64,000 bases of DNA from contig NZ_PYFX01000006.1 of the NCBI RefSeq assembly GCF_003020115.1, positions 124,001-188,000 of the forward strand, in the 5' to 3' direction. Within the stretch, counting starts at the first letter, position 1. Each line of letters starts with the position of its first letter. The position numbers were made by a program, and so were the translations under genes. The notes beneath the pieces are model-generated. The model searched no databases and was not told the DNA's origin. It was given only the letters and a program-made list of their open reading frames with translations. Below are positions 1-64,000 of the stretch, piece by piece. This stretch comes from Bradyrhizobium sp. MOS002 (GTDB lineage: Bacteria; Pseudomonadota; Alphaproteobacteria; Rhizobiales; Xanthobacteraceae).

Positions 1-37
1 GGCGGTCGAGGTCGAAGGCGTGTTCGAGGTCGCCTGA
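1..37 (+). CDS. 3' end of an upstream gene (possibly RidA family)
   Basis: Only the last 11 codons and a TGA stop are inside the window. They read AVEVEGVFEVA. A C-terminus of this kind, alternating Val and Glu, is seen in RidA/YjgF-family imine deaminases, and in bradyrhizobia I recall such a gene preceding the phosphodiesterase found next here. That identification is an inference from a very short peptide. The stop lies 5 bases before the next start codon, so the two genes are probably one transcript. Confidence 0.45.
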   Translation, partial: AVEVEGVFEVA

Positions 38-42
38 GGCGA

Positions 43-789
43 ATGCGCGCTCCTGATTGGCTGACAGCCCGCCCGGTCGCCCATCGCGGCCTGCACGACA
101 TTGCCCGCGGCATCGTCGAGAACATGCCGGGCGCGGTGCAGGCTGCGATTGCGGGCAATTTCTCGATCGAGGTCGACATCCAGCTCTCCGCCGACGGCGA
201 GGCCATGGTGCATCACGACCATGCGCTCGGCCGCCTCACCGAAGCCACCGGCCCGCTGGTCGACAAGACCGCCGCCGAGCTGAAGGCGCTCACGTTCAAG
301 GACACGGCCGAGCGGATGATGTCGCTCAGCGACCTCTGCGGCCTGGTCGCCGGCCGCGTGCCGCTGGTGATCGAGGTCAAGAGCCATTTTGACGGCGACC
401 GCAAGCTGGTGAAGCGGATGGCGGCGGTGCTGGCATCCTATGACGGCCCCGCCGTCGGCATGTCCTTCGACCCGGACCAGGTGCTGGCGCTGCGCGAGCT
501 GCTGCCCTCCCGCCCCTGCGGCATCGTCGCGCAGCGGAGCTATGAGGACGATTACTGGGCTTACCTGACCCAGGAGCAGCGTGACAGCATGCTGTACCTT
601 CGCCACGGTTTCCGGACCCAGCCGCATTTCGTCGCCTTTAGGGTCGACGACCTGCCCGCCCCCGCCCCATGGATCGCCCGCAATGTGTTCGGCTGCGCCC
701 TGCTCGGCTGGACCGTGCGCACGACCGAGCAGCGGACGCGGGTCGCGCAATATGCGGATCAGATGATCTTCGAGGGCTTCGTGCCGTAG
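43..789 (+). CDS. Glycerophosphodiester phosphodiesterase family protein
   Basis: Predicted to hydrolyse glycerophosphodiesters to an alcohol and glycerol 3-phosphate. The 248-residue protein has the GDPD signature in order: His14-Arg15 in AHRGLHD, Glu26-Asn27 in the ENMPGA segment, the Glu43-x-Asp45 metal-binding pair, and the HHD catalytic segment at residues 57-59. An IEVKS strand near residue 110 fits the TIM-barrel fold. No signal peptide or membrane segment is visible, so it is probably cytoplasmic. The length is typical for short GDPD proteins. The start follows the preceding stop after 5 bases, with a GAGG upstream, suggesting translational coupling. The substrate cannot be told from sequence. 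Confidence 0.9.
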   Translation: MRAPDWLTARPVAHRGLHDIARGIVENMPGAVQAAIAGNFSIEVDIQLSADGEAMVHHDHALGRLTEATGPLVDKTAAELKALTFKDTAERMMSLSDLCGLVAGRVPLVIEVKSHFDGDRKLVKRMAAVLASYDGPAVGMSFDPDQVLALRELLPSRPCGIVAQRSYEDDYWAYLTQEQRDSMLYLRHGFRTQPHFVAFRVDDLPAPAPWIARNVFGCALLGWTVRTTEQRTRVAQYADQMIFEGFVP

Positions 790-841
790 GGCTTGATGTT
801 CCAGCCTCTTGAAGTCGCTGCTGCAATGCACGATCTTGGGC

Positions 842-2086
842 ATGATGGCACCATCCGAAATCACCCTTGAGGCCGTACCTTCCATTGGCGAAGTATCGCC
901 GGACGACTGGGACGCCTGCGCCAATCCCGGCAAGTCTTGTAACGGGCATGGCAAGGGAACCTCATCCGGACTTCCAGGCGATTCCCTCGGCCTCTCAAAG
1001 CTTGCCTATAACCCCTTCGTCTCCCACGCATTTTTATCGGCCGTTGAGAAATCGGGTTCGGCAACGATCCGCACCGGCTGGGGGCCGCGGCATCTCGTGG
1101 CCAAGGTCGACGGCCGTGTCGCCGGAATCGTGCCCTGCTATCTGAAATCGCACTCGCAAGGCGAATATGTCTTCGACCGCGGCTGGGCGGATGCCTATGA
1201 GCGCGCCGGCGGGCGCTATTATCCGAAGTTGCAGGTTTCGGTTCCCTTCACGCCGGCCACGGGACCGCGGCTGCTGGTCCGCGACGGCGTTGACCGCGAG
1301 CGCGTCATGGAGGCACTGGCGAGCGGGCTGGTGGCGCTGTGCGGCGTCAGCAAGGCTTCCTCGGTGCACGTCACTTTCGCCCGCGAGGCGGAGTGGAAGC
1401 TGCTCGCCGAGCATGGCTTCCTCCAGCGCACCGACCAGCAGTTCCACTGGCACAACGAGGGGTTTGCGAGTTTCGACGATTTCCTGGCGACGCTGAACTC
1501 ACGCCACCGCAAATCGATCAAGCGCGAGCGTCGCGATGCGCTGGCTGCCGGGATCACCATCCACTGCCTCACGGGCAAGGACATCACCGAAGATGCCTGG
1601 GACGCCTTCTTTCAATTCTACATGGAGACGGGCTCGCGCAAATGGGGCCGGCCTTATCTGACGCGGGAATTCTTCTCGCTGATCGGCGAGACCATGAGCC
1701 AGGATGTGCTGCTGGTCATGGCACGCCGCAACGATCGCTGGATCGCAGGCGCGATCAACTTCATCGGCTCGGACACGCTGTTCGGCCGCAACTGGGGCGC
1801 GGTCGAGCATCATCCCTTCCTGCATTTCGAGGTCTGCTATTATCAGGCGATCGACTTCGCCATCAAACGCGGCCTCGGGAATGTCGAGGCCGGCGCGCAG
1901 GGCGAGCACAAGATCGCACGCGGCTACCTGCCGCGGACCACCCACTCCGCTCACTTCATTGCCGATCCCGGCTTGCGCCGCGCCATCGACGATTACCTCA
2001 AGCGCGAGCGCGCCTATGTCGCGGAAGCCGGACGGGAGCTGGCCGAGCTCGGCCCGTTCCGCAAAGGCGCCGACGAGGCGCCTTGA
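842..2086 (+). CDS. FemAB/GNAT-like N-acyltransferase (DUF482, COG3146 family)
   Basis: Member of the conserved 'predicted N-acyltransferase' family once annotated as a peptidogalycan biosynthesis protein; the true substrate is not established. Recognisable blocks are the NPFVSHAFL segment, the block with WADAYERAGG and YYPKLQVSVPFTP, and a C-terminal acyltransferase part containing HRKSIKRER and the EAGAQGEHK motif. About 415 residues, normal for the family. A TTG at 809 would extend the frame, but the ATG pair at 842/845 leads straight into MAPSEITLEAV, which looks like the natural N-terminus, so 842 was chosen. No signal peptide is seen. It stands 53 bases after the phosphodiesterase gene and 52 before the HIT gene, so the three may be cotranscribed. 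Confidence 0.85.
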   Translation: MMAPSEITLEAVPSIGEVSPDDWDACANPGKSCNGHGKGTSSGLPGDSLGLSKLAYNPFVSHAFLSAVEKSGSATIRTGWGPRHLVAKVDGRVAGIVPCYLKSHSQGEYVFDRGWADAYERAGGRYYPKLQVSVPFTPATGPRLLVRDGVDRERVMEALASGLVALCGVSKASSVHVTFAREAEWKLLAEHGFLQRTDQQFHWHNEGFASFDDFLATLNSRHRKSIKRERRDALAAGITIHCLTGKDITEDAWDAFFQFYMETGSRKWGRPYLTREFFSLIGETMSQDVLLVMARRNDRWIAGAINFIGSDTLFGRNWGAVEHHPFLHFEVCYYQAIDFAIKRGLGNVEAGAQGEHKIARGYLPRTTHSAHFIADPGLRRAIDDYLKRERAYVAEAGRELAELGPFRKGADEAP

Positions 2087-2138
2087 CGGTACGCTGCGGC
2101 TGGTGACAGTAAGCGCAAAATTCTAGGGAGCCGCCGCC

Positions 2139-2567
2139 ATGACCGCCTACGACCCCAACAACATCTTCGCAAAAATCCTGCGCGGCGAATTCTCCTGCCA
2201 CAAGGTTTACGAGGATGAGCACCTGCTCGCCTTCCTCGACATCATGCCGCGGGTACCGGGCCACACGCTGGTGATTCCAAAAGCCCCTGCCCGCAACATC
2301 CTCGACATCAAGCCGGACGACTACGCGCACGTCGCCCGTGGCGCGCACAAGATCGCTGCCGCAGCGATGACGGCGTTCAAGGCCGACGGCATCACCGTGC
2401 AGCAGTTCAACGAGGCGGCCGGCGGACAGGTGGTGTTTCATCTCCACATGCATGTGATGCCGCGCCACGACGGCGTGGCGATGCTTCCGCCCGCCAGCCG
2501 CAAGGAAGACGTCAAGGTGCTGGAAGAGAACGCGACCAAGCTGATCGCAGCGCTGAAGGCGGGGTAG
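2139..2567 (+). CDS. HIT family protein
   Basis: Histidine-triad hydrolase of the Hint/HinT branch, expected to cleave nucleoside phosphoramidates or related mononucleotide conjugates. The triad is visible as His101, His103 and His105 in FHLHMHVMPR near the C-terminus, and the N-terminal part (NIFAKILRGE, EDEHLLAFLDI, PGHTLVIPK) is typical. The 142-residue length fits. A ribosome site (AGGGAG) precedes the ATG. The gene is followed by a palindromic repeat that separates it from the convergent trmO gene. Confidence 0.93.
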   Translation: MTAYDPNNIFAKILRGEFSCHKVYEDEHLLAFLDIMPRVPGHTLVIPKAPARNILDIKPDDYAHVARGAHKIAAAAMTAFKADGITVQQFNEAAGGQVVFHLHMHVMPRHDGVAMLPPASRKEDVKVLEENATKLIAALKAG

Positions 2568-2578
2568 CTTTCCCCGCT

Positions 2579-2666
2579 CGTCATTGCGAGCGCAGCGAAG
2601 CAATCCAGACTGCCTCCGCGGCTACAGTCTGGATTGCTTCGTCGCAAGAGCTCCTCGCAATGACGG
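2579..2666. repeat. Palindromic intergenic repeat, family A, copy 1
   Basis: A long imperfect palindrome whose left arm begins CGTCATTGCGAGCGCAGCG and continues GAAGCAATCCAG. The right arm is its reverse complement (CTGGATTGCTTCG ... CGCAATGACGG), interrupted by a few changed bases. A second copy lies at 31907-31987. It sits between the convergent HIT and trmO genes, where the hairpin could act as a terminator. This kind of repeat is familiar from Bradyrhizobium intergenic regions. Confidence 0.9.
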
Positions 2667-2676
2667 AGGAGAGACT

Positions 2677-3168
2677 TCACTCCGTCTGGAAATCTCCCGG
2701 CTGCGGCGCGGCCAGCGGCGTGAACTCGCAACGATCCGGTTTGATGTCGATCAGCGGCGTGTTGTCGAGGCAATCGAGCCCGCGCACCAGAATCGCGTTG
2801 CCCTCAATGCCGACCAGCTTCACGATCGACGTGCCGATCGGGTTGGGCCGCACCGGCGAGCGCAGCGAAAACGTGCCGCGGGTCTTCTCGTTGTTTTTCG
2901 GGCTTTGCAGGATGATGTCGCGGCGCGACTTGTCGAGCCAGTAGAGCACTTCGAGATTGCTGTAGAAGTCCACGCCCTTGATCGCCGGCACGAACGGCTC
3001 GAAGATCTCGAGGCGGCAGATCGGGCCGTCTGTCCGGCCCTGGCGGGGGGTCTCCATCCGCGAGCTCCAGGGCGTGCGGATGCGGCCGATGAAGACGAGG
3101 CCGGCATCCTGCGTCGGCGGCAGCTCGATGGAGACTTCACCCTCGCGGAGCTGGTTTTCGCGAACCAT
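2677..3168 (-). CDS. trmO: tRNA N6-threonylcarbamoyladenosine methyltransferase TrmO (TsaA/YaeB family)
   Basis: S-adenosylmethionine-dependent methylation of t6A37 in ANN-reading tRNAs is the known role of the TsaA-like family. The 163-residue protein carries the hallmark blocks IGRIRTPW, the acidic region before LEIFEPF, TFSLRSPVRPNPIG and GLDCLDNTPLIDIKP. These blocks form the TsaA-like beta-barrel that binds the cofactor. Length matches the short form without a C-terminal extension. It is a single gene transcribed toward the HIT gene, with azlD beginning upstream on the same strand after a 31-base gap. Confidence 0.9.
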   Translation of the reverse strand: MVRENQLREGEVSIELPPTQDAGLVFIGRIRTPWSSRMETPRQGRTDGPICRLEIFEPFVPAIKGVDFYSNLEVLYWLDKSRRDIILQSPKNNEKTRGTFSLRSPVRPNPIGTSIVKLVGIEGNAILVRGLDCLDNTPLIDIKPDRCEFTPLAAPQPGDFQTE

Positions 3169-3199
3169 ATTTCCAATTCCCTGCTGTTCGCCGGCGATT

Positions 3200-3550
3200 T
3201 TAGCCCAACCACCACTTGCCGGCCAGCATGAAGACTTCGCCCGCGACCACGCCGGCGAAGATCGAGCGGCGGGTCAGCAGGAAGACGACAAGACCGGCGC
3301 CGACCGCACCGTAGCGCAGGGCATCCGGCACGCTCGCAAGCGCCCCGGGCGGCTCGACCACGATCTGGGCGATGACGCCGGCCAGGATCGCGGTGGCGAC
3401 CGCCCGTACCCAGACCAGAAGCTCGGAGCCCTCGTCGATGCCGCCGCCGAACCACAGGCCCAGCATGCGCCATATCTGGTTGGGAACAACGCCGGCGACG
3501 AACAGCACCGCCAGCGCGTGCCAGTCGCCAATGAGCTGCGCAAAGCTCAT
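3200..3550 (-). CDS. azlD: Branched-chain amino acid export protein AzlD family
   Basis: Small partner subunit of the AzlCD (BrnFE-like) amino-acid exporter of the inner membrane. The 116-residue protein has four hydrophobic segments and the family feature VGVVPNQIWR-like loop (here AGVVPNQIWRMLGLW) and an RAVATAILAGVIA helix. An upstream in-frame extension to 3817 exists, but the ATG at 3550 overlaps the azlC stop codon by 4 bases (ATGA), the usual arrangement for this pair, so that start was chosen. Confidence 0.87.
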   Translation of the reverse strand: MSFAQLIGDWHALAVLFVAGVVPNQIWRMLGLWFGGGIDEGSELLVWVRAVATAILAGVIAQIVVEPPGALASVPDALRYGAVGAGLVVFLLTRRSIFAGVVAGEVFMLAGKWWLG

Positions 3551-4377
3551 GCGCGCACCTCCCGCCACCAATGCACGCCATAGGCGATCGTGCCGGCTGC
3601 GAGGCCGCTGACGAGGATGTCGAGGCCGGAGTTCATTTTCGCGGCCAGCGGATACAGCAAGATGCCCAGCACGAGTGCGACGACATCGGCGACCTCGCGG
3701 CTGTTGCGCGCGGTCGAGAACAGGAACGACAGCGGCGTCAGCAAGAGGATCGCCGCGCCAAGCGTCTGGGTCAGATTCGCGGCAAGGAAATAGCCGATCG
3801 TGTTGGCGGTGAGACACACCGAGACAAGACCGAAGCCAAGTCCGTTGACAAAAGCGATCCGGCGTTCACGTGGCACCTGCGGCAGGAAGCGATGGCATTC
3901 GACCCATAGTGTCACCGCGGTGAGGTGCGCCGCGAAAAACAGCTCGCGCCGCTTCGTCGTCGGCGTGCGCATCAGCGGCAGCACCGAGACCACCATCGGA
4001 AACAGGCGGACCGCGCTGACCGTGACTGCGATCGCCGACTGGATGACCGTCGCGCCAGAGCCAAGCGTGGTGATGAGGATGATCTGCGCCGGCCCCGCCC
4101 AGACGAACAGCGTCGAGCAGAGCGCCCAGAGCAGGCTGAAATGTGTGTCGTGGGCAAGCGCGCCAATGCCGAGATAGGTCGCGAACAGCACGAGGGTGAG
4201 GATCGTCTGCGTGATCGAGCGCAGCCCCCACGCAAAGGCGCGCCAGGGACTTTGCCATTGAGGTGAATCGAGCGGAGGAAGCGCCACGGGAGTCTTGGCC
4301 GGCTGAGGAATCGTGCCCGCATAACGGGCAATACGGCGGCTGGCGTCAAGAAAGAGCGCGGCGGGGCTGGCATGCAC
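3547..4377 (-). CDS. azlC: Branched-chain amino acid permease AzlC family
   Basis: Large subunit of the AzlCD exporter. The 276-residue protein has a hydrophilic N-terminal part of about 50 residues, then several hydrophobic helices. Conserved AzlC blocks are seen: FVWAGPAQIILI, a SAVRLFPMVVSVLP segment, and LWVECHRFLP. The first 35-50 residues are longer than in many homologues, so an internal start is possible, but no better ribosome site was found. It overlaps azlD by 4 bases and is the first gene of the pair. Confidence 0.87.
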   Translation of the reverse strand: MHASPAALFLDASRRIARYAGTIPQPAKTPVALPPLDSPQWQSPWRAFAWGLRSITQTILTLVLFATYLGIGALAHDTHFSLLWALCSTLFVWAGPAQIILITTLGSGATVIQSAIAVTVSAVRLFPMVVSVLPLMRTPTTKRRELFFAAHLTAVTLWVECHRFLPQVPRERRIAFVNGLGFGLVSVCLTANTIGYFLAANLTQTLGAAILLLTPLSFLFSTARNSREVADVVALVLGILLYPLAAKMNSGLDILVSGLAAGTIAYGVHWWREVRA

Positions 4378-4404
4378 GCGTGGCTGTCATTTCGGGCGCG
4401 GCCC

Positions 4405-5427
4405 CTACCCGCTCACGCCGCGATTCTTCAGCACGAAGCATGCCCCGCCAGCCTTGCGGATGCGACCGCAAAGATCATCCGCCTCGCTCCGCGTATCGGC
4501 ACCGATGCGCACCTGGTAGAAGGCGCGCGTGCCGCGGCTGCGCATCACCGAGCTGAGCAGGCTCGGATCACGTTCGCCGATCACGGCGCTGAGCCGCGTG
4601 ACCGCGCGGGAATACATCGCCAGCGCCCGGTTGCGGTCGAAGCCAGCGGCGAGCTGCACGCCCCAGCTCTTTGCAGCCGCAAGCTCCACATGCTGCTCGA
4701 GCTCGGCGACGAAGGCATTTGGCGCGCGCTTCAAAAGCGCCATCAGATCGCGGCAGCTTGTCGGCGGCGCGCTCGGCGGACCCTTGCCGGTGCTGCCAGC
4801 CTTGGCCCAGGCATCGACGCTCGTGCCAGTGATGGCAAGAACGTAATTGCGGGTCTGCTCCGGCATGCCGCCGGTGCCGGCGAGCCATTCCTGCACCCGC
4901 CGCGGCCCGGCATTGTAGGCGGCCGCCGCCAGGCCGAGATTGCCGAACTGGTTGCGCAGCTCGTTGAGAAATTCCGCCGACTTCGGCAGCGCCTGCACCG
5001 GATTGAAGGGATTGAGCAGCCCGCGCTCGCTCGCGGTGCCCGGCATGAACTGCGCGATCCCCTGCGCGTGTTCGCCGCTGCGCGTCATGGGCCCCACCGC
5101 ATCGGCCTGGAAGCGGCTCTCCTGCCAGATCACGCGGGCGAAGAACTCCAGCGGCAGATTGGCATCGCGCGCTGCGGCCTCGACGATCAGGCAGATCGAT
5201 TCCCGCGTGTCGCTCTCGCGCGCATCCGCGGGCTTCGCCGGCGGCGTCGCGAGCTCTTCGACGCTGGGGACGGCGACATCGTTCTTAGCGGGCGAACTGT
5301 CCCCCGCCGCGGCCTGTATCGCCGAGACAAGCAGCGCGGGGATGACGCACATCGCCATCTGCACCCATCCTGTGCAGGCATGGCGGTGGCGCGCCTCGGC
5401 GCGGCATGCGACAGTGTGATCTGCCAT
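4405..5427 (-). CDS. Lytic transglycosylase with SLT and SPOR domains
   Basis: Predicted periplasmic peptidoglycan-cleaving enzyme. From the ATG at 5427 the 340-residue protein starts with a basic region and a hydrophobic stretch (about residues 24-41) resembling a signal peptide. A SLT domain follows, with the catalytic Glu103 in IWQESRF, then the AQGIAQFMPGTA and AAAYNAGP motifs. The C-terminal 80-90 residues, ending CFVLKNRGVSG, look like a SPOR domain that binds denuded glycan. An ATG at 5358 would give a shorter, cleaner signal peptide and is a real alternative. The open frame extends to 5724 but that part runs over the divergent TRAP gene and is rejected. Confidence 0.88.
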   Translation of the reverse strand: MADHTVACRAEARHRHACTGWVQMAMCVIPALLVSAIQAAAGDSSPAKNDVAVPSVEELATPPAKPADARESDTRESICLIVEAAARDANLPLEFFARVIWQESRFQADAVGPMTRSGEHAQGIAQFMPGTASERGLLNPFNPVQALPKSAEFLNELRNQFGNLGLAAAAYNAGPRRVQEWLAGTGGMPEQTRNYVLAITGTSVDAWAKAGSTGKGPPSAPPTSCRDLMALLKRAPNAFVAELEQHVELAAAKSWGVQLAAGFDRNRALAMYSRAVTRLSAVIGERDPSLLSSVMRSRGTRAFYQVRIGADTRSEADDLCGRIRKAGGACFVLKNRGVSG

Positions 5428-5490
5428 GTTGTGGCATCGTGCCATGGTTCGACGAGTTGCCAATATATGCTGCCTGACCTGCTTCTCCCA

Positions 5491-6543
5491 ATGCGTTACC
5501 CCGCCAAACGGATCCGCGCGATCCTTGTCCCCGCCGCGCTCATCCTGAGCGTCGCGCCAGCCGCCGCGCAGGTGACGTCTCAGGACGCGTCTCAAGTCAC
5601 ATCCCAGGTCACATCTCAGGTCACATCTCAGGTCGCTTGGCGGATGACCACGGAATACCCCGAGAATAATATCTCCGGGATTGGACTCGCGACTTTCGCC
5701 AGCCGCGTCTCCGACCGTACCCACGGTTTCGTGACCGTGACGAATGCCTTCAACAACCAGCTCAAGATCAACTCGGGCGAGATGCCGCGCGCGGCGCTGG
5801 ACGGCCGGATCGCGGGCGGCGATGCCTTCGCGGGCGCTCTTTCGGGCCTCGACCCTGTGCTCGGATTGTCCACCCTGCCCTTCCTAATGCATTCGGTGGA
5901 TCTCGCCCGCGCCACCAATCTGCGGGCGCGCCCGCTCTATGAGAAGGCGCTCGCGGCGCGCGGTCTCAAGCTGCTGTATGTGACGATTTGGCCGGCCACG
6001 GGCCTCTGGTCGGAACGGTCGCTCGAAGGTGCCGACGACCTGCCGAAACTGAACTTGCGAGCCTACGATGCCAATTCCACCGAGGTCATGCGCGCGGCCG
6101 GCGCGAACGCGCAATTCCTGCCGATGGACGCGGCGCTCGCCGGACTGAGGGAACACCGGCTGAATGCCTTCCTCACCTCCGGCGACGGCGGCGCAGGGCG
6201 CAAATTGTGGGACTTCCTGCCGCATTTCACGGCCATCAACTACGCGATGCCAATCTCGATCGCCTTCGTCCGCGGCGACGCCTTTGCCGAACTGTCCGAG
6301 CCGATGCAGCGCGAGGTGCTGGCCGCGGCAGCCGAGACCGAGCAAAGCCAGCTCGCGCTATTGACCCACCGCACCATCGAGAATTACGCCCGCATGCGGG
6401 ACAATGGCGTCCATATCGCCGAGCCGGCGCCTGCGTTGCTTGTCGCGGAGCTGCGGAAGGCAGCAAAGGACGCGATCGCTGCCTGGGAAACCCGGGCAGG
6501 CGCGGAGGCGACGGCCATCGTCGAATGGGCGAGACAGCAATGA
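5491..6543 (+). CDS. TRAP-type periplasmic solute-binding protein (DctP family)
   Basis: Extracytoplasmic receptor of the TRAP transporter type. The 350-residue protein starts with a clear signal peptide (basic MRYPAKRIR, hydrophobic core, cleavage after APAAA). Mature parts resemble DctP: a GLDPVLGLSTLPFL segment, a WPATGLWSERSLEG block, and LRAYDANSTEVMRAAG, matching the usual ligand-binding loop. No TRAP membrane subunits (DctQ/M) are adjacent, so this is an orphan receptor. Immediately after the cleavage site lies a QVTS tandem repeat. An ATG at 5467 is an alternative start. The gene is divergent from the lytic transglycosylase over only about 60 bases. Confidence 0.85.
   Translation: MRYPAKRIRAILVPAALILSVAPAAAQVTSQDASQVTSQVTSQVTSQVAWRMTTEYPENNISGIGLATFASRVSDRTHGFVTVTNAFNNQLKINSGEMPRAALDGRIAGGDAFAGALSGLDPVLGLSTLPFLMHSVDLARATNLRARPLYEKALAARGLKLLYVTIWPATGLWSERSLEGADDLPKLNLRAYDANSTEVMRAAGANAQFLPMDAALAGLREHRLNAFLTSGDGGAGRKLWDFLPHFTAINYAMPISIAFVRGDAFAELSEPMQREVLAAAAETEQSQLALLTHRTIENYARMRDNGVHIAEPAPALLVAELRKAAKDAIAAWETRAGAEATAIVEWARQQ
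5569..5634 (+). repeat. 12-bp tandem repeat encoding QVTS units
   Basis: Five tandem 12-base units, from CAGGTGACGTCT through CAGGTCACATCT, with a partial sixth. The last full units are identical. They encode QVTS, QDAS, QVTS, QVTS, QVTS directly after the signal peptide of the TRAP binding protein. Because the unit is a multiple of three, gain or loss of copies keeps the frame. Confidence 0.9.
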
Positions 6544-6598
6544 GGGAGCGGTAGCGGCATCAACGATCAACGCTCCGCTGGTGTCGCTGCCTACCGCC

Positions 6599-6799
6599 CT
6601 AGTTTTTGACCGGAACCGGGATTTCGCCCCGGATGGCGCGGTCGAGGGCATCGATCAGCGCCTGGATCTCGATGAACTTGTTGCGCGCGCGCTCGGCCGT
6701 GTCGCGCACAAAGGGAGCGGCCAGCACTTTCGCATGCGCGTCCCTGTCCTCGATCATGCGATCACGGGCCTTCTTCAGAGTTTCAAGTCGCTCGCTCAT
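6599..6799 (-). CDS. Small conserved hypothetical protein, helical
   Basis: A 66-residue protein of unknown function, charged and strongly helical (MSERLETLKKARDRMIEDRD at the start), with no signal peptide or cysteine. The pattern suggests a short coiled coil. The open frame extends upstream to 6853, but the ATG at 6799 has a strong AGGAGAGG ribosome site four bases away and was chosen. It is convergent with the TRAP gene and lies downstream of another small minus-strand gene. Confidence 0.65.
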   Translation of the reverse strand: MSERLETLKKARDRMIEDRDAHAKVLAAPFVRDTAERARNKFIEIQALIDALDRAIRGEIPVPVKN

Positions 6800-6878
6800 C
6801 CGGCCTCTCCTGAAAAAATTCGTCTCGATCTCTCGTTCGGACTCGCCGATCAACGAGAACGCGGCGAACGAGCAACCC

Positions 6879-7175
6879 TCAACAGCCGCGGCAGATGTTC
6901 TTCAGCTTCGCTGCCGTTCTGGCCTCTTCCGCCACGAACGGGTCCTTGTAGGCAGCACGGAACCCATCGCCTTCCGCAGCAGCGGGCTTTTTTTCCTTCG
7001 GAGGAAACGCAGCATCGTAGCAGGAGAGACGTCCGCTCGTGCTTTCGATCGCGCGGCAGTCCGGTCCTGCCGCGACAGCGCCTTGCGACAGTGTGCCAAG
7101 TAACAATGCGCCAAGCATCAATGCGACGAGAAGCGCTCTCCGGCGGATCCAGTCGACCAGACGAAATCGAGGCAT
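6879..7175 (-). CDS. Small secreted hypothetical protein
   Basis: 98 residues with a basic N-terminus (RFRLVDWIRRR), a hydrophobic core around residues 14-28 and a likely signal-peptidase site after GAVAA. The mature part holds CRAIESTSGRLSCYDAAFPP. This 'C...RL.CYD' pattern is seen in several proteobacterial periplasmic proteins of unknown role. Two further cysteines are near the C-terminus (ICRGC), so disulfides are plausible. Function not recognised. Confidence 0.7.
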   Translation of the reverse strand: MPRFRLVDWIRRRALLVALMLGALLLGTLSQGAVAAGPDCRAIESTSGRLSCYDAAFPPKEKKPAAAEGDGFRAAYKDPFVAEEARTAAKLKNICRGC

Positions 7176-7408
7176 GCAGGCTCCTGCTCAGTCGGCGGGA
7201 GCGCTGGTGACCCTCAGTCACCGGTCGATGCCAATGGAAGGGCGGTGATGGCGCGACCGTACGCTTCCCTCCCGCGAATAGCGAGCTTTAAGGGATATGC
7301 CATATCAGGAAGGCCGGATTTTGGCGTGGCAATCCTTGCGCGTTGCCTTGGTCCGCGGCCTCGTTTAGGTCTGGCAATAGGCGGCGGTATCAACACAGGC
7401 GCGGCAAT

Positions 7409-8047
7409 ATGGTGACACTCTATTTCGATCTCGACGGCACGCTGACCAACCCGAAGCCCGGGATCACGCGCTCGATCCAATACGCCCTGGAGCGCCTGAA
7501 CGTCGCGGTGCCGAGCGAGGACGAGCTGACCTGGTGCATCGGCCCGCCGCTGCATGCCAGCCTGGAAAAGCTCACGGGCAGCGCGGAACTCGCCGACCGG
7601 GCGCTGTTGCTCTATCGCGAGCGCTTCAGCGATGTCGGTCTGTTCGAGAACGAAGCCTATGCCGGCATCATGGACACCCTGACAACGCTTGCCGCGACCA
7701 CACCGCGCATGTTCGTGGCGACCAGCAAGCCCGCGGTCTACGCCACCCGCATCGTCGAGCATTTTGGCCTAAAACCGTACTTCGAGCGCGTGTTCGGCTC
7801 CGAGCTCGACGGCACGCGCGTCGACAAACGCGACCTGCTGCGCTACGCGCTCGACGAAGCCAGGGTCGATCCCGCCAGCGCGATCATGATCGGCGACCGC
7901 AGCCATGATGTGGTCGGCGCCCGCACCAACGGCATGACCGCGATCGGCGTGCTCTATGGCTACGGCAGCGAGGCCGAGCTGCGGGACGCCGGTGCGCATC
8001 ACATCTGCGCCGCGCATCCCGAGCTGCTCGGCCACTGCGTCATTTAG
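7409..8047 (+). CDS. HAD-superfamily hydrolase, phosphoglycolate phosphatase-like
   Basis: Predicted phosphatase of the haloacid dehalogenase superfamily. The 212-residue protein begins MVTLYFDLDGTLTNP, giving the nucleophile DxD motif, followed by a helical cap. Motif II is VATSK, the Lys region is RVDKRDLLRYAL, and motif IV is IMIGDRSHDVVGA, in the order usual for Gph/YfnB-type enzymes. An upstream in-frame extension to 7343 adds a basic stretch without homology; ATG 7409 places DLDGT at the normal N-terminal position. The stop lies 4 bases from the convergent aldoxime dehydratase stop. The substrate is unknown. Confidence 0.88.
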   Translation: MVTLYFDLDGTLTNPKPGITRSIQYALERLNVAVPSEDELTWCIGPPLHASLEKLTGSAELADRALLLYRERFSDVGLFENEAYAGIMDTLTTLAATTPRMFVATSKPAVYATRIVEHFGLKPYFERVFGSELDGTRVDKRDLLRYALDEARVDPASAIMIGDRSHDVVGARTNGMTAIGVLYGYGSEAELRDAGAHHICAAHPELLGHCVI

Positions 8048-8051
8048 TCGA

Positions 8052-9092
8052 TCAAGCGTCGGCGGTCTCCACCGCCGCCAGCATGCCGGTCTTGGCGTGA
8101 CAGTTCAGATATTCGAAGAGCTGCTCGTCGGCAGTTGCCACGGTGACCTCGTGATAGAGTCGCAGTTTTGCCGAGGGGCCGAGCGTCGACAGATACTTCA
8201 TCGCGGCGCCGAATATCTTGACGTGAGTCGGATGCGATTCCGCCCACCGCTCCAGCGCAGCCAGGCTCTTCCACCAGCTTTGACCGTAGGATTTTTCACT
8301 CGCGTCCCCGTCGGCTGCGAGTACGCGCATGTAACGGTTGGCGTAGCAGCCGATGCCGAGGCCGTCATCGCGCAGGAAATCCATGCCCTCGCGCAATACC
8401 GGTTCGACGTCGTCGAGATAGAGCTTTCGCTCCGACGCCTCGGTATCGCTCCAGTCCTGGCCTGATCGGATCAGGCAGAGATTGTCGTGCGCCCGCACGC
8501 GCAGCCGCGCGCCGTCGCGGATCAATTCGGGATTGCCGCCCGGCGACATCGGATCGGTCTGCGACAGCGGGATGCGGTCGCGCATGCCACCCCAATAGGC
8601 GTGCTCCTGCACCTCGCCGCTCATGCCGCCGGCGATTGCGGCGACGCCCTCGGGCCGGTCGAGCGAGGAAAACAGCGTCTCGTGCCGCGCCACCGTGGGA
8701 CGCAGCACCTCGACGAACGTGCCTATGCCCTCGGGCTGCGTTCCGGTCCAGGCCTCGCGCGCCGGTGCAAACCATTTGTCGAACCGCGCAATGTCGTCCC
8801 AATAGGCCACGGAGACGACGTTCTCGTAGCCGGCCTGATCGACATAGCGGGCGCGGTCCCAATGCGAGGGCCCGCCTTCCGCAGCAAACCGCGCCGCGAT
8901 GTTGGCGAGAGCGTCCGTCGCAGCCGCCGGCACCGTACCGCGATATTGCAGGCCGAAATAGGCCATCCCGACGCGGTTCACCGCAGACTTATAGCGCGCC
9001 ACGAAGGACGGGTATGGCGGCTGGTAATCGTCCGGCACGCGCTTGTGGCGCGTGCGCGGGGTCTCGAGATGCAGAGGAATCGCGGATTCCAT
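8052..9092 (-). CDS. Aldoxime dehydratase (phenylacetaldoxime dehydratase family)
   Basis: Heme enzyme family (EC 4.99.1.x) that dehydrates aldoximes to nitriles. The 346-residue length is close to the usual 350. Recognised segments are the N-terminal RHKRVPDDYQPPYPSF, YFGLQYRG, and the histidine-bearing C-terminal part WAESHPTHVKIFGA and LRLYHEV. In characterised members a C-terminal histidine ligates heme and another acts in catalysis. His287/His290 and His314 are the candidates here, an assignment made by position only. The ribosome site AAGGGGAGG is strong. It lies 27 bases downstream of the nitrilase gene on the same strand, so the product of this enzyme is the substrate of its neighbour. 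Confidence 0.9.
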   Translation of the reverse strand: MESAIPLHLETPRTRHKRVPDDYQPPYPSFVARYKSAVNRVGMAYFGLQYRGTVPAAATDALANIAARFAAEGGPSHWDRARYVDQAGYENVVSVAYWDDIARFDKWFAPAREAWTGTQPEGIGTFVEVLRPTVARHETLFSSLDRPEGVAAIAGGMSGEVQEHAYWGGMRDRIPLSQTDPMSPGGNPELIRDGARLRVRAHDNLCLIRSGQDWSDTEASERKLYLDDVEPVLREGMDFLRDDGLGIGCYANRYMRVLAADGDASEKSYGQSWWKSLAALERWAESHPTHVKIFGAAMKYLSTLGPSAKLRLYHEVTVATADEQLFEYLNCHAKTGMLAAVETADA

Positions 9093-9119
9093 GATCGTGC
9101 CTCCCCTTGATTCCGGCGA

Positions 9120-10136
9120 TCAGCTCGCCGCCGCGGCAATGTCCGTGGGCTCGACGGTGTCGACCGGCAGTGCAAACTGCTCGACGCGCTGGTATCGCTT
9201 CTTGTTGAGCAGGAGCCGCGTCACGTCGGGGCGCGAATAGTGCCCGGCTGGATCAGCGGCGTTCTTGGCGACGCCGATGGCGCCAAGATCGATCTCGGCG
9301 ATCAAGAGGCCCTCCTGGTCCGGCGCGAGCTTGTCGCCGATCTGGCTGCCATCGGGACCGTAAATGGCGGCGAAGCCACCGCCGACATGCAACAACGCGT
9401 GCTTGTCCGGCCGATCACAGAGCTCGTCGATCATCGCCTGCGAGACCGTTGCGCAAGGCGCCAGCACGAAGCAGGAGCCCTCCACAGCGTAGACGCGCGA
9501 GGCGGCGTTGTTGACCTCGGCGCCGAGCGCCGGCGCGAACGGATCGTAGAGCGAAAAGCTCGGCCAGGCCGCGACATGGACCTGCTCGTTCTGGGCATAC
9601 ATGGCGTATTTCGACAGCGGCTGGAGATGCTCCCAGCAGCACAGGGCGCCGATGCGGCCGATGTCGGGCCGCGCATGTACGGCGAGATCGCTGCCGTCGC
9701 CCTCGCCATAGACCGTTCGCTCGGCATGGGTCGGCCGCAGCTTGCGGCGCTTTGCGATGGTCTCGCCGTCCGGCCCGATCAGCCATTGCGCCAGATAAAG
9801 ACTGCCGCCGTCGCGCTCGGACAGGCCGAGCACGGCAGTGAGCTTGGCCTTGCGCACGGCATCGCGCAGCCGCTCGGCCTGCGGACTGTCATAGGACAGC
9901 GAATTGTCGAAATAGCGCTGCACGAAGCCGCGGCCGATCGCCCAGGCCGGCGAATCCATCCAGATGTGCCAGGGGTAGCCGGGGATGAAGGCTTCCGGAA
10001 AAGCGATCAGCTTGGCACCCTTCTCGGCGGCGTCCCTGATCAGGGCGATCGACTTGTCGATCGAGGCGTCGAGATCGAGCCAGGCCGGCGCCGCCTGCAC
10101 CACCGCGACCTTGTATTTCGGATGTTCGATGCCCAT
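9120..10136 (-). CDS. Nitrilase
   Basis: Carbon-nitrogen hydrolase that converts nitriles to carboxylic acids and ammonia. The 338-residue protein shows the catalytic triad of the superfamily: Glu48 in AFPEAFIPGYP, Lys132 in KRRKLRPTH and Cys167 in GALCCWEHLQ. Length and motifs fit true nitrilases of branch 1 rather than amidases. It is first in a two-gene minus-strand unit with the aldoxime dehydratase and is divergent from an AraC-type regulator, the common arrangement of aldoxime-nitrile clusters. Natural substrates could be aryl- or indole-acetonitriles, but this is not shown by the sequence. Confidence 0.93.
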   Translation of the reverse strand: MGIEHPKYKVAVVQAAPAWLDLDASIDKSIALIRDAAEKGAKLIAFPEAFIPGYPWHIWMDSPAWAIGRGFVQRYFDNSLSYDSPQAERLRDAVRKAKLTAVLGLSERDGGSLYLAQWLIGPDGETIAKRRKLRPTHAERTVYGEGDGSDLAVHARPDIGRIGALCCWEHLQPLSKYAMYAQNEQVHVAAWPSFSLYDPFAPALGAEVNNAASRVYAVEGSCFVLAPCATVSQAMIDELCDRPDKHALLHVGGGFAAIYGPDGSQIGDKLAPDQEGLLIAEIDLGAIGVAKNAADPAGHYSRPDVTRLLLNKKRYQRVEQFALPVDTVEPTDIAAAAS

Positions 10137-10334
10137 TCCCGCCTCCCTTGCCGGTTGATCGGAAGCCAGGTCCGATGCAGTCTATTTGACCAAGCCGGGC
10201 AGCGGGCGCTCGACCGCGGCGGAACAAAAACTCGACCGGACGGGGATCGCCGGCCCGGTACGGGATTTGCCTCCGGTCAGGCGGGACCTGCGCCGACACG
10301 CGATTTTACGGGATGTGAAAGGGAGGCTCTGCAG

Positions 10335-11291
10335 ATGCCCATCCAGTTCACCACGGACGACAGCCCAGGCCATCGCCGCCTTGCGCTCTGGCAAGATATT
10401 GTCTGCGACGTCTTCGTCGGGCTCGACTGCAAGTCCGATCTTGGCAGCGCCTTTCGCGGCTCGGTCACCCGGGCGCCACTGGGCAAGGCGGAATGCTCCG
10501 AGGTCTGCTCCGACCGTCAGCACGTGTTGCGCACGCCCTCGCGCATCGCGCGCTCGGATCAGGATTTCATCCTGATCGCGCTCGGCAATCGCGGCACCGG
10601 CGGCGTGGTGCAGGACGGCCGCGAGGCCGTGGTGCATCCGGGAGAGTTTGCGCTCTATGACACTACCCGTCCCTACGAGCTGAAATTCGACGGCACCTTC
10701 ACGCAGACCATCTTCAAGGTGCCGCGCGAGATGCTGCAGCGCCGGCTCGGCGCGACCGAAGCCCTTACCGCCAGCGCTTTCGGACCGGACTCGCCGCTGC
10801 AGAGGATCGCCTACGATTTCATCTACCGGCTCTGCCAGAGCGCGGATCAGATCGATCCACACCACGCCGCCGCTCTGTCGGAACAGGCCGTCGATGTCCT
10901 GGCAATGGCGCTGGGCGAGCGGCTAGGCAAGACGCCGCTGCCGTCCTCGACCCATCGCTCCGCCCTGCTCTACCGGCTGAAGGCGCATATCCGGGCTCAT
11001 CTTGCCGATCCCGACCTCTCGCTGTCCGAGACCGCAGCGGCGCTCGGCATCTCGTCCCGCTACGTCAACGATCTCCTGGCCGACGAGGACACCTCGTTTC
11101 AGCGCTACGTCCTCGGTGAGCGCCTCGCTCAATGCAGGCGCGACCTCGTCTCCGCCGTGCTCGCTCACCGCCACATCGGGGAGATCGCCTTCGCCTGGGG
11201 CTTCAACGACCTCTCGCATTTCGGCCGCGTCTTCCGCGAGCATTTCGGGATGTCGCCGCGCGACTTCCGGCAGAGCCAGTTGCGGCATTGA
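10335..11291 (+). CDS. AraC-family transcriptional regulator of the aldoxime/nitrile genes
   Basis: 318 residues. The N-terminal part matches the AraC-binding-like domain (AraC_binding_2) seen in NitR and FeaR regulators, with the block EFALYDTTRPYELKF. The C-terminal 100 residues form the AraC helix-turn-helix pair, with LSETAAALGISSRYVNDL and IGEIAFAWGFNDLSHFGRVF. The open frame runs far upstream, but ATG 10335 has a GGGAGG ribosome site nine bases before it. Its divergent position to the nitrilase and aldoxime dehydratase suggests it activates them, probably with an aldoxime or nitrile as effector (inference). Confidence 0.9.
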   Translation: MPIQFTTDDSPGHRRLALWQDIVCDVFVGLDCKSDLGSAFRGSVTRAPLGKAECSEVCSDRQHVLRTPSRIARSDQDFILIALGNRGTGGVVQDGREAVVHPGEFALYDTTRPYELKFDGTFTQTIFKVPREMLQRRLGATEALTASAFGPDSPLQRIAYDFIYRLCQSADQIDPHHAAALSEQAVDVLAMALGERLGKTPLPSSTHRSALLYRLKAHIRAHLADPDLSLSETAAALGISSRYVNDLLADEDTSFQRYVLGERLAQCRRDLVSAVLAHRHIGEIAFAWGFNDLSHFGRVFREHFGMSPRDFRQSQLRH

Positions 11292-11391
11292 CGCCCCGGG
11301 CAGCCATTGGCTCGAGCCTTCGCTTCAGGCGAAGGTAATGCTCGTGAATTCCAGATTGTCAGGTGCTGCCGCCGGGATCAGGCTCGGCACC

Positions 11392-11628
11392 ATGAGAACC
11401 AACGCCACGATAAGCGGATCGGAGGCCTTGCTGGGCGTGATCGCGATCCGGCTCGCGGTGCTGGTCGCGGTGGGCTGGAGCCTGACGCTCCTGCCGCGGC
11501 AGGCGCGCGATGGAGAAGCCGCCTGTGTGGCCTCTCCTGCAACAAGGGGCGCGGCTCGGCTTCCGGCGACGACGGCCAGCCCGCGCGTAACTGACGCAGC
11601 ATTCGACGACATGCGTCTGCACGACTAG
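11392..11628 (+). CDS. Small hypothetical membrane protein
   Basis: A possible 78-residue protein starting at ATG 11392. It has one hydrophobic segment (about residues 12-30, within LLGVIAIRLAVLVAVGWSLTL) and a hydrophilic tail with no recognised domain. No strong ribosome site stands before it, and the frame is open for a long way upstream because of high GC. It may be a real small membrane protein or a chance frame. It sits alone between the AraC regulator and an aldo/keto reductase. Confidence 0.4.
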   Translation: MRTNATISGSEALLGVIAIRLAVLVAVGWSLTLLPRQARDGEAACVASPATRGAARLPATTASPRVTDAAFDDMRLHD

Positions 11629-11743
11629 GCCTCTCTCAAGCAAGGCCGGTATGTGAGCGCGGCGTAGGACATGGCACGTGCTTGCACTACCATCCGCACA
11701 GAGGTCGCGGGGATCAATCAGCGGCCAGCCGAGGAGCATATCG

Positions 11744-12769
11744 ATGGAATACCGACGCTTGGGCCGCTCGGGCCTCATGGTGCCCGCCTTGAGTCTTGGG
11801 ACCGGCACGTTCGGCGGCGTGGGCCGCCTCGCTGCGTGGGGCACGACTGACGCGACCGAAGCGCGACGCCTTCTGGATATCTGCCTCGATGCCGGCGTGT
11901 CGATGTTCGACACCGCGAACGTCTATTCGCTCGGCGAATCCGAGCGCGTTCTCGGCGAAGCCATCAAGGGCCGCCGCGACAAGGTGCTGGTCTCGACCAA
12001 GGCGACGTTCCGCTTAGGCGACGGCCCCAACGACATCGGATCGTCACGGCAGCATCTGCTCGCGGCCGTTGATGCTTCGCTGAGCCGGCTCGGTACCGAT
12101 TACATCGATCTGTTCCAGCTCCACGGCTTCGACGCCTTCACCCCGCCTGAAGAGGTGCTGGCGACCCTCGACGTGCTCGTGCGCGCCGGCAAGATCCGCT
12201 ACGTCGGCGTGTCGAACTTTTCGGGCTGGCACCTGATGAAATCGCTTGGCGTTGCCGACAAGCACGGCTTCCCGCGCTACGTCGCCAACCAGACCTACTA
12301 TTCACTGATCGGGCGCGACTACGAATGGGAGCTGATGCCGCTCGGCCTCGACCAGGGGTTAGGGGCAGTGGTCTGGTCGCCGCTCGGATGGGGACGTCTC
12401 ACCGGAAAGATCCGCCGCGGCCAGCCAAAGCCTGAGTTGAGCCGCCTGCCCAAGACGGCCGAGTTCGGCCCGCCCGTGCCGGACGAGCACGTCTATCGCG
12501 TCGTCGATGCGATCGACGAAGTCGCCAAGGAAACGGGCAAGAGCGTCTCGCAGATCGCGCTGAACTGGCTGCTGCAGCGTCCGACCGTCTCGACGCTGAT
12601 CATCGGCGCGCGCAACGAGACGCAGCTGCGCGAAAATCTCGGCGCGGTCGGCTGGTCATTGACCAAGGACCAGATCGCAAAGCTCGACGCGGCGAGCACG
12701 GTGACGCTGCCCTATCCTTACTGGCACCAGCGCACGGCCTTTACCGACCGCAATCCGCCGCCGGTGTAG
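11744..12769 (+). CDS. Aldo/keto reductase
   Basis: NAD(P)H-dependent oxidoreductase of the TIM-barrel AKR family. In the 341-residue protein the catalytic tetrad is visible as Asp56, Tyr61, Lys86 and His127 (DTANVYS, VSTKATF, LFQLHGFD). Cofactor-binding segments near the C-terminus include LIIGARNETQLREN. Length and motifs fit the YghZ/AKR11-12 type rather than the shorter enzyme at 36.6 kb. The start was set at ATG 11744 after a GAGGAG ribosome site. Substrate unknown. Confidence 0.92.
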   Translation: MEYRRLGRSGLMVPALSLGTGTFGGVGRLAAWGTTDATEARRLLDICLDAGVSMFDTANVYSLGESERVLGEAIKGRRDKVLVSTKATFRLGDGPNDIGSSRQHLLAAVDASLSRLGTDYIDLFQLHGFDAFTPPEEVLATLDVLVRAGKIRYVGVSNFSGWHLMKSLGVADKHGFPRYVANQTYYSLIGRDYEWELMPLGLDQGLGAVVWSPLGWGRLTGKIRRGQPKPELSRLPKTAEFGPPVPDEHVYRVVDAIDEVAKETGKSVSQIALNWLLQRPTVSTLIIGARNETQLRENLGAVGWSLTKDQIAKLDAASTVTLPYPYWHQRTAFTDRNPPPV

Positions 12770-12857
12770 CGGCCGGCGCGCCGGCGCGGACCGGCTTGAG
12801 CTGCATCAAGCCGGACTGCGCGGGAGGTGGCATCGTGCGCACCCGCGAGGCAGCCCG

Positions 12858-13019
12858 ATGCGCCGATTTGCCATGAAGGCCCTGTTCACCGCTCTCAGTC
12901 TCAACCGCGCTGAGCGCAGCGGAATCGATTGGGACCGCACCATCCGGATCGTCTCGACCGCGGTGACGGTTGGGCTCGTCGCCCTTTATGTGTTCGGTAA
13001 GTCGACCTCGCGCTGGTGA
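12858..13019 (+). CDS. Single-helix small membrane protein (53 aa)
   Basis: A short frame from ATG 12858 to TGA 13019. It encodes a basic N-terminus (MRRFAMKALF), a middle ERSGIDWDRTIRI, and one hydrophobic helix, VSTAVTVGLVALYVFG, followed by a short polar end. An internal ATG at 12873 could also start it. The clean helix at the end of an otherwise polar peptide argues for coding. No family recognised. Confidence 0.5.
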   Translation: MRRFAMKALFTALSLNRAERSGIDWDRTIRIVSTAVTVGLVALYVFGKSTSRW

Positions 13020-13167
13020 GCCAGCGAAGGCCGTCCCGACCCATGCCCGCGATGCCGTGAGACCCGCGCCCGGCGCAGGAACCGCCCGTATCCTGCCGGG
13101 TTGCGATGCATCTCGCAATTTCCTAATCCGGAGACGAACCACGGCTCGAATCAAGCTCGCCGCCATC

Positions 13168-14589
13168 ATGTCGCCAGCCCCCATGGAGCACGCCGACGGC
13201 CTGCCGCAACCGCAGCGCAACCAGGCGGTCCTCACCATTGCGCTCGGCATCATCATGGCAGTGGTCGACAGCGCCATCGCCAACGTCGCGCTGCCGACGA
13301 TCGCGGCTGATCTCGACGCGAGCCCGGCGTTCTCGATCTGGATCGTCAACGGCTACCAGCTCGCGATCACGATCTCGCTGCTGCCGCTGGCTTCGCTCGG
13401 CGAGATCGTCGGCTATCGCCGCGTCTATCTGGTCGGGCTGGTGCTGTTCACGCTTGCCTCCGCATTCTGCGCGCTGGCCCACACGCTGCCGCTCCTCACG
13501 ATTGCACGCATCGTGCAGGGGTTCGGCGCGGCCGGCATCATGAGCGTCAACGCAGCGCTGGTGCGTTTCACTTACCCACGCAGCCAGCTCGGCCGCGGCA
13601 TCGGGCTCAACGCCCTCGTCGTCGCCTTCTCGGCCGCGGTCGGCCCGACGCTCGCCGCCGGCATCCTCGCGTTCGGCAGCTGGCCCTGGCTGTTCGCCAT
13701 CAACGTCCCGCTCGGCGTGGTGACACTGGTTCTGGGCCTGCGCAGCCTGCCGCACACCAGGCCCGCGAGCCATTCTTTCGACTGGCAAAGCGCGGGGCTG
13801 TCCGCGATCACCTTCGGCGTCGGCATCGCCGCGATCGACAGCGTCGGTCACGGCGAGGCAGCGCTCACCTGCCTCGTGCAGTTCGCCGTCGCTCTCGTCG
13901 CCGGCGCACTGCTGATCTACCGCGAGACCCACATGGCCTCGCCGCTGCTGCCAATCGACCTGTTGCGCATTCCGGTGTTCGCCCTGTCGATTGCGACCTC
14001 GATCGCCTCGTTCTGCGGGCAGATGCTGGCCTTCGTTGCGATCCCCTTCTATCTCCAGAGCCGCTTCGGCTATTCGGCGGTGCATATGGGCCTCTTGATC
14101 ACGCCGTGGCCGATCGCGGTGGCGTTCGCAGCCCCCCTCGCCGGCCGCCTGGTCGAGCATTATCCGGCCGGCCTGCTCGGCGGCATCGGGCTCACGCTGT
14201 TCGCCTGCGGCCTCGCTGCGCTCGCCTTGCTGCCGGCGGCCCCGACGCCGCTCGACGTGATCTGGCGGATGGCGCTGGCCGGCGCCGGCTTCGGCCTGTT
14301 CCAGACACCCAACAACCGCACCATGATCGCGGCCGCCCCGCGCGAGCGTGCCGGCGGCGCCAGCGGAATGCTGGGGACGGCGCGGCTGCTTGGGCAGACC
14401 ACCGGCGCGGCGCTGGTCGCGCTGTTCCTCGGCCGCTATCCGATCGAGGGAACCAGGATCGCGTTGCTGACCGGCGTCGGCTTCGCGCTCTGCGGCGCGG
14501 CGCTGAGCATGTTGCGACTGTCGCCCGCAGGAGCCCGCGGCGCCGAGCATGTTCGGGTGCAGGACGACCAGCGCCTGCGCGGCGAATAG
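13168..14589 (+). CDS. MFS transporter, DHA2 (14-TM) multidrug efflux family
   Basis: Predicted proton-driven efflux pump in the inner membrane. The 473-residue protein has many hydrophobic helices. The first shows MAVVDSAIANVALPTIAADL, the classic DHA2 motif D1 (LDxTIVNVALP), with Ser for Thr. It is followed by the GYRRVYLVGLVLF loop, RIVQGFGAAGIM, and motif C-like NALVVAFSAAVGPTLAAGI. An upstream extension to 12970 is possible but lacks a helix or ribosome site. It stands alone, with no adjacent membrane-fusion protein or regulator, so the substrate cannot be guessed. Confidence 0.9.
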   Translation: MSPAPMEHADGLPQPQRNQAVLTIALGIIMAVVDSAIANVALPTIAADLDASPAFSIWIVNGYQLAITISLLPLASLGEIVGYRRVYLVGLVLFTLASAFCALAHTLPLLTIARIVQGFGAAGIMSVNAALVRFTYPRSQLGRGIGLNALVVAFSAAVGPTLAAGILAFGSWPWLFAINVPLGVVTLVLGLRSLPHTRPASHSFDWQSAGLSAITFGVGIAAIDSVGHGEAALTCLVQFAVALVAGALLIYRETHMASPLLPIDLLRIPVFALSIATSIASFCGQMLAFVAIPFYLQSRFGYSAVHMGLLITPWPIAVAFAAPLAGRLVEHYPAGLLGGIGLTLFACGLAALALLPAAPTPLDVIWRMALAGAGFGLFQTPNNRTMIAAAPRERAGGASGMLGTARLLGQTTGAALVALFLGRYPIEGTRIALLTGVGFALCGAALSMLRLSPAGARGAEHVRVQDDQRLRGE

Positions 14590-14635
14590 CGCGTGACCAT
14601 TTAGGAAGGCCGATTTCGGCGGCGTCCGCCGCGCC

Positions 14636-15181
14636 TCACATCTTCACCATCTCGGTGCGATATTTCGGCAGCAGTGCCGCGATCAGCTTGCCTTTCTCGG
14701 CCATCTCTTCCGGGGTCGGCTTCGGCGGTGGCGATGTGCGGCCTTCGACGGGAAAGCCAACCGCCAGGAAGAATTCGTCCTGCCCCGCCGGCGTGCACAT
14801 GCAGAGCATACGGGCCGTCTTGCCGGACACGTTCTTGAACGCGTGCGGCGCGTTGGCCGGAACGTTGACGGTCGACCCCGCACTTACGGTGTGGGACTTA
14901 CCGCGAAAGGTGAATTCAAGTTCGCCTTCGAGCAGCGTGAACATTTCCTCGAAGTCATGGCGGTGCGGCGGGGGCCCGCCGCCGGCGGGCACCAGCATGT
15001 CGACCAGGCAATAACGTCCTGCAGTCTGCGCGCCCGACACCAGGACCGTGTAGGTGCCGCCGGCCACGGAGATATGCGGCACGTCAGCGCCTTCGGGATC
15101 GGCGACCGTCAGGGCGCGGCTGGGATCGTCGGCGGGGATCGAGGAAGCTGACAACGAGTTTGCAGAAGGCGTGTTGGTCAT
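14636..15181 (-). CDS. Cupin-domain protein
   Basis: A 181-residue single-domain cupin. Motif 1 is visible as GGGPPPHRHDFEEMFTLLEGE and motif 2 as NVPANAPHAFKNVSG, giving the His/His/Glu/His metal set of the fold. A C-terminal helical tail (PTPEEMAEKGKLIAALLPKY) follows. Such proteins range from dioxygenases to small-molecule binders, and no specific activity can be assigned. The gene ends close to the convergent MFS gene. Upstream, on the other side of a bidirectional terminator, clpA ends. Confidence 0.85.
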   Translation of the reverse strand: MTNTPSANSLSASSIPADDPSRALTVADPEGADVPHISVAGGTYTVLVSGAQTAGRYCLVDMLVPAGGGPPPHRHDFEEMFTLLEGELEFTFRGKSHTVSAGSTVNVPANAPHAFKNVSGKTARMLCMCTPAGQDEFFLAVGFPVEGRTSPPPKPTPEEMAEKGKLIAALLPKYRTEMVKM

Positions 15182-15214
15182 ATCGGATCTTCTTGCCTAT
15201 ATTTGACTGCCAAG

Positions 15215-15243
15215 AAAAAGGCCGGCTTCTCAGCCGGCCTTTT
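15215..15243 (-). terminator. Rho-independent terminator after clpA
   Basis: GC-rich perfect hairpin GGCCGGCT-tctc-AGCCGGCC flanked by A and T runs, 19 bases past the clpA stop. Read on the minus strand it ends in a U run. Confidence 0.85.
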
Positions 15244-15261
15244 CAATTCATCGCGTGCAGA

Positions 15262-17667
15262 TCAAGCCTTGACCAGCGGGCTCTTGGTCGGCCCCTTCGA
15301 GCCGCCGGGACCACCGGGCTTGGACTTGCCCGGCGGGCGCTTGCGGGCACCCGGGAGCTTCTCCTGCTTCGGCGTAACCGGACCCTCGACGAACTCGAAG
15401 CCGATCTTGTCCTTGGTCTCGTCCGCCTCGTCCTTGACCAGAACGACGCGAACATGGCCGCCACCCTTGAGCTTGCCGAACAGCACCTCGTCGGCCAGCG
15501 GCTTCTTGATGTGCTCCTGGATCACGCGAGCCATGGGACGTGCGCCCATCTGCTCGTCGTAACCATGCTTCACCAGCCAGGTCTTGGCGGGATCGGACAG
15601 CTCGATGGTGACGTCGCGATCGCCGAGTTGCGCTTCGAGCTGAAGCACGAACTTCTCGACCACCGTGCCGATCACCTCGACGCTGAGATGGCCGAACGAC
15701 ACGACCGCATCGAGACGGTTGCGGAATTCCGGCGCGAACTGCCGGTTGATCGCCTCGTGGTCGTCGCCTTCCCGCTTCGAGCGCGTGAAGCCGAACGCCT
15801 GCTTGGCGAGATCGGACGCCCCCGCATTCGTGGTCATGATCAGGATGACGTTGCGGAAGTTGACCTGCTTGCCGTTGTGGTCGGTGAGCCGGCCGTGATC
15901 CATGATCTGGAGCAGCACGTTGTACAGATCGGGATGCGCCTTCTCGATCTCGTCGAGCAGCACCACGCAATGCGGATGCTGGTCGACACCGTCGGTGAGC
16001 AGGCCGCCCTGATCGAAGCCGACATAGCCGGGAGGCGCGCCGATCAGGCGCGACACGGTGTGCCGCTCCATGTATTCGGACATGTCGAAGCGCAACAGCT
16101 CGACGCCGAGCGACGCCGCGAGCTGCTTCGCGACCTCCGTCTTGCCGACGCCGGTCGGACCCGAGAACAGATAGCAGCCGATCGGCTTCTCCGGCTCGCG
16201 CAGACCGGCTCGCGCCAGCTTGATCGAAGCGGCGAGCGACTCGATCGCCTTGTCCTGACCGAACACGGTACGCTTCAGGGTCTGCTCGAGATGCTTGAGC
16301 ACCTCGGCATCGTCCTTCGACACGCTCTTCGGTGGGATCCGCGCCATCGAGGCGATCGTGGTCTCGATCTCCTTGATGCCGATGGTCTTCTTGCGCTTGT
16401 TCTCGGCGACCAGCATCTGCGCCGCGCCGGATTCGTCGATCACGTCGATCGCCTTGTCCGGCAGCTTGCGGTCGTGGATGTAGCGCGAAGAGAGCTGCAC
16501 CGCAGCCTCGATCGCCTCATTGGTGTATTTCAGCCGGTGGTAGTCCTCGAAGTACGGCTTGAGGCCCTTGAGGATCGCGATCGCGTCCTCGACCGTCGGC
16601 TCGTTGACGTCGATCTTCTGGAAGCGCCGCACCAGCGCGCGGTCCTTCTCGAAGTGCTGGCGGTATTCCTTGTAGGTGGTCGAGCCCATGCAGCGGATGG
16701 TGCCGGAAGCAAGCGCGGGCTTGAGCAGGTTCGAGGCATCCATCGCCCCGCCCGACGTCGCGCCCGCACCGATCACGGTGTGGATCTCGTCGATGAACAG
16801 GATGGCGTTGGGATGCGCCTCGAGCTCCTTCAGCACCTGCTTCAGGCGTTCCTCGAAATCGCCGCGATAGCGCGTACCGGCGAGCAGCGTGCCCATGTCG
16901 AGCGAGAACACGGTCGCAGCCGCCAGCACCTCCGGCACCTCGCTGTCGACGATGCGCTTGGCCAGGCCTTCCGCGATCGCGGTCTTGCCGACGCCGGCCT
17001 CGCCCACGAACAGCGGATTGTTCTTCTGCCGGCGACACAGCACCTGGATCGCGCGGTTGATCTCGGAATTGCGTCCGATCACCGGATCGATCTTGCCGTC
17101 GCGCGCCTTCTTGTTGAGGTTGACGCAATAGGTCTCGAGCGCCTCGCCCTTCTTCTTGGCGTCCTCGCTGCCCTTGGTCTCGGTCTCCTCGTCGACACCG
17201 CGCACGGGCCGCGCCTCGGAGACTCCCGGCCGCTTGGCGATACCGTGGCTGATATAGTTGACGGCGTCGTAGCGCGTCATGTCCTGCTCCTGCAGGAAAT
17301 ACGCGGCATGGCTCTCGCGCTCGGCAAAGATCGCGATCAGCACGTTGGCGCCGGTCACCTCTTCGCGACCGGACGACTGCACGTGGATCACCGCGCGCTG
17401 GATCACGCGCTGGAAGCCTGCGGTCGGCTTGGCGTCGTCGGCGCCATCCGTCACCAGGTTCTCGAATTCGGTCTCAAGGTAATTGACGAGGCTCGTACGG
17501 AGCTTGTCGAGGTCGACGCTACAGGCGCGCATGACGGCGGCTGCATCGGAGTCGTCGATCAGGGAGAGCAAAAGATGCTCGAGCGTCGCGTATTGGTGAT
17601 GACGCTCGTTTGCGATCGCCAGTGCACGATGCAGGGATTGTTCAAGGCTTTGGGAAAAAGTCGGCAT
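15262..17667 (-). CDS. clpA: ATP-dependent Clp protease ATP-binding subunit ClpA
   Basis: AAA+ unfoldase that feeds substrates into ClpP; with ClpS it degrades N-end-rule proteins. The 801-residue protein has the N-domain repeats (residues about 1-145) and a first ATPase module with Walker A GEAGVGKT and Walker B LFIDEIH. The second module has GPTGVGKT and [11 protein letters not shown], followed by the C-terminal D2-small domain. The ClpP-docking tripeptide loop appears as FGF in [12 protein letters not shown], aligned with the IGL of E. coli ClpA. After residue about 760 there is a Pro/Gly/Lys-rich tail not present in E. coli. clpS lies upstream on the same strand across a 290-base gap with no gene, where a separate clpA promoter could sit. 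Confidence 0.97.
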
Positions 17668-17957
17668 TCGCGTCCTCTATGGCCCCCACCATCATGATCG
17701 TCATCGCCCGGTCAGGCAACAACAACCTTTGTCACATATAGTTATATAAGATCGCGGCGAAAGACCGGTTCCGCGACTCAGGCGGCAGCACAGCTGCGGT
17801 ATTTGTCGATGCAAAACCCGTTCCGATTTGGGCGCGATCGGCACCGGACCGAAATTCCGTAGTTTTGCCGTCTGCAACGAACATCGCCCGCAGACATCAC
17901 GCGGCAATTACACTGCGACGTGCACCAGAACCGGCTTCGAACGCGCCGTAACGTGGC

Positions 17958-18350
17958 TTACTTCTTTTCCATCACGCATTGCAGCGGATGCTGGTGCTTG
18001 CGAGCGAAATCCATCACCTGCGTCACCTTGGTCTCGGCGATCTCGTAGGTGAACACGCCGCACTCCCCGATCCCGTGATGATGAACGTGCAGCATGATCT
18101 TGGTTGCAGCCTCGGCGTCCTTCTGGAAGAATTTCTCCAGCACATGAACGACGAATTCCATCGGCGTGTAATCGTCGTTCAGGATCAGCACACGATACAG
18201 GTTCGGCCGTTTGGTCTTCGGTTTGACCTTGGTGATGACGGACGTGTTTGGCGCGGAGGGACCGCCGGAACGGTTCTCGTCGTTGCTCATCAGGGGAGCG
18301 TGGGCGGCAGCGGCCGCGGACGGATCTGGTCTGGAAGACAGTTGCGGCAT
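17958..18350 (-). CDS. clpS: ATP-dependent Clp protease adaptor ClpS
   Basis: Adaptor that binds N-degron substrates and hands them to ClpA. The protein is 130 residues from ATG 18350, or 110 from ATG 18290 ([10 protein letters not shown]), which removes an Ala-rich leader and may be the true start. The core shows [17 protein letters not shown], with the Asn-Asp-Asp substrate-binding residues, and [19 protein letters not shown], with the binding-pocket histidine. The C-terminus [10 protein letters not shown] is typical of alphaproteobacterial ClpS1. It lies directly upstream of clpA, as is usual. Confidence 0.95.
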
Positions 18351-18775
18351 GGCTCAGGCGTTCAAATTCCCCACGGAAGCGTATGGCGGTTCGCCGCGCA
18401 GCCCCGGCCTTCGGAGTTCGCACAGGCGCACCGCCTTGTTGGATCGCCACTTCCAGCCGGTCCGGTCCAAGCCAGTCGGCTTCACCGAATATGGGCCTGC
18501 CCCCGGCTCGCCGCAAGCGTGCGACAGCTCGGCCGATGCGGCCACGGCGGTCCCGATTCCCGGTCCGGGCGATCCTCGCCAAGGTTAATCAATCCGGACT
18601 GATTTGACAAAAGCTTCCGCCCCGCCCGTTTAGAAGATGTTGACCAGGAACCCGGCCGGTAACGCGGCTGCGGCGGTTTCGCGTGGGCTATCTCCGCTTT
18701 TCTACGGACCAATTTACCCTGCGTTCAATGGCGTGGCGCCAAAACGGGCAAAGTCACAGATTGCCGGGGACCGTC
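18351..18775. other. 425-base gap between divergent clpS and TadG-like gene
   Basis: No convincing gene. Short frames on both strands here have the arginine-rich composition of high-GC noise. A TTGACA at 18604-18609 with TTTAGA 19 bases on is a possible but weak promoter for the gene at 18776. Upstream regulatory sequence for clpS is presumably also here, but no clear site was identified. Confidence 0.5.
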
Positions 18776-20113
18776 ATGTCTCGCCTGCCCATCGTCGGCC
18801 GTGTTGGTCGACACCTCGCCCGGTTTGCAGCGGCCGAACAAGGCAATATCGCCGTGATCTTCGCCATCGTGCTGCTCCCGGTTTTGAGCTTCGTCGGAGC
18901 TGCGATCGATTACAGCCGCGCGGTCCAGGCCCGTTCCGCGATGCAGGCGGCCCTCGATTCCACCTCGCTGATGGTCTCCAAGGATCTGTCGTCCGGCACC
19001 ATCACGACGTCGCAGATCGGCAGCAAGGCGCAGGCTTATTTCAACGCCCTGTTCACCGCCACGAGCGCCCTGCCGTCGGTCAGCATCGCGGCTACTTACA
19101 CCGCAAGCACCAGCCTGGGCTCCACTATCCAGGTCACCGGCACCGGCACCTACACCACCACCTTCATGAAGATCGCAGGCTTCCCGACGCTCGACGTCGG
19201 CGCCAATTCCACCAGCGCCTGGGGTCTGGTGCGCATGCGCGTGGCCTTGGTGCTCGACAACACGGGGTCGATGGCGCAGGACGGCAAGATGGCGGCGATG
19301 CAGACCGCCGCGAAGAGCCTGGTCGACCAGCTCAGCCCACTCGCCAAGACTAATGGCGACGTCTACATCTCGATCGTCCCGTTTGCCAAGGACGTCAACG
19401 TCGGCGACAGCAACTACAGCAAGTACTGGGTCGATTTCAGCGATTGGGACGCGGCCAACGGCACGTGCAACTCGCGCAACAGCGGGGGACAATGCACGAG
19501 TTGGACACCGGCCAACCACAACGCCTGGACTGGGTGCGTGGTCGACCGCGACCAGGACTACGACACCAAGAACACGACGCCCATGAGCGGCAATGCGGGG
19601 ACGCAGTTTCCGGCCGAACAGTACTCCTACTGCAACACCGGCAGTTCGTCCTATCTGCAGCCAATCATGCCGCTGAGCTACGACTGGAGCTCACTCAAGA
19701 GCCGGATCGACGCCATGAAGCCCACCGGCAACACCAACCAGGGCATCGGCCTCGCCTGGGGCTGGATGACACTGTCGACCGGCGATCCCATGAACGCGCC
19801 GGCCAAGGACACCAACTACACCTACAAGGACGCGATCGTGCTGCTCTCCGACGGTCTCAACACGCAGAACCGCTGGTACAGCAACGCCTCACAGATCGAC
19901 GCGCGGCAGAAGAAGCTGTGCGACAACGCCAAGGCGGCGAACATCACGATCTATACGGTGCAGGTGAACACTGGCAGCGACCCCACTTCCAGCGTGTTGC
20001 AATATTGCGCGAGCGGCACCGACAAGTTCTATCTGGTGACGAAGGCAGATCAGACCGTCTCGGTGTTCAAGGACATCGGCACGTCGCTGTCCAAGCTGCG
20101 CGTGGCGCGCTGA
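18776..20113 (+). CDS. TadG-like pilus assembly protein with VWA domain
   Basis: Inner-membrane-anchored protein of the Tad/Flp pilus type. The 445-residue protein has the TadE/TadG N-terminal helix: AEQGNIAVIFAIVLLPVLSF near residues 20-40, then DYSRAVQARSAMQAALDS. A von Willebrand A domain follows from about residue 155, starting ALVLDNTGSM (a MIDAS motif with Asn), with IVLLSDGLN later. Cysteines (NGTCNSRN, GQCTSW, GCVVD, YSYC, KLCDN, QYCASG) suggest extracytoplasmic disulfides. No other tad genes are in the window, so it is an orphan copy. ATG 18728 is an alternative start; 18776 has GGGGA upstream. Confidence 0.85.
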   Translation: MSRLPIVGRVGRHLARFAAAEQGNIAVIFAIVLLPVLSFVGAAIDYSRAVQARSAMQAALDSTSLMVSKDLSSGTITTSQIGSKAQAYFNALFTATSALPSVSIAATYTASTSLGSTIQVTGTGTYTTTFMKIAGFPTLDVGANSTSAWGLVRMRVALVLDNTGSMAQDGKMAAMQTAAKSLVDQLSPLAKTNGDVYISIVPFAKDVNVGDSNYSKYWVDFSDWDAANGTCNSRNSGGQCTSWTPANHNAWTGCVVDRDQDYDTKNTTPMSGNAGTQFPAEQYSYCNTGSSSYLQPIMPLSYDWSSLKSRIDAMKPTGNTNQGIGLAWGWMTLSTGDPMNAPAKDTNYTYKDAIVLLSDGLNTQNRWYSNASQIDARQKKLCDNAKAANITIYTVQVNTGSDPTSSVLQYCASGTDKFYLVTKADQTVSVFKDIGTSLSKLRVAR

Positions 20114-20133
20114 GGCAGACACGCCGCGACAAC

Positions 20134-20164
20134 AAAAAAGCCCGGCTGCTTCAGCCGGGCTTTT
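20134..20164 (+). terminator. Rho-independent terminator after TadG-like gene
   Basis: Perfect hairpin AGCCCGGCTG-CTT-CAGCCGGGCT flanked by an A run and a T run. It can also serve the convergent phasin gene. Confidence 0.88.
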
Positions 20165-20186
20165 GATTCCGGGACGTCAGGAAACG

Positions 20187-20525
20187 TTAGCTGGCGGCCG
20201 GAGTGAACTTCGAGACGATGGTCTCGACCGGCTTGAACGCCTGCTTGGCGAGGTCGCTGTAGAGGCCGGCGATCTTTTGCGATTCCGCGACGAAGGACTC
20301 GTAGGCGGAACGGGCGAATTCGGTCTGCGCTTCGACGGCCTTGTCCAGCGACTTCACGCCGGAAAGCTTCTCGACGAAGGACTTGGTGTCCTCGAACGAC
20401 TTCTTGGTGTAGTCGCCATAGGCGCTGGCGATCGCCTGGAGGCCGTGCTGCATCGAGGTCGCGGAGGCGACGTACTGCTCGAAGTGCTCTTTCCCGTAGC
20501 CTTGAAAGTCTTCAACCTTGAACAT
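20187..20525 (-). CDS. phaP: Phasin (PHB granule-associated protein)
   Basis: Small helical protein of the Phasin_2 family, coating polyhydroxybutyrate granules. 112 residues, free of cysteine and signal peptide, with the family pattern VEDFQGYGKEHFEQYVASAT, KKSFEDTKSFVEKLSGVKSLDKAVE and a final QAFKPVETIVSKFTPAA. Helices predominate throughout. The upstream region carries two matches to the PhaR operator consensus, which fits control by the PHB-responsive repressor. Several phasin paralogues exist in bradyrhizobia, so the exact paralogue number is not assigned. Confidence 0.92.
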   Translation of the reverse strand: MFKVEDFQGYGKEHFEQYVASATSMQHGLQAIASAYGDYTKKSFEDTKSFVEKLSGVKSLDKAVEAQTEFARSAYESFVAESQKIAGLYSDLAKQAFKPVETIVSKFTPAAS

Positions 20526-20588
20526 TCGGAATCCTTTTCCCTAGCTCTCGTCGGGAAGCCCCGGCTCCCTGACCCTGCCCACAATTAG

Positions 20589-20600
20589 TGCAACGCACAA
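20589..20600. promoter_or_regulatory. Putative PhaR operator 1
   Basis: TGCAACGCACAA fits the TGCRNYGCASMA PhaR consensus that I recall for Bradyrhizobium diazoefficiens. It lies 64 bases before the phasin start. The regulator itself is not in the window. Confidence 0.65.
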
Positions 20601-20617
20601 AAAAGTCAAGAATTTTG

Positions 20618-20629
20618 TGCGTCGCACAA
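20618..20629. promoter_or_regulatory. Putative PhaR operator 2
   Basis: TGCGTCGCACAA fits the same TGCRNYGCASMA consensus. With its flanks it forms the near-perfect dyad TTGTGCGTCGCACAA. The site starts 29 bases from the start of the first one, so the two face roughly three helical turns apart. Confidence 0.65.
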
Positions 20630-20913
20630 ATTGCATACAAAATTCGCAGAAATTCCCGGGGTTTCCCGCAATGGTTCCTTAAGCTTTTGGAAACCGCAGC
20701 CCCCTACCTTGATTCCTTGGACGTGTTCAACTTCCACAAGCGGCCAAAAGCCGTTGGAGAACATCACCTTAGCCAGAACAGCGGCTCAGGCCCGACGTCC
20801 CCCGCGGCGAACACCTGCGGAGGGACAGCCTGAGCAGGTAATGATCCCGGGTCCGTTGGGCACAATTTCGCCTCACGAGCCGGTGATCAAGTCAGAAACG
20901 GGGACGGGGTTTC

Positions 20914-22764
20914 ATGCTTCGTAAAAACTTGTCTTCCTCGCGCTTGGCGCGGGTCGGCGTTTTTGGGCTTCTTGCGGTCACCAGTGCAGTCATCTTCACC
21001 ACAGATGCTGCCGAGGCGCGGCGTCACCGTCGACACTACGCGCACCAGCGCGTGCAGCGCGATGTGTCCGAGAGTTCCAGCCCGAAATTCGCGTCGATCA
21101 TCGTCGACGGCAATTCGGGCGCGGTGCTTCAGTCGAACAGCCCGGACGGCATCCGCCATCCCGCCTCGCTGACCAAGATCATGACGCTCTATCTGCTGTT
21201 CGAGCGCCTCGAGTCCGGGAAGATGAAGCTCGACACCGAGATGCCGGTGTCGCAGCACGCCGCCGATCAGGATCCGACCAAGCTGAACCTGCGTGCCGGC
21301 CAGACCATTCGCGTCGAGGACGCGATCAAGGGTCTCGTCACTCGCTCCGCCAACGACGCAGCCGTTGTGATCGCGGAAGCGATTGGCGGCGACGAGGACG
21401 ACTTCGCCCAGATGATGACGCGCAAGGCGCGTTCGCTCGGCATGTCCAGGACGGTTTACCGCAACGCCAACGGTCTTCCCAACGACGAGCAGGTCACGAC
21501 CGCGCGCGACCAGGCCACGCTCGGCCGCGCCATCCAGGAGCGCTTCCCGCGCTACTATCGCTATTTCGCGACCTCGACGTTCAACTGGCGCGGACAGTCG
21601 ATCCGGAACCACAATCATCTGCTCGGTAATGTCGAGGGCGTGGACGGCATCAAGACCGGCTACACCCGCGCCTCCGGCTTCAATCTCGTGACCTCGATGC
21701 GCCGCGGCAACCGCCACCTGATCGGCGTGGTGCTGGGCGGCCGCAGCGGCGGCTCGCGCGACGCCATCATGCGCAACCTGCTTGCGGAGAACCTCGACAA
21801 GGCCGCGACCAGCCACACCGTCGTGGCGGTCACCGAGCGCAATGGCTCCGACGCCGCTGCCGAAGTCGCCGATGCGTCGGACACTCCGGCCCGCTCGGCT
21901 CCGCAGGTTCAGGCTGCTGCTGCCCCTGCTCCCGAAGCAGCCCCGTCGCGTCTCGCCGCGCGCCTGTCGACGCTTGCGGCTGCCACTGCCGCGGTGCCGC
22001 CGGCTCAGCCCAGATCTGAAGCCAACAAGCCTGACGTTCGGCCGACTGAATCCAGGATCGAGCCTGCGCCGCTCACCAATGGCGTGATCTCGAGCCAGCC
22101 GCTCTCGATCATCCCCGGCTCGTCCGAGCCGATGAAGCCGGTCCGGGTCAAGACCGTCCAGGTCAAGGCCGGCGCCGTGAAGGTCGCCTCCGCCGCCCCC
22201 GCTCAGATCGCGCCGCAGGTCACGAGCACGATTGGGTCGCGCTCCGACGTCGCCGAAACCTCCGGCGCGGTCGTCGCCCGGGCAGACCTCATCAACAAGC
22301 CCGAAGTCGCCAGCCAACCGGAAGCGGCGAGGGCCGAGATCGCCCGTACCGAGCTGCCGCGGCAGCCGGCGGGCTTCGGCACCGGCAACGGCGTCCTCGG
22401 CGTATTGCCGGCCGCCACCGCCGCCGCACCCGCCCCGGCTGCTACGAAGCTTGCGTCAGCCGACCCGACGCTGCAGCCGGTCCAGATGAGCGCCACCACG
22501 AAGCCGGTCGTCAGCCACAGCGGCTGGATCGTCCAGGTCGGCGCGCTCGAGAGCGAGAACGAAGCCCAGCAGCGCATCGACGCCGCGCGCAGCTCGGCCC
22601 GCGGCCTGCTCAGCAAGGCCGACCCGTTCACCGAGCCGGTCGTCGCGAAAGACAATCGCAAGCTCTACCGCGCTCGCTTCGCTGGGCTCGACCGCGACCA
22701 GGCCGAAGCCGTCTGCCGCACCCTGAAGCGCGCCGACATCTCCTGCATGACCGTCCGCAACTGA
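20914..22764 (+). CDS. D-alanyl-D-alanine carboxypeptidase with C-terminal SPOR domain
   Basis: Low-molecular-weight penicillin-binding protein (peptidase S11) acting on peptidoglycan in the periplasm. The 616-residue protein starts with a signal peptide cleaved after about residue 34 (DAAEA). Active-site motifs are Ser85-x-x-Lys88 (SLTK), Ser145-Ala-Asn147 (SAN) and Lys247-Thr-Gly (KTG). Residues from about 290 to 525 are a low-complexity Ala/Pro/Val linker, and the last 80 residues (SGWIVQVGALESENEAQQRI onward) form a SPOR domain. It is longer than E. coli DacA because of the linker and SPOR domain. A terminator follows. Confidence 0.93.
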   Translation: MLRKNLSSSRLARVGVFGLLAVTSAVIFTTDAAEARRHRRHYAHQRVQRDVSESSSPKFASIIVDGNSGAVLQSNSPDGIRHPASLTKIMTLYLLFERLESGKMKLDTEMPVSQHAADQDPTKLNLRAGQTIRVEDAIKGLVTRSANDAAVVIAEAIGGDEDDFAQMMTRKARSLGMSRTVYRNANGLPNDEQVTTARDQATLGRAIQERFPRYYRYFATSTFNWRGQSIRNHNHLLGNVEGVDGIKTGYTRASGFNLVTSMRRGNRHLIGVVLGGRSGGSRDAIMRNLLAENLDKAATSHTVVAVTERNGSDAAAEVADASDTPARSAPQVQAAAAPAPEAAPSRLAARLSTLAAATAAVPPAQPRSEANKPDVRPTESRIEPAPLTNGVISSQPLSIIPGSSEPMKPVRVKTVQVKAGAVKVASAAPAQIAPQVTSTIGSRSDVAETSGAVVARADLINKPEVASQPEAARAEIARTELPRQPAGFGTGNGVLGVLPAATAAAPAPAATKLASADPTLQPVQMSATTKPVVSHSGWIVQVGALESENEAQQRIDAARSSARGLLSKADPFTEPVVAKDNRKLYRARFAGLDRDQAEAVCRTLKRADISCMTVRN

Positions 22765-22783
22765 TCTTCGCACCGTTCCAATC

Positions 22784-22812
22784 AAAATGCCCGCGCCTTG
22801 CGCGGGCATTTT
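22784..22812 (+). terminator. Rho-independent terminator after DD-carboxypeptidase gene
   Basis: Hairpin AAAATGCCCGCG-ccttg-CGCGGGCATTTT, 20 bases past the stop codon, with a T-rich tail. Confidence 0.88.
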
Positions 22813-22987
22813 CATTTTCGGGACGCGGTGACCGACGAGGCTGTTCCACGACAACCTCTCGTCAAGGATTTACGGTTAAAACTTTACGCAAGGGATCGAC
22901 CACGCCGACAACGGCGGGCATCGGGGCGACGGCAAACAGAGCAAGCGGGGCTCACACGGGACGAGCGTTTGTAGCGTGGTGCCGGAG

Positions 22988-23713
22988 TTAGCCGTTATGC
23001 GTGCGAAGCAGAGTATCCTTGGCCTCGTTTACACGGGCAGCGAGATACGTCGAGCCCCCCTGGTCGGGATGCAGTTTCTTCATCAGGGACTTGTGAGCCC
23101 GGCTGATGTCGTCACGCCCCGCCCCCGGCTGCAGGCCAAGGATCTGATAGGCCTCCTCCGTCGTCATTTTGCCGGTCGCCACCGTGCGGCGCTGCCCCCC
23201 TGCCGCGTCGCCCTGCGCGTTCTGACGCCAAGCGGGAAACCGGCGGTCCAGATAGCTTTCAAGTAGGGCCACGCTCTCGGCGTCGAACGCCGGGACCATT
23301 GCCAGCAGAGCCGCGAGATCGAACTCATCGAGGTCGCGCCCGGCATGAGGCCCGGCGACGATCCGGCCTCCGAGCTGGCCGGAATCGTGATCGAGCCGCA
23401 TGTCCAGGAATTGCGAGCGCACGCGCGAGGCCTGACCAGCCGGGCGCGTCGCGCCGGCGCCGAACAGCCCGCCGATATTGCCGAAGCCGGCGTTTGCCAT
23501 CGGTGTCCAGCCCAGGAGCCCGGCGCCGAATATCCCGAGCGGAATCGCCACCACCAGTTCGCCCTTCAAGCCCGTGAACGCTGCGACAGCCAGCGCGACC
23601 ACGCCGCCGCCGAACCTGATCGCGCGTGCCAGCACGGCCGGATTGGCCGAACGGAACATCTGGAGCAGCAGATAAAGGGTGATAATTGCAATAGCGCCGG
23701 CAATCAGGGTCAT
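22988..23713 (-). CDS. Membrane-anchored DnaJ-domain protein
   Basis: 241 residues with two to three N-terminal hydrophobic helices (residues about 1-75), a glycine-rich stretch, and a C-terminal J domain. The J domain holds TTEEAYQILGLQPGAGRDDI and the essential HPD tripeptide in KKLHPDQGGS. The J domain at the extreme C-terminus, TIM14/DjlA-like, is predicted to face the cytoplasm and stimulate a DnaK ATPase. The partner chaperone and substrate are unknown. The VWA gene lies just upstream on the same strand. Confidence 0.85.
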   Translation of the reverse strand: MTLIAGAIAIITLYLLLQMFRSANPAVLARAIRFGGGVVALAVAAFTGLKGELVVAIPLGIFGAGLLGWTPMANAGFGNIGGLFGAGATRPAGQASRVRSQFLDMRLDHDSGQLGGRIVAGPHAGRDLDEFDLAALLAMVPAFDAESVALLESYLDRRFPAWRQNAQGDAAGGQRRTVATGKMTTEEAYQILGLQPGAGRDDISRAHKSLMKKLHPDQGGSTYLAARVNEAKDTLLRTHNG

Positions 23714-23775
23714 GGCCGGAATATAGTCGGCCTATCGCCAAAAAGCATCGTGTCCTTGCGCCCCCCTGCCGAGCG

Positions 23776-24525
23776 CTACTTCATCTGGCCGATCAGTCTG
23801 GCCGCGCCACTGGCGGTCTTCGCCAATTGCAACAGCGCCTCGCGTCCGCCGGCCGCGTAGGCTGCGGCTGCGCGCAACAGCTCGCGCAATTGCGCCGCCG
23901 CGCCCGGATCGAACCGGCACCAGGCGCCGCCGGTCAGGCGCGCGATCTCGCGAAAGGCCTGCTCGGCCACCGCGTCATGGCCTTCCTGAAATACGAACAC
24001 AGGCACCTTGAGCATGCCGAGCTCGCCGGCCTTGGCGCAGAGCTCGTCGACGTTCTCCTCCATGGCGTCGCCGACGAAGACAACGGCGCGCACGCCGGAT
24101 GCGACCGCCTCGCGCCGCGCCTCGCTCAACACCTTGCCGATCTGGGTGTCGCCGCCACGGCAATCGATCTTGCTCATCAGCGCCGCAAGCCTGGCGCTGT
24201 CGGAGATCCATCCCGTGGTGCGGCACTCGTTGAAGCCGCGATAGTAGACGAGCCGGATGTCGAGACTGCCGAGCGCGGCGGTCTCACGGAACATGTCTGC
24301 CTGAAGCGCGCAGGCCATGTCCCAGGTCGGCTGCCGGCTCATCGTCGCATCCAGCGCGAAGATCAGCCGTCCTTTCGCACCGGGAGCATGCGGTGACAGC
24401 GCGCGCGCGTTTGCGACGAAGGCGGCGATGTCCTCCGAGGTCGAGGTCCCCGCCTGCGGCACAGCGCCGCCTGGTTGCGTCGAGACGGCATCGCGGCCGC
24501 GCGGTTTGATGGGTTCGCCCGACAT
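23776..24525 (-). CDS. VWA-domain hypothetical protein
   Basis: 249 residues, soluble, with a von Willebrand A-like fold. The MIDAS-equivalent strand is LIFALDATMSRQPTW, in which the canonical DxSxS is replaced by DATMS. Further strands are IRLVYYRGFNEC and AVVFVGDAMEENVDEL. The C-terminal part is Ala/Leu-rich and helical. No enzyme signature is seen. The start at 24525 follows an AAGGG; an extension to 24585 is unlikely. It lies 62 bases upstream of the DnaJ-domain gene, so cotranscription and a joint chaperone-like role are possible but unproven. Confidence 0.8.
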   Translation of the reverse strand: MSGEPIKPRGRDAVSTQPGGAVPQAGTSTSEDIAAFVANARALSPHAPGAKGRLIFALDATMSRQPTWDMACALQADMFRETAALGSLDIRLVYYRGFNECRTTGWISDSARLAALMSKIDCRGGDTQIGKVLSEARREAVASGVRAVVFVGDAMEENVDELCAKAGELGMLKVPVFVFQEGHDAVAEQAFREIARLTGGAWCRFDPGAAAQLRELLRAAAAYAAGGREALLQLAKTASGAARLIGQMK

Positions 24526-24646
24526 CCCTTGACCCTTGCGTGGAGGGCTAATGTGGTCAGCGCGTGCAGCCCGGTCAATGTGCAAAGCCCCCGCAGGCGG
24601 AAGCCGGCGGAGGCTTTGAAAATCGGTATCGACGACGAGGAAGGCG

Positions 24647-25507
24647 TCAGCTCTTGGCAGGCGCCATCAAAGCGACCGGCCCGGGCTCGAGAATCTTGGG
24701 CGGGGACGATTGCGTGTCGACCGGCGCCACTTCGCTGTCGGCCGCACTCAGGAACTTGTCGAGCATGCCCTGGATCGAGTTCTTGGCCGCGTCTGGACCA
24801 GTGTCGCGCATGTCGTTGTGCTGGAATTCGGTCTTCACGACCTGGATGCCGGCCTTCTCGCATTCCTCGTCGGTCGGGATCACACCCGCATCGGCCTTGA
24901 ACTGCGGATCGGTGGAGCGGAACGACAGGATCTTGAACTTGCCGGCGGTGACGAAGGGCACGCGAAGATTGTCGAGCGTGACGACCTTCTTGACCTCATC
25001 CGGATACTGCTTGGCGAAATACATCGTGATGTCGCCGCCCATGGAGTGGCCGACCATCGTCACCTTGTCGTAGTCGGCGTTGGGCTGAACCTTCTTCATC
25101 TCCTGCATGGCGAGATGGATGTTGGCGACGCCGCGCAGGATCTGCGGCAGCCGGCCGACATAGATCTCACCGGGCTTGGTCACCATCGGAGGATCGGTCG
25201 GCAAATCATGTTGCGGGCTGACGACGAGGTAGCCGCGCGCGGCGAAAATGTTGGCGAGGAAGCCGTACTCGGTGTTCTTGACGGTGTTGCCGTGGTTGAT
25301 CACGGCGACCGGCATCGTGATCATGCCGGCATTGGCCTGCATTTCCTTGTCACGACGGATCGCGATATCGACGGGCACCGCACGGTTGTCGCGCGATGCG
25401 TCGTAGAAGGTGATGGTCTCGTGCCTGATTGCCCACTTGCTCGCCGTGAAATAGGCGACGCCGCAGAGGGCACTGACCGAAACCAGAACGGCAATTCCAC
25501 GCTTCAT
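24647..25507 (-). CDS. Secreted or membrane-anchored alpha/beta hydrolase
   Basis: 286 residues with an N-terminal hydrophobic segment (RGIAVLVSVSALCGVAYFTA) serving as signal peptide or anchor. The hydrolase core shows the oxyanion block AVINHGNTV, the nucleophile elbow VGHSMGG, and acid and base candidates further on (LDNLRVPF, EFQHNDM). It resembles dienelactone-hydrolase or platelet-activating-factor acetylhydrolase-like esterases. Substrate unknown. A perfect 18-base dyad lies about 100 bases upstream. Confidence 0.82.
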   Translation of the reverse strand: MKRGIAVLVSVSALCGVAYFTASKWAIRHETITFYDASRDNRAVPVDIAIRRDKEMQANAGMITMPVAVINHGNTVKNTEYGFLANIFAARGYLVVSPQHDLPTDPPMVTKPGEIYVGRLPQILRGVANIHLAMQEMKKVQPNADYDKVTMVGHSMGGDITMYFAKQYPDEVKKVVTLDNLRVPFVTAGKFKILSFRSTDPQFKADAGVIPTDEECEKAGIQVVKTEFQHNDMRDTGPDAAKNSIQGMLDKFLSAADSEVAPVDTQSSPPKILEPGPVALMAPAKS

Positions 25508-25852
25508 TTTCGTCCTCAGCCTCAGGCTCTTGCGGCCTGAATCCCTGTTGAAAATCGTGTTCTTCCGGAGCTCTTCGGCCCCTGGTCGCCTATTCCCTAA
25601 TATATGTCACAGCCGCGTGACAGGAAGGCCAAATATTGTGAACCGGCAGCCCTTTCATTGTGCGCCGCACACCTTTCTTGGGCATCTCCCTCTCACACCG
25701 CTACGTCAGGGTGCACGTCACCTTCCGACGCAACCTGTCTCGATCGGGTTCAATTTTGCAGTAAACGCAGGGTGAAAACGGTTGAGCGCGGGCTCGGTTC
25801 CCACGGGAGACCGGCCGCTTTGATCGACTGGAAGTAGCGATATACCGCCGGC
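25508..25852. other. 345-base gap between mipZ and hydrolase gene
   Basis: No gene supported; the short frames present have no domain-like content. The region has the dyad described separately and no obvious terminator for mipZ. Confidence 0.55.
25605..25622. promoter_or_regulatory. 18-base perfect inverted repeat upstream of hydrolase gene
   Basis: TGTCAC-agccgc-GTGACA, perfect arms with a 6-base spacer, 98 bases upstream of the hydrolase start. Arm and spacer sizes resemble sites for Crp/Fnr-type dimers (TGTGA-N6-TCACA), but the sequence is not their consensus. The binding protein is unknown. Confidence 0.45.
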
Positions 25853-26776
25853 TCAGGCGCCGAGGATGTCGTGGACCTCAAGCGGCTTGTCGACCTGGTT
25901 GAACCACTCGGCGCGGTTGGCCGCGCGGCGGCGTCCGCGCTCGTCGAGCGGAAGCTTGAGCTGGCGAAGCAGGCTCGTCACCTCCTCCCGCGCGGTGAGA
26001 TGGCCGAGATTGGGCCGCATGCCAAGCGTGGCCTCGTCGATCTCGTCCAGCGCGGTCAGGCCGCGCGGGAAGAACTCGCGATAGACGACGCGTTCGGCGA
26101 AGCCGTCGACGTAGCGGAAGCCGAGCCGCAGCGACAAATCCTTCAATCCCTCGGCAACAAGCTGCTTGTTGCGGGAGCCGAGCATCGACAGTCGGTTGCG
26201 CACGACGATCCAGTCGGTGGTCGCGCCGTCGAGCTGGCGGCGCTTGCGCCTGACATCCCGCACCATCTCGGCGTAGTGGCTCTCGCCCGTCACCGCGTAA
26301 TTGGCGGGATCGACGGTGCCGAGCACATCGAAATCGAGGAAGCTGTCGTTGATCGGGGTCACCAGCGTGTCGGCCATCGAGTGCGCAAGCCGCATCAGGT
26401 AGCTGTCGGTGCCGGGCGTATCGATCACGATGAAGTCGAAGCTGCTCTCGACCGCCGAGACGGCCTCCATGAACTGGAGGAACTCCGAATTCTCGTTCTC
26501 GGCGACCTGCATGGTCTCGCCGAGTTTGATGCAGCGATGCAGCGGCAGTTCGAGGTCGAGCTTGGTGCGGCGCGCCCAGGCGGAACGGTTGTTGATGTAG
26601 TGCGTAAAGCTCTGCTGACGGCAGTCGAGGTCGATGGTGGCGACGCGCTGGCCGGCCTTCAAAAGCGCGACTGCGATGTGCAGGGCGGTGGTCGACTTGC
26701 CGGAGCCGCCCTTCTCGTTACCGAGCACGACCACATGCGCCGAGCCGGACTGGCCTTGGCTAGCTTGCACAAGCAT
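25853..26776 (-). CDS. mipZ: Division-plane positioning ATPase MipZ
   Basis: ParA/MinD-type ATPase that sets the FtsZ ring position in alphaproteobacteria. The 307-residue protein begins with the deviant Walker A LGNEKGGSGKST. It continues with the switch I region DLDCRQQSFTHYINNR and the Walker B segment FIVIDTPGTDSYL. The block FLDFDVLGTVDP and the following RDVRRKRRQ are typical of MipZ, not of plasmid ParA. The start was placed at ATG 26776, six bases after GAGG; a TTG at 26791 is also in frame. It is a single gene, divergent from panC over about 280 bases. Confidence 0.95.
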   Translation of the reverse strand: MLVQASQGQSGSAHVVVLGNEKGGSGKSTTALHIAVALLKAGQRVATIDLDCRQQSFTHYINNRSAWARRTKLDLELPLHRCIKLGETMQVAENENSEFLQFMEAVSAVESSFDFIVIDTPGTDSYLMRLAHSMADTLVTPINDSFLDFDVLGTVDPANYAVTGESHYAEMVRDVRRKRRQLDGATTDWIVVRNRLSMLGSRNKQLVAEGLKDLSLRLGFRYVDGFAERVVYREFFPRGLTALDEIDEATLGMRPNLGHLTAREEVTSLLRQLKLPLDERGRRRAANRAEWFNQVDKPLEVHDILGA

Positions 26777-27059
26777 CGCGATCCTCAACACCCCTAACGA
26801 ATATCTTCGAGTTGGCCGCGTCTGCGGTCAAGTGAAATGCGTGACAGGCAATACAAATCGCGACGCGCCGTGCCTCATCATGAATCGCCGCGCCGCTTCA
26901 CGTCTGTGATCCAGCCCACAATGTCGCGACCGCTTGCGCGCCTCTGCGCGGGATGCTGTGCCGCATCCGGATGCATGGCGTCCACGGTCGCCGCTTGTTA
27001 AGGTTAGCCTGCCCCGGCGCCGGGACGCGCCCGCCGAGTCCAAATCCCGTCGAGTTCTG

Positions 27060-27911
27060 ATGTCACGCAGCCCCTTGATCGCCCGCACAGTCCCCACCCT
27101 GCGACGCGCCGTCGACAATCTTCGCAAGCGAAAGGCCACGATCGCGCTGGTCCCGACCATGGGAGCGCTCCATGACGGCCATGTGTCGCTGGTGCGCCTC
27201 GCCAGGCGGCGCGCGAGCCGCGTCGTGGTGTCGATCTTCGTCAACCCGACCCAGTTCGCTCCGACCGAGGATTTTGGCGCCTATCCGCGAACCTGGAAGG
27301 CCGATCTCGCCAGGCTCGCCGCCGAGGACGTCGATATCGTCTGGCATCCCGGCGCCGAGGCCATGTATCCGGAGGGCTTTGCCACCCGCATCGTACCGGA
27401 GGGACCGGCGCTGGCCGGCCTCGAGGACCGCTTCCGCCCGCATTTCTTCGGCGGCGTCGCCACCGTCGTCGGCAAGCTGTTCACGCAGTGCCGGCCGGAT
27501 GTCGCGATCTTCGGCGAGAAGGATTTTCAGCAGTTGCGGGTGGTGGCGCAGATGGCCCGCGACCTCGACCTCGGCGTCAAGGTGATCGGTTCCCGCACCG
27601 TGCGCGAGCGCGACGGGCTCGCGATGTCCTCGCGCAACGTCTATTTGTCGCCACAGCAGCGGCAGACCGCAACAACGCTTTACCGCGCCATGAAGGAGAG
27701 CGCCGGGCGCATCCGCGCCGGCGAAGCGATCGCAGCCGCAATGGCGCGCGGTGCCGCGATGATCACGGCGGCCGGCTTTGAGCTCGACTATTTCGAGGTG
27801 CGCCATGCAGCGACCCTGGCACAGGTCAGCTCGCGCAAGGACGGACCGTTGCGCATCCTGGTCGCGGCCAAGCTCGGCACGACCCGGCTGATCGACAATA
27901 TCGCGGTTTAG
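27060..27911 (+). CDS. panC: Pantothenate synthetase
   Basis: Joins pantoate and beta-alanine with ATP in coenzyme A synthesis. The 283-residue protein has the family signatures [11 protein letters not shown] (the HIGH-equivalent), [28 protein letters not shown] and [10 protein letters not shown] (KMSKS-like). An in-frame upstream extension to 26934 is Arg-rich and lacks similarity, so ATG 27060 was chosen. panB is not adjacent. Its stop overlaps that of the convergent DUF1489 gene. Confidence 0.96.
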
Positions 27912-28348
27912 AGCAGCCCGAGATCGCGCAGCTCGCGCCGCATCGGCTCTGGCATCGCCGCGATCGAGCCGGCCGCGGACTTGCCGAGATCGGGCGGCAC
28001 CGCATCGTCGGCAAGGTAGCGCCAGCCCTGGAACGGGCGCATCGGCCGCGGCGACACCGGGATCACCTTCGGCTGCATCACGATCCGGCAGCGTCCGATG
28101 CCGTCCTTGTCGCGGAACGGCTCGATGCCGATGATCTTTTCGCGTGCGGCGACCTCGCCCTTGATCACCCAATAGAGCGACCCGCCCGACAGGATCTCGG
28201 CGTCGCGCTTGGGCACCATGCGGGTGATGTGGATGTGATGTTGCGGCAGACCCTTCTTCTTGGCGGTCTGCATCCGTTCGGCGGTCCACTCCTTCAATTC
28301 CTTGACGGATTCGCAGCCGACGGCGAGCTTGATCAGATGTAGTGGCAT
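27908..28348 (-). CDS. DUF1489 family protein
   Basis: 146-residue conserved alphaproteobacterial protein of unknown function. Family blocks: [56 protein letters not shown] and [10 protein letters not shown]. No signal peptide. Its stop codon overlaps the panC stop tail to tail by 4 bases. Confidence 0.9.
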
Positions 28349-28390
28349 GCCCCAGCATTAACCGGGCAGCCGCCCATTTGGAATGCCGAT

Positions 28391-29356
28391 CTACTCGTTA
28401 TCCGCAGCCGGGGGAGCCGCGGCCGGCGGCGTGAGCGGAACCGGTGCTGCCGCCGGCGCCCGCGCAGCCTTGGGCGCAGGCGGCTTCTTCGCGGCGGGGA
28501 CTGCGGCCTGTGCCGAGGCTGCTGCCGGGGCGCGCGGAGCCGCTACGTTCGCGGCGGGCGCCGCCTGGCGCGTCGGCGGCTCCGGATTCATGATGCTGAC
28601 CGGCGGCGTCGACGAGGCACTCGGGAACTCAGCACTGGTTGGCTTGCCCGTCGGCATCGACGGCGGCAGTCCGGCAAGCGCGGCAGTGGCCGGCAACGAT
28701 TGCGCCGTTGCCGGCGCATTCCAGGTCGGCGCGTAGCGCGCGACCAGCGTGTCGTAGAGATGGGAATCCATGTTGGCGGCGACCTGCTGCTGATCGGTCA
28801 GCGAGCGGAAGGCCGCGCAGTCGAACTGGGTGCAGCCGTCGCGCGCGACCAGCACCTGCGCGACCAGGCCGTAGCGATCACGCTCCAGCGACTTGCGCAG
28901 CACCCTGATGTCGAGCGTCAGGCTCTTCTCGGCGGTCGCGGCATCGCCAAGCGCCGTCAGCCGGTCGATCCTGGCCGCGGTGGCGGAGACGGCCGCAGCC
29001 ACCGCGTCAGGCGCGCCGAACAGCGCCTTCTCGCAGCCAATGGCCACGGCATCGCCGGCGAGATCGTCGAGACAGGACAGCGCCGGCAGGCTCGCGGTCA
29101 TCGCGGCCTGGGCGCGCGCCTCGGTCGGCGTGGTCTGCCCCGCCGGTCCATCGACACGCACGACGGCAGCCAGCGCGACGGCAGTGGCGAGCAGTGTAAC
29201 GACGGTCAGCGCGCCGTTAGCGACCGACCGCTCGGCGCGCAGCAGCGTGACCAGGAGGATCAGTCCGAAGAAGCCGGCAGCCGCCAGCATCATCCACATC
29301 GGAAAGGCCGGCGAGCGCCAGATTTGGTCGAGCGACGAGGCCCATGCCCAGTTCAT
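28391..29356 (-). CDS. Hypothetical membrane protein with Ala/Pro-rich tail
   Basis: 321 residues. Two hydrophobic helices near the N-terminus (residues about 20-40 and 48-66) are followed by a domain of about 140 residues with four cysteines (LSCLDDLAGDAVAIGCEKALF, DGCTQFDCAAFRSL). A low-complexity Ala/Pro tail of some 90 residues ends the protein. The cysteine-bearing part is likely extracytoplasmic. I do not recognise the family. The tail looks like an envelope-spanning or disordered linker. Confidence 0.75.
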   Translation of the reverse strand: MNWAWASSLDQIWRSPAFPMWMMLAAAGFFGLILLVTLLRAERSVANGALTVVTLLATAVALAAVVRVDGPAGQTTPTEARAQAAMTASLPALSCLDDLAGDAVAIGCEKALFGAPDAVAAAVSATAARIDRLTALGDAATAEKSLTLDIRVLRKSLERDRYGLVAQVLVARDGCTQFDCAAFRSLTDQQQVAANMDSHLYDTLVARYAPTWNAPATAQSLPATAALAGLPPSMPTGKPTSAEFPSASSTPPVSIMNPEPPTRQAAPAANVAAPRAPAAASAQAAVPAAKKPPAPKAARAPAAAPVPLTPPAAAPPAADNE

Positions 29357-29515
29357 GCGCGACGTCCCCTCACGCGAGCAGAGAGCGAATGGTCAAAGCG
29401 AGCACCGAGAGTCGGCAACTGCCCCCGGCCCACCTTTTGAAGGTGAAGCGGGCCTTTTGACGGCGGCAGGATACAATTCCCCGGGGACGCGCCAATGCGC
29501 GGATAGCGTCGGCCT

Positions 29516-29722
29516 TCAGGACAGCGCGAGCTGGCTTTCCTTGGCAACGCGTTCGAAGGCTTCGGTGGAGCTCTTGATCCGGTACTGACAGTCGTCGCCA
29601 TCGGTCGGCAGGAGGCGGATGACCTCATACGAGCCGCTGGCAGCGGGGCGTGCGACGTTGCTGGCGGTGAACAATACGCGCGCTCCAATAGGGAATTTGT
29701 GCTTCAACACCCTCTCCATCAC
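29516..29722 (-). CDS. Small conserved hypothetical protein
   Basis: 68 residues, soluble, with an SH3-like or Tudor-like beta pattern (FPIGARVLFTASNV, GSYEVIRLLPTDGDDCQYRIKS). Proteins of this appearance are common in rhizobia without known role. The compact, non-Arg-biased composition supports coding. It stands alone. Confidence 0.7.
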   Translation of the reverse strand: MMERVLKHKFPIGARVLFTASNVARPAASGSYEVIRLLPTDGDDCQYRIKSSTEAFERVAKESQLALS

Positions 29723-29897
29723 TCAAACAACGCCTGCCACGCCCATGGTCCCACTGCGTCGGCCGGCCGGAAACCCGGGTGTTGTATAGCACGCGGGGGG
29801 CGTTTTTGGCCAGCAGTATGCGACATGGCAAACGTGCGAATTTTGCAGTTATTTCAGAGTGATGCCGCCAGCCGATGATACCGCTGGAACCGGCTCC

Positions 29898-30266
29898 TCA
29901 GGCGGTATTCGGCAAATGGCCGTTGGGGCTGGCGTGGTCCACCGCCTTGGGCAGTTCCTGGGCCAGAATCTGACCCAGCTGTTCGACCGGGATGTTGTAG
30001 CGCGCAGCCAATTGGCGGACGGTATCGCTGCCGAGCACGCTGCGGAGCTGGTCGGCCGAGATCGGCAGGTTCTGGCCGTTGCCGAGCCAGGATTTGACCT
30101 GGTCACCGAACCCCGCCTGCTGGAGTTTTGCGACGATCGCGCCGAGGCCGCCCTGATTGTTGCAGCCGAGCACCTCGCTCAGCACGGCCGGCAACACGGC
30201 TGCACCGAGCTGGCCGAGCGCGCTCCGCAGCGCCGGGTTGTTTTCCAGCGAATCCAGGATTCCCAT
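29898..30266 (-). CDS. YidB family protein (DUF937)
   Basis: 122-residue conserved protein of unknown function. It begins MGILDSLENNPALRS, has a glycine-containing middle (NQGGLGAIVAKLQQAGFGDQVKSWLGNGQN), and ends in PVEQLGQILAQELPKAVDHASPNG, the YidB signature. No signal peptide is obvious. Confidence 0.9.
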   Translation of the reverse strand: MGILDSLENNPALRSALGQLGAAVLPAVLSEVLGCNNQGGLGAIVAKLQQAGFGDQVKSWLGNGQNLPISADQLRSVLGSDTVRQLAARYNIPVEQLGQILAQELPKAVDHASPNGHLPNTA

Positions 30267-30353
30267 GATGTCGCCTCTCCTAAGCGGTAGCTCCGCCGCG
30301 ATTGAGCGCCGCCATGCGCCGTGCCGTCAAGCCGTGCTCAATCACATTCGCGA

Positions 30354-31016
30354 CTACACGTTCTCGAACTTTTCGATGACAAGCGTTTCGGCGAGCCCGT
30401 CCCGGGTCCATTCCTGGAACGCCGGCAGCGCCAGCATCGTGTCCATGTAGGCCATGGTTTCCGGCGTGACCTCGATCGCGTAGGTGCGGAAGCGGTGCAC
30501 GACCGGGGCATACATAGCATCCGCCGCGCCGAAGCGCCCGAACAGGAACGGTCCATTGGCGCCATACCGGGTCCGGCATTCGCGCCAGATCTCCTGCACG
30601 CGCGCGATATTGGCCTCGGCATCCGCCGACAGCGTCACGGCACGCACCGGGCGGTGCAGGTTCATGCCGCATTCGTTGCGAAGAGCCATGAAGCCGGAAT
30701 GCATCTCGGCGCATACCGAACGGGCATGGGCGCGGGCGGCGGCGTCGTCCGGCCACAGCTTCACTTCCGGGTAGCGCTCGGCGATGTATTCGATGATGCT
30801 GAGCGAATCCCACACCGTGATGTCGCCGTCGACCAGCACCGGCACCTTGCCGGCGCGGCTGAACGAGATGATCTGCTCCTTGTCCGCGGGATTGTCGGTG
30901 TAGAGCGGGATGAGGGTCTCCACGAACGGGATGTCGTTGGCGCGGAGCGCGAGCCAGGGCCGCATCGACCATGACGAGTAATTCTTGTTACCGATTGCGA
31001 GTTTCAGCGCAGCCAT
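30354..31016 (-). CDS. Glutathione S-transferase family protein
   Basis: 220-residue GST. The N-terminal thioredoxin-like domain begins KLAIGNKNYSSWSMRPWLAL, in which a serine of the SSWS loop is the likely glutathione-activating residue. The cis-proline block GKVPVLVDGD and the SLSIIEYIAERYPE segment follow. The C-terminal helical domain is normal. It is related to the zeta/theta-like YfcF group. Start ATG 31016 has AGGA upstream; the longer frame to 31079 is unlikely. Substrate unknown. Confidence 0.9.
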   Translation of the reverse strand: MAALKLAIGNKNYSSWSMRPWLALRANDIPFVETLIPLYTDNPADKEQIISFSRAGKVPVLVDGDITVWDSLSIIEYIAERYPEVKLWPDDAAARAHARSVCAEMHSGFMALRNECGMNLHRPVRAVTLSADAEANIARVQEIWRECRTRYGANGPFLFGRFGAADAMYAPVVHRFRTYAIEVTPETMAYMDTMLALPAFQEWTRDGLAETLVIEKFENV

Positions 31017-31134
31017 GTCATCAGTCCTTCTCGATACGCCTTGAAGCGAGCCGCTTTTAACGCCATCGCCTGCCGCCAATCAATCGTTGCTGCACCTCGC
31101 CATGCGTGGCAAGCGTTGCGATCAGGAGACACAC

Positions 31135-31848
31135 ATGAGCAGGCATTGGGTCGACATCACCGCCGTCGGCTTCTTCATCATCGAATGGCTGGTCTACGCG
31201 CTGACGCTGGAGCATTCGGCCTATGGCCGCGACAGCCTGTCGGCGCGCATGAACCGCTACCGCGAAGTGTGGGTGCGCCGGCTGCTCGACCGCGACGCGC
31301 GCATGGTCGATATGCAGATCATGGCCTCGCTGCAGAACGGCACTGCCTTCTTCGCCTCCACCAGCCTGATCGCGCTCGGCGGCGCGCTGGCGCTGCTGCA
31401 CGCGACCAACGACGCGATCACGATCTTGAGCAAGCTGCCGATCGATCTCAGCACCTCGCCTGCCATGTGGGAGCTGAAATGCGTCGGCCTCGTCCTGATC
31501 TGCGTCTACGCCTTCTTCAAATTCGCCTGGTCGTACCGCCTGTTCAACTATGTCGCGATCCTGTTCGGCGGCATGCCGGCGGCCTCGCAGCGTGACACGC
31601 CGGAGGCCGAGGCTCATGTGATCCGCACCTCGCGCCTGTTCGAATCCGCCGGCCGCCACTTCAACCGCGGCCAGCGCGCCTTCTTCTTCGCACTCGGCTA
31701 TCTCGGCTGGTTCGTCAGCCCCTGGGTGTTGTTCGTGACCACGGCAGCCGTGGTGATCGTGACCTGGCGGCGGCAATTCGCCTCAAGCGCGTGGGAGGCC
31801 ATGGCGCCGGAGGTGGTGGATGGCGAGGAGATGCGGCGCGGTCGTTGA
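31135..31848 (+). CDS. DUF599 family membrane protein
   Basis: 237-residue inner-membrane protein with four hydrophobic helices, one at the N-terminus (ITAVGFFIIEWLVYALTL) and others around residues 66-85, 115-135 and 178-205. The DUF599 pattern includes MNRYREVWVRRLLDRDARMVD and SLQNGTAFFASTSLIALGGA. Function unknown. CAGGAG precedes ATG 31135. Confidence 0.88.
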   Translation: MSRHWVDITAVGFFIIEWLVYALTLEHSAYGRDSLSARMNRYREVWVRRLLDRDARMVDMQIMASLQNGTAFFASTSLIALGGALALLHATNDAITILSKLPIDLSTSPAMWELKCVGLVLICVYAFFKFAWSYRLFNYVAILFGGMPAASQRDTPEAEAHVIRTSRLFESAGRHFNRGQRAFFFALGYLGWFVSPWVLFVTTAAVVIVTWRRQFASSAWEAMAPEVVDGEEMRRGR

Positions 31849-31906
31849 CGCGTTGGTGTCCCGGACGCGCTGCAACGCATCGTCGAGGGACGCTGCGCCT
31901 CAACAT

Positions 31907-31987
31907 CGTCATTGCGAGCGCAGCGAAGCAATCCAGAATCCCTCCGCAGCGGCAGGCTGGATTGCTTCGCTGCGCTCGCAATGACGG
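31907..31987. repeat. Palindromic intergenic repeat, family A, copy 2
   Basis: Cleaner copy of the element at 2579-2666. Its left arm starts CGTCATTGCGAGCGCAGCG and continues GAAGCAATCCAG; the right arm is an almost perfect reverse complement (CTGGATTGCTTCGCTGCGC...ATGACGG). It lies downstream of the DUF599 gene at the edge of the accessory segment. Confidence 0.92.
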
Positions 31988-32120
31988 AGCAAGGGGCAGC
32001 AGATTCGCTCTTCCAGCTTGCATTTGAATCGCAGAAGCAGCTTCGCATCCTCGCGGCGCATTTCGCCCAAGCTTTGCTTCCTCACTCCACCCTCAAATCC
32101 AAGAGGGCACAGGGAAGGCC

Positions 32121-32138
32121 GGGTGCCGGCTGGCACCC
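32121..32138. repeat. Short perfect hairpin in the integrase-remnant region
   Basis: GGGTGCC-ggct-GGCACCC. The surrounding text (AGAGGGCACAGGGAAGGCCG before it and AAAAGCACACGC after it) reminds me of one half of a dispersed Bradyrhizobium repeat, but only one copy is present here, so that link is tentative. Confidence 0.5.
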
Positions 32139-32184
32139 GCGGTCCGCTGCGCGAAAAGCACACGCAGAAAAACCGCACAGCAGC

Positions 32185-32406
32185 GCCCTCAAGTTCGAGC
32201 TGGTCACCATGCTGCGCTCACGCGAACTGCTCGGTGCGCACCGGAATGAGCTGTTCGACCTCGACGGCAAACATCGCGCTTGGACGTGCCTCTCAAGCGG
32301 GTCAAGAAGCGGCGGGTGATCCAGCAGCCGCTGTCGGATCTGGCTCTCGAGATGCTCAGGGATGCGAGGAGTCGAGAAAGTGATCGGTCAGTATTGCTCC
32401 CTATTA
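32185..32406 (+). pseudogene. Frameshifted remnant of a tyrosine recombinase (integrase)
   Basis: One frame reads ALKFELVTMLRSRELLGAHR and then NELFDLDGKHRAWT. After about position 32275 the similarity continues in another frame as VPLKRVKKRRVIQQPLSDLA, then LEMLRDA. Together these match the middle of the catalytic domain of P4-type phage/island integrases: the box with the first catalytic Arg (usually TGLR.GEL, here TMLRSREL) followed by the K-containing beta strands and PLS segment. The start, the H-x-x-R block and the tyrosine are missing. It is therefore a decayed fragment. It adjoins the autotransporter gene, suggesting that the segment arrived with a mobile element. Confidence 0.7.
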
Positions 32407-32485
32407 CGTTGCCAAAGTGCATCAGCAAGCGACAAATTAGAGTTGTATCTCCTGCCGTCACAATTGCGGCCATCCGATCACGCTT

Positions 32486-35275
32486 ATGGTCCGTCCTACT
32501 CCATCATGGCCGCTGCGGCGATTGGAGGTTGCTTTGGATGGGTATCGGTTTCTCTCCATCAGACCGCCCCGCGATACGTCGCCAGCACACGCACCGTGCA
32601 AACATCTCTTCTCCGGGTTGCTGGCAACGGTCTTGCTTCTTGCATCACCGGTTTCGACACACGCCCAGACAAACTGGACCGCGGCATTTTCCAATGGCTG
32701 GTTTAACCCTCTCAATTGGAGCGCCGGTGTTCCGAACGCGGCGACCAGCGCAAATATTGACACGGTGACCCCGAATTCGACGGAGATCAGGGGCGCGGGA
32801 GCAACAGCACTAAATCTTTCAGTCGGTCAAAACGGGACAGGAATCCTCATCATCCGAAATGGGGGAACATTGACCGACATAGGTGGCTTTATTGGTAATT
32901 TGCCAGGTTCGCAGGGTACGGTAACCGTTTCCGACGCCGGCTCCACATGGACGAACATTGGCAACCTCGTGGTCGGCGGGATGGGCACGGGCGCGCTCAC
33001 AGTCGAAAGCGGCGGTACCGTGAACAGTTTCGGCGGCGTCTCCGTCGGATTGTCTACCAACTCGTCGGGGACAGTAACGGTTACCGGCGCGGGCTCGAGT
33101 TTGAACATCACTGCAGGCGGCGGGTTCAATATCGGCAGTTTTGGCACGGGCACGCTCACGATCACAAGCGGTGGAACGGTCATCAATAACACTGCGTTCA
33201 CTGCCAACGTTGGTAGCAGTGCAGGCTCGCTGGGTACGGTAAGGGTGGCAGGCGCGGGCTCGATCTGGAGTAACAGTTCGGGCGTGAACGTCGGCAACTC
33301 GGGCACTGGCACGCTCACGCTTGCAGAGGGCGGCGTCGCTACTGCGCCAACTGTTGTGATCGCGGCAAATGCAGGTGCGACTGGAACGCTCAACATCGGA
33401 GCGGGCGCCGGCGCCCCGGCGCCTGCGCCCGGCACGCTCAACACGCCGAGCGTGGCATTTGGCGCCGGCGCCGGCACAATCAACTTCAATCACACGTCCA
33501 CCGACTATGTGTTTGCACCGACGATCAGCGGCACCGGCACCGTCAATGTGCTTGCCGGTACCACGAGACTCACCGCTGCTAACAGCTATTTCGGCGCGAC
33601 GAACGTTAACGCCGGCACGTTAAGAGCCGGCGCGGTGGATACGTTCAGCCCAAATTCGGCAGTAGCGGTGGCCTCAGCCGGAACGCTCGATCTCAACGGC
33701 TTCAACCAGACCTTACCCAGCCTCACCAACGGCGGTCTGGTGAAAATGGGTACGAGCACTGCCCCGGGCACGGTCTTGACGACGAATGGCTACATCGGGA
33801 TTGGGGGAACAATCGCGATGAATACATTTCTTGGCGCTGACGGCTCGCCGTCGGACAGGCTCGTCATCAATGGCGGGACCGCGACCGGCAATTCCTTTTT
33901 GCGCATCACCAATGTCGGCGGCCCCGGTGCCGAGACGGTCGCAAACGGCATTACAGTGGTGCAGACAATTAACGGCGGCACGACGGCGCAAGGTGCCTTC
34001 GCGCTTGCCGGCGAGGTGCGCGGTGGCGCCTTTGACTATTTTCTTTTCCGTGGTGGACTCGACCCCGGCAGCAGTCCTAACGACTGGTTCCTGCGATCGA
34101 CCTTCACCGTGGGGCCACCGATCGAGCCGCCGATCGAGCCACCGCCAATCCTGCCGCCCGAGCCGCCGGTGACGGGGCCGCTGCCGCCGGGTCTCTATCC
34201 GATCATTGGGCCAGAGATCGCGACCTACGGCGTGGTCCAGCCGATTGCTCGGCAATTGGGGATGATGACGCTTGGCACTTTGCACGAACGCACCGGCGAT
34301 ACTTTGCCGACCGCGAACACCGAGACGCCGTGCCCAGCCCTCGGCAACACGTGGGACGGGATGCCGCGCAGGGTCCCGGTGAAGGCGTCGACCGATTGCC
34401 CGAACGCCGGTTGGGGCCCTTCAGTCTGGGGCCGGGTCATGGGCCAGCACATCGACAACCACTACAAAGCGTTCGCCGATCCGCGCACCTCTGGACAGGT
34501 GCTGGGTTTTCAGAGCGGAATCGATCTCTGGCGAGGCGAATGGATACCGGGCCATCGCGATGCCGGAGGCATTTATGTCGGATATGCCAACGCCAATGTC
34601 GATGTGAGCGGTCTCGTCACTAACGAAGCAGCGACCGGCTACGTGCTACGTCACACCGGCGGTCTCAATCTCAATGCATGGTCGGGCGGCGCTTACTGGA
34701 CGCATTACGGCCCGAATGACTGGTATCTCGACGCCGTGGCGCAGGCGACGCGCTATGAAGGCGCGGCCTCCACGCAATTCGCCAGCCTTTCGGCCACCGG
34801 CTTCGGCTTTCTCTCCTCGTTGGAGACGGGCTATCCTATTCGGCTGCCGATGTTCGGACCGGGCTTCGTGCTGGAGCCGCAGGCGCACATTGCCTGGCAG
34901 CATGTGTCATTCGATGAGGCCAATGACGGCCTGGGTGCGGTCGCGCTGGGCACGACCTCGGGCACCAGCGGGCGGATCGGGCTGCGCGGCCGATGGACCA
35001 TCGTCAGCGACAGCGGTCAGGTGTGGCAACCTTATGTACGCGCCAACCTCTGGCGCGATTGGGCAGCGCGGGCGACGACGACGTTTTCCGGTGTCGATCT
35101 GGTGCCCTTGCTTGAGCAGGCCACGCGCCTGCAACTGGGTGGTGGGTTGAGTGTGAAAATGAACGCCAACGTCAGCGTCTACGCCAATGCCGACTACCAG
35201 TTCGCTGTCAGCGATACCGACGGAGGCAGGCGTGACGGTGTCCGCGGGGCTGCTGGTTTGCGATTTGCATGGTGA
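32486..35275 (+). CDS. Type V autotransporter with T5SS/PEP-CTERM-type passenger repeats
   Basis: Predicted self-secreted outer-membrane protein of 929 residues. The N-terminus is extended (about 39 residues) before a hydrophobic signal core (HLFSGLLATVLLLASPVSTHA), like the long signal peptides of some autotransporters. The passenger (about 62-540) is a beta-helix rich in Gly, Thr and Ser. It has repeated GTGTLTI-SGGTV and GTVTV-AGS units, the repeat type shared by T5SS and PEP-CTERM proteins. A proline-rich linker at about 543-570 leads to the C-terminal beta-barrel, which ends with the outer-membrane signal ...GLRFAW. Two cysteines lie just before the barrel. Base composition is less GC-rich than the neighbours. 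Possible roles are adhesion or surface display; none is shown. Confidence 0.9.
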   Translation: MVRPTPSWPLRRLEVALDGYRFLSIRPPRDTSPAHAPCKHLFSGLLATVLLLASPVSTHAQTNWTAAFSNGWFNPLNWSAGVPNAATSANIDTVTPNSTEIRGAGATALNLSVGQNGTGILIIRNGGTLTDIGGFIGNLPGSQGTVTVSDAGSTWTNIGNLVVGGMGTGALTVESGGTVNSFGGVSVGLSTNSSGTVTVTGAGSSLNITAGGGFNIGSFGTGTLTITSGGTVINNTAFTANVGSSAGSLGTVRVAGAGSIWSNSSGVNVGNSGTGTLTLAEGGVATAPTVVIAANAGATGTLNIGAGAGAPAPAPGTLNTPSVAFGAGAGTINFNHTSTDYVFAPTISGTGTVNVLAGTTRLTAANSYFGATNVNAGTLRAGAVDTFSPNSAVAVASAGTLDLNGFNQTLPSLTNGGLVKMGTSTAPGTVLTTNGYIGIGGTIAMNTFLGADGSPSDRLVINGGTATGNSFLRITNVGGPGAETVANGITVVQTINGGTTAQGAFALAGEVRGGAFDYFLFRGGLDPGSSPNDWFLRSTFTVGPPIEPPIEPPPILPPEPPVTGPLPPGLYPIIGPEIATYGVVQPIARQLGMMTLGTLHERTGDTLPTANTETPCPALGNTWDGMPRRVPVKASTDCPNAGWGPSVWGRVMGQHIDNHYKAFADPRTSGQVLGFQSGIDLWRGEWIPGHRDAGGIYVGYANANVDVSGLVTNEAATGYVLRHTGGLNLNAWSGGAYWTHYGPNDWYLDAVAQATRYEGAASTQFASLSATGFGFLSSLETGYPIRLPMFGPGFVLEPQAHIAWQHVSFDEANDGLGAVALGTTSGTSGRIGLRGRWTIVSDSGQVWQPYVRANLWRDWAARATTTFSGVDLVPLLEQATRLQLGGGLSVKMNANVSVYANADYQFAVSDTDGGRRDGVRGAAGLRFAW

Positions 35276-35584
35276 AGGGAGAGCAATCCCCCCCGCCCAC
35301 ACCTCTCGCACCCGAACGCTGCCGCGTCCACCGCAAGCCCGGCTGGCGAACATGACGACCACAAGATCGCCCCTCAAGGATGAGCCGGGATCCGCGACAC
35401 ATACGCCATTCCATTTCCGAATTTCGGTAAAGTGAATATTTTTCCGGCAGCGGATTGACGGGGGGCCGGCACAGGCGAGGTCCCGTAGCCCGGATGGAGC
35501 GCAAGCGTAATCCGGGACGGTGCCGAATGCCGCGCGAGCGCTCCCGGATTGCGCTACGCTCCATCGGGGCTACATGACGACCTG
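35276..35584. other. 309-base gap with family B repeat
   Basis: No gene. Apart from the palindromic repeat at 35485-35573 it contains a locally AT-rich run near 35400-35450 and nothing else recognised. Confidence 0.6.
35485..35573. repeat. Palindromic intergenic repeat, family B, copy 1
   Basis: Starts GTAGCCCGGATGGAGCGCAA and continues GCGTAATCCGGGA. It ends with the complementary TCCCGGATTGCGCTACGCTCC and GGGGCTAC. The arms enclose about 25 unpaired bases. A second copy lies at 37991-38077. Confidence 0.92.
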
Positions 35585-36586
35585 TTATCCGCCGAAATCT
35601 CGCGGCGAGAACGGCAGGTCCATCACCTTCCATTCCCCGTATTTGTCGGCCGGCAGCATCTTGTAGGGCTGGCAGGCCTGAAGCGCGCTCATGGCGGACT
35701 TCACGAGCGCGACGCCCTTCGCGGACGGCGGGGCTTCGATCAGGATCGGTTCGCGCGCCAGCGTGCCGTCGGTGGCGAGCACGGTGCGCAGCTTGATGTT
35801 GACGTTGTCGGTCGGCGCGACCCCAGCCGGCAGTTTGGCGCAGCTTCGCAAATGGCGACGCAGTTCGGCGATGATTTCGGCCGGCAGCTTGGCCGCCATT
35901 GAATCCTTGGCATCGCCGCCATCGTCCTTGGAGGCGTCTTTCGGCAGCTCCGTCGGCAATTCCGGCGGCAGGCCCAGCATGACGCCGTACTTGACGGTGA
36001 CGTCGGGCTCCGGCGCCTGATAGGCCGGCGGCGGCGCGGCCTCTGGCTGCTGCATCGCTTGCGGCAGTAACTGCGGCGCCGGGGGCTGCGGTGTCGGGGG
36101 CTGCGGCGTAGCCTGAGGCGGCGGCGACTGCGATGGCTGAGGCTGTGGCTGTTGAGGCTGCGGTTGCGTCTGCGCATTTGCCTCGCGCTGCTGCTGCGGC
36201 GTCTGTGAAGGCTGTGGCGGCGGCTGTTTCTGCTGCGGCTGTTCGGGCGTGGCCTGCTGCTTCGAGGACGGCGCCGCCGCCTGCTGCTTCGCCTCGGGCT
36301 TGGGCGCGGCCGCCGCCCTGTCCTTGTCGGTGAAATCCAGCTTCGGCAGTTTCAGGTCAGGGGTCGGCTCCGGCGGCTTCGCCTTGAGCTTTTCCTCGGC
36401 CTTCTCCTCGGCCTTGGCCTCCTCCTGCTTCACCTGCTCCGGCGTCACGATGCTGACGGAAACCGATTCGGGCGGGCTGGCGTGAAACGGATGGACTTCG
36501 CTGATCACGATGATCAGCGCGACCAGCGTCAGATGGGCGATCGCCGACGCTGCAATGTCCGTCCGTATGATCTTCCGCAGTTCCAT
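35585..36586 (-). CDS. TolA/TonB-like envelope-spanning protein
   Basis: 333 residues. A short cytoplasmic start (MELRKIIRTDIAASAIAH) precedes one membrane helix (LTLVALIIVISEV). A long Pro/Gln/Lys/Glu-rich extended region (about residues 40-190) could span the periplasm. A globular C-terminal domain of about 110 residues follows (AAKLPAEIIAELRRHLRSCA, VNIKLRTVLATDGTLAREP, CQPYKMLPADKYGEWKVMDL), resembling TolA/TonB C-terminal domains. No tol-pal or exb genes are adjacent, so whether it works in cell-envelope energy transfer is inferred. Confidence 0.75.
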   Translation of the reverse strand: MELRKIIRTDIAASAIAHLTLVALIIVISEVHPFHASPPESVSVSIVTPEQVKQEEAKAEEKAEEKLKAKPPEPTPDLKLPKLDFTDKDRAAAAPKPEAKQQAAAPSSKQQATPEQPQQKQPPPQPSQTPQQQREANAQTQPQPQQPQPQPSQSPPPQATPQPPTPQPPAPQLLPQAMQQPEAAPPPAYQAPEPDVTVKYGVMLGLPPELPTELPKDASKDDGGDAKDSMAAKLPAEIIAELRRHLRSCAKLPAGVAPTDNVNIKLRTVLATDGTLAREPILIEAPPSAKGVALVKSAMSALQACQPYKMLPADKYGEWKVMDLPFSPRDFGG

Positions 36587-36635
36587 CGCCTGACTTCAGG
36601 TTGCCAAGCTGGTCCTAGCATACGGCAAGCCCCTC

Positions 36636-37454
36636 TCAATCCCATTTTGGCGCGAAGCCGAAATCGGTCAGGCGGCCCTTGGGGCTGGCCAGCGCGGCGA
36701 TTTGGGCCATCTCGTCGTCCGAAAGCTCGAAATCGAATATCTCGATGTTTTCCGACAGGCGTTCGACGCGCGAGGTGCGCGGGATCGCAGCGACATTCTG
36801 TTGCACCAGCCAGCGCAGGCAGACCTGCGCCGGCGTCTTGCGATGCAGACGCCCGATCTCGGCGAGCGTCTGGTCGCTCTTGATCCGCCCCCTGGCGATC
36901 GGGCTGTAGGCGACCAGCGCGAGCCCGTGCTGATCGCACGCCGCCCTCACCTTCGCCTGGTCGAGATAAGGGTGGTATTCGACCTGGTTGCAGGCCAGCG
37001 GCTCCGGCGACAACGCCACCGCCTGCTCGATCAGCCCGACGGTGAAATTGGAGACACCGATGTGGCGGGTCAGGCCCATGCGCTTGGCATGCGACAGCGC
37101 GCCCAACGTCTCCTCCAGCGGCACGTGCGAATTGGGCCAGTGCAGCAGCAGGAGATCGACAGAGGGAAGCCGCATGCGCACCAGACTCTCCTTGACCGAG
37201 CGTTCGAGATCGTGGGGCGCGAAATGATTGGTCCAGACTTTTGTGGTCAGGAAGATGTCGTCACGGCGCACGCCGGAGGCGCGCAAGCCGTCGCCGACCT
37301 CGCGCTCATTCTCGTAGATCTGTGCGGTATCGATGTGGCGATAGCCGAGCCGCAGCGCCTGCTCGACCACACGGGCGCACAGGCGCCCGCTCAGCTCCCA
37401 GGTCCCCAGCCCGATCGCTGGTATTGTTGCGCCATTGGTCTCGACGAACAGCAT
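36636..37454 (-). CDS. Aldo/keto reductase (2,5-diketo-gluconate reductase-like)
   Basis: 272-residue AKR of the short bacterial type. The catalytic tetrad is Asp42, Tyr47, Lys72 and His105 (HIDTAQIYENE, TTKVWTNH, LLLLHWP). Cofactor residues are near the C-terminus (VAAIPRTSRVERLSENIEIF), in the IPKS-like block. The start at ATG 37454 has a GAGGA ribosome site; the frame to 37484 adds nothing conserved. Substrate unknown. Confidence 0.93.
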   Translation of the reverse strand: MLFVETNGATIPAIGLGTWELSGRLCARVVEQALRLGYRHIDTAQIYENEREVGDGLRASGVRRDDIFLTTKVWTNHFAPHDLERSVKESLVRMRLPSVDLLLLHWPNSHVPLEETLGALSHAKRMGLTRHIGVSNFTVGLIEQAVALSPEPLACNQVEYHPYLDQAKVRAACDQHGLALVAYSPIARGRIKSDQTLAEIGRLHRKTPAQVCLRWLVQQNVAAIPRTSRVERLSENIEIFDFELSDDEMAQIAALASPKGRLTDFGFAPKWD

Positions 37455-37626
37455 GAGGAATCCTCTCTGTCGCGGTCGCTCCAAATCATCATCCAGACGT
37501 CATTATGAACCCGGCTGGCGACACTGCCAACGGGCGACACCGGCCGCCGAGCCGGATCTTGCGCGCAATGCTAACGGGAGGTTCGCGGCAGGCCTTGGCG
37601 TCGCGCCTTAACGTAACGCCTTGGGC

Positions 37627-37929
37627 TCAGGCTTTGGCGAGCGCCTGGAACACGGTGTCGGGCGCATGCGCGATCACGGCGAGCAGCGCGCGGGCGGGTC
37701 CGCGGGGGGCGCGCTTGCCCTGCTCCCAGTTGCGGATGGTCTCGACGGGAACGCCGAGCTTCGCGGCGAACTCCATCTGGGTCAGGCAGGCGCGGCGGCG
37801 CAAATCGCGCACGGCGAGCGAACTGGTGTCGCTTGGCGGATTCTGGATCGCGGGCTGGACCGGACACTCCTGCCCGTCTCGCAACTCGACGATCCGTCCG
37901 TCTGCCTTCAGCCGCAACCGCATGCTCAT
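37627..37929 (-). CDS. Small helix-turn-helix transcriptional regulator
   Basis: 100 residues. The C-terminal 60 form an XRE-type HTH (AVRDLRRRACLTQMEFAAKL, then GVPVETIRNWEQGKRAPRGPARALL), closest in look to the NadS/HigA/MqsA antitoxin-like group. The N-terminal 40 residues are polar with one Cys. No toxin-like gene is adjacent on either side, so an orphan regulator is more likely than half of a toxin-antitoxin pair. Confidence 0.82.
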   Translation of the reverse strand: MSMRLRLKADGRIVELRDGQECPVQPAIQNPPSDTSSLAVRDLRRRACLTQMEFAAKLGVPVETIRNWEQGKRAPRGPARALLAVIAHAPDTVFQALAKA

Positions 37930-37990
37930 TCCCCCAAGCGGGGACGATGATGCGGCAGGTCGCTTAAGTTCGGATTAAAGATGATGGCCA

Positions 37991-38077
37991 GTAGCCCGGA
38001 TGGAGCGCAGCGCAATCCGGGGCGCCTCTCGAGCTGACGCTGCTGTCCCGGATTACGCTTCGCTCCATCCGGGCTAC
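37991..38077. repeat. Palindromic intergenic repeat, family B, copy 2
   Basis: GTAGCCCGGATGGAGCGCAG then CGCAATCCGGGG on the left; TCCCGGATTACGCTTCGCTC and CATCCGGGCTAC on the right. It follows the same design as the copy at 35485, with a different loop. It lies just past the mgtE stop and could terminate it. Confidence 0.92.
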
Positions 38078-38092
38078 GAATTTCAAGCGCCC

Positions 38093-39514
38093 CTACCTCA
38101 ACCCGAACCACAGCGTCGCGATGCCGAGGAAGGAGAAGAAGCCGACGACGTCGGTGACCGTCGTCACGAACGTGCCGGAAGCCACGGCCGGATCGGCCCT
38201 GACACGTTCGAGCGCCATCGGGATCAGGATGCCGCCGAGCGCGCCGGCGAAGAGGTTCACGATGATGGCGAGCCCGATGACGATGCCGAGGCCCGGGATC
38301 CTGAACCAGGCCACCGCGGCGACGCCCGTGATCACGGCAAAGGCGAGACCGTTGACGAGGCCGACCAGCCCCTCGCGCATCACCACGCGCCAGGCATTGG
38401 AGGAGCCGAGCTCGCGCGTCGCCAGCGCGCGCACCGCGACCGTCATGGTCTGGGTCGCGGCATTGCCGCCCTGGCTTGCGACGATCGGCGCCAGCACGGC
38501 GAGCGCCACCATCTTCTCGAGCTGGCCCTCGAACAGGCCAAGCACGGAGGACGCCAGAAAGGCGGTGGCGAGATTGACCAGCAGCCAGTTGAACCGCGCG
38601 CGGGCGATGGTGAACACGGTGTCGGATAGCTCTTCGTCGCTGTTGACGCCGCCGAGCGCCTTGAGGTCCTCGTCCGCTTCCTCCTCGATGACGTCGACGA
38701 CGTCGTCGACGGTGATGACGCCGACGAGGCGGTCCTGGGTGTCAAGAACCGGGGCTGCGACGAGATTGTACTTGCCGAACATCCGCGCCACCTCCTCCTG
38801 GTCCTCCAGGACGGAGACGCGGCGGCGATCCTCGTCGGTCAGCTCGGCAAGCGCCACCGGGCGGCGGGCACGCAGCAGCACGTCGAGCGAGACCGCGCCC
38901 TGCCAGTGCTGCTCCTTGTCGACGACGTAGATCTCGTAGAAGCGGTCGGGCAGATCCGGCGTCTCGCGCATGTAGTCGATCGCCTGTCCCACGGTGAAAT
39001 CCTGGGGCACCGCGATGAACTCGGTCTGCATCCGGCGGCCGGCGGAATTTTCCGGATAAAGCAGGCTGCGCTCGAGCGCGACGCGCTCCTTGAGCGGCAG
39101 CTTCTCGAGAATCTCCTCCTGATCGGCCTCGTCGAGGGTTTCCAGCAGCTCGACCGCATCGTCGGATTCGAGCTCGCGGACACCCTCCGCGACGGTCTCC
39201 GGCGGCAGTTCCTCGAGGATCTCCTCGCGCACGCCCTCGTCGAGCTCGTTCAGCGCGGAGAAGTCGAAATCGCGCCCCGTCAGTTCAACCAGGCGGACCC
39301 GATCGTCGGGCTCGAGAGCCCCGATCAGATCGCCGAGATCGGCCTCGTGCAGCTCGGCAACGCAGGCGCGCAGCGCGGCGCTGTTGCCGACCTCGATCGC
39401 ATGGGCAATTTCCGCGACGAATTCCTGACGAATTTCGCCGCCTTCATTGCGCATCGGCACGTGGTCGAGTACCGAATCCGTGGCAGACGCGGCCCCGTCC
39501 ATATGTTCATCCAT
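38093..39514 (-). CDS. mgtE: Magnesium transporter MgtE
   Basis: Mg2+ channel of the inner membrane, gated by cytosolic Mg2+. The 473-residue protein has the superhelical N domain (residues about 30-150, with LIGALEPDDRVRLVE, EEILEELPPETVAE, DEADQEEILEKLP), two CBS domains (about 150-275) and a C-terminal domain of five helices. The pore signature VLAPIVASQGGNAATQTMTV is complete. ATG 39514 was chosen; an upstream extension to 39604 is not conserved and would overlap the divergent deacetylase gene. Confidence 0.95.
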   Translation of the reverse strand: MDEHMDGAASATDSVLDHVPMRNEGGEIRQEFVAEIAHAIEVGNSAALRACVAELHEADLGDLIGALEPDDRVRLVELTGRDFDFSALNELDEGVREEILEELPPETVAEGVRELESDDAVELLETLDEADQEEILEKLPLKERVALERSLLYPENSAGRRMQTEFIAVPQDFTVGQAIDYMRETPDLPDRFYEIYVVDKEQHWQGAVSLDVLLRARRPVALAELTDEDRRRVSVLEDQEEVARMFGKYNLVAAPVLDTQDRLVGVITVDDVVDVIEEEADEDLKALGGVNSDEELSDTVFTIARARFNWLLVNLATAFLASSVLGLFEGQLEKMVALAVLAPIVASQGGNAATQTMTVAVRALATRELGSSNAWRVVMREGLVGLVNGLAFAVITGVAAVAWFRIPGLGIVIGLAIIVNLFAGALGGILIPMALERVRADPAVASGTFVTTVTDVVGFFSFLGIATLWFGLR

Positions 39515-39597
39515 GGCGCGCCTCGCCGTTTGACAGGTTGGATCAGGTGGTCTGAGCTGACGGTTCAGGCAATACCCACAAGGCAACTCTGAGCGCA

Positions 39598-40404
39598 ATG
39601 ACAAAGATGCTTCGACTGAGGTGGACCTCGATGTCGGCAGGCGCAGCCCTCGCCGCCCTCACCGGCATCGCCTCGACTGAAGCCGCCGAGTGCCCGCGCA
39701 AGGACGCGCTCGGCACCTCCCGCATTCTGAGCGTCGAGGCCAAGACCACGCCGCGCGTGGGCCTGAAGAGCTTTCCGCAGACGTTGGCCCTCGCCGATCA
39801 CGAGGTCGTGCTGACCTTCGACGACGGACCGCATCCGCCGACGACGTCGAAGGTATTGGCGGCGCTGGCGCAGGAATGCGTGCGCGCGACCTTCTTCCTG
39901 ATCGGCCTGCACGCCTCCGAACACCCCGACATGGTCAAGCGCATCGCCCGCGAGGGCCACAGCATCGGCCACCACACCTTCTCGCATCCCTTCATGGCAC
40001 GGATCCCGTTCGACAAGGCCAAGAGCGAGATCGACCGCGGCATCGCCGCCGACGAGATGGCGCTGCACGGCACCTCGACGACGACACCCTCGACGCCCTT
40101 TTTCCGGTTTCCCTATTTCGAAGCCACGCAAGCCGAACTCGACCTGCTGCAGTCCCGCGGCATCGTCGTGTTCGGGGCTGACCTGTGGGCCAGCGACTGG
40201 AACGAGATGACGCCGGAGCAGGAATTGAAGCTGGTCACCGAGCGTCTCGCCGCCGCCGGAAAGGGTATCATCCTGTTCCACGATCCCAAGGCGCGCACGG
40301 CCGCGATCATGCCGGCCTTCCTGCGGTATCTGAGGGAGAACGGCTATCGGGTGGTGCACGTCGTGCCGGCGGGCACGTCACAGAAGAGCGCCGACGCCCG
40401 TTGA
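39598..40404 (+). CDS. Polysaccharide deacetylase (NodB-homology), copy 1
   Basis: Predicted secreted carbohydrate esterase family 4 enzyme. The 268-residue protein has an N-terminal signal sequence ending near TEAAEC. CE4 motifs are complete: TFDDGPHPP (catalytic base and metal Asp), HHTFSHPF (metal His pair), RFPYFEA, ADLWASDWNEM and IILFHDP. Substrates of this family include chitooligosaccharides, peptidoglycan and exopolysaccharide. It is followed 178 bases later by a paralogue on the same strand and is divergent from mgtE. Confidence 0.92.
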   Translation: MTKMLRLRWTSMSAGAALAALTGIASTEAAECPRKDALGTSRILSVEAKTTPRVGLKSFPQTLALADHEVVLTFDDGPHPPTTSKVLAALAQECVRATFFLIGLHASEHPDMVKRIAREGHSIGHHTFSHPFMARIPFDKAKSEIDRGIAADEMALHGTSTTTPSTPFFRFPYFEATQAELDLLQSRGIVVFGADLWASDWNEMTPEQELKLVTERLAAAGKGIILFHDPKARTAAIMPAFLRYLRENGYRVVHVVPAGTSQKSADAR

Positions 40405-40582
40405 TGCCGGAATGTCACGCCGGCGCAAAATGGGGTGATTTGGGCCCTATTAACAGTCTGTTCATGCTACGCCATGCAAGTATTGAGGGGACTTGCAACG
40501 GCAAAGGTTCTTGCGCCTGAACCGTTTGCTGATGTCTCCGACCTACTATGGCGGCAATCGCGTAAGAGGGCAGACGGGGTTC

Positions 40583-41905
40583 ATGATCGGAAGTAGCGTT
40601 GTTGCCCGGACGCGATCGTGGATCGTCCTTTGCCTTGGCGGATTGCTTGGCGGATTCCTGGGTGTCCTGACCATCGGCTCGCAGGCGGCCATTGCGGCCG
40701 AGTGCCCCGGCCATCCGGACGCGCTCGGGACGTCCCGCACTCTCGTGGTCGATCCGCACGAGCATCCCCGCATCGGCACCATGCAGTACCGCGAGACGCT
40801 GCCGCTGAAGGACCATGAAGTCGTCCTGACCTTCGACGACGGTCCCTTGCCGAAATATTCCAACCAGGTGCTGCAGATCCTCGCCGACGAGTGCATCAAG
40901 GCGACCTTCTTCATCATCGGCGAACAGGCCAAGGCGAACCCGGAAGGCGTGCGCAAGCTGGTCGCGGCGGGTCATACCGTCGGCACCCACAGCATGAACC
41001 ATCCGCTCACAATGGACCGGATGCCGCTCGACAAGGCCGAGGCGCAGATCAACGGCGGCATCGAGTGGACATCGGCCGCAATGACCGATCCGTCGAAGCT
41101 CGCGCCGTTCTTCCGCATTCCCGGCCTGATGCGCGCCGACGGCGTCGAGAACCTTCTGATCTCGCGCGGCATCCAGGTCTGGAGCGCCGATTTCCCCGCC
41201 GACGACTGGCGCCATGTGTCGTCCGATCGCGTCTATCAGCTCGCGATCCAGCGGCTTGAGGCCAAGGGCAAGGGCATCCTGCTGCTGCACGACATCCAGG
41301 CCCGCACGGTGGCGGCGCTGCCGAAAATCATCCGCGACCTCAAGGCGCGCGGCTATCGCATCGTGCACGTGGTGCCCGCGACCGCCGAGCAGCCGGCGAC
41401 GCCGACAACGCCGGTGGAATGGCTGCTGCATCCGCCGACCGAGACCACACCGATCGCGCGATGGCCGGCCGTACCGAACTTCGTGTTCGCGCAGACCAAG
41501 ACGCTTCCGGCGCCCTCGCTGGCCGACCTCAACGCGCAGACCGCGCATCAACCGCTGCTGCCGCGCAAGACCATGGCGCTCGCCAATGTCGCAGCTACCC
41601 TGCCCGTGCCCGGCCGCGATCTCTTTGCGATCCCCGAGGGCTCGGTCGAGGTGCTGCTGTCGACGACCTTGTCGCGGCGCGCCGCGACGCGGCTGGCGAT
41701 GGCGGCCGAGACGCCTCGTGCGGCCAAGGGCAAAGCCGGCAAGTCACGCGCTCCCCACACCGCGCACGCTGCTCATGGCACACCGAAGCATGCAGCAGAG
41801 GCCGAGGGCACTACAGCCAAGAGCACTGCCCCCAAGAGCGCCGCGCCCAAGAGCACTGCGCCGCGCCCGACCCGCGTGGCGAGCCTGAAGAAGCGCGCGC
41901 AGTAG
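40583..41905 (+). CDS. Polysaccharide deacetylase (NodB-homology), copy 2 with long tail
   Basis: 440-residue paralogue of the preceding enzyme; both share the start of the mature part (AECP..PDALGTSR) and the block DHEVVLTFDDGP. CE4 motifs: TFDDGPLP, THSMNHPL, FFRIPG, DFPADDWRHV and LLLHD. The signal sequence is strong (SWIVLCLGGLLGGFLGVLTI). After residue about 275 comes an extra 165-residue region without a recognised domain, ending in a Lys/Ala/Pro/Thr-rich basic tail with repeated STAPKS units. ATG 40532 is an alternative start. The Tyr of the usual RxPY motif is Gly here. Confidence 0.9.
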   Translation: MIGSSVVARTRSWIVLCLGGLLGGFLGVLTIGSQAAIAAECPGHPDALGTSRTLVVDPHEHPRIGTMQYRETLPLKDHEVVLTFDDGPLPKYSNQVLQILADECIKATFFIIGEQAKANPEGVRKLVAAGHTVGTHSMNHPLTMDRMPLDKAEAQINGGIEWTSAAMTDPSKLAPFFRIPGLMRADGVENLLISRGIQVWSADFPADDWRHVSSDRVYQLAIQRLEAKGKGILLLHDIQARTVAALPKIIRDLKARGYRIVHVVPATAEQPATPTTPVEWLLHPPTETTPIARWPAVPNFVFAQTKTLPAPSLADLNAQTAHQPLLPRKTMALANVAATLPVPGRDLFAIPEGSVEVLLSTTLSRRAATRLAMAAETPRAAKGKAGKSRAPHTAHAAHGTPKHAAEAEGTTAKSTAPKSAAPKSTAPRPTRVASLKKRAQ

Positions 41906-41908
41906 ACC

Positions 41909-42283
41909 CTACTGCCGCATGATGTTGGCGACGCAGAGCAATACGATCAACGCCAGGAAGAACAGGTCCATATAGGACTTGACCTCGCCGTCGCGCCGCA
42001 GCCGGGCGACGTCAACCACGACCTGCTTGCGCGTGTTCGTTCCGCCGGCGCCGTCATTGATCGGGCCTTGTAGCCGCTTGGTCTCAGCCTCCAGCCGCTC
42101 GATCTTCTGGTAGAAGTAGAACGCCCGCAGCGTCGAGGCTGCGCGCATGCCGCTATAGACCAGCACCAGGATCGCGATGATCGCCCGGTTCTGGTACTTC
42201 TCCATGAAGTTCAGGCTGAAATAGACCATCGCCATGAATGCGAAGTTGGTCACGAACCGATAGACGAAGCTTAAAAAGACCAT
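41909..42283 (-). CDS. Hypothetical membrane protein
   Basis: 124 residues with hydrophobic helices near residues 5-25 and 35-50, a coiled-coil-like middle (YFYQKIERLEAETKRLQGP), and a last helix at the C-terminus (LFFLALIVLLCVANIMRQ). Family not recognised. It is convergent with the deacetylase gene, 3 bases apart. Confidence 0.75.
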   Translation of the reverse strand: MVFLSFVYRFVTNFAFMAMVYFSLNFMEKYQNRAIIAILVLVYSGMRAASTLRAFYFYQKIERLEAETKRLQGPINDGAGGTNTRKQVVVDVARLRRDGEVKSYMDLFFLALIVLLCVANIMRQ

Positions 42284-42570
42284 ACGGGCTCAAGCCTTGA
42301 AGGGTGGCGCAACCGGATCGCGTTGCGAATGCGGGGATCAGGGGCCCAGACCGGAACAGCCGGCCTGACTGCCATGCAGGCCCGTCTACGCCGATTTTGT
42401 TTCAACAAAGATACTATTGCCCCTGCAATGCCGCCTTTTAGCCACGCCCGGCCATAATGCAAGCCGGAGCACGGCCCGCGGTCCAGTCCGCGTGCTCGCA
42501 GGCTGCAACGGCTCCTTGGAGATTTGGCGTAAGTCCCGATAGACTGGGCCACCACATGTGGGGTCTGCCG

Positions 42571-42828
42571 ATGCCGAAGAAGGGAATCACCGGCCACGAC
42601 GACTGGGTTCTGACCGAGGCGCTGGCGACTGCGCTGGTCGCGCTGGAGCAGCTCGACACCAAGCACCAGCCGAGCGCGCATATGGACGACATCCGCAAGA
42701 TGCTCTCGAACGGCAAGGAGCCGGCGGCGGTGAGCTTGCATCTCGCCCAGGCCAAATGCCGGCTGTTTCCAGACCTCGATCCGCTGGAGATCTACCGGGA
42801 GTACGGCATCGGCGAAGAGTATGGCTGA
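42571..42828 (+). CDS. Small conserved hypothetical protein
   Basis: 85 residues, soluble, mostly helical (DDWVLTEALATALVALEQLD, then HMDDIRKMLSNGKEPAAVSLHLA), ending LEIYREYGIGEEYG. No cysteine cluster or membrane segment. ATG 42556 is an alternative start. It is alone on this strand, convergent with the gene at 42851. Confidence 0.68.
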   Translation: MPKKGITGHDDWVLTEALATALVALEQLDTKHQPSAHMDDIRKMLSNGKEPAAVSLHLAQAKCRLFPDLDPLEIYREYGIGEEYG

Positions 42829-42850
42829 GAGCGCCGTTGACCGGCCGGAC

Positions 42851-43039
42851 CTAAGGTCCGCCGGCGACCGATCCGGCGATCACCATGACCAGCGCGGCCA
42901 AGTCGATCTTTCCGTTGACGATCAGCTCCTCCGAGGCTTTCGCATCGTCCGCCCGTTCGACCTTCAGCAATTGCGGCCGGTTAGCCGCCTGCCGCTTCAG
43001 CTCCTCGACGATGGCTTCCGTGAGTTTCTCTTCCAGCAT
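42851..43039 (-). CDS. Small hypothetical protein, last gene of flavoprotein operon
   Basis: 62 residues from ATG 43039 (MLEEKLTEAIVEELKRQAAN), preceded by GGAAAGGA. A longer version from ATG 43099 would overlap the stop of the flavoprotein gene as ATGA and is possible. The end is hydrophobic (DLAALVMVIAGSVAGGP). Function unknown. It is probably cotranscribed with the upstream oxidoreductase. Confidence 0.6.
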   Translation of the reverse strand: MLEEKLTEAIVEELKRQAANRPQLLKVERADDAKASEELIVNGKIDLAALVMVIAGSVAGGP

Positions 43040-43095
43040 GGGCTTGTCCTTTCCGTTCACTTCCGATCGTGGTGACGCACCCCATCCCGAGATGC

Positions 43096-44001
43096 TCATG
43101 CCAGCCGCCGCGGCAGGCTGTGGTGGATAGTGCAGGCGGCGACCGCGGCGTGGCCGAAGGCGACCGAGATCTGGTGCAGGTCGGTGACGACGTCGCCGAT
43201 CCCGTAGAGCCCGTCGACCGAGCTGCGCTGATGGTCGTCGACTTTCAGGTAACCCTCCCCGGTGTGTTCGGCCCCCAGATTCATCGCGAGATGCGAGCGC
43301 ACCTGCGCCCCCATCACCGGGTAGATCATCTCGAATTGCGCCGTCCGGCCGTCGGCGAAGACGGCTTCGACGCTGTCGTCGCTCCGCCTCAGGCGCAGGC
43401 CTGGCGCGACCACGATCTCGACACCCGCTTCAGTCAGCTCCGCTGCCGCGGCCTTGCCGTCATCCTCGCCCGTTGCGAGCAGTGTCACGTCGCGCGAGTA
43501 GCCGCGCATGAAGAGCGCCTTGCCGGCGGCACGGTGAAGCGGACCGACGATGCCGATGCGACGGCCGATCGCCTCGAAGGCGTCGCAGACGGGGCAGTAG
43601 CGCAACAGCCCGTCCGCGAGCGCTGTGCGCCATTCGTCGAACGGCGGATGGATATCGACGATGCCGCAGGCAAGAATGACGGTGGCGGCCGCATGCGCAC
43701 CGCCGTTCCAAATCGCCTGAAAACCTCGCTCGTGTCGCCGCAAGGCGGTGACTTCGGCATCAACGCGCGTGACCGCGAGTTCGCCCAGTTGCGCGGACAT
43801 GCGCGCGAGCAGGTCGGTACCGGACAGACCGTGGACGAAGCCCGCCATATTGTGACTGCGCGGGATCAGCGCCGCCCGGCTGGCGCCCGCGTCCACGACA
43901 CAGACGCGGCGCCGAAATCGCGCGAGGTAGATCGCAGCCATCAGCCCGGCGGGGCCGCCGCCGACGATCAGGCAATCATACGGCTGATCATTCTCCGTCA
44001 T
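43096..44001 (-). CDS. NAD(P)/FAD oxidoreductase, thioredoxin-reductase-like
   Basis: 301-residue flavoprotein. The FAD-binding Rossmann motif is CLIVGGGPAGLMAA (residues 10-23), the NAD(P) motif is IGIVGPLHRAAGKAL, and the second FAD block is YGIGDVVTD near the C-terminus. A CxxC pair at Cys136 and Cys139 (RYCPVCDAF) sits where thioredoxin reductases have CATC, so disulfide reduction is likely. The NAD(P) motif is unusual, GPLHRA instead of GxGxxA. Its start overlaps the stop of the small gene upstream by 4 bases. It is the only enzyme of a minus-strand run of small genes (44724 to 42851). Confidence 0.88.
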   Translation of the reverse strand: MTENDQPYDCLIVGGGPAGLMAAIYLARFRRRVCVVDAGASRAALIPRSHNMAGFVHGLSGTDLLARMSAQLGELAVTRVDAEVTALRRHERGFQAIWNGGAHAAATVILACGIVDIHPPFDEWRTALADGLLRYCPVCDAFEAIGRRIGIVGPLHRAAGKALFMRGYSRDVTLLATGEDDGKAAAAELTEAGVEIVVAPGLRLRRSDDSVEAVFADGRTAQFEMIYPVMGAQVRSHLAMNLGAEHTGEGYLKVDDHQRSSVDGLYGIGDVVTDLHQISVAFGHAAVAACTIHHSLPRRLA

Positions 44002-44234
44002 TTTGGATTTGGATCGGACAGGCCCGCACCGGGCTCCCGAAGCTGTCCGCTCCGCGCCAACCGGACCGCACTGCCCAGTGCACGCGCGACGTTCTGCACT
44101 TCTGTCTGGAATGCCTTGTCGTCATCGAGCGCGCGGTGCGAGGTGGCGTATGGCTCCATGTAGCCGACATAGCCATCGACCTCGCGCGAGAGCTTGACGG
44201 GCGGCATCCCCTCGCGAACGTCGGCTTCCGTCAT
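43998..44234 (-). CDS. Small hypothetical protein
   Basis: 78 residues from ATG 44234, after a good GAGGAG ribosome site. It is polar, with KLSREVDGYVGYMEPYATSH in the middle and no recognised domain. The stop overlaps the flavoprotein start by 4 bases, which points to translational coupling and a related role. Confidence 0.68.
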   Translation of the reverse strand: MTEADVREGMPPVKLSREVDGYVGYMEPYATSHRALDDDKAFQTEVQNVARALGSAVRLARSGQLREPGAGLSDPNPK

Positions 44235-44314
44235 GCTGGCTCCTCGCGAGGTCGGTACAGTCCGACCAACCCGGGGCGCAGCGCGCGGTTCCTCGTCGCT
44301 CTCCTCTCGTCGTT

Positions 44315-44515
44315 CTACTGGCGGACAACTTCCGGCGGCACATCGAACTGCGCGATGCGCCGGTCCAGCCGCCACAGCTCGATGCGGTGCACGAGCACGA
44401 GCGAGGCGGCCTCGCGCTTGGCCTGCTCATCATTGTCGCAGACCAGGTTGATACATCCAAACACATGCCCGTCCGGATCGATCTGGAACGCGCGGTAGTG
44501 CTTGATGCTCCGCAT
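44315..44515 (-). CDS. Small hypothetical protein
   Basis: 66 residues (MRSIKHYRAFQIDPDGHVFG...DEQAKREAASLV). The 'yraf.iD.dGhv.g...l.c..D.eA...A' pattern is common to many short rhizobial proteins of unknown function. GGAGG stands six bases before ATG 44515. It begins 2 bases after the upstream gene ends. Confidence 0.75.
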   Translation of the reverse strand: MRSIKHYRAFQIDPDGHVFGCINLVCDNDEQAKREAASLVLVHRIELWRLDRRIAQFDVPPEVVRQ

Positions 44516-44517
44516 CG

Positions 44518-44724
44518 TCACCCTCCCCGTCTCTGGTACACGGGTTCGCTCAGCCAGTCCGTCAGGTTCGAGGTCACCTCGTTCTGCTTGGCGCGCTGAA
44601 GCAGCATGTCGCGCTCCTTGCCGGGCGGCAGGCTGCGCGCGCGCTCGCGAGCGGTTTGGGCGAATGCCGCCAACCGCTCCTGGAGCGATTGGGTCTGTTT
44701 CCTGCGGTTGCGTTTCGCGGTCAT
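44518..44724 (-). CDS. Small hypothetical protein, helical
   Basis: 68 residues starting MTAKRNRRKQTQSLQERLAA, very basic at the N-terminus, helical, with SLPPGKERDMLLQRAKQNEV in the middle. This type is widespread in Bradyrhizobium. No function known. It is the probable first gene of the minus-strand run toward 42851. Confidence 0.75.
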   Translation of the reverse strand: MTAKRNRRKQTQSLQERLAAFAQTARERARSLPPGKERDMLLQRAKQNEVTSNLTDWLSEPVYQRRGG

Positions 44725-45008
44725 CGTACTTTCATAAAGCCCTTTGGTTGGGAGGAATTGGCCCCGGCGGGAGGTCGGCGCCGGGGCCACAGTTCATGCC
44801 GGTTGGGGCGGCCCAGCCCGGCAGTGTTGCCAGCTTCAGCCGCAACCGCAGGTTCCGGCATTTCAATAAGTTAACGGTGCGTGATTTTGCGAAGGCATTT
44901 CGCTCAAGCTCGTCAACCGCTCGCCTTACAACAGGCGATCCAAAGCAGCGAAGCGGCGTTGAGTGGGCACCATTCCGGCGCGTGCTGCACGTTTGGTGTC
45001 GTCGGCTT

Positions 45009-45221
45009 CTATTCCGGCGGCGCGCCGTGTCGGAGGTCCGGCTCTTCCCGGTTATCGCGGAGGGCCTTGATCTCCGAGCGCAACATCGCGCTTTCCATCA
45101 CCCCTCGGCGCACCTCGCGCGTGGCGTCATCAAGCTGATCCGCGACCGCTCTGCGCTGCGCCCGCAGGGCGCGGCTTGCTTCGATCGCGCGCGTCGCGCG
45201 GGCAAACAGGACGTCGTTCAT
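45009..45221 (-). CDS. Small hypothetical protein, helical
   Basis: 70 residues, rich in Arg, Ala and Glu, predicted as one long helix pair (FARATRAIEASRALRAQRRA, SAMLRSEIKALRDNREEP). No domain recognised. Upstream are a 13-base dyad and an EcfG-type promoter match reading in its direction, which suggests stress control. Confidence 0.55.
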   Translation of the reverse strand: MNDVLFARATRAIEASRALRAQRRAVADQLDDATREVRRGVMESAMLRSEIKALRDNREEPDLRHGAPPE

Positions 45222-45258
45222 GGAGCGACGATAGAAGCTTCGGGGCGAAAGCGCATTT

Positions 45259-45271
45259 ACGTAAGTTACGT
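45259..45271. promoter_or_regulatory. 13-base perfect dyad
   Basis: ACGTAA-g-TTACGT, 38 bases upstream of the small gene at 45221. It could be an operator; no known factor is assigned. Confidence 0.4.
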
Positions 45272-45333
45272 CAATGATTCAAAACCAGCTATCCGCCAAA
45301 AATCCGCGAATGCTAACCTGGATCAAGTCTCTG

Positions 45334-45360
45334 GGAACACCTGTCGAACGAATACGTTCC
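45334..45360. promoter_or_regulatory. Two-way EcfG-type promoter dyad
   Basis: On the plus strand GGAAC-N16-CGTT (45334-45358), an exact match to the general-stress sigma factor EcfG consensus. On the minus strand GGAAC-N16-TGTT (45360-45336). The minus direction leads to the small gene at 45221; the plus direction has no plus-strand gene for several kb. Which orientation is used is inferred from gene position. Confidence 0.6.
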
Positions 45361-45400
45361 TTGGCCGAGAACCCACGACCGTTCCCAGGCAAGAACGCGC

Positions 45401-46147
45401 TTAGCCCCGCCGATAGAGTTGCAGATAGCTCGGCGAGAACAGCGCCGCGTCCTTGAGCGCATCGAGATCGGTGATGGTCAGCGTGCGATCGCGCAGCACG
45501 ATCAGGCCGGAGGCACGCAACTCCTGAACCGTGCGATTGAGGTGGACCACCGACAGGCCGGTGGCGTCAGCAAGATCCATTTGCGTCACCGGCATCACGC
45601 AGGAATTGCCCTCGACCATGCCGACGGGACGCAGCCGCTCGATGATCTCGCAGAACAAATGGGCCACGCGTTCAAAAGCCACCCGTCGGCCGAGATTGAT
45701 GGCCCATTCGCGCTGGATCGCGTTGTTGACGAGGGTCTCACACCAGAACGCTTCCGCCAGCGCGCGGTCGCTCGCCACCAGCCCCTCGAACCGCGCGCGC
45801 TTGATTTCGGTGTAGACGACCGGCGTCATCGCCGCGATGGAATGATCCATCACCGACAGCAGGAACGCGTGCGCGTCGCAGCTTTCGCCGGGAAAGAGAA
45901 AATTGACGATCTGGCGCCGGCCATCCTCGAGCGTCTTGTAGCGGCAGAGCCAGCCCGACAGCACGAGGCGCACGCTGTCGACCGGATCGCCCTCCGAGAT
46001 CAGATCCTCGCCCGTCCCTGCGCGCTGGATTCCCTCGAGCATTGCGTATTCGAGCGAGCTGCGGGCCTCCATCGACAACGGCCTCAGCACGTTCAACCGG
46101 CGAATGACCGGGTCAACCATGCTGCGATCTAGCGTCGACAAGGGCAT
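45401..46147 (-). CDS. Crp/Fnr-family transcriptional regulator
   Basis: 248 residues. An N-terminal cyclic-nucleotide-binding-like beta-roll (LISEGDPVDSVRLVLSGWLC, IVNFLFPGESCDAHAFLL) precedes a C-terminal winged helix-turn-helix (VTQMDLADATGLSVVHLNRT, VQELRASGLIVLRDR). There is no FNR cysteine cluster at the N-terminus, so the effector is not obvious. The ATG at 46147 overlaps the stop of the sensor-kinase gene in a TGATG, so the two are translationally coupled. In rhizobia such regulators often follow hybrid or HWE kinases. The longer frame to 46207 was not used. Confidence 0.9.
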   Translation of the reverse strand: MPLSTLDRSMVDPVIRRLNVLRPLSMEARSSLEYAMLEGIQRAGTGEDLISEGDPVDSVRLVLSGWLCRYKTLEDGRRQIVNFLFPGESCDAHAFLLSVMDHSIAAMTPVVYTEIKRARFEGLVASDRALAEAFWCETLVNNAIQREWAINLGRRVAFERVAHLFCEIIERLRPVGMVEGNSCVMPVTQMDLADATGLSVVHLNRTVQELRASGLIVLRDRTLTITDLDALKDAALFSPSYLQLYRRG

Positions 46148-49100
46148 CAGTTGGCCACCGCCGGTGTATGAAACGCCCGCCTGCTGAGGGGAATGGTGAT
46201 CGTGCATTCCAGTCCCCTCGGATTGAATGCCATCGTGGTCTGCCCCTTGAACTCAAACGCGAGTGTGCGCTCCAGAAGCTCGGTCCCAAATCCCTTGTGC
46301 GGCGGCGGCGCAACCGGCGGCCCGCCGCGCTCCCGCCACTCGAACACCAGTTCCGCCGGGTCGGTGCCCTGCTCGAGGCGCCAGGAAATCTCAATGCGAC
46401 CTGTCGGCCGGCTCAGGGCGCCGTATTTCAGCGCGTTGGTTGCGAGCTCGTGAATGGCAAGGGCAAAGGTTTCCGCCGCCTTCGACTGAAAACGCACCGG
46501 GGGGCCGCTGACACGTACCTGCTCGCCCTCCCTGGCATTATAGGCCAGCAGCTCCTCGACGGCGAGGTATTCGAGATCGACGCCGCCCTCGGGATCGCGG
46601 GTCACCAGCGCCTGGGTACGGGCGAAGGCGTTGAGCCGGCCGTCGAGATGGGAGGCAAACTCCTCGACCGTCGAGCTCGTATCGGCCGTGCGACGGGCGA
46701 TCGAGCGCACCACGCCGAGCGTGTTGCGGACCCGATGCTGGAGTTCGGCCAGCAGCAGGCGCTGCCGCTCCTCGGCGCGGGTAATGGCGGTGATGTCGAC
46801 GAACGTGATGACGACCCCGGCGATGAAATTGTCGATGCTGCGATAGGGCAGGATGCGCACGATGTAGCGTGTGCCGCTGTCCGGCGCCCTCAGCTCGCGC
46901 TCGGCGCTGGCAAGCGTCCGCAGCACGCCGCGAATGTCGTCATAGAGCTCCTCGATCGGGATGCGCGCCTTGATATGCGCGATCGGGCGACCTCTGTCGG
47001 TTTCGACCAGATGCAGAACCTGCGTGATCGCCGGCGTGAAGTTCATCACGCGCAAATCGTTGTCGAGGAAAACGGTCGCGATCTGCGTGCTCTCCAGGAA
47101 ATTCTCGAGGTCGCTGGTGGCGCGCGTCAATTCCTGGACGCGGTGAGCCAGCTCGCCGTTCACGGTGGTCAATTCCTCGTTGACCGACTGAAGTTCCTCG
47201 CGTGAGGTTTCAAGCTCTTCGTTCGCGGACTGAAGCTCTTCGTTGAGCGACTGGTATTCCTCGTTCGACGACTTCAGCTCCTCGTTGGTGCTTTCGAGCT
47301 CTTCGATGGTTGCTTGAAGCCGCTCCCGCGTCGCCCGCAGCTCGCCTTCGATACGCTCGACATGCTCAGTCTGCCCCAGCGCGTTGGGCTTGCCCTCGCC
47401 GGCCTCGATGGCGCGCACCGGACCGTCCTTGAACAGGACGACGAAATTGCGGTTGCCGCTGCCACCCTCCTGGATCGGTTCCACCGTGATGTCGACGGGT
47501 ATATGCTGGCCGTTGGCGCCGAGCTGCACCTGCTCGGCATGGGCCGGCTCGTTGGTCTCCGCCGCGCGGCTGAGCACCGCGCGCAGGTCCAGCCGGAGAT
47601 CGCGGTGGACGAGTTGGACCAGATCGAGCGTGGCAGCGCCTGCCGTCGGCTCGATATAGCGGCCGGTGCGCCCTGAAAAGTGCAAGACCTGAAAGTTGCT
47701 GTCGGTAATGACATAGGCGGGCGCGTAGCGCTCCGCGATCCGCTGCGCGCGGCGTTCCAGGCCGATGTCGGGGCGAAATGAGCGCAACGGCGGCACCTCG
47801 GCGGCCCTCCCGGCGGCGGTCGTGATCGGAAATTCCGGCGGCAACCGTGTTCCTGTCTCGAGCTTCTTGAAGATGCGGGCGCGGCGGTCGATCGGCAAGA
47901 ATAGTATTGGATGCCTCGTGACGTTCTCGGAATTGCCGAGGAACAGGAATCGATCCGGCAGAAGCGCGAAGTGGAATAGCGGGATCACCCGGTTCTGCAA
48001 TTCGGCATTGAGATAGATCAGCAGGTTGCGGCAGGAGACGAGATCGAGCTTCGAGAACGGTGCGTCCTTGATGACGTTGTGCTGCGAGAAGATGCACATC
48101 TCCCGCAGCTCCTTGACCACGTAATAGGTATCCCCCTCGCGCACGAACCAGCGCGCCAGGCGCTCGCTGGTCATGTCCGCCTCGATCTTGGTGCGATAGC
48201 GGCCGACACGCGCGGCCGCCAGCGCCCGTCCGTCGATGTCGGTCGCGAAGATCTGAACCTGCGGTGGCGAGTCCATCTTGGCCATGTGCTCGCGCAGGAG
48301 GATCCCGATCGAATAGGCCTCCTCTCCGGTGGCGCATCCGAGCACCCAGACGCGAACCTGCTGGCCCGCGTCCTTGCCTTCGAAGAGCTTCGGAACGATC
48401 TGGCTCTCCAGCACTTCGAATTCGCGTTTGTCGCGGAAGAATTCGGTGACGCCGATCAAGAGGTCGTTGAAGAGGTGCTGCGCCTCGTGCTCGTCGTTGC
48501 GCAGGAAATCGACATAGGCGGAAATCTGGGCGATCTGGGCCACCTGCATCCGCCGCTGCACGCGGCGGAGGAAAGTGTTCTGCTTGTAGCCGTGAAAATC
48601 ATTGCCGGTCCTGCTGCGCAGGATATCGGCGATGCGCGACAGCGAGGTCGCTGCAGCCGCCAGTTCCTCGTCGAACCCCTGCTTCTCTTCCAGCCGCCGC
48701 AGATGGCGGGCATAGACCTGGACGTGCTCGGCAATCTCTTCCGGAGAGAGCACGTAGTCGGCGATCGCCGCCGGCGTATCGGAATCTTTCAGATGATCAG
48801 ACCCGTCACGCGCGCCTTTTTCGGCGATGGCGAGACCACCGTGATCCTTCAGTGTCGCGGTACCCAGCGTGCCATCGCCGCCGACGCCGGACAGGATCAC
48901 GCCGATCGATTGCTCGGCGCGTTCTTCCGCCAGCGACACCAGGAAGCTGTCGATCGTGGCTCGCTCGCCGGGCGCCTGCTCGGCCGCGCGGACGCCGAAG
49001 CGACCGCCGTGGATCGTCGTGATCATCGCCGCCGGGCACAGATAGATCCTGCCGCCCTCGATGGTCTGGCCGTCGCTGATGTCGGCGATCTTGCCGCCGT

Positions 49101-49311
49101 TGGAGTGTTGCACGATCCGGCGTAGCCGCGGTTCGTCGAGCGCCTCGTGATGTTGCAGCGCCAGCACGACGGCCTGGTCGGCGCCCACGGTCAGCTTGGA
49201 AAAGAACCGCTCGACGCTATCCAGAGCTGTCGGCGCAGCGCCCACCCCGATGATCAGCGGAGACCTGGTCTGGCGCTCTCTTTCGACCGGCTGGTCACCG
49301 ATGTCATGCAT
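46147..49311 (-). CDS. CheB-CheR-PAS-HWE histidine kinase fusion
   Basis: 1054-residue signalling protein. Domains in order: CheB-like methylesterase (about 16-205); CheR methyltransferase (about 225-480, with WVLGCATGEEAYSIGILL as the SAM site); a PAS region (about 545-650); a long coiled coil of SxNEEL repeats (about 690-770, e.g. ELESTNEELKSSNEEYQSLN); a second PAS (about 775-880); and an HWE/HisKA_2 kinase (about 890-1040). The kinase has the phospho-His in LLAELQHRVRNTLG, the N box HELATNALKYG and EWRERGG. In the CheB part the catalytic Ser is replaced by Ala26 (GVGAAPTAL), while His and Asp are kept. No receiver domain is present, so a separate partner is needed. Start ATG 49311. It is coupled to the Crp/Fnr gene. 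Confidence 0.93.
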   Translation of the reverse strand: MHDIGDQPVERERQTRSPLIIGVGAAPTALDSVERFFSKLTVGADQAVVLALQHHEALDEPRLRRIVQHSNGGKIADISDGQTIEGGRIYLCPAAMITTIHGGRFGVRAAEQAPGERATIDSFLVSLAEERAEQSIGVILSGVGGDGTLGTATLKDHGGLAIAEKGARDGSDHLKDSDTPAAIADYVLSPEEIAEHVQVYARHLRRLEEKQGFDEELAAAATSLSRIADILRSRTGNDFHGYKQNTFLRRVQRRMQVAQIAQISAYVDFLRNDEHEAQHLFNDLLIGVTEFFRDKREFEVLESQIVPKLFEGKDAGQQVRVWVLGCATGEEAYSIGILLREHMAKMDSPPQVQIFATDIDGRALAAARVGRYRTKIEADMTSERLARWFVREGDTYYVVKELREMCIFSQHNVIKDAPFSKLDLVSCRNLLIYLNAELQNRVIPLFHFALLPDRFLFLGNSENVTRHPILFLPIDRRARIFKKLETGTRLPPEFPITTAAGRAAEVPPLRSFRPDIGLERRAQRIAERYAPAYVITDSNFQVLHFSGRTGRYIEPTAGAATLDLVQLVHRDLRLDLRAVLSRAAETNEPAHAEQVQLGANGQHIPVDITVEPIQEGGSGNRNFVVLFKDGPVRAIEAGEGKPNALGQTEHVERIEGELRATRERLQATIEELESTNEELKSSNEEYQSLNEELQSANEELETSREELQSVNEELTTVNGELAHRVQELTRATSDLENFLESTQIATVFLDNDLRVMNFTPAITQVLHLVETDRGRPIAHIKARIPIEELYDDIRGVLRTLASAERELRAPDSGTRYIVRILPYRSIDNFIAGVVITFVDITAITRAEERQRLLLAELQHRVRNTLGVVRSIARRTADTSSTVEEFASHLDGRLNAFARTQALVTRDPEGGVDLEYLAVEELLAYNAREGEQVRVSGPPVRFQSKAAETFALAIHELATNALKYGALSRPTGRIEISWRLEQGTDPAELVFEWRERGGPPVAPPPHKGFGTELLERTLAFEFKGQTTMAFNPRGLECTITIPLSRRAFHTPAVAN

Positions 49312-49472
49312 GGTCTCGATAGCCTCATTCAGCGACGGGAACCAGAGGACGCCCGCTCGCCGCAAATAGCAGAATTGATATTATCCCAACAGGTGCAAGG
49401 CGGAAACGTCACGCTACGTTCCACGGCGAGCATTGAGCTTGCCACTTAGGCGGCGTGCCAACGTCCCCCGGA

Positions 49473-49739
49473 TCACTCCGGACCGACTTGCTGCCGAAGA
49501 TAGGCAATCCGCTGCTGGATCAGGACGCGATGGCGCAGCCACTCCGTCAGGGTCTGCTTCAGCGCCTCGACCAGCCGTTCCGCCTGGTCCGCGTCGTGGC
49601 CACCGGCACTGAGATCACGGACCCGATCCTCCTGATCGCGGATGCGCTGCGAACCTTCCTCGATATCCTGATCAGCCTTGATCAGATGGCGGCGCTCGGT
49701 ATCGAGCTGCTCGGTCCATTCGGCGAGGGAAATGGTCAT
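49473..49739 (-). CDS. Small coiled-coil hypothetical protein
   Basis: 88 residues, charged and helical throughout (EWTEQLDTERRHLIKADQDI, EEGSQRIRDQEDRVRDL), ending LIQQRIAYLRQQVGPE. No domain is named. It starts 10 bases after the CheB gene stop, so it is likely in that operon and may interact with the chemosensory-like proteins. Confidence 0.72.
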   Translation of the reverse strand: MTISLAEWTEQLDTERRHLIKADQDIEEGSQRIRDQEDRVRDLSAGGHDADQAERLVEALKQTLTEWLRHRVLIQQRIAYLRQQVGPE

Positions 49740-49749
49740 GGCGACACCC

Positions 49750-50757
49750 TCAAGCCTCCCGCTTGCGAACCGGGGGATCGAGCGACTTTAGCACGACGCG
49801 CCGGATCATGTCGGCATATTCGCGATATTCTGCAGCCCGCGCCTGATACATCTCTGCAACTGCAGGGCGGCCGTTGCGCCGTCCGTCGGCGGCCATGCGC
49901 TGCACCAGCTCAGCTCGCTCCTCGATGATGCGCAGTGCGACCCGCAGGGCTTCATCCACTTGCCCCTCCTGCTCTTTTGCGAGGATGTCCGCGCCGAAGG
50001 CGTGACCGACCTGGCAACGGAAACGCATCGGGTGCGATTCCTTCACCTCGGACAGCACGCCCCCGCAGGCCGGACAGGTCAGTGCAACTGGATCAGCCAC
50101 CGAGAGGAGCTTGTCACTGCCGATCCGTTCGCCCGCCGCGATCTCGACCTCGAGCCGGATCTCGGGCGGGATCGGCAGCGCGGCACCCGCAACCTCCCTG
50201 GCGAGATCGGACAGAACGTCACCCATTCCGGCGCCGGGGACGCAAAGATCGATGATGCTCGCCTCCAGGGCGCTCCGTGGCATTTCATCGGCGATGGCGT
50301 CCGAGGGGTCCTGAACCACCGAGATCCCGCCGCAACGCTTGATGGCGTTGAGACCCGCCGAACCGTCGGACAAAAGGCCACTGAGAAGTACACCGATCAC
50401 GCGCGGGCCGTAATTGATGGCGGCCGAGCGGAACAAGGCGTCGATGGCCGGCCGGACCATGTTCTCGCGCGGACCGCGCCCGAGGAACACGTGATCCCCG
50501 GACAGCAGCAGATGGTGATCAGGTGCGGCCAGATAAACCTGGCCGGGCTCGATCTTCATGCCGTTTTCGGCCTGTCGGACCGGAAGCGGCCCGGCGCTGC
50601 TGGCGACTGTCGAGAGAATGCCGATGCCTTGCGCCGGGATGTGCAGCACGATGAACACCGCCGCGGGCAGATCGGGCGGCAGCCGGCCCAGGATCTGCTT
50701 CAGCGGTGCGGTCGCGCCGGCCGAGCCACCTATGACGATGATGTCGCGGTTGCTCAT
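49750..50757 (-). CDS. CheB-type methylesterase domain protein
   Basis: 335 residues. The N-terminal 185 form a CheB esterase domain with its triad intact: Ser12 in IVIGGSAGATAPL, His39 in FIVLHIPA, and Asp in LLSGLLSDGSAGL. There is no receiver domain in front of it. After a linker comes a zinc-ribbon-like part (LTCPACGGVLSEV, FRCQVGHAFGAD) and a helical C-terminus. This architecture is common near HWE kinases and is not part of a standard chemotaxis operon. The target receptor is unknown. It is divergent from the response regulator gene; the start codon lies at the edge of that gene's EcfG-type promoter. Confidence 0.9.
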   Translation of the reverse strand: MSNRDIIVIGGSAGATAPLKQILGRLPPDLPAAVFIVLHIPAQGIGILSTVASSAGPLPVRQAENGMKIEPGQVYLAAPDHHLLLSGDHVFLGRGPRENMVRPAIDALFRSAAINYGPRVIGVLLSGLLSDGSAGLNAIKRCGGISVVQDPSDAIADEMPRSALEASIIDLCVPGAGMGDVLSDLAREVAGAALPIPPEIRLEVEIAAGERIGSDKLLSVADPVALTCPACGGVLSEVKESHPMRFRCQVGHAFGADILAKEQEGQVDEALRVALRIIEERAELVQRMAADGRRNGRPAVAEMYQARAAEYREYADMIRRVVLKSLDPPVRKREA

Positions 50758-50783
50758 GGAACCCACTGTCGGTTGTATTCGTT
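50758..50783 (+). promoter_or_regulatory. EcfG-type general stress promoter
   Basis: GGAAC-N17-CGTT, an exact match to the alphaproteobacterial EcfG consensus, ending 61 bases before the ATG of the response regulator. The -35 element abuts the start codon of the divergent CheB gene. Confidence 0.7.
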
Positions 50784-50844
50784 TGTACCAAGGCGGGTCA
50801 CCGCTCTATGTTCCTACCGACCGCAAAGGAAGGCACGAGGCGCC

Positions 50845-51249
50845 ATGGCGATATCGCCTACGTCATCAGCTCCGCTGTCGCCGCTCAGCGGGCGCCGGAT
50901 CTTCGTTGTCGAGGACGAATATTTTCTCGCGGACGACATTGGCAGGGCATGTCGCGCGCTCGGCGCAGATGTCGCTGGACCGGTGGGCGATCTCGGCGAC
51001 GCACTCAGGATCCTACGCGACGGCAGCATCCTGGATGCCGCCGTGCTCGACGTGAATATCCGCAGCGAGATGATCTTCCCGGTCGCGCGCGAACTGAAGG
51101 CAAGGAACGTCCCCTTCATCTTTACGACCGGATACGACAGGGTCACGATCAGTCCGGAATTCCACGACGTGCTGATCCTGGAGAAGCCGATCGATCTGCC
51201 GGCGATGGCCCAGAGGCTGGCCGCGCTGATCGCCGATCCACATGGTTGA
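50845..51249 (+). CDS. Single-domain response regulator
   Basis: 134-residue receiver domain with no output domain. Acidic pocket Glu23-Asp24 (FVVEDEYFLAD), phospho-acceptor Asp69 in AAVLDVNI, Thr in FIFTTGYD, and the conserved Lys in LILEKPIDLP. Such stand-alone receivers near HWE kinases often act as phosphate sinks or partners. The kinase at 46147-49311 lacks its own receiver and is the obvious candidate (inference). The gene follows an EcfG-type promoter, and AAAGGAAGG precedes the ATG. Confidence 0.9.
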   Translation: MAISPTSSAPLSPLSGRRIFVVEDEYFLADDIGRACRALGADVAGPVGDLGDALRILRDGSILDAAVLDVNIRSEMIFPVARELKARNVPFIFTTGYDRVTISPEFHDVLILEKPIDLPAMAQRLAALIADPHG

Positions 51250-51261
51250 GCCTAACGGCGA

Positions 51262-51342
51262 TCAGAACAGATGCGCGAAAGCGAGCCAAGCGGTCACCGC
51301 CAGGCACAGCAGCACCGCAGCATAGGGCAACGCGATCCGCAA
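51262..51342 (-). CDS. Micro-protein, 26-residue single transmembrane helix
   Basis: Short frame from TTG 51342 to TGA, reading MRIALPYAAVLLCLAVTAWL then AFAHLF. Nearly the whole peptide is one membrane helix. GGGGAAGG lies seven bases before the TTG. It begins 20 bases after the next micro-gene upstream ends, so the two look like an operon. The TTG start and tiny size make it uncertain, but such a hydrophobic frame with a ribosome site is unlikely by chance in this GC context. Confidence 0.5.
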   Translation of the reverse strand: MRIALPYAAVLLCLAVTAWLAFAHLF

Positions 51343-51362
51343 ATCAGCAGCCTTCCCCGCCC

Positions 51363-51458
51363 TTAGCCCACCATCATCCAGACGATCGCCGCCATCATCA
51401 CCAGAAAACCCGTGATTGCCGTTGCGATAAAGGCCTGTTCGACGCGATCCATCGGCAT
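51363..51458 (-). CDS. Micro-protein, 31-residue single transmembrane helix
   Basis: Frame from ATG 51458 to TAA 51363: MPMDRVEQAFIATAITGFLV then MMAAIVWMMVG. A polar start with acidic residues leads into one Met-rich membrane helix. A strong GGAGAAGGGGG ribosome site ends five bases before the ATG; a second ATG at 51452 is also in frame. No known micro-protein family (KdpF, CydX and similar) was recognised. It may form a small operon with the 26-residue peptide downstream. Confidence 0.6.
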   Translation of the reverse strand: MPMDRVEQAFIATAITGFLVMMAAIVWMMVG

Positions 51459-51755
51459 CACAGCCCCCTTCTCCAGCCGAACCAATCTGCCGGACTGGGC
51501 AGCCACGCGCATTAGGCTATGTGAATCGGATTCCTCCTTTGTCGATGCGGGGGCGGCGGGGCCCTCAGCTTAGATTGCGACGGTATCGTTCTACGACTTC
51601 GCCGTGCCCGGCTCCGCCATCTTGCGATGCTGCTTGGCCAGCATCTCGTTCGGGTGCGACGCAAAGATTTTTGCACCGTGCGATAGCAACCATCGTTCGC
51701 TGTTCGACTTGGATGTCCGACTTGGATGCCTCGTACCGCTCGCGGGAGAATAGAG

Positions 51756-52931
51756 ATGAAGGCGCTGGTTTGGCACGGCAAGGAAGACATTCGCTGCGAC
51801 ACCGTCACCGATCCTGAGATTCAGGATCCGCGGGATGCCATCATCAAGGTCACGAGCTGTGCCATCTGCGGCTCCGACCTGCACCTCTTTCATAACTACA
51901 TTCCAGGCATGCTGCCCGGGGACATCATGGGCCACGAGACCATGGGCGAAGTGGTCGAGGTCGGCTCCGGCGTCGACGGCAAGCTGAAGAAGGGCGACCG
52001 CATCGTCGTGCCCTTCACGATCATTTGCGGTGAATGCGACCAGTGCAAGCGCGGCAATTTCTCGGTCTGCGAGACCACAAATCGCAAGAGTCATCTCGCT
52101 GAAAAGGCGTTCGGGCACACGACGGCCGGCCTGTTCGGCTACACCCATTTGACCGGCGGCTATCCCGGCGGCCAGGCCGAATACCTGCGCGTGCCGTTTG
52201 CCGACGCCACCCACATCAAGGTGCCCGCCGGCATTCCCGACGAGCAGCTGCTGTTTCTCAGCGACATCTTCCCGACCGGCTGGCAGGCGGCCGTGCAATG
52301 CGACATCGAGCCGACCGATACGGTCGCGATCTGGGGCTGCGGTCCCGTGGGACAGATGGCGATCCGCAGCGCCATCCTGCTCGGCGCCAACCAGGTGATC
52401 GCGATCGACTGCCTGCCCGAGCGGCTCAGCATGGCCGAAGCCGGCGGCGCCACCACCATCAACTTCGAAAGCGAAAGCGTCCTGGAGCGACTCGAGGAGC
52501 TAACCGACGGCAGGGGCCCTGAAAAATGCATCGATTGCGTCGGGATGGAGTCGCATGTGATGGCCTCCCTGCCCGACACGCTGCTCGACCGCGCCAAGCA
52601 GATGGTGATGGTGGAGAGCGACCGGCCGCACGTGCTGCGCGAGATGATCTATGTCTGCCGGCCTGGCGGCATCATTTCGGTGCCGGGCGTGTACAGCGGA
52701 TTCTCCGACATGCTTCCGATGGGCGCCTTCATGAACAAGGGCCTGACGATGCGCACCGGCCAGACCCACGTCAACCGCTGGACCGACGACCTGCTCCGCC
52801 GCATCGAGGAAGGCGAGATCGATCCGTCCTTCGTCATCACCCACACCGTCCCGCTCAGCCAAGGCCCCGAGATGTACCAGGTGTTTCGCGACAAGCGCGA
52901 CTCCTGCGTCAAGGTCGTGCTGAAGCCCTGA
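51756..52931 (+). CDS. Zinc-dependent alcohol dehydrogenase, formaldehyde-dehydrogenase-like
   Basis: 391-residue medium-chain dehydrogenase/reductase. Catalytic zinc ligands: Cys in [12 protein letters not shown], His-Glu in [12 protein letters not shown]. The structural zinc site is [15 protein letters not shown]. The NAD-binding motif is [11 protein letters not shown]. The layout resembles the glutathione-independent formaldehyde dehydrogenase (FdhA) group, including the [20 protein letters not shown] block. Start ATG 51756, after GGGAGAA. The next gene follows after 12 bases and is probably cotranscribed. Real substrate unknown. Confidence 0.93.
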
Positions 52932-52943
52932 GGAGCAAGGCCC

Positions 52944-53486
52944 ATGTTTCATTTCTCCAACATCGTTCGCACCAAGGGTGACCCCAAGATCCTCGCGGGC
53001 GGCCCGAGCCTGAAGCGGCCCGAGGACCGGCTCGCCCGCGCGCTCGGCTGGTTCAGCGTCGGTCTCGGCGTCGTGGAATTCTTCGCGCCGCGGCGCGTCA
53101 CGGAAACGCTGGGGATGGAAGGCCATGAGACGCTGGTCCGCGCCTTCGGGGTGCGCGAGATCCTTGCCGGGATCATGTCGCTCTCGGTCGAGAAGAACGC
53201 CGGCCTGTGGGCCCGCGTCGGCGGCGACGGCCTCGATGCCGCCGCGCTGCTCTCGGGCTTGACCGCGGACAATCCCAAGAAGGGTAATATCGCGCTGGCG
53301 CTGCTGATGGTCGGCGGCATCGCGATGCTCGACTACCGCGCCGCGCAAGACACAAAGCCGCGGCGGCCGCCGCGCGACGCACGGCGCAAGCTGTATCCGA
53401 ACCGCAGCGGCTTTCCCAAGGGCATCGAGAGCGCCCGAACCGCGGCAAAACAGATCGCAGCGCACGCCACGGCGGGACGGACCTGA
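52944..53486 (+). CDS. Uncharacterised membrane protein
   Basis: 180 residues. Three to four hydrophobic segments between residues 33 and 130 (LARALGWFSVGLGVVEFFA, AFGVREILAGIMSLS, IALALLMVGGIAMLDY), then a basic tail (RPPRDARRKLYPNRSGFPKG). This membrane unit is sometimes found fused to cyclase/dehydrase-like domains; here it stands alone. Close spacing ties it to the alcohol dehydrogenase upstream and the amylase-family gene downstream. Confidence 0.78.
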   Translation: MFHFSNIVRTKGDPKILAGGPSLKRPEDRLARALGWFSVGLGVVEFFAPRRVTETLGMEGHETLVRAFGVREILAGIMSLSVEKNAGLWARVGGDGLDAAALLSGLTADNPKKGNIALALLMVGGIAMLDYRAAQDTKPRRPPRDARRKLYPNRSGFPKGIESARTAAKQIAAHATAGRT

Positions 53487-53513
53487 GGACGCACGACGAG
53501 GTGATGCAAGGCA

Positions 53514-55117
53514 ATGAGTGAGGCGTCCCGTAACGAAGGTGCGTGGTGGGAATCCGCCGTCATCTACGAAATCGCACTGATCTCGTTCCAGGACTCGACG
53601 GCGACGGCAAGGGCGACCTTGCCGGCCTCACATCGCGCATCGACTATCTGAAATGGCTCGGCGTCGACGCGGTGTGGCTGACGCCGATCTACAAGAGTCC
53701 CTTCCGCGACCTTGGCTACGACATCTCCGACTACTGCTCCATCGACCCTGCGTTCGGCAGCCTCGAGGCGTTCGACCGCCTGCTCAAGGCTCTGCACGCC
53801 GCCGAGATCCGCCTGATCCTCGATCTCGTGCCCAACCATACCGCCAACGATCACGCATGGTTCGTCGAGAGCAGCAGCTCGCGGAACAGCGCGAAGGCCG
53901 ATTGGTACATCTGGGCCGACGCGGCCGAGAATGGCGGCCCGCCCAACAACTGGCTGAGCCGCTTCGGCGGCAGCGGCTGGGAATGGTGCGAGGCGCGGCG
54001 GCAATATTACTACCATTCCTTCCTGGTCGAGCAGCCCGATCTGAATTGGCGCAACCCGCAGCTGCGCGCCGCGATCGCCGATGTCATGCGCTTCTGGCTC
54101 GATCGCGGCGTCGACGGCTTTCGTGTCGATGCCAGCGCCGTCCTGATCAAGGACGAACTCCTGCGCGACAATCCGCATAACCCGCAAGCGAAAGGCAAGC
54201 CGCCGCCGCAGCGCCAGACGCCCGTCTTTACCGACGATCGGCGGGAGACGATGGATTGCATCGAAATCATCCGCGAGGTGATCGACTTCTATCCCGGACG
54301 GATGTTGTGCGGCGAAGTCCAGGGCAAGACCGACCGCATCGGGCACTTCTACAGCAACGACCGGCCGCGCCTGCATCTGCCGCTCAATTTCGCACTGCTC
54401 GACGCTCCCTGGGACGCGCTGTCGCTGCAAGCGGCGATCGACGCGTATTTCAACGCCATCCCGGATCATGCATGGCCGGTCTGGGTGATCGGTGGTCACG
54501 ACAAGCAGCGGATGGCGAGCAAGATCGGCGAGCCGCAAATGCGCGTGCTGGCGATGCTGCTGATGACGCTGCGGGGAACGCCGTTCTTCTTCATGGGCGA
54601 CGAGATCGGCCGCAAGCGCGTTCCCATTCCGCCCGACCGCGTCCGCGATCCCTTCGAGAAGCTCGTGCCGGGGTATGGCCTTTGTCGCGATCCCGAACGC
54701 GCGCCGATGCGATGGGATGACAGCAGCAATGGCGGCTTTACCACCGGCCATCCATGGCTGCCGCTCGAGCCGCCCGACGGCGCGGCCAACGTGGCGGCGC
54801 AGCAGCGCGACGAGTGTTCGATCCTGGCGCTGTTTCGCGCGCTGATGACGCTGCGGCGCGAGCACGCGTGCCTGCGCCACGGCGGTTACGAGCCGCTGCG
54901 CTCGCAGAACGACGTGCTTGCCTACAGGCGGACGGATGGCGGTCGCGACATTCTGGTCGCGCTCAACATCGCCGCCGAGCCGCGGAAATTTCATTGCCAA
55001 GGTCGCGGCCGCTTGCTGATGTCGACGCATCTCGACCTGCCCTCCGAGCCGTTGCCGGGCGCCTCCATCCTGCTCAGCGGCAATGAAGGCGTGATCATCG
55101 CGCTCGGGCCACGATGA
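53514..55117 (+). pseudogene. GH13 alpha-amylase-family gene with a one-base frameshift
   Basis: The first frame (ATG 53514) reads EGAWWESAVIYEIALISFQD and meets a stop at 53649. Similarity resumes one frame away at about 53597 with LDGDGKGDLAGLTSRIDYLK. Joining after ISFQDS restores the normal start of GH13 enzymes, so one base is missing near 53596. The rest is intact: LDLVPNHTANDH (region I), VDGFRVDAS (region II, nucleophile Asp), GEVQGKTDR (acid/base Glu region) and VIGGHDKQR (region IV, with Gly-Gly-His-Asp for the usual NHD). It was a maltose/trehalose- or oligosaccharide-active enzyme of about 534 residues. The cause may be a true mutation or a sequencing error. Confidence 0.85.
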
Positions 55118-55261
55118 CGGTCGAGGAACCAATCCGCGCGTCAGAGAGTCTCATGAACGCTTCCGACGTCCCCCCTGCCGGAGGCTGAATAGACGAAACC
55201 GCGGCCCCGGCGCGCACCCCCTTCAAGCGCCGGGGTGGCGGCGTGAGCCAGGAGGCGGACC

Positions 55262-55414
55262 ATGAGCAAGACCAAGGCCCTCGGTCAGCGGATCGCCGGC
55301 AAGACGAAGCAGGCCGTCGGCGAGATCGTCGGGGATCACGATCTCCATGAGGAAGGCAAGGCGCAAGCGGAGCGCGGCCTGCTGCTCGCGCCAACATGCT
55401 CGGCGACAATTTGA
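55262..55414 (+). CDS. CsbD-like stress protein, short
   Basis: 50 residues: MSKTKALGQRIAGKTKQAVG then EIVGDHDLHEEGKAQAERG, the CsbD repeat pattern of general-stress proteins, followed by an odd hydrophobic end (LLLAPTCSATI). CAGGAGG precedes the ATG. Usual CsbD proteins continue as a charged helix, so the C-terminus may have been altered. No EcfG match was found just upstream. Confidence 0.72.
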   Translation: MSKTKALGQRIAGKTKQAVGEIVGDHDLHEEGKAQAERGLLLAPTCSATI

Positions 55415-55431
55415 ATTGAGCGGATCGCCCC

Positions 55432-56040
55432 CTACTCCCGCCAGAACTCCGCCAACTCCTCGGCGGTCATCAGATCGACCTGGCCGTGAAAGCGGGTGCG
55501 GTACATCGTCATGAGCGCATCGTGGCCGACGTCGGACGAGCTGCACAGCGCATCCTCGACGATGACGACCCTGAAACCGAGATCGACGGCGCTCAGCACC
55601 GTCGAGAGCACGCAAACGTCAGTCTCTGCGCCCGTGATGACGACCGTGCCGACGTTCTTGTCGATCAGCAGGCTCGCGAGGCCGGGATTGCTGAACGCGG
55701 AATAGGCCGGCTTGTCGATGACGAAAGCCGGCGGAACGAAGCGGCTCAGAGCCGGCACGAGTTCAAGACCAGATGGCGGCAGATGTTTGCGGGTCGCTTC
55801 GCGCCAGCGACGAAAATAGCTCTGCCACTGTCCGGGACGATCTTCCGGATCTTCCGGCGTGATGAATCGCGTGAAGATCGTTCTGGCCTGATGGCGCGAA
55901 ACGATCGAGGCGATCGTCGGCAAAACTCGCGCCATCCAGGGCGTCGCCCAGAGACCGCCGGGAGCGAAGATGTTCTGCATGTCGATGCACAAGTGAACGG
56001 CGTCGCCGATGTCGGTAACTTCCGACGCGCTGTCTCTCAT
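55432..56040 (-). CDS. Isochorismatase-family cysteine hydrolase
   Basis: 202 residues. The catalytic triad of the family is visible: Asp20 in LCIDMQNIF, Lys110 in VIDKPAYSAF, and Cys143 in GAETDVCVLSTVL, with the cis-peptide before it. Members include nicotinamidases and various amidases, and the substrate here is not deducible. A weak EcfG-like element (GGAAC-N17-CATT) lies about 75 bases upstream on the minus strand. Confidence 0.9.
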   Translation of the reverse strand: MRDSASEVTDIGDAVHLCIDMQNIFAPGGLWATPWMARVLPTIASIVSRHQARTIFTRFITPEDPEDRPGQWQSYFRRWREATRKHLPPSGLELVPALSRFVPPAFVIDKPAYSAFSNPGLASLLIDKNVGTVVITGAETDVCVLSTVLSAVDLGFRVVIVEDALCSSSDVGHDALMTMYRTRFHGQVDLMTAEELAEFWRE

Positions 56041-56297
56041 CGTTCTCCACCATCAGGAACATGGCCGCGCGCCGGAGCCGGCATTTCCGCAGCGAGCTCA
56101 CCGACTGCAATGCGATTCCGACGGCCATCGTTCCCCGGTCAATCCGCGCCGGAGGAAGTGCTTGCCGACGCAGGCCAATCGAGAGAAGCCCCGCGTCGGT
56201 GGAATGGGCTTGCGCCGCTTCCCAACCAAGCGTAATTTTTCAACTCTACGTAGCTCATTCGAAAGCATCTATCGGGTTCGGCCAAGCGGGGACAGCA

Positions 56298-56927
56298 ATG
56301 GCGGATGTCCCATGGCACCTTTCCGGTGACTATTTCGAGAATTGCAGTTGCAGCATCGTCTGTCCCTGCCTGGTGTCAGCGGCGCCCCCGTTGACCGCGC
56401 GACCGACCGAGGGCTTCTGCAACGTACCGCTGATCTTCCACATCGAGACCGGCCGCTATGGCGATATCGCGCTCGATGAGCTGAATGTGCTCGTCATCCT
56501 CCACGCACCTAAGGTCATGGCAGACGGAGACTGGTCAGTGGCCGCCTATATCGATCAGCGCGCCAACGATGACCAGACCGAAGCCCTGGCTGCAATCTTC
56601 ACCGGTGGCGCCGGCGGTCCCATGGCTGCGTTCGCACCACTGATCAGCAAGAACCTGGGGGTGCGCAAGGTGCCGATCACGTTCCGGATCGACGGCAAGA
56701 CGCGGTCCGCGGAAATCCCCGGCATCCTGCACATGTCGGTCGATCCGCTACCGACCATGCATCCAAGCGGCGAGATGTGGACGAACATCGGCCATCCGGT
56801 CAGCCCCGACGCCATGGTGATGGCCGTCGGCGCCGCCGGCAATACCTTCAGCGATCATGGCATGCGCTGGGACAATTCCGGCAGGAACGGCCTCTATGCG
56901 CCGATCCGCTGGTCGAACCGGGCGTGA
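56298..56927 (+). CDS. DUF1326 family protein
   Basis: 209 residues, soluble. The N-terminus carries the family's cysteine-rich signature GDYFENCSCSIVCPCLVSA (CxCxxxCxC). The core has IDQRANDDQTEALAAIFTGG and the FRIDGKTRSAEIPGI block. Cysteine spacing suggests metal binding. It stands 66 bases before a DUF2182 gene, its usual partner. Start ATG 56298; the frame to 56061 upstream is Arg-rich and was rejected. Confidence 0.9.
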   Translation: MADVPWHLSGDYFENCSCSIVCPCLVSAAPPLTARPTEGFCNVPLIFHIETGRYGDIALDELNVLVILHAPKVMADGDWSVAAYIDQRANDDQTEALAAIFTGGAGGPMAAFAPLISKNLGVRKVPITFRIDGKTRSAEIPGILHMSVDPLPTMHPSGEMWTNIGHPVSPDAMVMAVGAAGNTFSDHGMRWDNSGRNGLYAPIRWSNRA

Positions 56928-56993
56928 CGTGAACTCCCGATAAGCCGCCTGCATCAGCGGCCGGCAACATCGATCGCACAACATCGATCGCAA

Positions 56994-57815
56994 ATGACGG
57001 ATAGCCCCCTGGAAGCCGTGCTGCGGCGCGATCGCTGGATCGTCGGCGGCGCGATCGTCCTCATTGTCACGCTGGCATGGAGCTATGTGCTCTGGCTCGC
57101 CAAAGACATGGACATGGGCGGCATGGACATGGCTGAATTCCGCATGATCCCGGCCGGGATCGGAATCATGCTGCCAGCCGACGAGCCGTGGCGAACGTTC
57201 GAGTTCGCCTATGTGTTCCTGATGTGGGCGGTGATGATGGTCGGAATGATGGCTCCCTCGGCCGCGCCCATGATCCTGATGTACGCCCGCGTGGGTCGAC
57301 AGGGCAAAGCGCAAGGCAAGCCATTCGCCGCGACCGGCTGGTTTGCCGCCGGTTATCTTTTCGCCTGGTGCGGCTTTGCGCTGGCGGCCACCTTGCTCCA
57401 ATGGGCGATCGAGCGGGCCGCCCTGCTGGATTCCCGGATGGCGATCGCGAGCAACCTGCTCGGCGGCATCGTCCTGCTCGCGGCGGGCGTCCATCAATGG
57501 ACACGGCTGAAAGACGTCTGTCTCGCCCAATGCCAGTCGCCGTTTCTATTCCTGATGCGCCACGGCGGCTTTCGCAGCGACCTGCGAGGCTGCATGCTGC
57601 TGGGCTTTCGGCATGGAGGCTATTGTGTCGGCTGCTGCTGGGTTTTGATGGCGCTGCTGTTCGTCGGCGGTGTGATGAACGTGCTCTGGATCGCGCTTTT
57701 GTCGTTGCTTGTACTGTTGGAGAAAGTCACGCCGGTGGGACGCTGGATCGCGCGCGCTGCCGGCATCGCCTGCGTGGCCGCGGGCGCATGGCTCCTGCTG
57801 ACCTTGCCGCGGTGA
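56994..57815 (+). CDS. DUF2182 family metal-binding membrane protein
   Basis: 273-residue inner-membrane protein with about seven helices. The first helix is followed by a Met-rich loop (KDMDMGGMDMAEFRM) resembling copper-binding stretches. Family blocks include FLMWAVMMVGMMAPSAAPMI, a CLAQCQSPFLFLMRHGGF loop, and GFRHGGYCVGCCWVLMALLF. Paired with DUF1326 upstream. Together they are predicted to handle a soft metal such as copper, by inference from residue content only. Confidence 0.9.
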   Translation: MTDSPLEAVLRRDRWIVGGAIVLIVTLAWSYVLWLAKDMDMGGMDMAEFRMIPAGIGIMLPADEPWRTFEFAYVFLMWAVMMVGMMAPSAAPMILMYARVGRQGKAQGKPFAATGWFAAGYLFAWCGFALAATLLQWAIERAALLDSRMAIASNLLGGIVLLAAGVHQWTRLKDVCLAQCQSPFLFLMRHGGFRSDLRGCMLLGFRHGGYCVGCCWVLMALLFVGGVMNVLWIALLSLLVLLEKVTPVGRWIARAAGIACVAAGAWLLLTLPR

Positions 57816-57967
57816 TTGCGGGTCGCGGACGACGATCGCGCCGACGGAGTGAACTCGGCCGCGAGATCGAACATCGAAGACTTGGGGAGGCCCCATTGCG
57901 GGGTTCGCAGCGCGCGACAACGCGGGCACTGAAGATCGCGAAAAACTCTTCGCGTGTCTGTTCGCTT

Positions 57968-58052
57968 TGGTGCGCTCGGAGGGACTCGAACCCCCACGAT
58001 TTTACTCACTGCCACCTCAAGGCAGCGCGTCTACCAATTCCGCCACGAGCGC
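57968..58052 (-). tRNA. tRNA-Leu (anticodon GAG)
   Basis: Cloverleaf on the minus strand. Acceptor GCGCTCG pairs with CGAGCGC, with discriminator A and an encoded CCA. The D arm has GGCGGAATTGGTAGACGC. The anticodon stem CTGCC/GGCAG encloses loop TTGAGGT, giving GAG at positions 34-36. A long variable arm and TPsiC GGTTCGAGTCC follow. It reads CUC and CUU codons. Confidence 0.96.
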
Positions 58053-58237
58053 TTTTGGGGATGCCGGCTTGAGGCTTGAAGGCCAACCGGATCAACGGCG
58101 CCGATCTAACAAATCCGTCAGAGGGGTACAAGCCTCCAAAGGCCCTGAATTCCACAAGCTTGGCAGGAAAGTTCCGGCTCCTTGCGCCGGGATCGGCCTT
58201 TTCCGCCTGCCCAGGCCGCTACTGCGTGCCCGGGCCG

Positions 58238-58480
58238 CTACCGCGTGCCCGGGATACGTGGAAGCATCTGCTTGACCTCGACCGCGATCCGGTTGCGGTC
58301 GACCAGCACGACGCCGGAGGCGACCGGCAGATTGTTGGCCAGAACCTTGACCTCGTCGGCCTCAGTTGCGTCCAGCTCGATGATGGCGCCGCGGGAAAGA
58401 CGTAATACTTGATGGATCGGCATGGTGGTCGTCCCGAGGACGACCATGAGATCCACGGTGACTTTGTCGAGAGTAGGCAC
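58238..58480 (-). CDS. fliN: Flagellar motor switch protein FliN-like
   Basis: 80 residues forming one SpoA (surface presentation of antigens) domain: VTVDLMVVLGTTTMPIHQVL, LSRGAIIELDATEADEVKVL, NNLPVASGVVLVDRNRIAVE. FliN forms the C-ring switch with FliM and FliG. The usual acidic/helical N-terminal extension is missing, and no other flagellar gene is in the window. So it is an orphan copy, possibly belonging to a second flagellar system encoded elsewhere. It is divergent from lipB. Confidence 0.9.
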   Translation of the reverse strand: MPTLDKVTVDLMVVLGTTTMPIHQVLRLSRGAIIELDATEADEVKVLANNLPVASGVVLVDRNRIAVEVKQMLPRIPGTR

Positions 58481-58573
58481 TTCAGCACCACCGCAACTTG
58501 GGACTAGGACTTGGGACTTAGACTTGGGACTTGGTATTTGCGCCTGCGATCATCACCCGGTTATGGTTAGCCA

Positions 58574-59308
58574 ATGGTTAATTCACCCCAAAACCCCCGC
58601 CAAGAGCTCGATTTGACATCGTTTTCCGCCTCCTCCGGCGAGCCCGTGGAGTGGCGGATTTCGGACGCGCCCGTGCCCTATCCGGAGGCCGTGGCCGAAA
58701 TGGAGACGCGCGTCGCAGCGATCGCGGCCGGTGAAGCCCCGGAGCTGGTCTGGCTGCTGGAGCACCCCCCGCTCTACACCTCCGGCACCTCCGGCAAGGA
58801 ATCCGACCTGCTCGATGCCCGATTCCCGACCTTTGCCACCGGGCGCGGCGGCCAGCTCACCTATCACGGCCCCGGCCAGCGCGTGGCCTATGTCATGCTC
58901 GACCTCAAACGCCGCCGGCCGGATGTCCGGGCCTATGTCGCGAGCCTGGAGGAGCTGATTCTGCGGACGCTCGCCGCCTTTAACATCCGTGGCGAACGGC
59001 GCGAGGACCGGGTCGGCGTCTGGGTCAAGCGGCCCGACAAGGGACCCGAGCACGAGGACAAGATCGCGGCGATCGGCGTCCGGCTGAAGCGCTGGGTCTC
59101 GTTCCACGGCATCGCCATCAATGTGGAGCCGGAGCTGTCGCATTTCGCCGGCATCGTGCCCTGCGGCGTCGCCGATCCCCGCTACGGCGTCACCTCGCTG
59201 GTCGACCTCGGCCAGCTCGTGACGATGACCGATGTCGACGTCGCGCTCCGGCAGGCCTTCGAGCAACTGTTCGGGCCGACCCGGGCGCTGGTGCCGGAAG
59301 CCGTCTAA
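58574..59308 (+). CDS. lipB: Octanoyl-[acyl-carrier-protein]-protein N-octanoyltransferase
   Basis: Transfers octanoate from ACP to lipoyl domains, the first step of lipoic acid synthesis. The 244-residue protein has [20 protein letters not shown] (residues 91-110), the catalytic Lys163 in [20 protein letters not shown] and the acyl-acceptor Cys197 in FAGIVPCGV. Length is normal. It stands alone, divergent from fliN across 93 bases. lipA is not in the window. Confidence 0.96.
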
Positions 59309-59505
59309 CGCTTTCTGTAGAGCGCCCGCCTCTCTCATTTTCCGCCGACGCGGAATCGGCTACGCTTGATCCCGGTGTCGCCCACGCCTCCCCCCTCCGC
59401 CGGGAAAGTAGACGTCATGCCGGGCGAATTGATCTTCGGACCGACTGTTCGAGCGCCAGGCATAAGGAGGGGTTGCGTTTCAGCTCGCAATGGGAGGTTC
59501 TCACG

Positions 59506-60219
59506 ATGAGACTGTCTGCACCCATCTATCATCTGAAGCGAAGAGCGAAGCGCCTGTCCCGCGAGGAAGGCATTCCGCTGCACGATGCGCTCGACCGCAT
59601 CGCCACGATGGAAGGTTTTTCCGCATGGAGCATGCTCGCTGCGAAAGCTGCCGCAGCGACGCCGGCCAACAGGCTTTTCCCGCAATTCCAACCGGGTGAC
59701 CTGGTGCTGGTCGGGGCGCGTCCCGGCCAGGGCAAGACCCTGATGAGCCTCGAGCTTGCCGTGGAGGCCATGCGGTCGGGCCATCGCGCCGCGTTCTTCT
59801 CGCTCGAATACACCGAGAAAGACGTTCTGGATCGCTTACGGGCGATCGGCGTAGACCCGGCGCAATTCGCAAAACTGTTCGAGGTCGATTGCTCCGACGC
59901 CATCAGTGCCGACTACGTCGTCAAGCAAATGGCCGCAGCACCGCGCGGCACGGTCGTGGTGATCGACTATCTGCAACTGCTCGATCAGCGGCGGGAAAAT
60001 CCCGACCTCACCGTTCAGGTGCGCACGTTGAAATCATTCGCGCGCGACAAGGGATTGGTCGTCGTCTTCATCTCGCAGATCGACCGCTCCTATGATCCCT
60101 CGCTCAAGCCCTGCCCTGACCTGGACGATGTCAGGCTGCCGAACCCGCTCGACCTGAAGCTGTTCGACAAGACTTGTTTTCTGAACAATTCGGAAGTGCA
60201 GTTTCGCATAGCGAGCTGA
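59506..60219 (+). CDS. Small DnaB/RecA-type ATPase
   Basis: 237 residues. A helical N-terminal part (LKRRAKRLSREEGIPLHDAL, then DRIATMEGFSAWSML, residues 10-44) is of the kind seen fused to several plasmid- or phage-related proteins. Behind it lies a single RecA-fold ATPase domain resembling the C-terminal part of DnaB. Walker A is GARPGQGKT (70-78), followed by FFSLEYTEKDVLDRL. Walker B is VVVIDYLQLLD (Asp154) and a QIDRS motif follows. It is half the length of DnaB and lacks the primase-interaction domain. The ribosome site GGGAGG is good. Role unknown; a replication helicase function is not implied. Confidence 0.85.
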   Translation: MRLSAPIYHLKRRAKRLSREEGIPLHDALDRIATMEGFSAWSMLAAKAAAATPANRLFPQFQPGDLVLVGARPGQGKTLMSLELAVEAMRSGHRAAFFSLEYTEKDVLDRLRAIGVDPAQFAKLFEVDCSDAISADYVVKQMAAAPRGTVVVIDYLQLLDQRRENPDLTVQVRTLKSFARDKGLVVVFISQIDRSYDPSLKPCPDLDDVRLPNPLDLKLFDKTCFLNNSEVQFRIAS

Positions 60220-60240
60220 CGATCCCTGGCAACCGGTTCA

Positions 60241-60270
60241 GGCCGCGGGTGCGGTTGTTCACCCGCGGCC
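60241..60270. terminator. Hairpin between convergent genes
   Basis: GGCCGCGGGTG-N8-CACCCGCGGCC, an 11-base perfect stem between the ATPase and tautomerase genes. There is no U run, so termination is likely but unproven. Confidence 0.6.
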
Positions 60271-60277
60271 TCCCTCC

Positions 60278-60700
60278 TCACGCCTTTTCCGGCGAAACCT
60301 CGAGCTTGCCGGCGATGTAGCGCCGCTCCTGGGTCAGGCCGCCAAAGCCATAGGCGTCGCCCTTGACCTCGTCGACGTGCAGATAGGTCTCGTGATGCAG
60401 CGGGCCGAGGATCCCGGCCATGCGCTGGAACATCGCCGCAAGATAGGCCGCCTTCTCGTCCTTGGTGTTGGTGCCTTCGCTGACGTGGATATCGATCCAG
60501 TAGCTCGCGAGCTTCTGCTCTGCGAGCGACTTGCCGCCGGCGAACCAGTCGTCCGCCTCCACCGACTTCACGATGATGGCGGTGACCTCGGGATCCTTGT
60601 GCAGGATCTTTGCGGTGAGCTCGGACACGGCGCTCGCAATGTCGGCCTTCAGCGAGGGCGACTGTCGGGAGGTGGTGTAAGACACGGTGATCAGCGGCAT
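60278..60700 (-). CDS. 4-oxalocrotonate tautomerase-like protein
   Basis: 140-residue member of the tautomerase superfamily, longer than the 62-residue 4-OT subunits, so it probably represents a fused or cis-CaaD/MSAD-like form. The catalytic Pro is residue 2 in the translated frame, exposed after Met removal (MPLITVSYTTSRQS). The repeat unit continues with KADIASAVSELTAKILHKDP and VKSVEADDWFAGGKSL. Substrate unknown. It is divergent from a LysR regulator with an operator-like region between, which suggests control by that regulator. Confidence 0.88.
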   Translation of the reverse strand: MPLITVSYTTSRQSPSLKADIASAVSELTAKILHKDPEVTAIIVKSVEADDWFAGGKSLAEQKLASYWIDIHVSEGTNTKDEKAAYLAAMFQRMAGILGPLHHETYLHVDEVKGDAYGFGGLTQERRYIAGKLEVSPEKA

Positions 60701-60771
60701 GGTCGTTCTCCTCGGATGTGGCGCAGGTGTTGCGCGGCGTCGATGAGAAGCTAGACCGACCCTCGGTATTT

Positions 60772-60806
60772 TGGTATCTTATCTCTGTTGATACCAGTGA
60801 TAAGAT
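60772..60806. promoter_or_regulatory. Nested LysR-type operator
   Basis: Two overlapping perfect inverted repeats: TGGTATC-N11-GATACCA (60772-60796) and ATCTTATC-N15-GATAAGAT (60776-60806). The first has the T-N11-A core of LysR binding sites. They lie 6 bases before the LysR ATG and about 72 before the tautomerase start. Confidence 0.65.
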
Positions 60807-60812
60807 ATCATA

Positions 60813-61667
60813 ATGACAGCAACGCTCGACATTGCCACCGTCCAAGCCTTCCTGCTGGTCGCCGACCTCCAGAGCTTCACCCGCACCGCCGAAGCGCTCG
60901 GCACGACGCAGGCGGCGGTCAGTCTGAAGCTGCAACGGCTGGAAACGCTGCTCGGCAAGCGCCTCATCGAGCGCTCGCCGCGCGCGGTCCGGCTCACGGC
61001 GGATGGCGCGACGTTCCTCGAGCGCGCCCGCGCGCTGATCGCGGCACATGACCGCGCGCTGTCGGGCGAGGCCTCAGTCGCGCAGTCGCTCTCGCTCGGC
61101 ATTTCCGACCATGCCGCCGGCCCGGAGCTGGTACCGCTGCTCGAACGGCTGCATGCGATGTCGTCGAACCTCACGCTCGCCGTCACCATCGGCTTCTCGC
61201 GCGAGATGCAGGAGGCCTATGATTCGGGCCAACTGGATGCGGTGATCGTCCGCCAGGAAGGCAGCCGGCGCGGCGGCGAGAGGCTGGCCGAGGACGAGTT
61301 CGGCTGGTTCGCGTCAAGACGCTTTGCCTTGCCGAAAGGCGAACAGTTGCCGCTCGCGACTCTCGCCCCGCCCTGCGGCGTCCGTGCCATCGCCGTGCGC
61401 GCGCTCGACAAGGCGGGCCTCAAATGGCGCGAGCGCTTCGTCGGCGGCGGCGTTACCGCCGTGGTGGCAGCCGCGCTCGCCGGACTTGCAATCGCGCCGC
61501 TGGCGCGGCGGATCGCGCCCCCGGGGCTGGTCGACATCGGGCCGACGCACAAGCTGCCGAAGCTCGGCAGCTCGAAGGTGATGTTACATTCGAAGGTCAG
61601 CGATCCCGCCAAGCTCGCGGCATTGCGTGCGGTAGCGGCGACGTTCCGGAGCGCGGCGGCGGTCTGA
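60813..61667 (+). CDS. LysR-family transcriptional regulator
   Basis: 284 residues. The N-terminal winged HTH (VQAFLLVADLQSFTRTAEAL, GTTQAAVSLKLQRLETLLGK) is followed by the oligomerisation helix. The effector-binding domain starts at about residue 90 (LSLGISDHAAGPELVPLLER). Divergent from the tautomerase gene, its probable target, with a clear operator in between. Inducer unknown. Confidence 0.92.
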   Translation: MTATLDIATVQAFLLVADLQSFTRTAEALGTTQAAVSLKLQRLETLLGKRLIERSPRAVRLTADGATFLERARALIAAHDRALSGEASVAQSLSLGISDHAAGPELVPLLERLHAMSSNLTLAVTIGFSREMQEAYDSGQLDAVIVRQEGSRRGGERLAEDEFGWFASRRFALPKGEQLPLATLAPPCGVRAIAVRALDKAGLKWRERFVGGGVTAVVAAALAGLAIAPLARRIAPPGLVDIGPTHKLPKLGSSKVMLHSKVSDPAKLAALRAVAATFRSAAAV

Positions 61668-61746
61668 CGGCGGCTGGCTTTACAGGACCGTCTCGACTGC
61701 GCTGCGAGCATCCGCAGGCTTGCATCCTGCATACGGGCTCGCAATA

Positions 61747-63342
61747 ATGCCTAAAAAGGTTCCAAGCTTGGGGAACAATCAGCCACCTGCGGCGTTTGCC
61801 CCCGTTGAGCAGGGTCCGGGAATGGTCGAGAAGTCTAGGCAGCAGAGAGACTTGTTCGAAAGCGAACGGAGTTTCCGCCTGTTGGTTGAAGGGGTCGCGG
61901 ACTACGCCCTTTACATGCTGGATCCCACCGGGATCATCACTAGCTGGAACATCGGCGGCGAGCGCATCAAGGGCTACTCGCCCGGCGAGATCCTCGGCCA
62001 GCATTTTTCCCGTTTCTACACCGAGACCGACCGCGCCAACGGCAAGCCCGCCCGTGCGCTCGGGATCGCGCGGGAGAAGGGCCGCTACGAGGAGGAAGGC
62101 TGGCGCGTCCGCAAGGACGGGACCTTCTTCTGGGCCAGCGTCGTGATCGATCCGATCTACGAGGGCGGCGAACTGGTCGGCTTCGCCAAGATCACGCGCG
62201 ACATCACCGAGCGCCGCAATACCCAAATCAAGCTCGAGGCGATGCAGAAGCAGCTCGCCGAATCCCAGAAATTCGATGCGCTCGGCCAACTCACCGGCGG
62301 GGTCGCCCACGACTTCAACAACCTCCTGATGATCATCAGCGGTAGCCTCCACATGCTGAAGCGAGGGGCCGACGATGACGCCAAGCTTCAGCGCGCGATC
62401 TCGGCCATCGAGACCGCCACCAGGCGCGGCGCGGCGCTGACCAACCAGCTCCTCACCTTCGCACGGCGGCAGAGCGTCAATCCGCAGGCGATCGACTTCG
62501 CCGACCGCATCGCGGCGATCCGAGAGGTGCTCGATGCCGGCGTCGGGAGCTCCGTGCGCCTGGCTTTCGACGTCGGCGGCGACGTCTGGCCGATCAGGAC
62601 CGACGTCTCCGAGCTCGAGACCGCGCTGCTCAACCTCGTCATCAATGCCCGCGACGCGATGCCCGACGGAGGTACGGTGACGATCTCAGCGCGCAATCTC
62701 GTGCTCGACGAGGCTCCCCTCGCAGGCGAATTCATCGCGATCGACGTCACCGATACCGGCCTCGGCATTCCCTCCGACGTTCTCGACAAGATTTTCGAGC
62801 CGTTCTTCACGACCAAGCCGATCGGAAAAGGCACCGGCCTCGGTCTCTCCCAGGTGCACGGCTTCGCCCATCAGGCCGGCGGCACGGTGCGGGTTGCGAG
62901 TGCGCTCGGCACGGGCACGACCTTCACCATCCTCCTGCCGCGCGGAGAGGACGCGCCCTCGCGCGAGGCGGCGGCAGAACCGGCGTTCCAAGGCAGCGGC
63001 ACGGTGCTGCTGGTCGAGGACAATCCGGACGTCGCGGCCGTCAGCATCGGTCTTCTGGAGCAGCTCGGCTATCACGTGCGCCGGGTCGCGGACGCCGAAG
63101 CCGCCTTGAGCGAGATCGAGAAGAACGGCGTGGACTTCGTGTTCTCGGATATCGTCATGCCCGGCAAGATGGACGGGCTCAGCCTCGCCCATCACCTCCG
63201 CCAGATCCGTCCCGGCCTGCCGATCCTGCTCGCCACCGGCTACAGCGAAGTCGCCGCAGGCGTGCGCGGCGACTTCCCGATCCTGCGCAAGCCCTACGAG
63301 ATCCACGAATTGAGCGAAGCGATAGCCAAGCTGCCGCGGTGA
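61747..63342 (+). CDS. PAS-domain hybrid histidine kinase
   Basis: 531 residues from ATG 61747. Domains: PAS (about 40-155, with [20 protein letters not shown] and the PAC end [12 protein letters not shown]); HisKA with phospho-His188 in [11 protein letters not shown]; HATPase with the N box [14 protein letters not shown] and G boxes [11 protein letters not shown] and [13 protein letters not shown]; and a C-terminal receiver ([13 protein letters not shown], phospho-acceptor Asp in [14 protein letters not shown], conserved Lys in ILRKPYE). No membrane segment, so it is a cytosolic sensor. No separate output regulator is adjacent. The upstream TTG at 61720 was not used. Confidence 0.94.
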
Positions 63343-63350
63343 TTCTTCAG

Positions 63351-63650
63351 CTACACCGTCGGCAACACCGAAAACGCCTCGCCTGCCCTGCGCAAGTTGA
63401 GCTCATCGACGTCGGCCGTCTCGCTGGTGACGCTGTCGACGCGCGAGGACGGCGGGCCGTGGCGGCACAGCGCAACCATGTCGGCGACGTGCTTCGGCGG
63501 CCCTGCGAACAGCGCTTCGACGCTGCCGTCACGGCGGTTGCGGACCCAGCCCTCGAGACCGCATGTCGTCGCCTGATGCTCGAGCCAGGCTCGGTAGCCT
63601 ACGCCCTGCACGCGGCCGCGGATCATGACCTGGAGGATCGCCCGGCTCAT
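63351..63650 (-). CDS. acyP: Acylphosphatase
   Basis: 99-residue enzyme cleaving acyl phosphates. Signature [14 protein letters not shown] has the phosphate-binding loop and catalytic Arg20; Asn38 in [13 protein letters not shown] is the second catalytic residue. Length is normal. The start overlaps the stop of the preceding gene by 4 bases (ATGA). Confidence 0.95.
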
Positions 63651-64000
63651 TGTTTCAGTCCGAGGACATCGGCGCTCCGAGCCTTGACGTCGGCCTCGCG
63701 CGTGACGCGGCTGGTCAAGTCCGATGACGGGAGGCCTTTGAGATTCTTCGGCGCAGTGCCCTCGCGCAGCGCCTTCTGCGTCTCGTAGACAGCCTGCGTT
63801 GCGGCCGCGATCGGCGCGTGGCCCTGAAGCGCGATGCGCACGCGCTGGCCAGCGAGATGATCGAGCACGTTCAGTTCCTCCGGCGCGCCGCCGAGCACGA
63901 TCGGCAGGCGCGTGGCGGATGCGATCGCCTCGAGCTCGGCGCGCGACTTGATGCCGGTGAAGAACAGCGCATCGACGCCGGCAGCTTCATAGGCCCTGGC
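63647..64000 (-). CDS. Isocitrate lyase/PEP mutase family protein (C-terminal part)
   Basis: The frame stays open to the window edge, giving the last 117 residues. It reads [20 protein letters not shown], then [20 protein letters not shown], matching the C-terminal half of ICL/PEPM barrel proteins annotated as oxaloacetate decarboxylase or 2-methylisocitrate lyase-like. The active-site motif is outside the window, so the reaction cannot be named. It overlaps acyP by 4 bases. Confidence 0.85.

Follow-up and report, generated by a model that had tools for sequence, protein, structure and literature searches.

Between a response regulator gene and an alcohol dehydrogenase (ADH) gene of Bradyrhizobium sp. 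MOS002, an initial annotation had placed two tandem micro-genes on the minus strand, here termed P1 and P2, each for a single-helix membrane peptide. The locus raises the question of whether frames this short are genes and, if so, what their products would serve. The window analysed is the whole stretch of 64,000 nucleotides that holds the locus, and 265 genomes of the same genus were used for comparison. The frames of 31 and 26 codons lie where they had been placed, separated by a spacer of 20 bases, and each is preceded by the ribosome-like site claimed for it (Table 1). A G-rich stretch occupies the position equivalent to the P1 site in most aligned loci. TTG is the sole start codon available to P2. 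Each frame has one hydrophobic stretch and a peak Kyte-Doolittle hydropathy of 2.18 (19-residue window); the peak of P1 begins at F10, and P1 has one predicted helix. These values agree with the description of each peptide as almost wholly one helix, and on hydropathy both products are predicted to insert into the membrane as single transmembrane helices. The window has 412 micro-frames of 24–35 codons, seven of which reach a hydropathy of 1.6. Two of these seven, P1 and P2, are the only ones with an SD-like site visible upstream. The surrounding stretch had been described as some 500 bases long and otherwise empty. The gap between the regulator and ADH genes is indeed 506 bp, but aside from P1 and P2 it holds a remnant of a short-chain dehydrogenase-type (SDR) gene and a 20-bp element.

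Table 1. Features of the P1/P2 locus and of the adjacent signalling genes, in window coordinates.
Feature	Position	Strand	Description
CheB-CheR-PAS-HWE histidine kinase	46147-49365	minus	Pfam CheB, CheR, PAS_10 and HWE_HK
CheB methylesterase	49750-50766	minus	PF01339, E 2.4e-49
EcfG-type promoter of response regulator	50758-50783	plus	GGAAC-N17-CGTT; motif match
Single-domain response regulator	50845-51249	plus	convergent with the pair; PF00072 E 4.6e-4 and NF009972 E 7.4e-8, both below cut-offs
Hairpin (10-pair stem)	51226-51265	minus	covers P2 stop and 3' end of response-regulator gene
P2 (26 codons)	51262-51342	minus	TTG start 51340-51342, stop TGA 51262-51264; MRIALPYAAVLLCLAVTAWLAFAHLF
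Predicted P2 ribosome-binding site	51351-51358	minus	purine-rich ggggaagg, between P1 stop and P2 start
P1 (31 codons)	51363-51458	minus	ATG 51456-51458, stop TAA 51363-51365; MPMDRVEQAFIATAITGFLVMMAAIVWMMVG
Predicted P1 ribosome-binding site	51464-51474	minus	purine-rich ggagaaggggg; from sequence
20-bp element	51508-51527	minus	GATTCACATAnnnTAATGCG (also written GATTCACATAGCCTAATGCG); 49 bases upstream of P1 start
SDR gene remnant	51594-51653	minus	last 20 codons, 95% identical; remainder of gene missing (deleted)

Strong P1 matches (E ≤ 5e-7) were found at 80 loci in 80 of the 265 genomes. At permissive thresholds, with paralogues included, P1 is matched in 166 of the 265 (E ≤ 1) and P2 in 133 of the 265 (E ≤ 10). 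Of the 80 strong loci, 76 carry a same-strand P2 directly downstream of P1, the intervening gap being 19–62 nt apart from a single case of 123 nt, as counted from the best 109 P1 rows (E up to 0.0146) and the best 135 P2 rows (E up to 0.0243). The four strong loci without a paired P2 are those of G218, in which P2 is broken, and of G081, G082 and G267; G082 and G267 have distant P1 relatives and no regulator nearby. Frame breakage in relatives with conserved flanking genes had been named as the outcome that would speak against the micro-genes. Such breakage is rare: counted from an inner Met, the P1 frame is 28 residues or longer at 78 of the 80 loci, the exceptions being G221, which lacks the last few residues, and G086, which is cut short by a premature stop, and P2 is broken or was not found in only the four loci listed above. 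The kept order and short spacing argue for a bicistronic micro-operon with a presumed shared transcript.

We then compared substitutions among 77 distinct P1 and 70 distinct P2 sequences. The pN/pS ratio in the proposed frame is 0.237 for P1 and 0.316 for P2, and ranges from 1.10 to 2.18 in both shifted same-strand frames. One antisense frame gives 0.46 for each gene, which is expected where its variable positions coincide with those of the gene frame, and the other antisense frames give 1.04–2.56. The counts of start codons and of pN/pS are drawn from 78 P1 and 70 P2 sequences extracted from the 80 loci, leaving out G221 and G086 (short P1), G218 (broken P2), and P2 sequences missed by the extraction pattern. 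Across the 70 loci, the codon at the P2 start position, the one before Arg2, is TTG in 62, CTG in four, and ATG, TTA, CTT and TGG in one each; the CTG, CTT, TTA and TGG codons belong mostly to a more distant clade and make a start at this position less certain there. Inside the P1 and P2 bodies, TTG makes up 41 of 520 leucine codons (7.9%), a contrast with 62 of 70 which indicates that TTG is kept as a start codon. The kept frames, order, spacing and start codon put a chance origin out of reach. The synonymous-rich conservation and the pairing expected of the micro-genes were both found among Bradyrhizobium genomes. Comparison establishes the coding, the tandem order and the TTG start. It is near certain that P1 and P2 are conserved protein-coding genes, known here by comparison rather than by expression, and they are lineage-specific micro-genes that are real by every comparative test run.

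Other ways of reading the frames were tried and rejected. A longer P1 starting from the ATG at 51512 would give a 49-codon frame, which is not kept among relatives. The frame of P2 relative to P1 varies among loci, which speaks both against a longer P2 start and against programmed frameshifting that would join P1 to P2. P1 was also examined for a receptor-like methylation site, judged by the general consensus of such sites; this reading was dropped because relatives do not consistently have E or Q in the position following E7. At the other end of the pair, a 65-nt segment with the 51226-51265 stem folds at −27.2 kcal/mol and has no T run, and a similar stem recurs in several, not all, of 16 loci folded. 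The hairpin is a possible shared transcript end of P2 and the regulator gene.

Searches of Pfam returned no match for P1 or P2, DUF1127 included, and those of NCBIfam gave for P1 one match far below the cut-off (SCO2097, E 0.15). The earlier statement that neither peptide belongs to a known family therefore holds for Pfam and NCBIfam. As judged from sequence, P1 and P2 are two micro-protein families of a known general kind that have no curated model in these databases. The residues P6, C13 and W19 are invariant in the P2 family alignment (23 rows). A scan of 84,980 named species with one peptide pattern yielded 46 confirmed loci, all titled Bradyrhizobium. Two profile searches within the family, covering 296 and 292 genomes that belong mainly to other genera, gave no convincing relative outside Bradyrhizobium (best E 0.0154 for P2 and 0.0025 for P1). 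Plasmid searches with the two peptides found nothing; a DNA search led to a plasmid with the SDR/ADH context, and the part of this plasmid that was read has no full 20-bp element.

CydX, KdpF, AcrZ and MgtS are small single-helix membrane regulators or subunits of 25–50 residues, often missed by annotation. P1 and P2 are similar to them in size and in having one hydrophobic helix, but differ in forming a tandem pair, in lying beside a signalling module, in being found in one genus only, and in matching no Pfam or NCBIfam model. A precedent for tiny proteins contacting a sensor kinase is provided by small DUF1127 proteins of less than 50 residues, which bind the kinase PhoR in Agrobacterium and E. 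coli according to the excerpted text of PMC12501420, whereas P1 and P2 have no DUF1127 match and their contact with a kinase is only proposed. Ribosome profiling of S. meliloti, as described in sections of PMC10117765, revealed translated products of less than 30 residues, a TTG start and one-helix candidates; P1 and P2 resemble this small proteome in size, TTG and helix, but their families were not found outside Bradyrhizobium. The two frames may already be listed in supplements on Bradyrhizobium small frames (PMC5082802) or start sites (PMC4842269).

We then inspected the region upstream of P1. When one mismatch is allowed in its 19-base form, the 20-bp element lies ahead of P1 at all but one of the 80 strong loci (79 of 80), and GATTCAC is likewise present upstream of P1 in 79 of 80. 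In an alignment of P1 upstream regions, the mean column identity is 0.98 within the element versus 0.57–0.73 in the flanks, which establishes it as a conserved part of the locus. At 82 P1-linked sites the element ends 45–67 nt before the P1 match. It is probably the core promoter or operator of the pair, as its position and conservation suggest. The element holds GATTC, a CcrM site (GANTC), and a GcrA/CcrM-regulated promoter was considered for the pair. For Caulobacter, the extended GcrA motif YGAKTCK is reported (PMC7987155); unlike in YGAKTCK, the base after GATTC in the element is A, not K. Among the literature text matches listed for gattcacat, none has Bradyrhizobium in its title, and no earlier description of the element was found in the excerpts of the Bradyrhizobium literature consulted. 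An Rfam search near the pair gave one chance-level match only.

The element is not confined to P1. The 265 genomes contain 148 sites of the 19-base form, compared with two of a reversed control pattern, and 66 of the 148 lie elsewhere than ahead of a listed P1; these 66 are spread over 41 genomes, and eight of them are exact. The genome of the window itself has one site at no more than one mismatch and two further sites at three mismatches. We read 27 non-P1 sites, namely 26 of the 66 and L167 of the window's own genome, and found 14 of them upstream of one family of about 65 residues carrying GWMVYDRERKGPA. Where an ATG or GTG is clear, the start codon of this family is 70–80 nt from the first element base (152 in L310), a distance similar to that of P1. 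The other non-P1 sites precede a ligase-like gene, another hydrophobic micro-frame, or hairpins seen by eye. Eight element-bearing loci gave no Rfam family at gathering level.

The 65-residue family behind the GATTCACAT element has the consensus GWMVYDRERKGPALIGTDxAANLTKEQAE and is found at L167 (G000:C56:339164), L170, L179, L302, L304, L308, L312, L316, L321 and others. The one member scanned has no Pfam or NCBIfam match. In L181 and L314, GATTCACATAAG occurs as two tandem copies whose starts are 19 bp apart, and the second copy is the one that forms the full element; this arrangement suggests a DNA-binding protein. In L168, L193 and L194, the element is followed by a hairpin recognised by eye, CCCCAGCA...TGCTGGGG, which resembles a short RNA gene and has no Rfam match.

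The neighbourhood of the pair is conserved on one side only. Drawn so that the pair reads from left to right, a typical locus consists of the pair, the response regulator on the opposite strand, CheB, a coiled-coil protein, and the CheB/CheR-PAS-HWE kinase. A convergent regulator lies within 1.5 kb of P1 in 76 of the 80 strong loci, while the left flank varies, with SDR in 38 and ADH in 35 of the 80. Of the context first described for the pair, the regulator side is conserved and the ADH side is not. Regulator orthologues at E ≤ 1.2e-49 have P1 beside them in 74 of 74 cases, in a comparison of 101 rows with E down to 2e-35 plus G119. For 24 of the 80 P1 loci the sequence spans only about 2 kb and could not contain most of the module; of the 56 long loci, 52 have the regulator and the kinase, 46 have CheB, and 45 have the coiled coil. 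CheB is found in 67 of all 80 loci and is absent from nine that retain the regulator. In at least six long loci (G170, G271, G027, G021, G160 and G005), the best kinase match covers the PAS-HWE half only. Owing to these CheB losses and half-length kinases, the constant part of the module is the regulator and the HWE kinase. Inspection of the loci with the PAS-HWE half (L170 parent G170, L117, L034, L035, L133 and L038) showed that CheB is missing in five of the six.

The regulator has a promoter of its own. Of 67 intergenic regions between regulator and CheB, 62 have the motif GGAAC-N15..18-GTT pointing towards the regulator; the EcfG consensus is given as GAAC-N16,17-C/GGTT in the passages of PMC4814048 consulted. 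None of the 80 P1 loci has an EcfG-type promoter within 200 nt upstream of P1, so the pair and the regulator are probably not co-regulated. MrrA is a single-domain regulator of the alphaproteobacterial general stress response (PMC5964349, in part). The neighbouring regulator is akin to it in resembling NF009972 and PhyR receivers, in its EcfG-type promoter and in the adjacent HWE kinase, but the portion of the MrrA account available (PMC5964349) does not mention membrane micro-genes as a conserved companion. Hydropathy peaks at 1.65 in the kinase, 1.86 in CheB and 1.11 in the regulator. As the peaks of the kinase and CheB fall within Pfam domains, we took the module as soluble, and P1 and P2 would be its only membrane part.

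Both peptides have relatives that stand alone. The genome that contains the window has one such relative of P1, MDNVERSFAAATAAGFVVLVIGIGLLVLL, between a DUF2798 gene and a recA-like gene, which by eye we take to be recA. P1-like micro-genes of the form MDxVERSFAAATAAGFVVLV... with DUF2798 and recA-like flanks were seen at L160 (G000:C67:62785-62868), L041, L042 and L043, and L160 has no element within 130 nt upstream. P2-like genes that stand alone encode about 26 residues and start with ATG; they occur in varied places (L150-L156 and L164), several per genome in some, and share no common neighbourhood across 10 places compared.

Our first choice for the function of the pair, to which we give a little under an even chance, is a micro-operon whose peptides assist the regulator/HWE-kinase module as accessory partners in the membrane. 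Specifically, P1 and P2 would be transcribed together from a promoter built on the element, which lies some 50 nt ahead of P1; each would be translated from its own ribosome site, with TTG as the start of P2, and inserted in the membrane as one transmembrane helix, where together they would tether or tune the adjacent stress-signalling module. The linkage of pair and regulator is established, and it persists although the opposite flank differs from locus to locus. On the regulator tree, the presence of the pair changes state twice versus 18.4 times in shuffles (0 of 500 as low), a contrast that near-copies inflate, on a tree whose root is for drawing only and in which G009 is poorly placed. 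A single origin of the pair appears in 0% of bootstrap trees, and the tree leaves gain versus loss undecided. G086 also favours the tie: its best regulator match (E 2.6e-19) falls short of a close orthologue, the module is not found within 7 kb, and it is in this genome that P1 has its premature stop and the element a mismatch. In 20 genomes with a more distant regulator, the kinase is present in 20 and CheB in 19, while the pair is absent (G150 has a solo P1), which makes the pair at most an accessory. Further observations count against the tie. In G120, the pair and the element are intact, yet some 660 kb separate them from the module, whose regulator gene is split. CheB and CheR vary among the P1 loci, the pair lacks the EcfG-type promoter of the regulator, and the solo relatives of P1 and P2 occupy other contexts. 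The linkage may also partly reflect shared descent of the locus. The split regulator gene of G120 (L322 6669-7056) is in two oppositely oriented pieces beside CheB, the coiled coil and the kinase, which is consistent with an inversion.

The chief competitor of the accessory-partner reading, our second choice and a tentative but real possibility, is that the pair is a free-standing envelope or stress micro-operon belonging to a regulon of the GATTCACAT element, with the module as a stable neighbour only. The element heads other small genes, the GWMVYDRERKGPA family at 14 of the 27 non-P1 sites among them, and 66 of its 148 sites in the 265 genomes lie away from a listed P1, the reversed control pattern having two sites in all; moreover, the P1-like and P2-like solo genes live elsewhere and the pair does not share the EcfG-type promoter of the regulator. 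What speaks against it is the convergent regulator, retained by 76 of 80 P1 loci despite the variable other flank. The initial annotation had leaned towards regulation of a larger membrane complex, and no such complex is seen as a conserved neighbour, the regulator and HWE kinase beside the pair looking soluble. It is unlikely in our estimate that P1 and P2 act like CydX, KdpF or AcrZ, as small subunits or regulators of some membrane enzyme or transporter whose genes lie at another locus: their size, their single helix and the invariant Pro, Cys and Trp of the P2 family would suit helix packing, but only the module, SDR and ADH were identified by family among the neighbours, and the peptides match no Pfam or NCBIfam model. 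On the variable side, where recurrent neighbours alone were identified by family, no gene cluster is common to all loci.

Two further readings weigh much less against an accessory role at the module. Type I toxin-like or membrane-depolarising peptides would be short and hydrophobic as P1 and P2 are, and might have solo relatives such as those of P2, with up to seven matches per genome (E ≤ 10); the fixed position of the linked pair and the purifying selection that retains polar and aromatic positions make such a function very improbable. An antisense RNA partner, as type I toxins have, was looked for in Rfam, which gave the chance-level match alone. We give hardly any credence to the idea that P1 and P2 are not genes and merely accompany a conserved regulatory RNA, or antisense transcription that runs into the regulator gene. 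The pair does converge on the regulator, with 15 nt from the P2 stop to the regulator stop in the window and the hairpin over the P2 stop, but substitution is synonymous-rich in both frames, the spacer varies in length among loci, and the P2 start is kept as TTG and not as any leucine codon.

The accessory-partner reading can be extended to an undescribed Bradyrhizobium circuit, in which a near-invariant GATTCACAT-N5-AATGC promoter element would switch on a set of micro-genes, and P1 and P2 would assemble in the membrane as the membrane input of the soluble HWE-kinase module, which in many strains has CheB and CheR domains but no chemoreceptor adjacent. We consider this circuit unlikely; that neither CheB nor CheR is a constant partner lowers its odds further.

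Both micro-protein families are genus-wide and have no entry in Pfam or NCBIfam. Their start codon, control element and genetic neighbour are all defined, and they are open to direct testing. The element offers a handle on other micro-genes of nitrogen-fixing Bradyrhizobium symbionts. If the link to the module is true, very small peptides would bring a soluble stress kinase to the membrane. Wherever the distance from P2 to the regulator exceeds 150 nt among the 27 loci aligned, the intervening DNA contains a conserved stretch, by eye a putative short frame that starts with MIY on the regulator strand.
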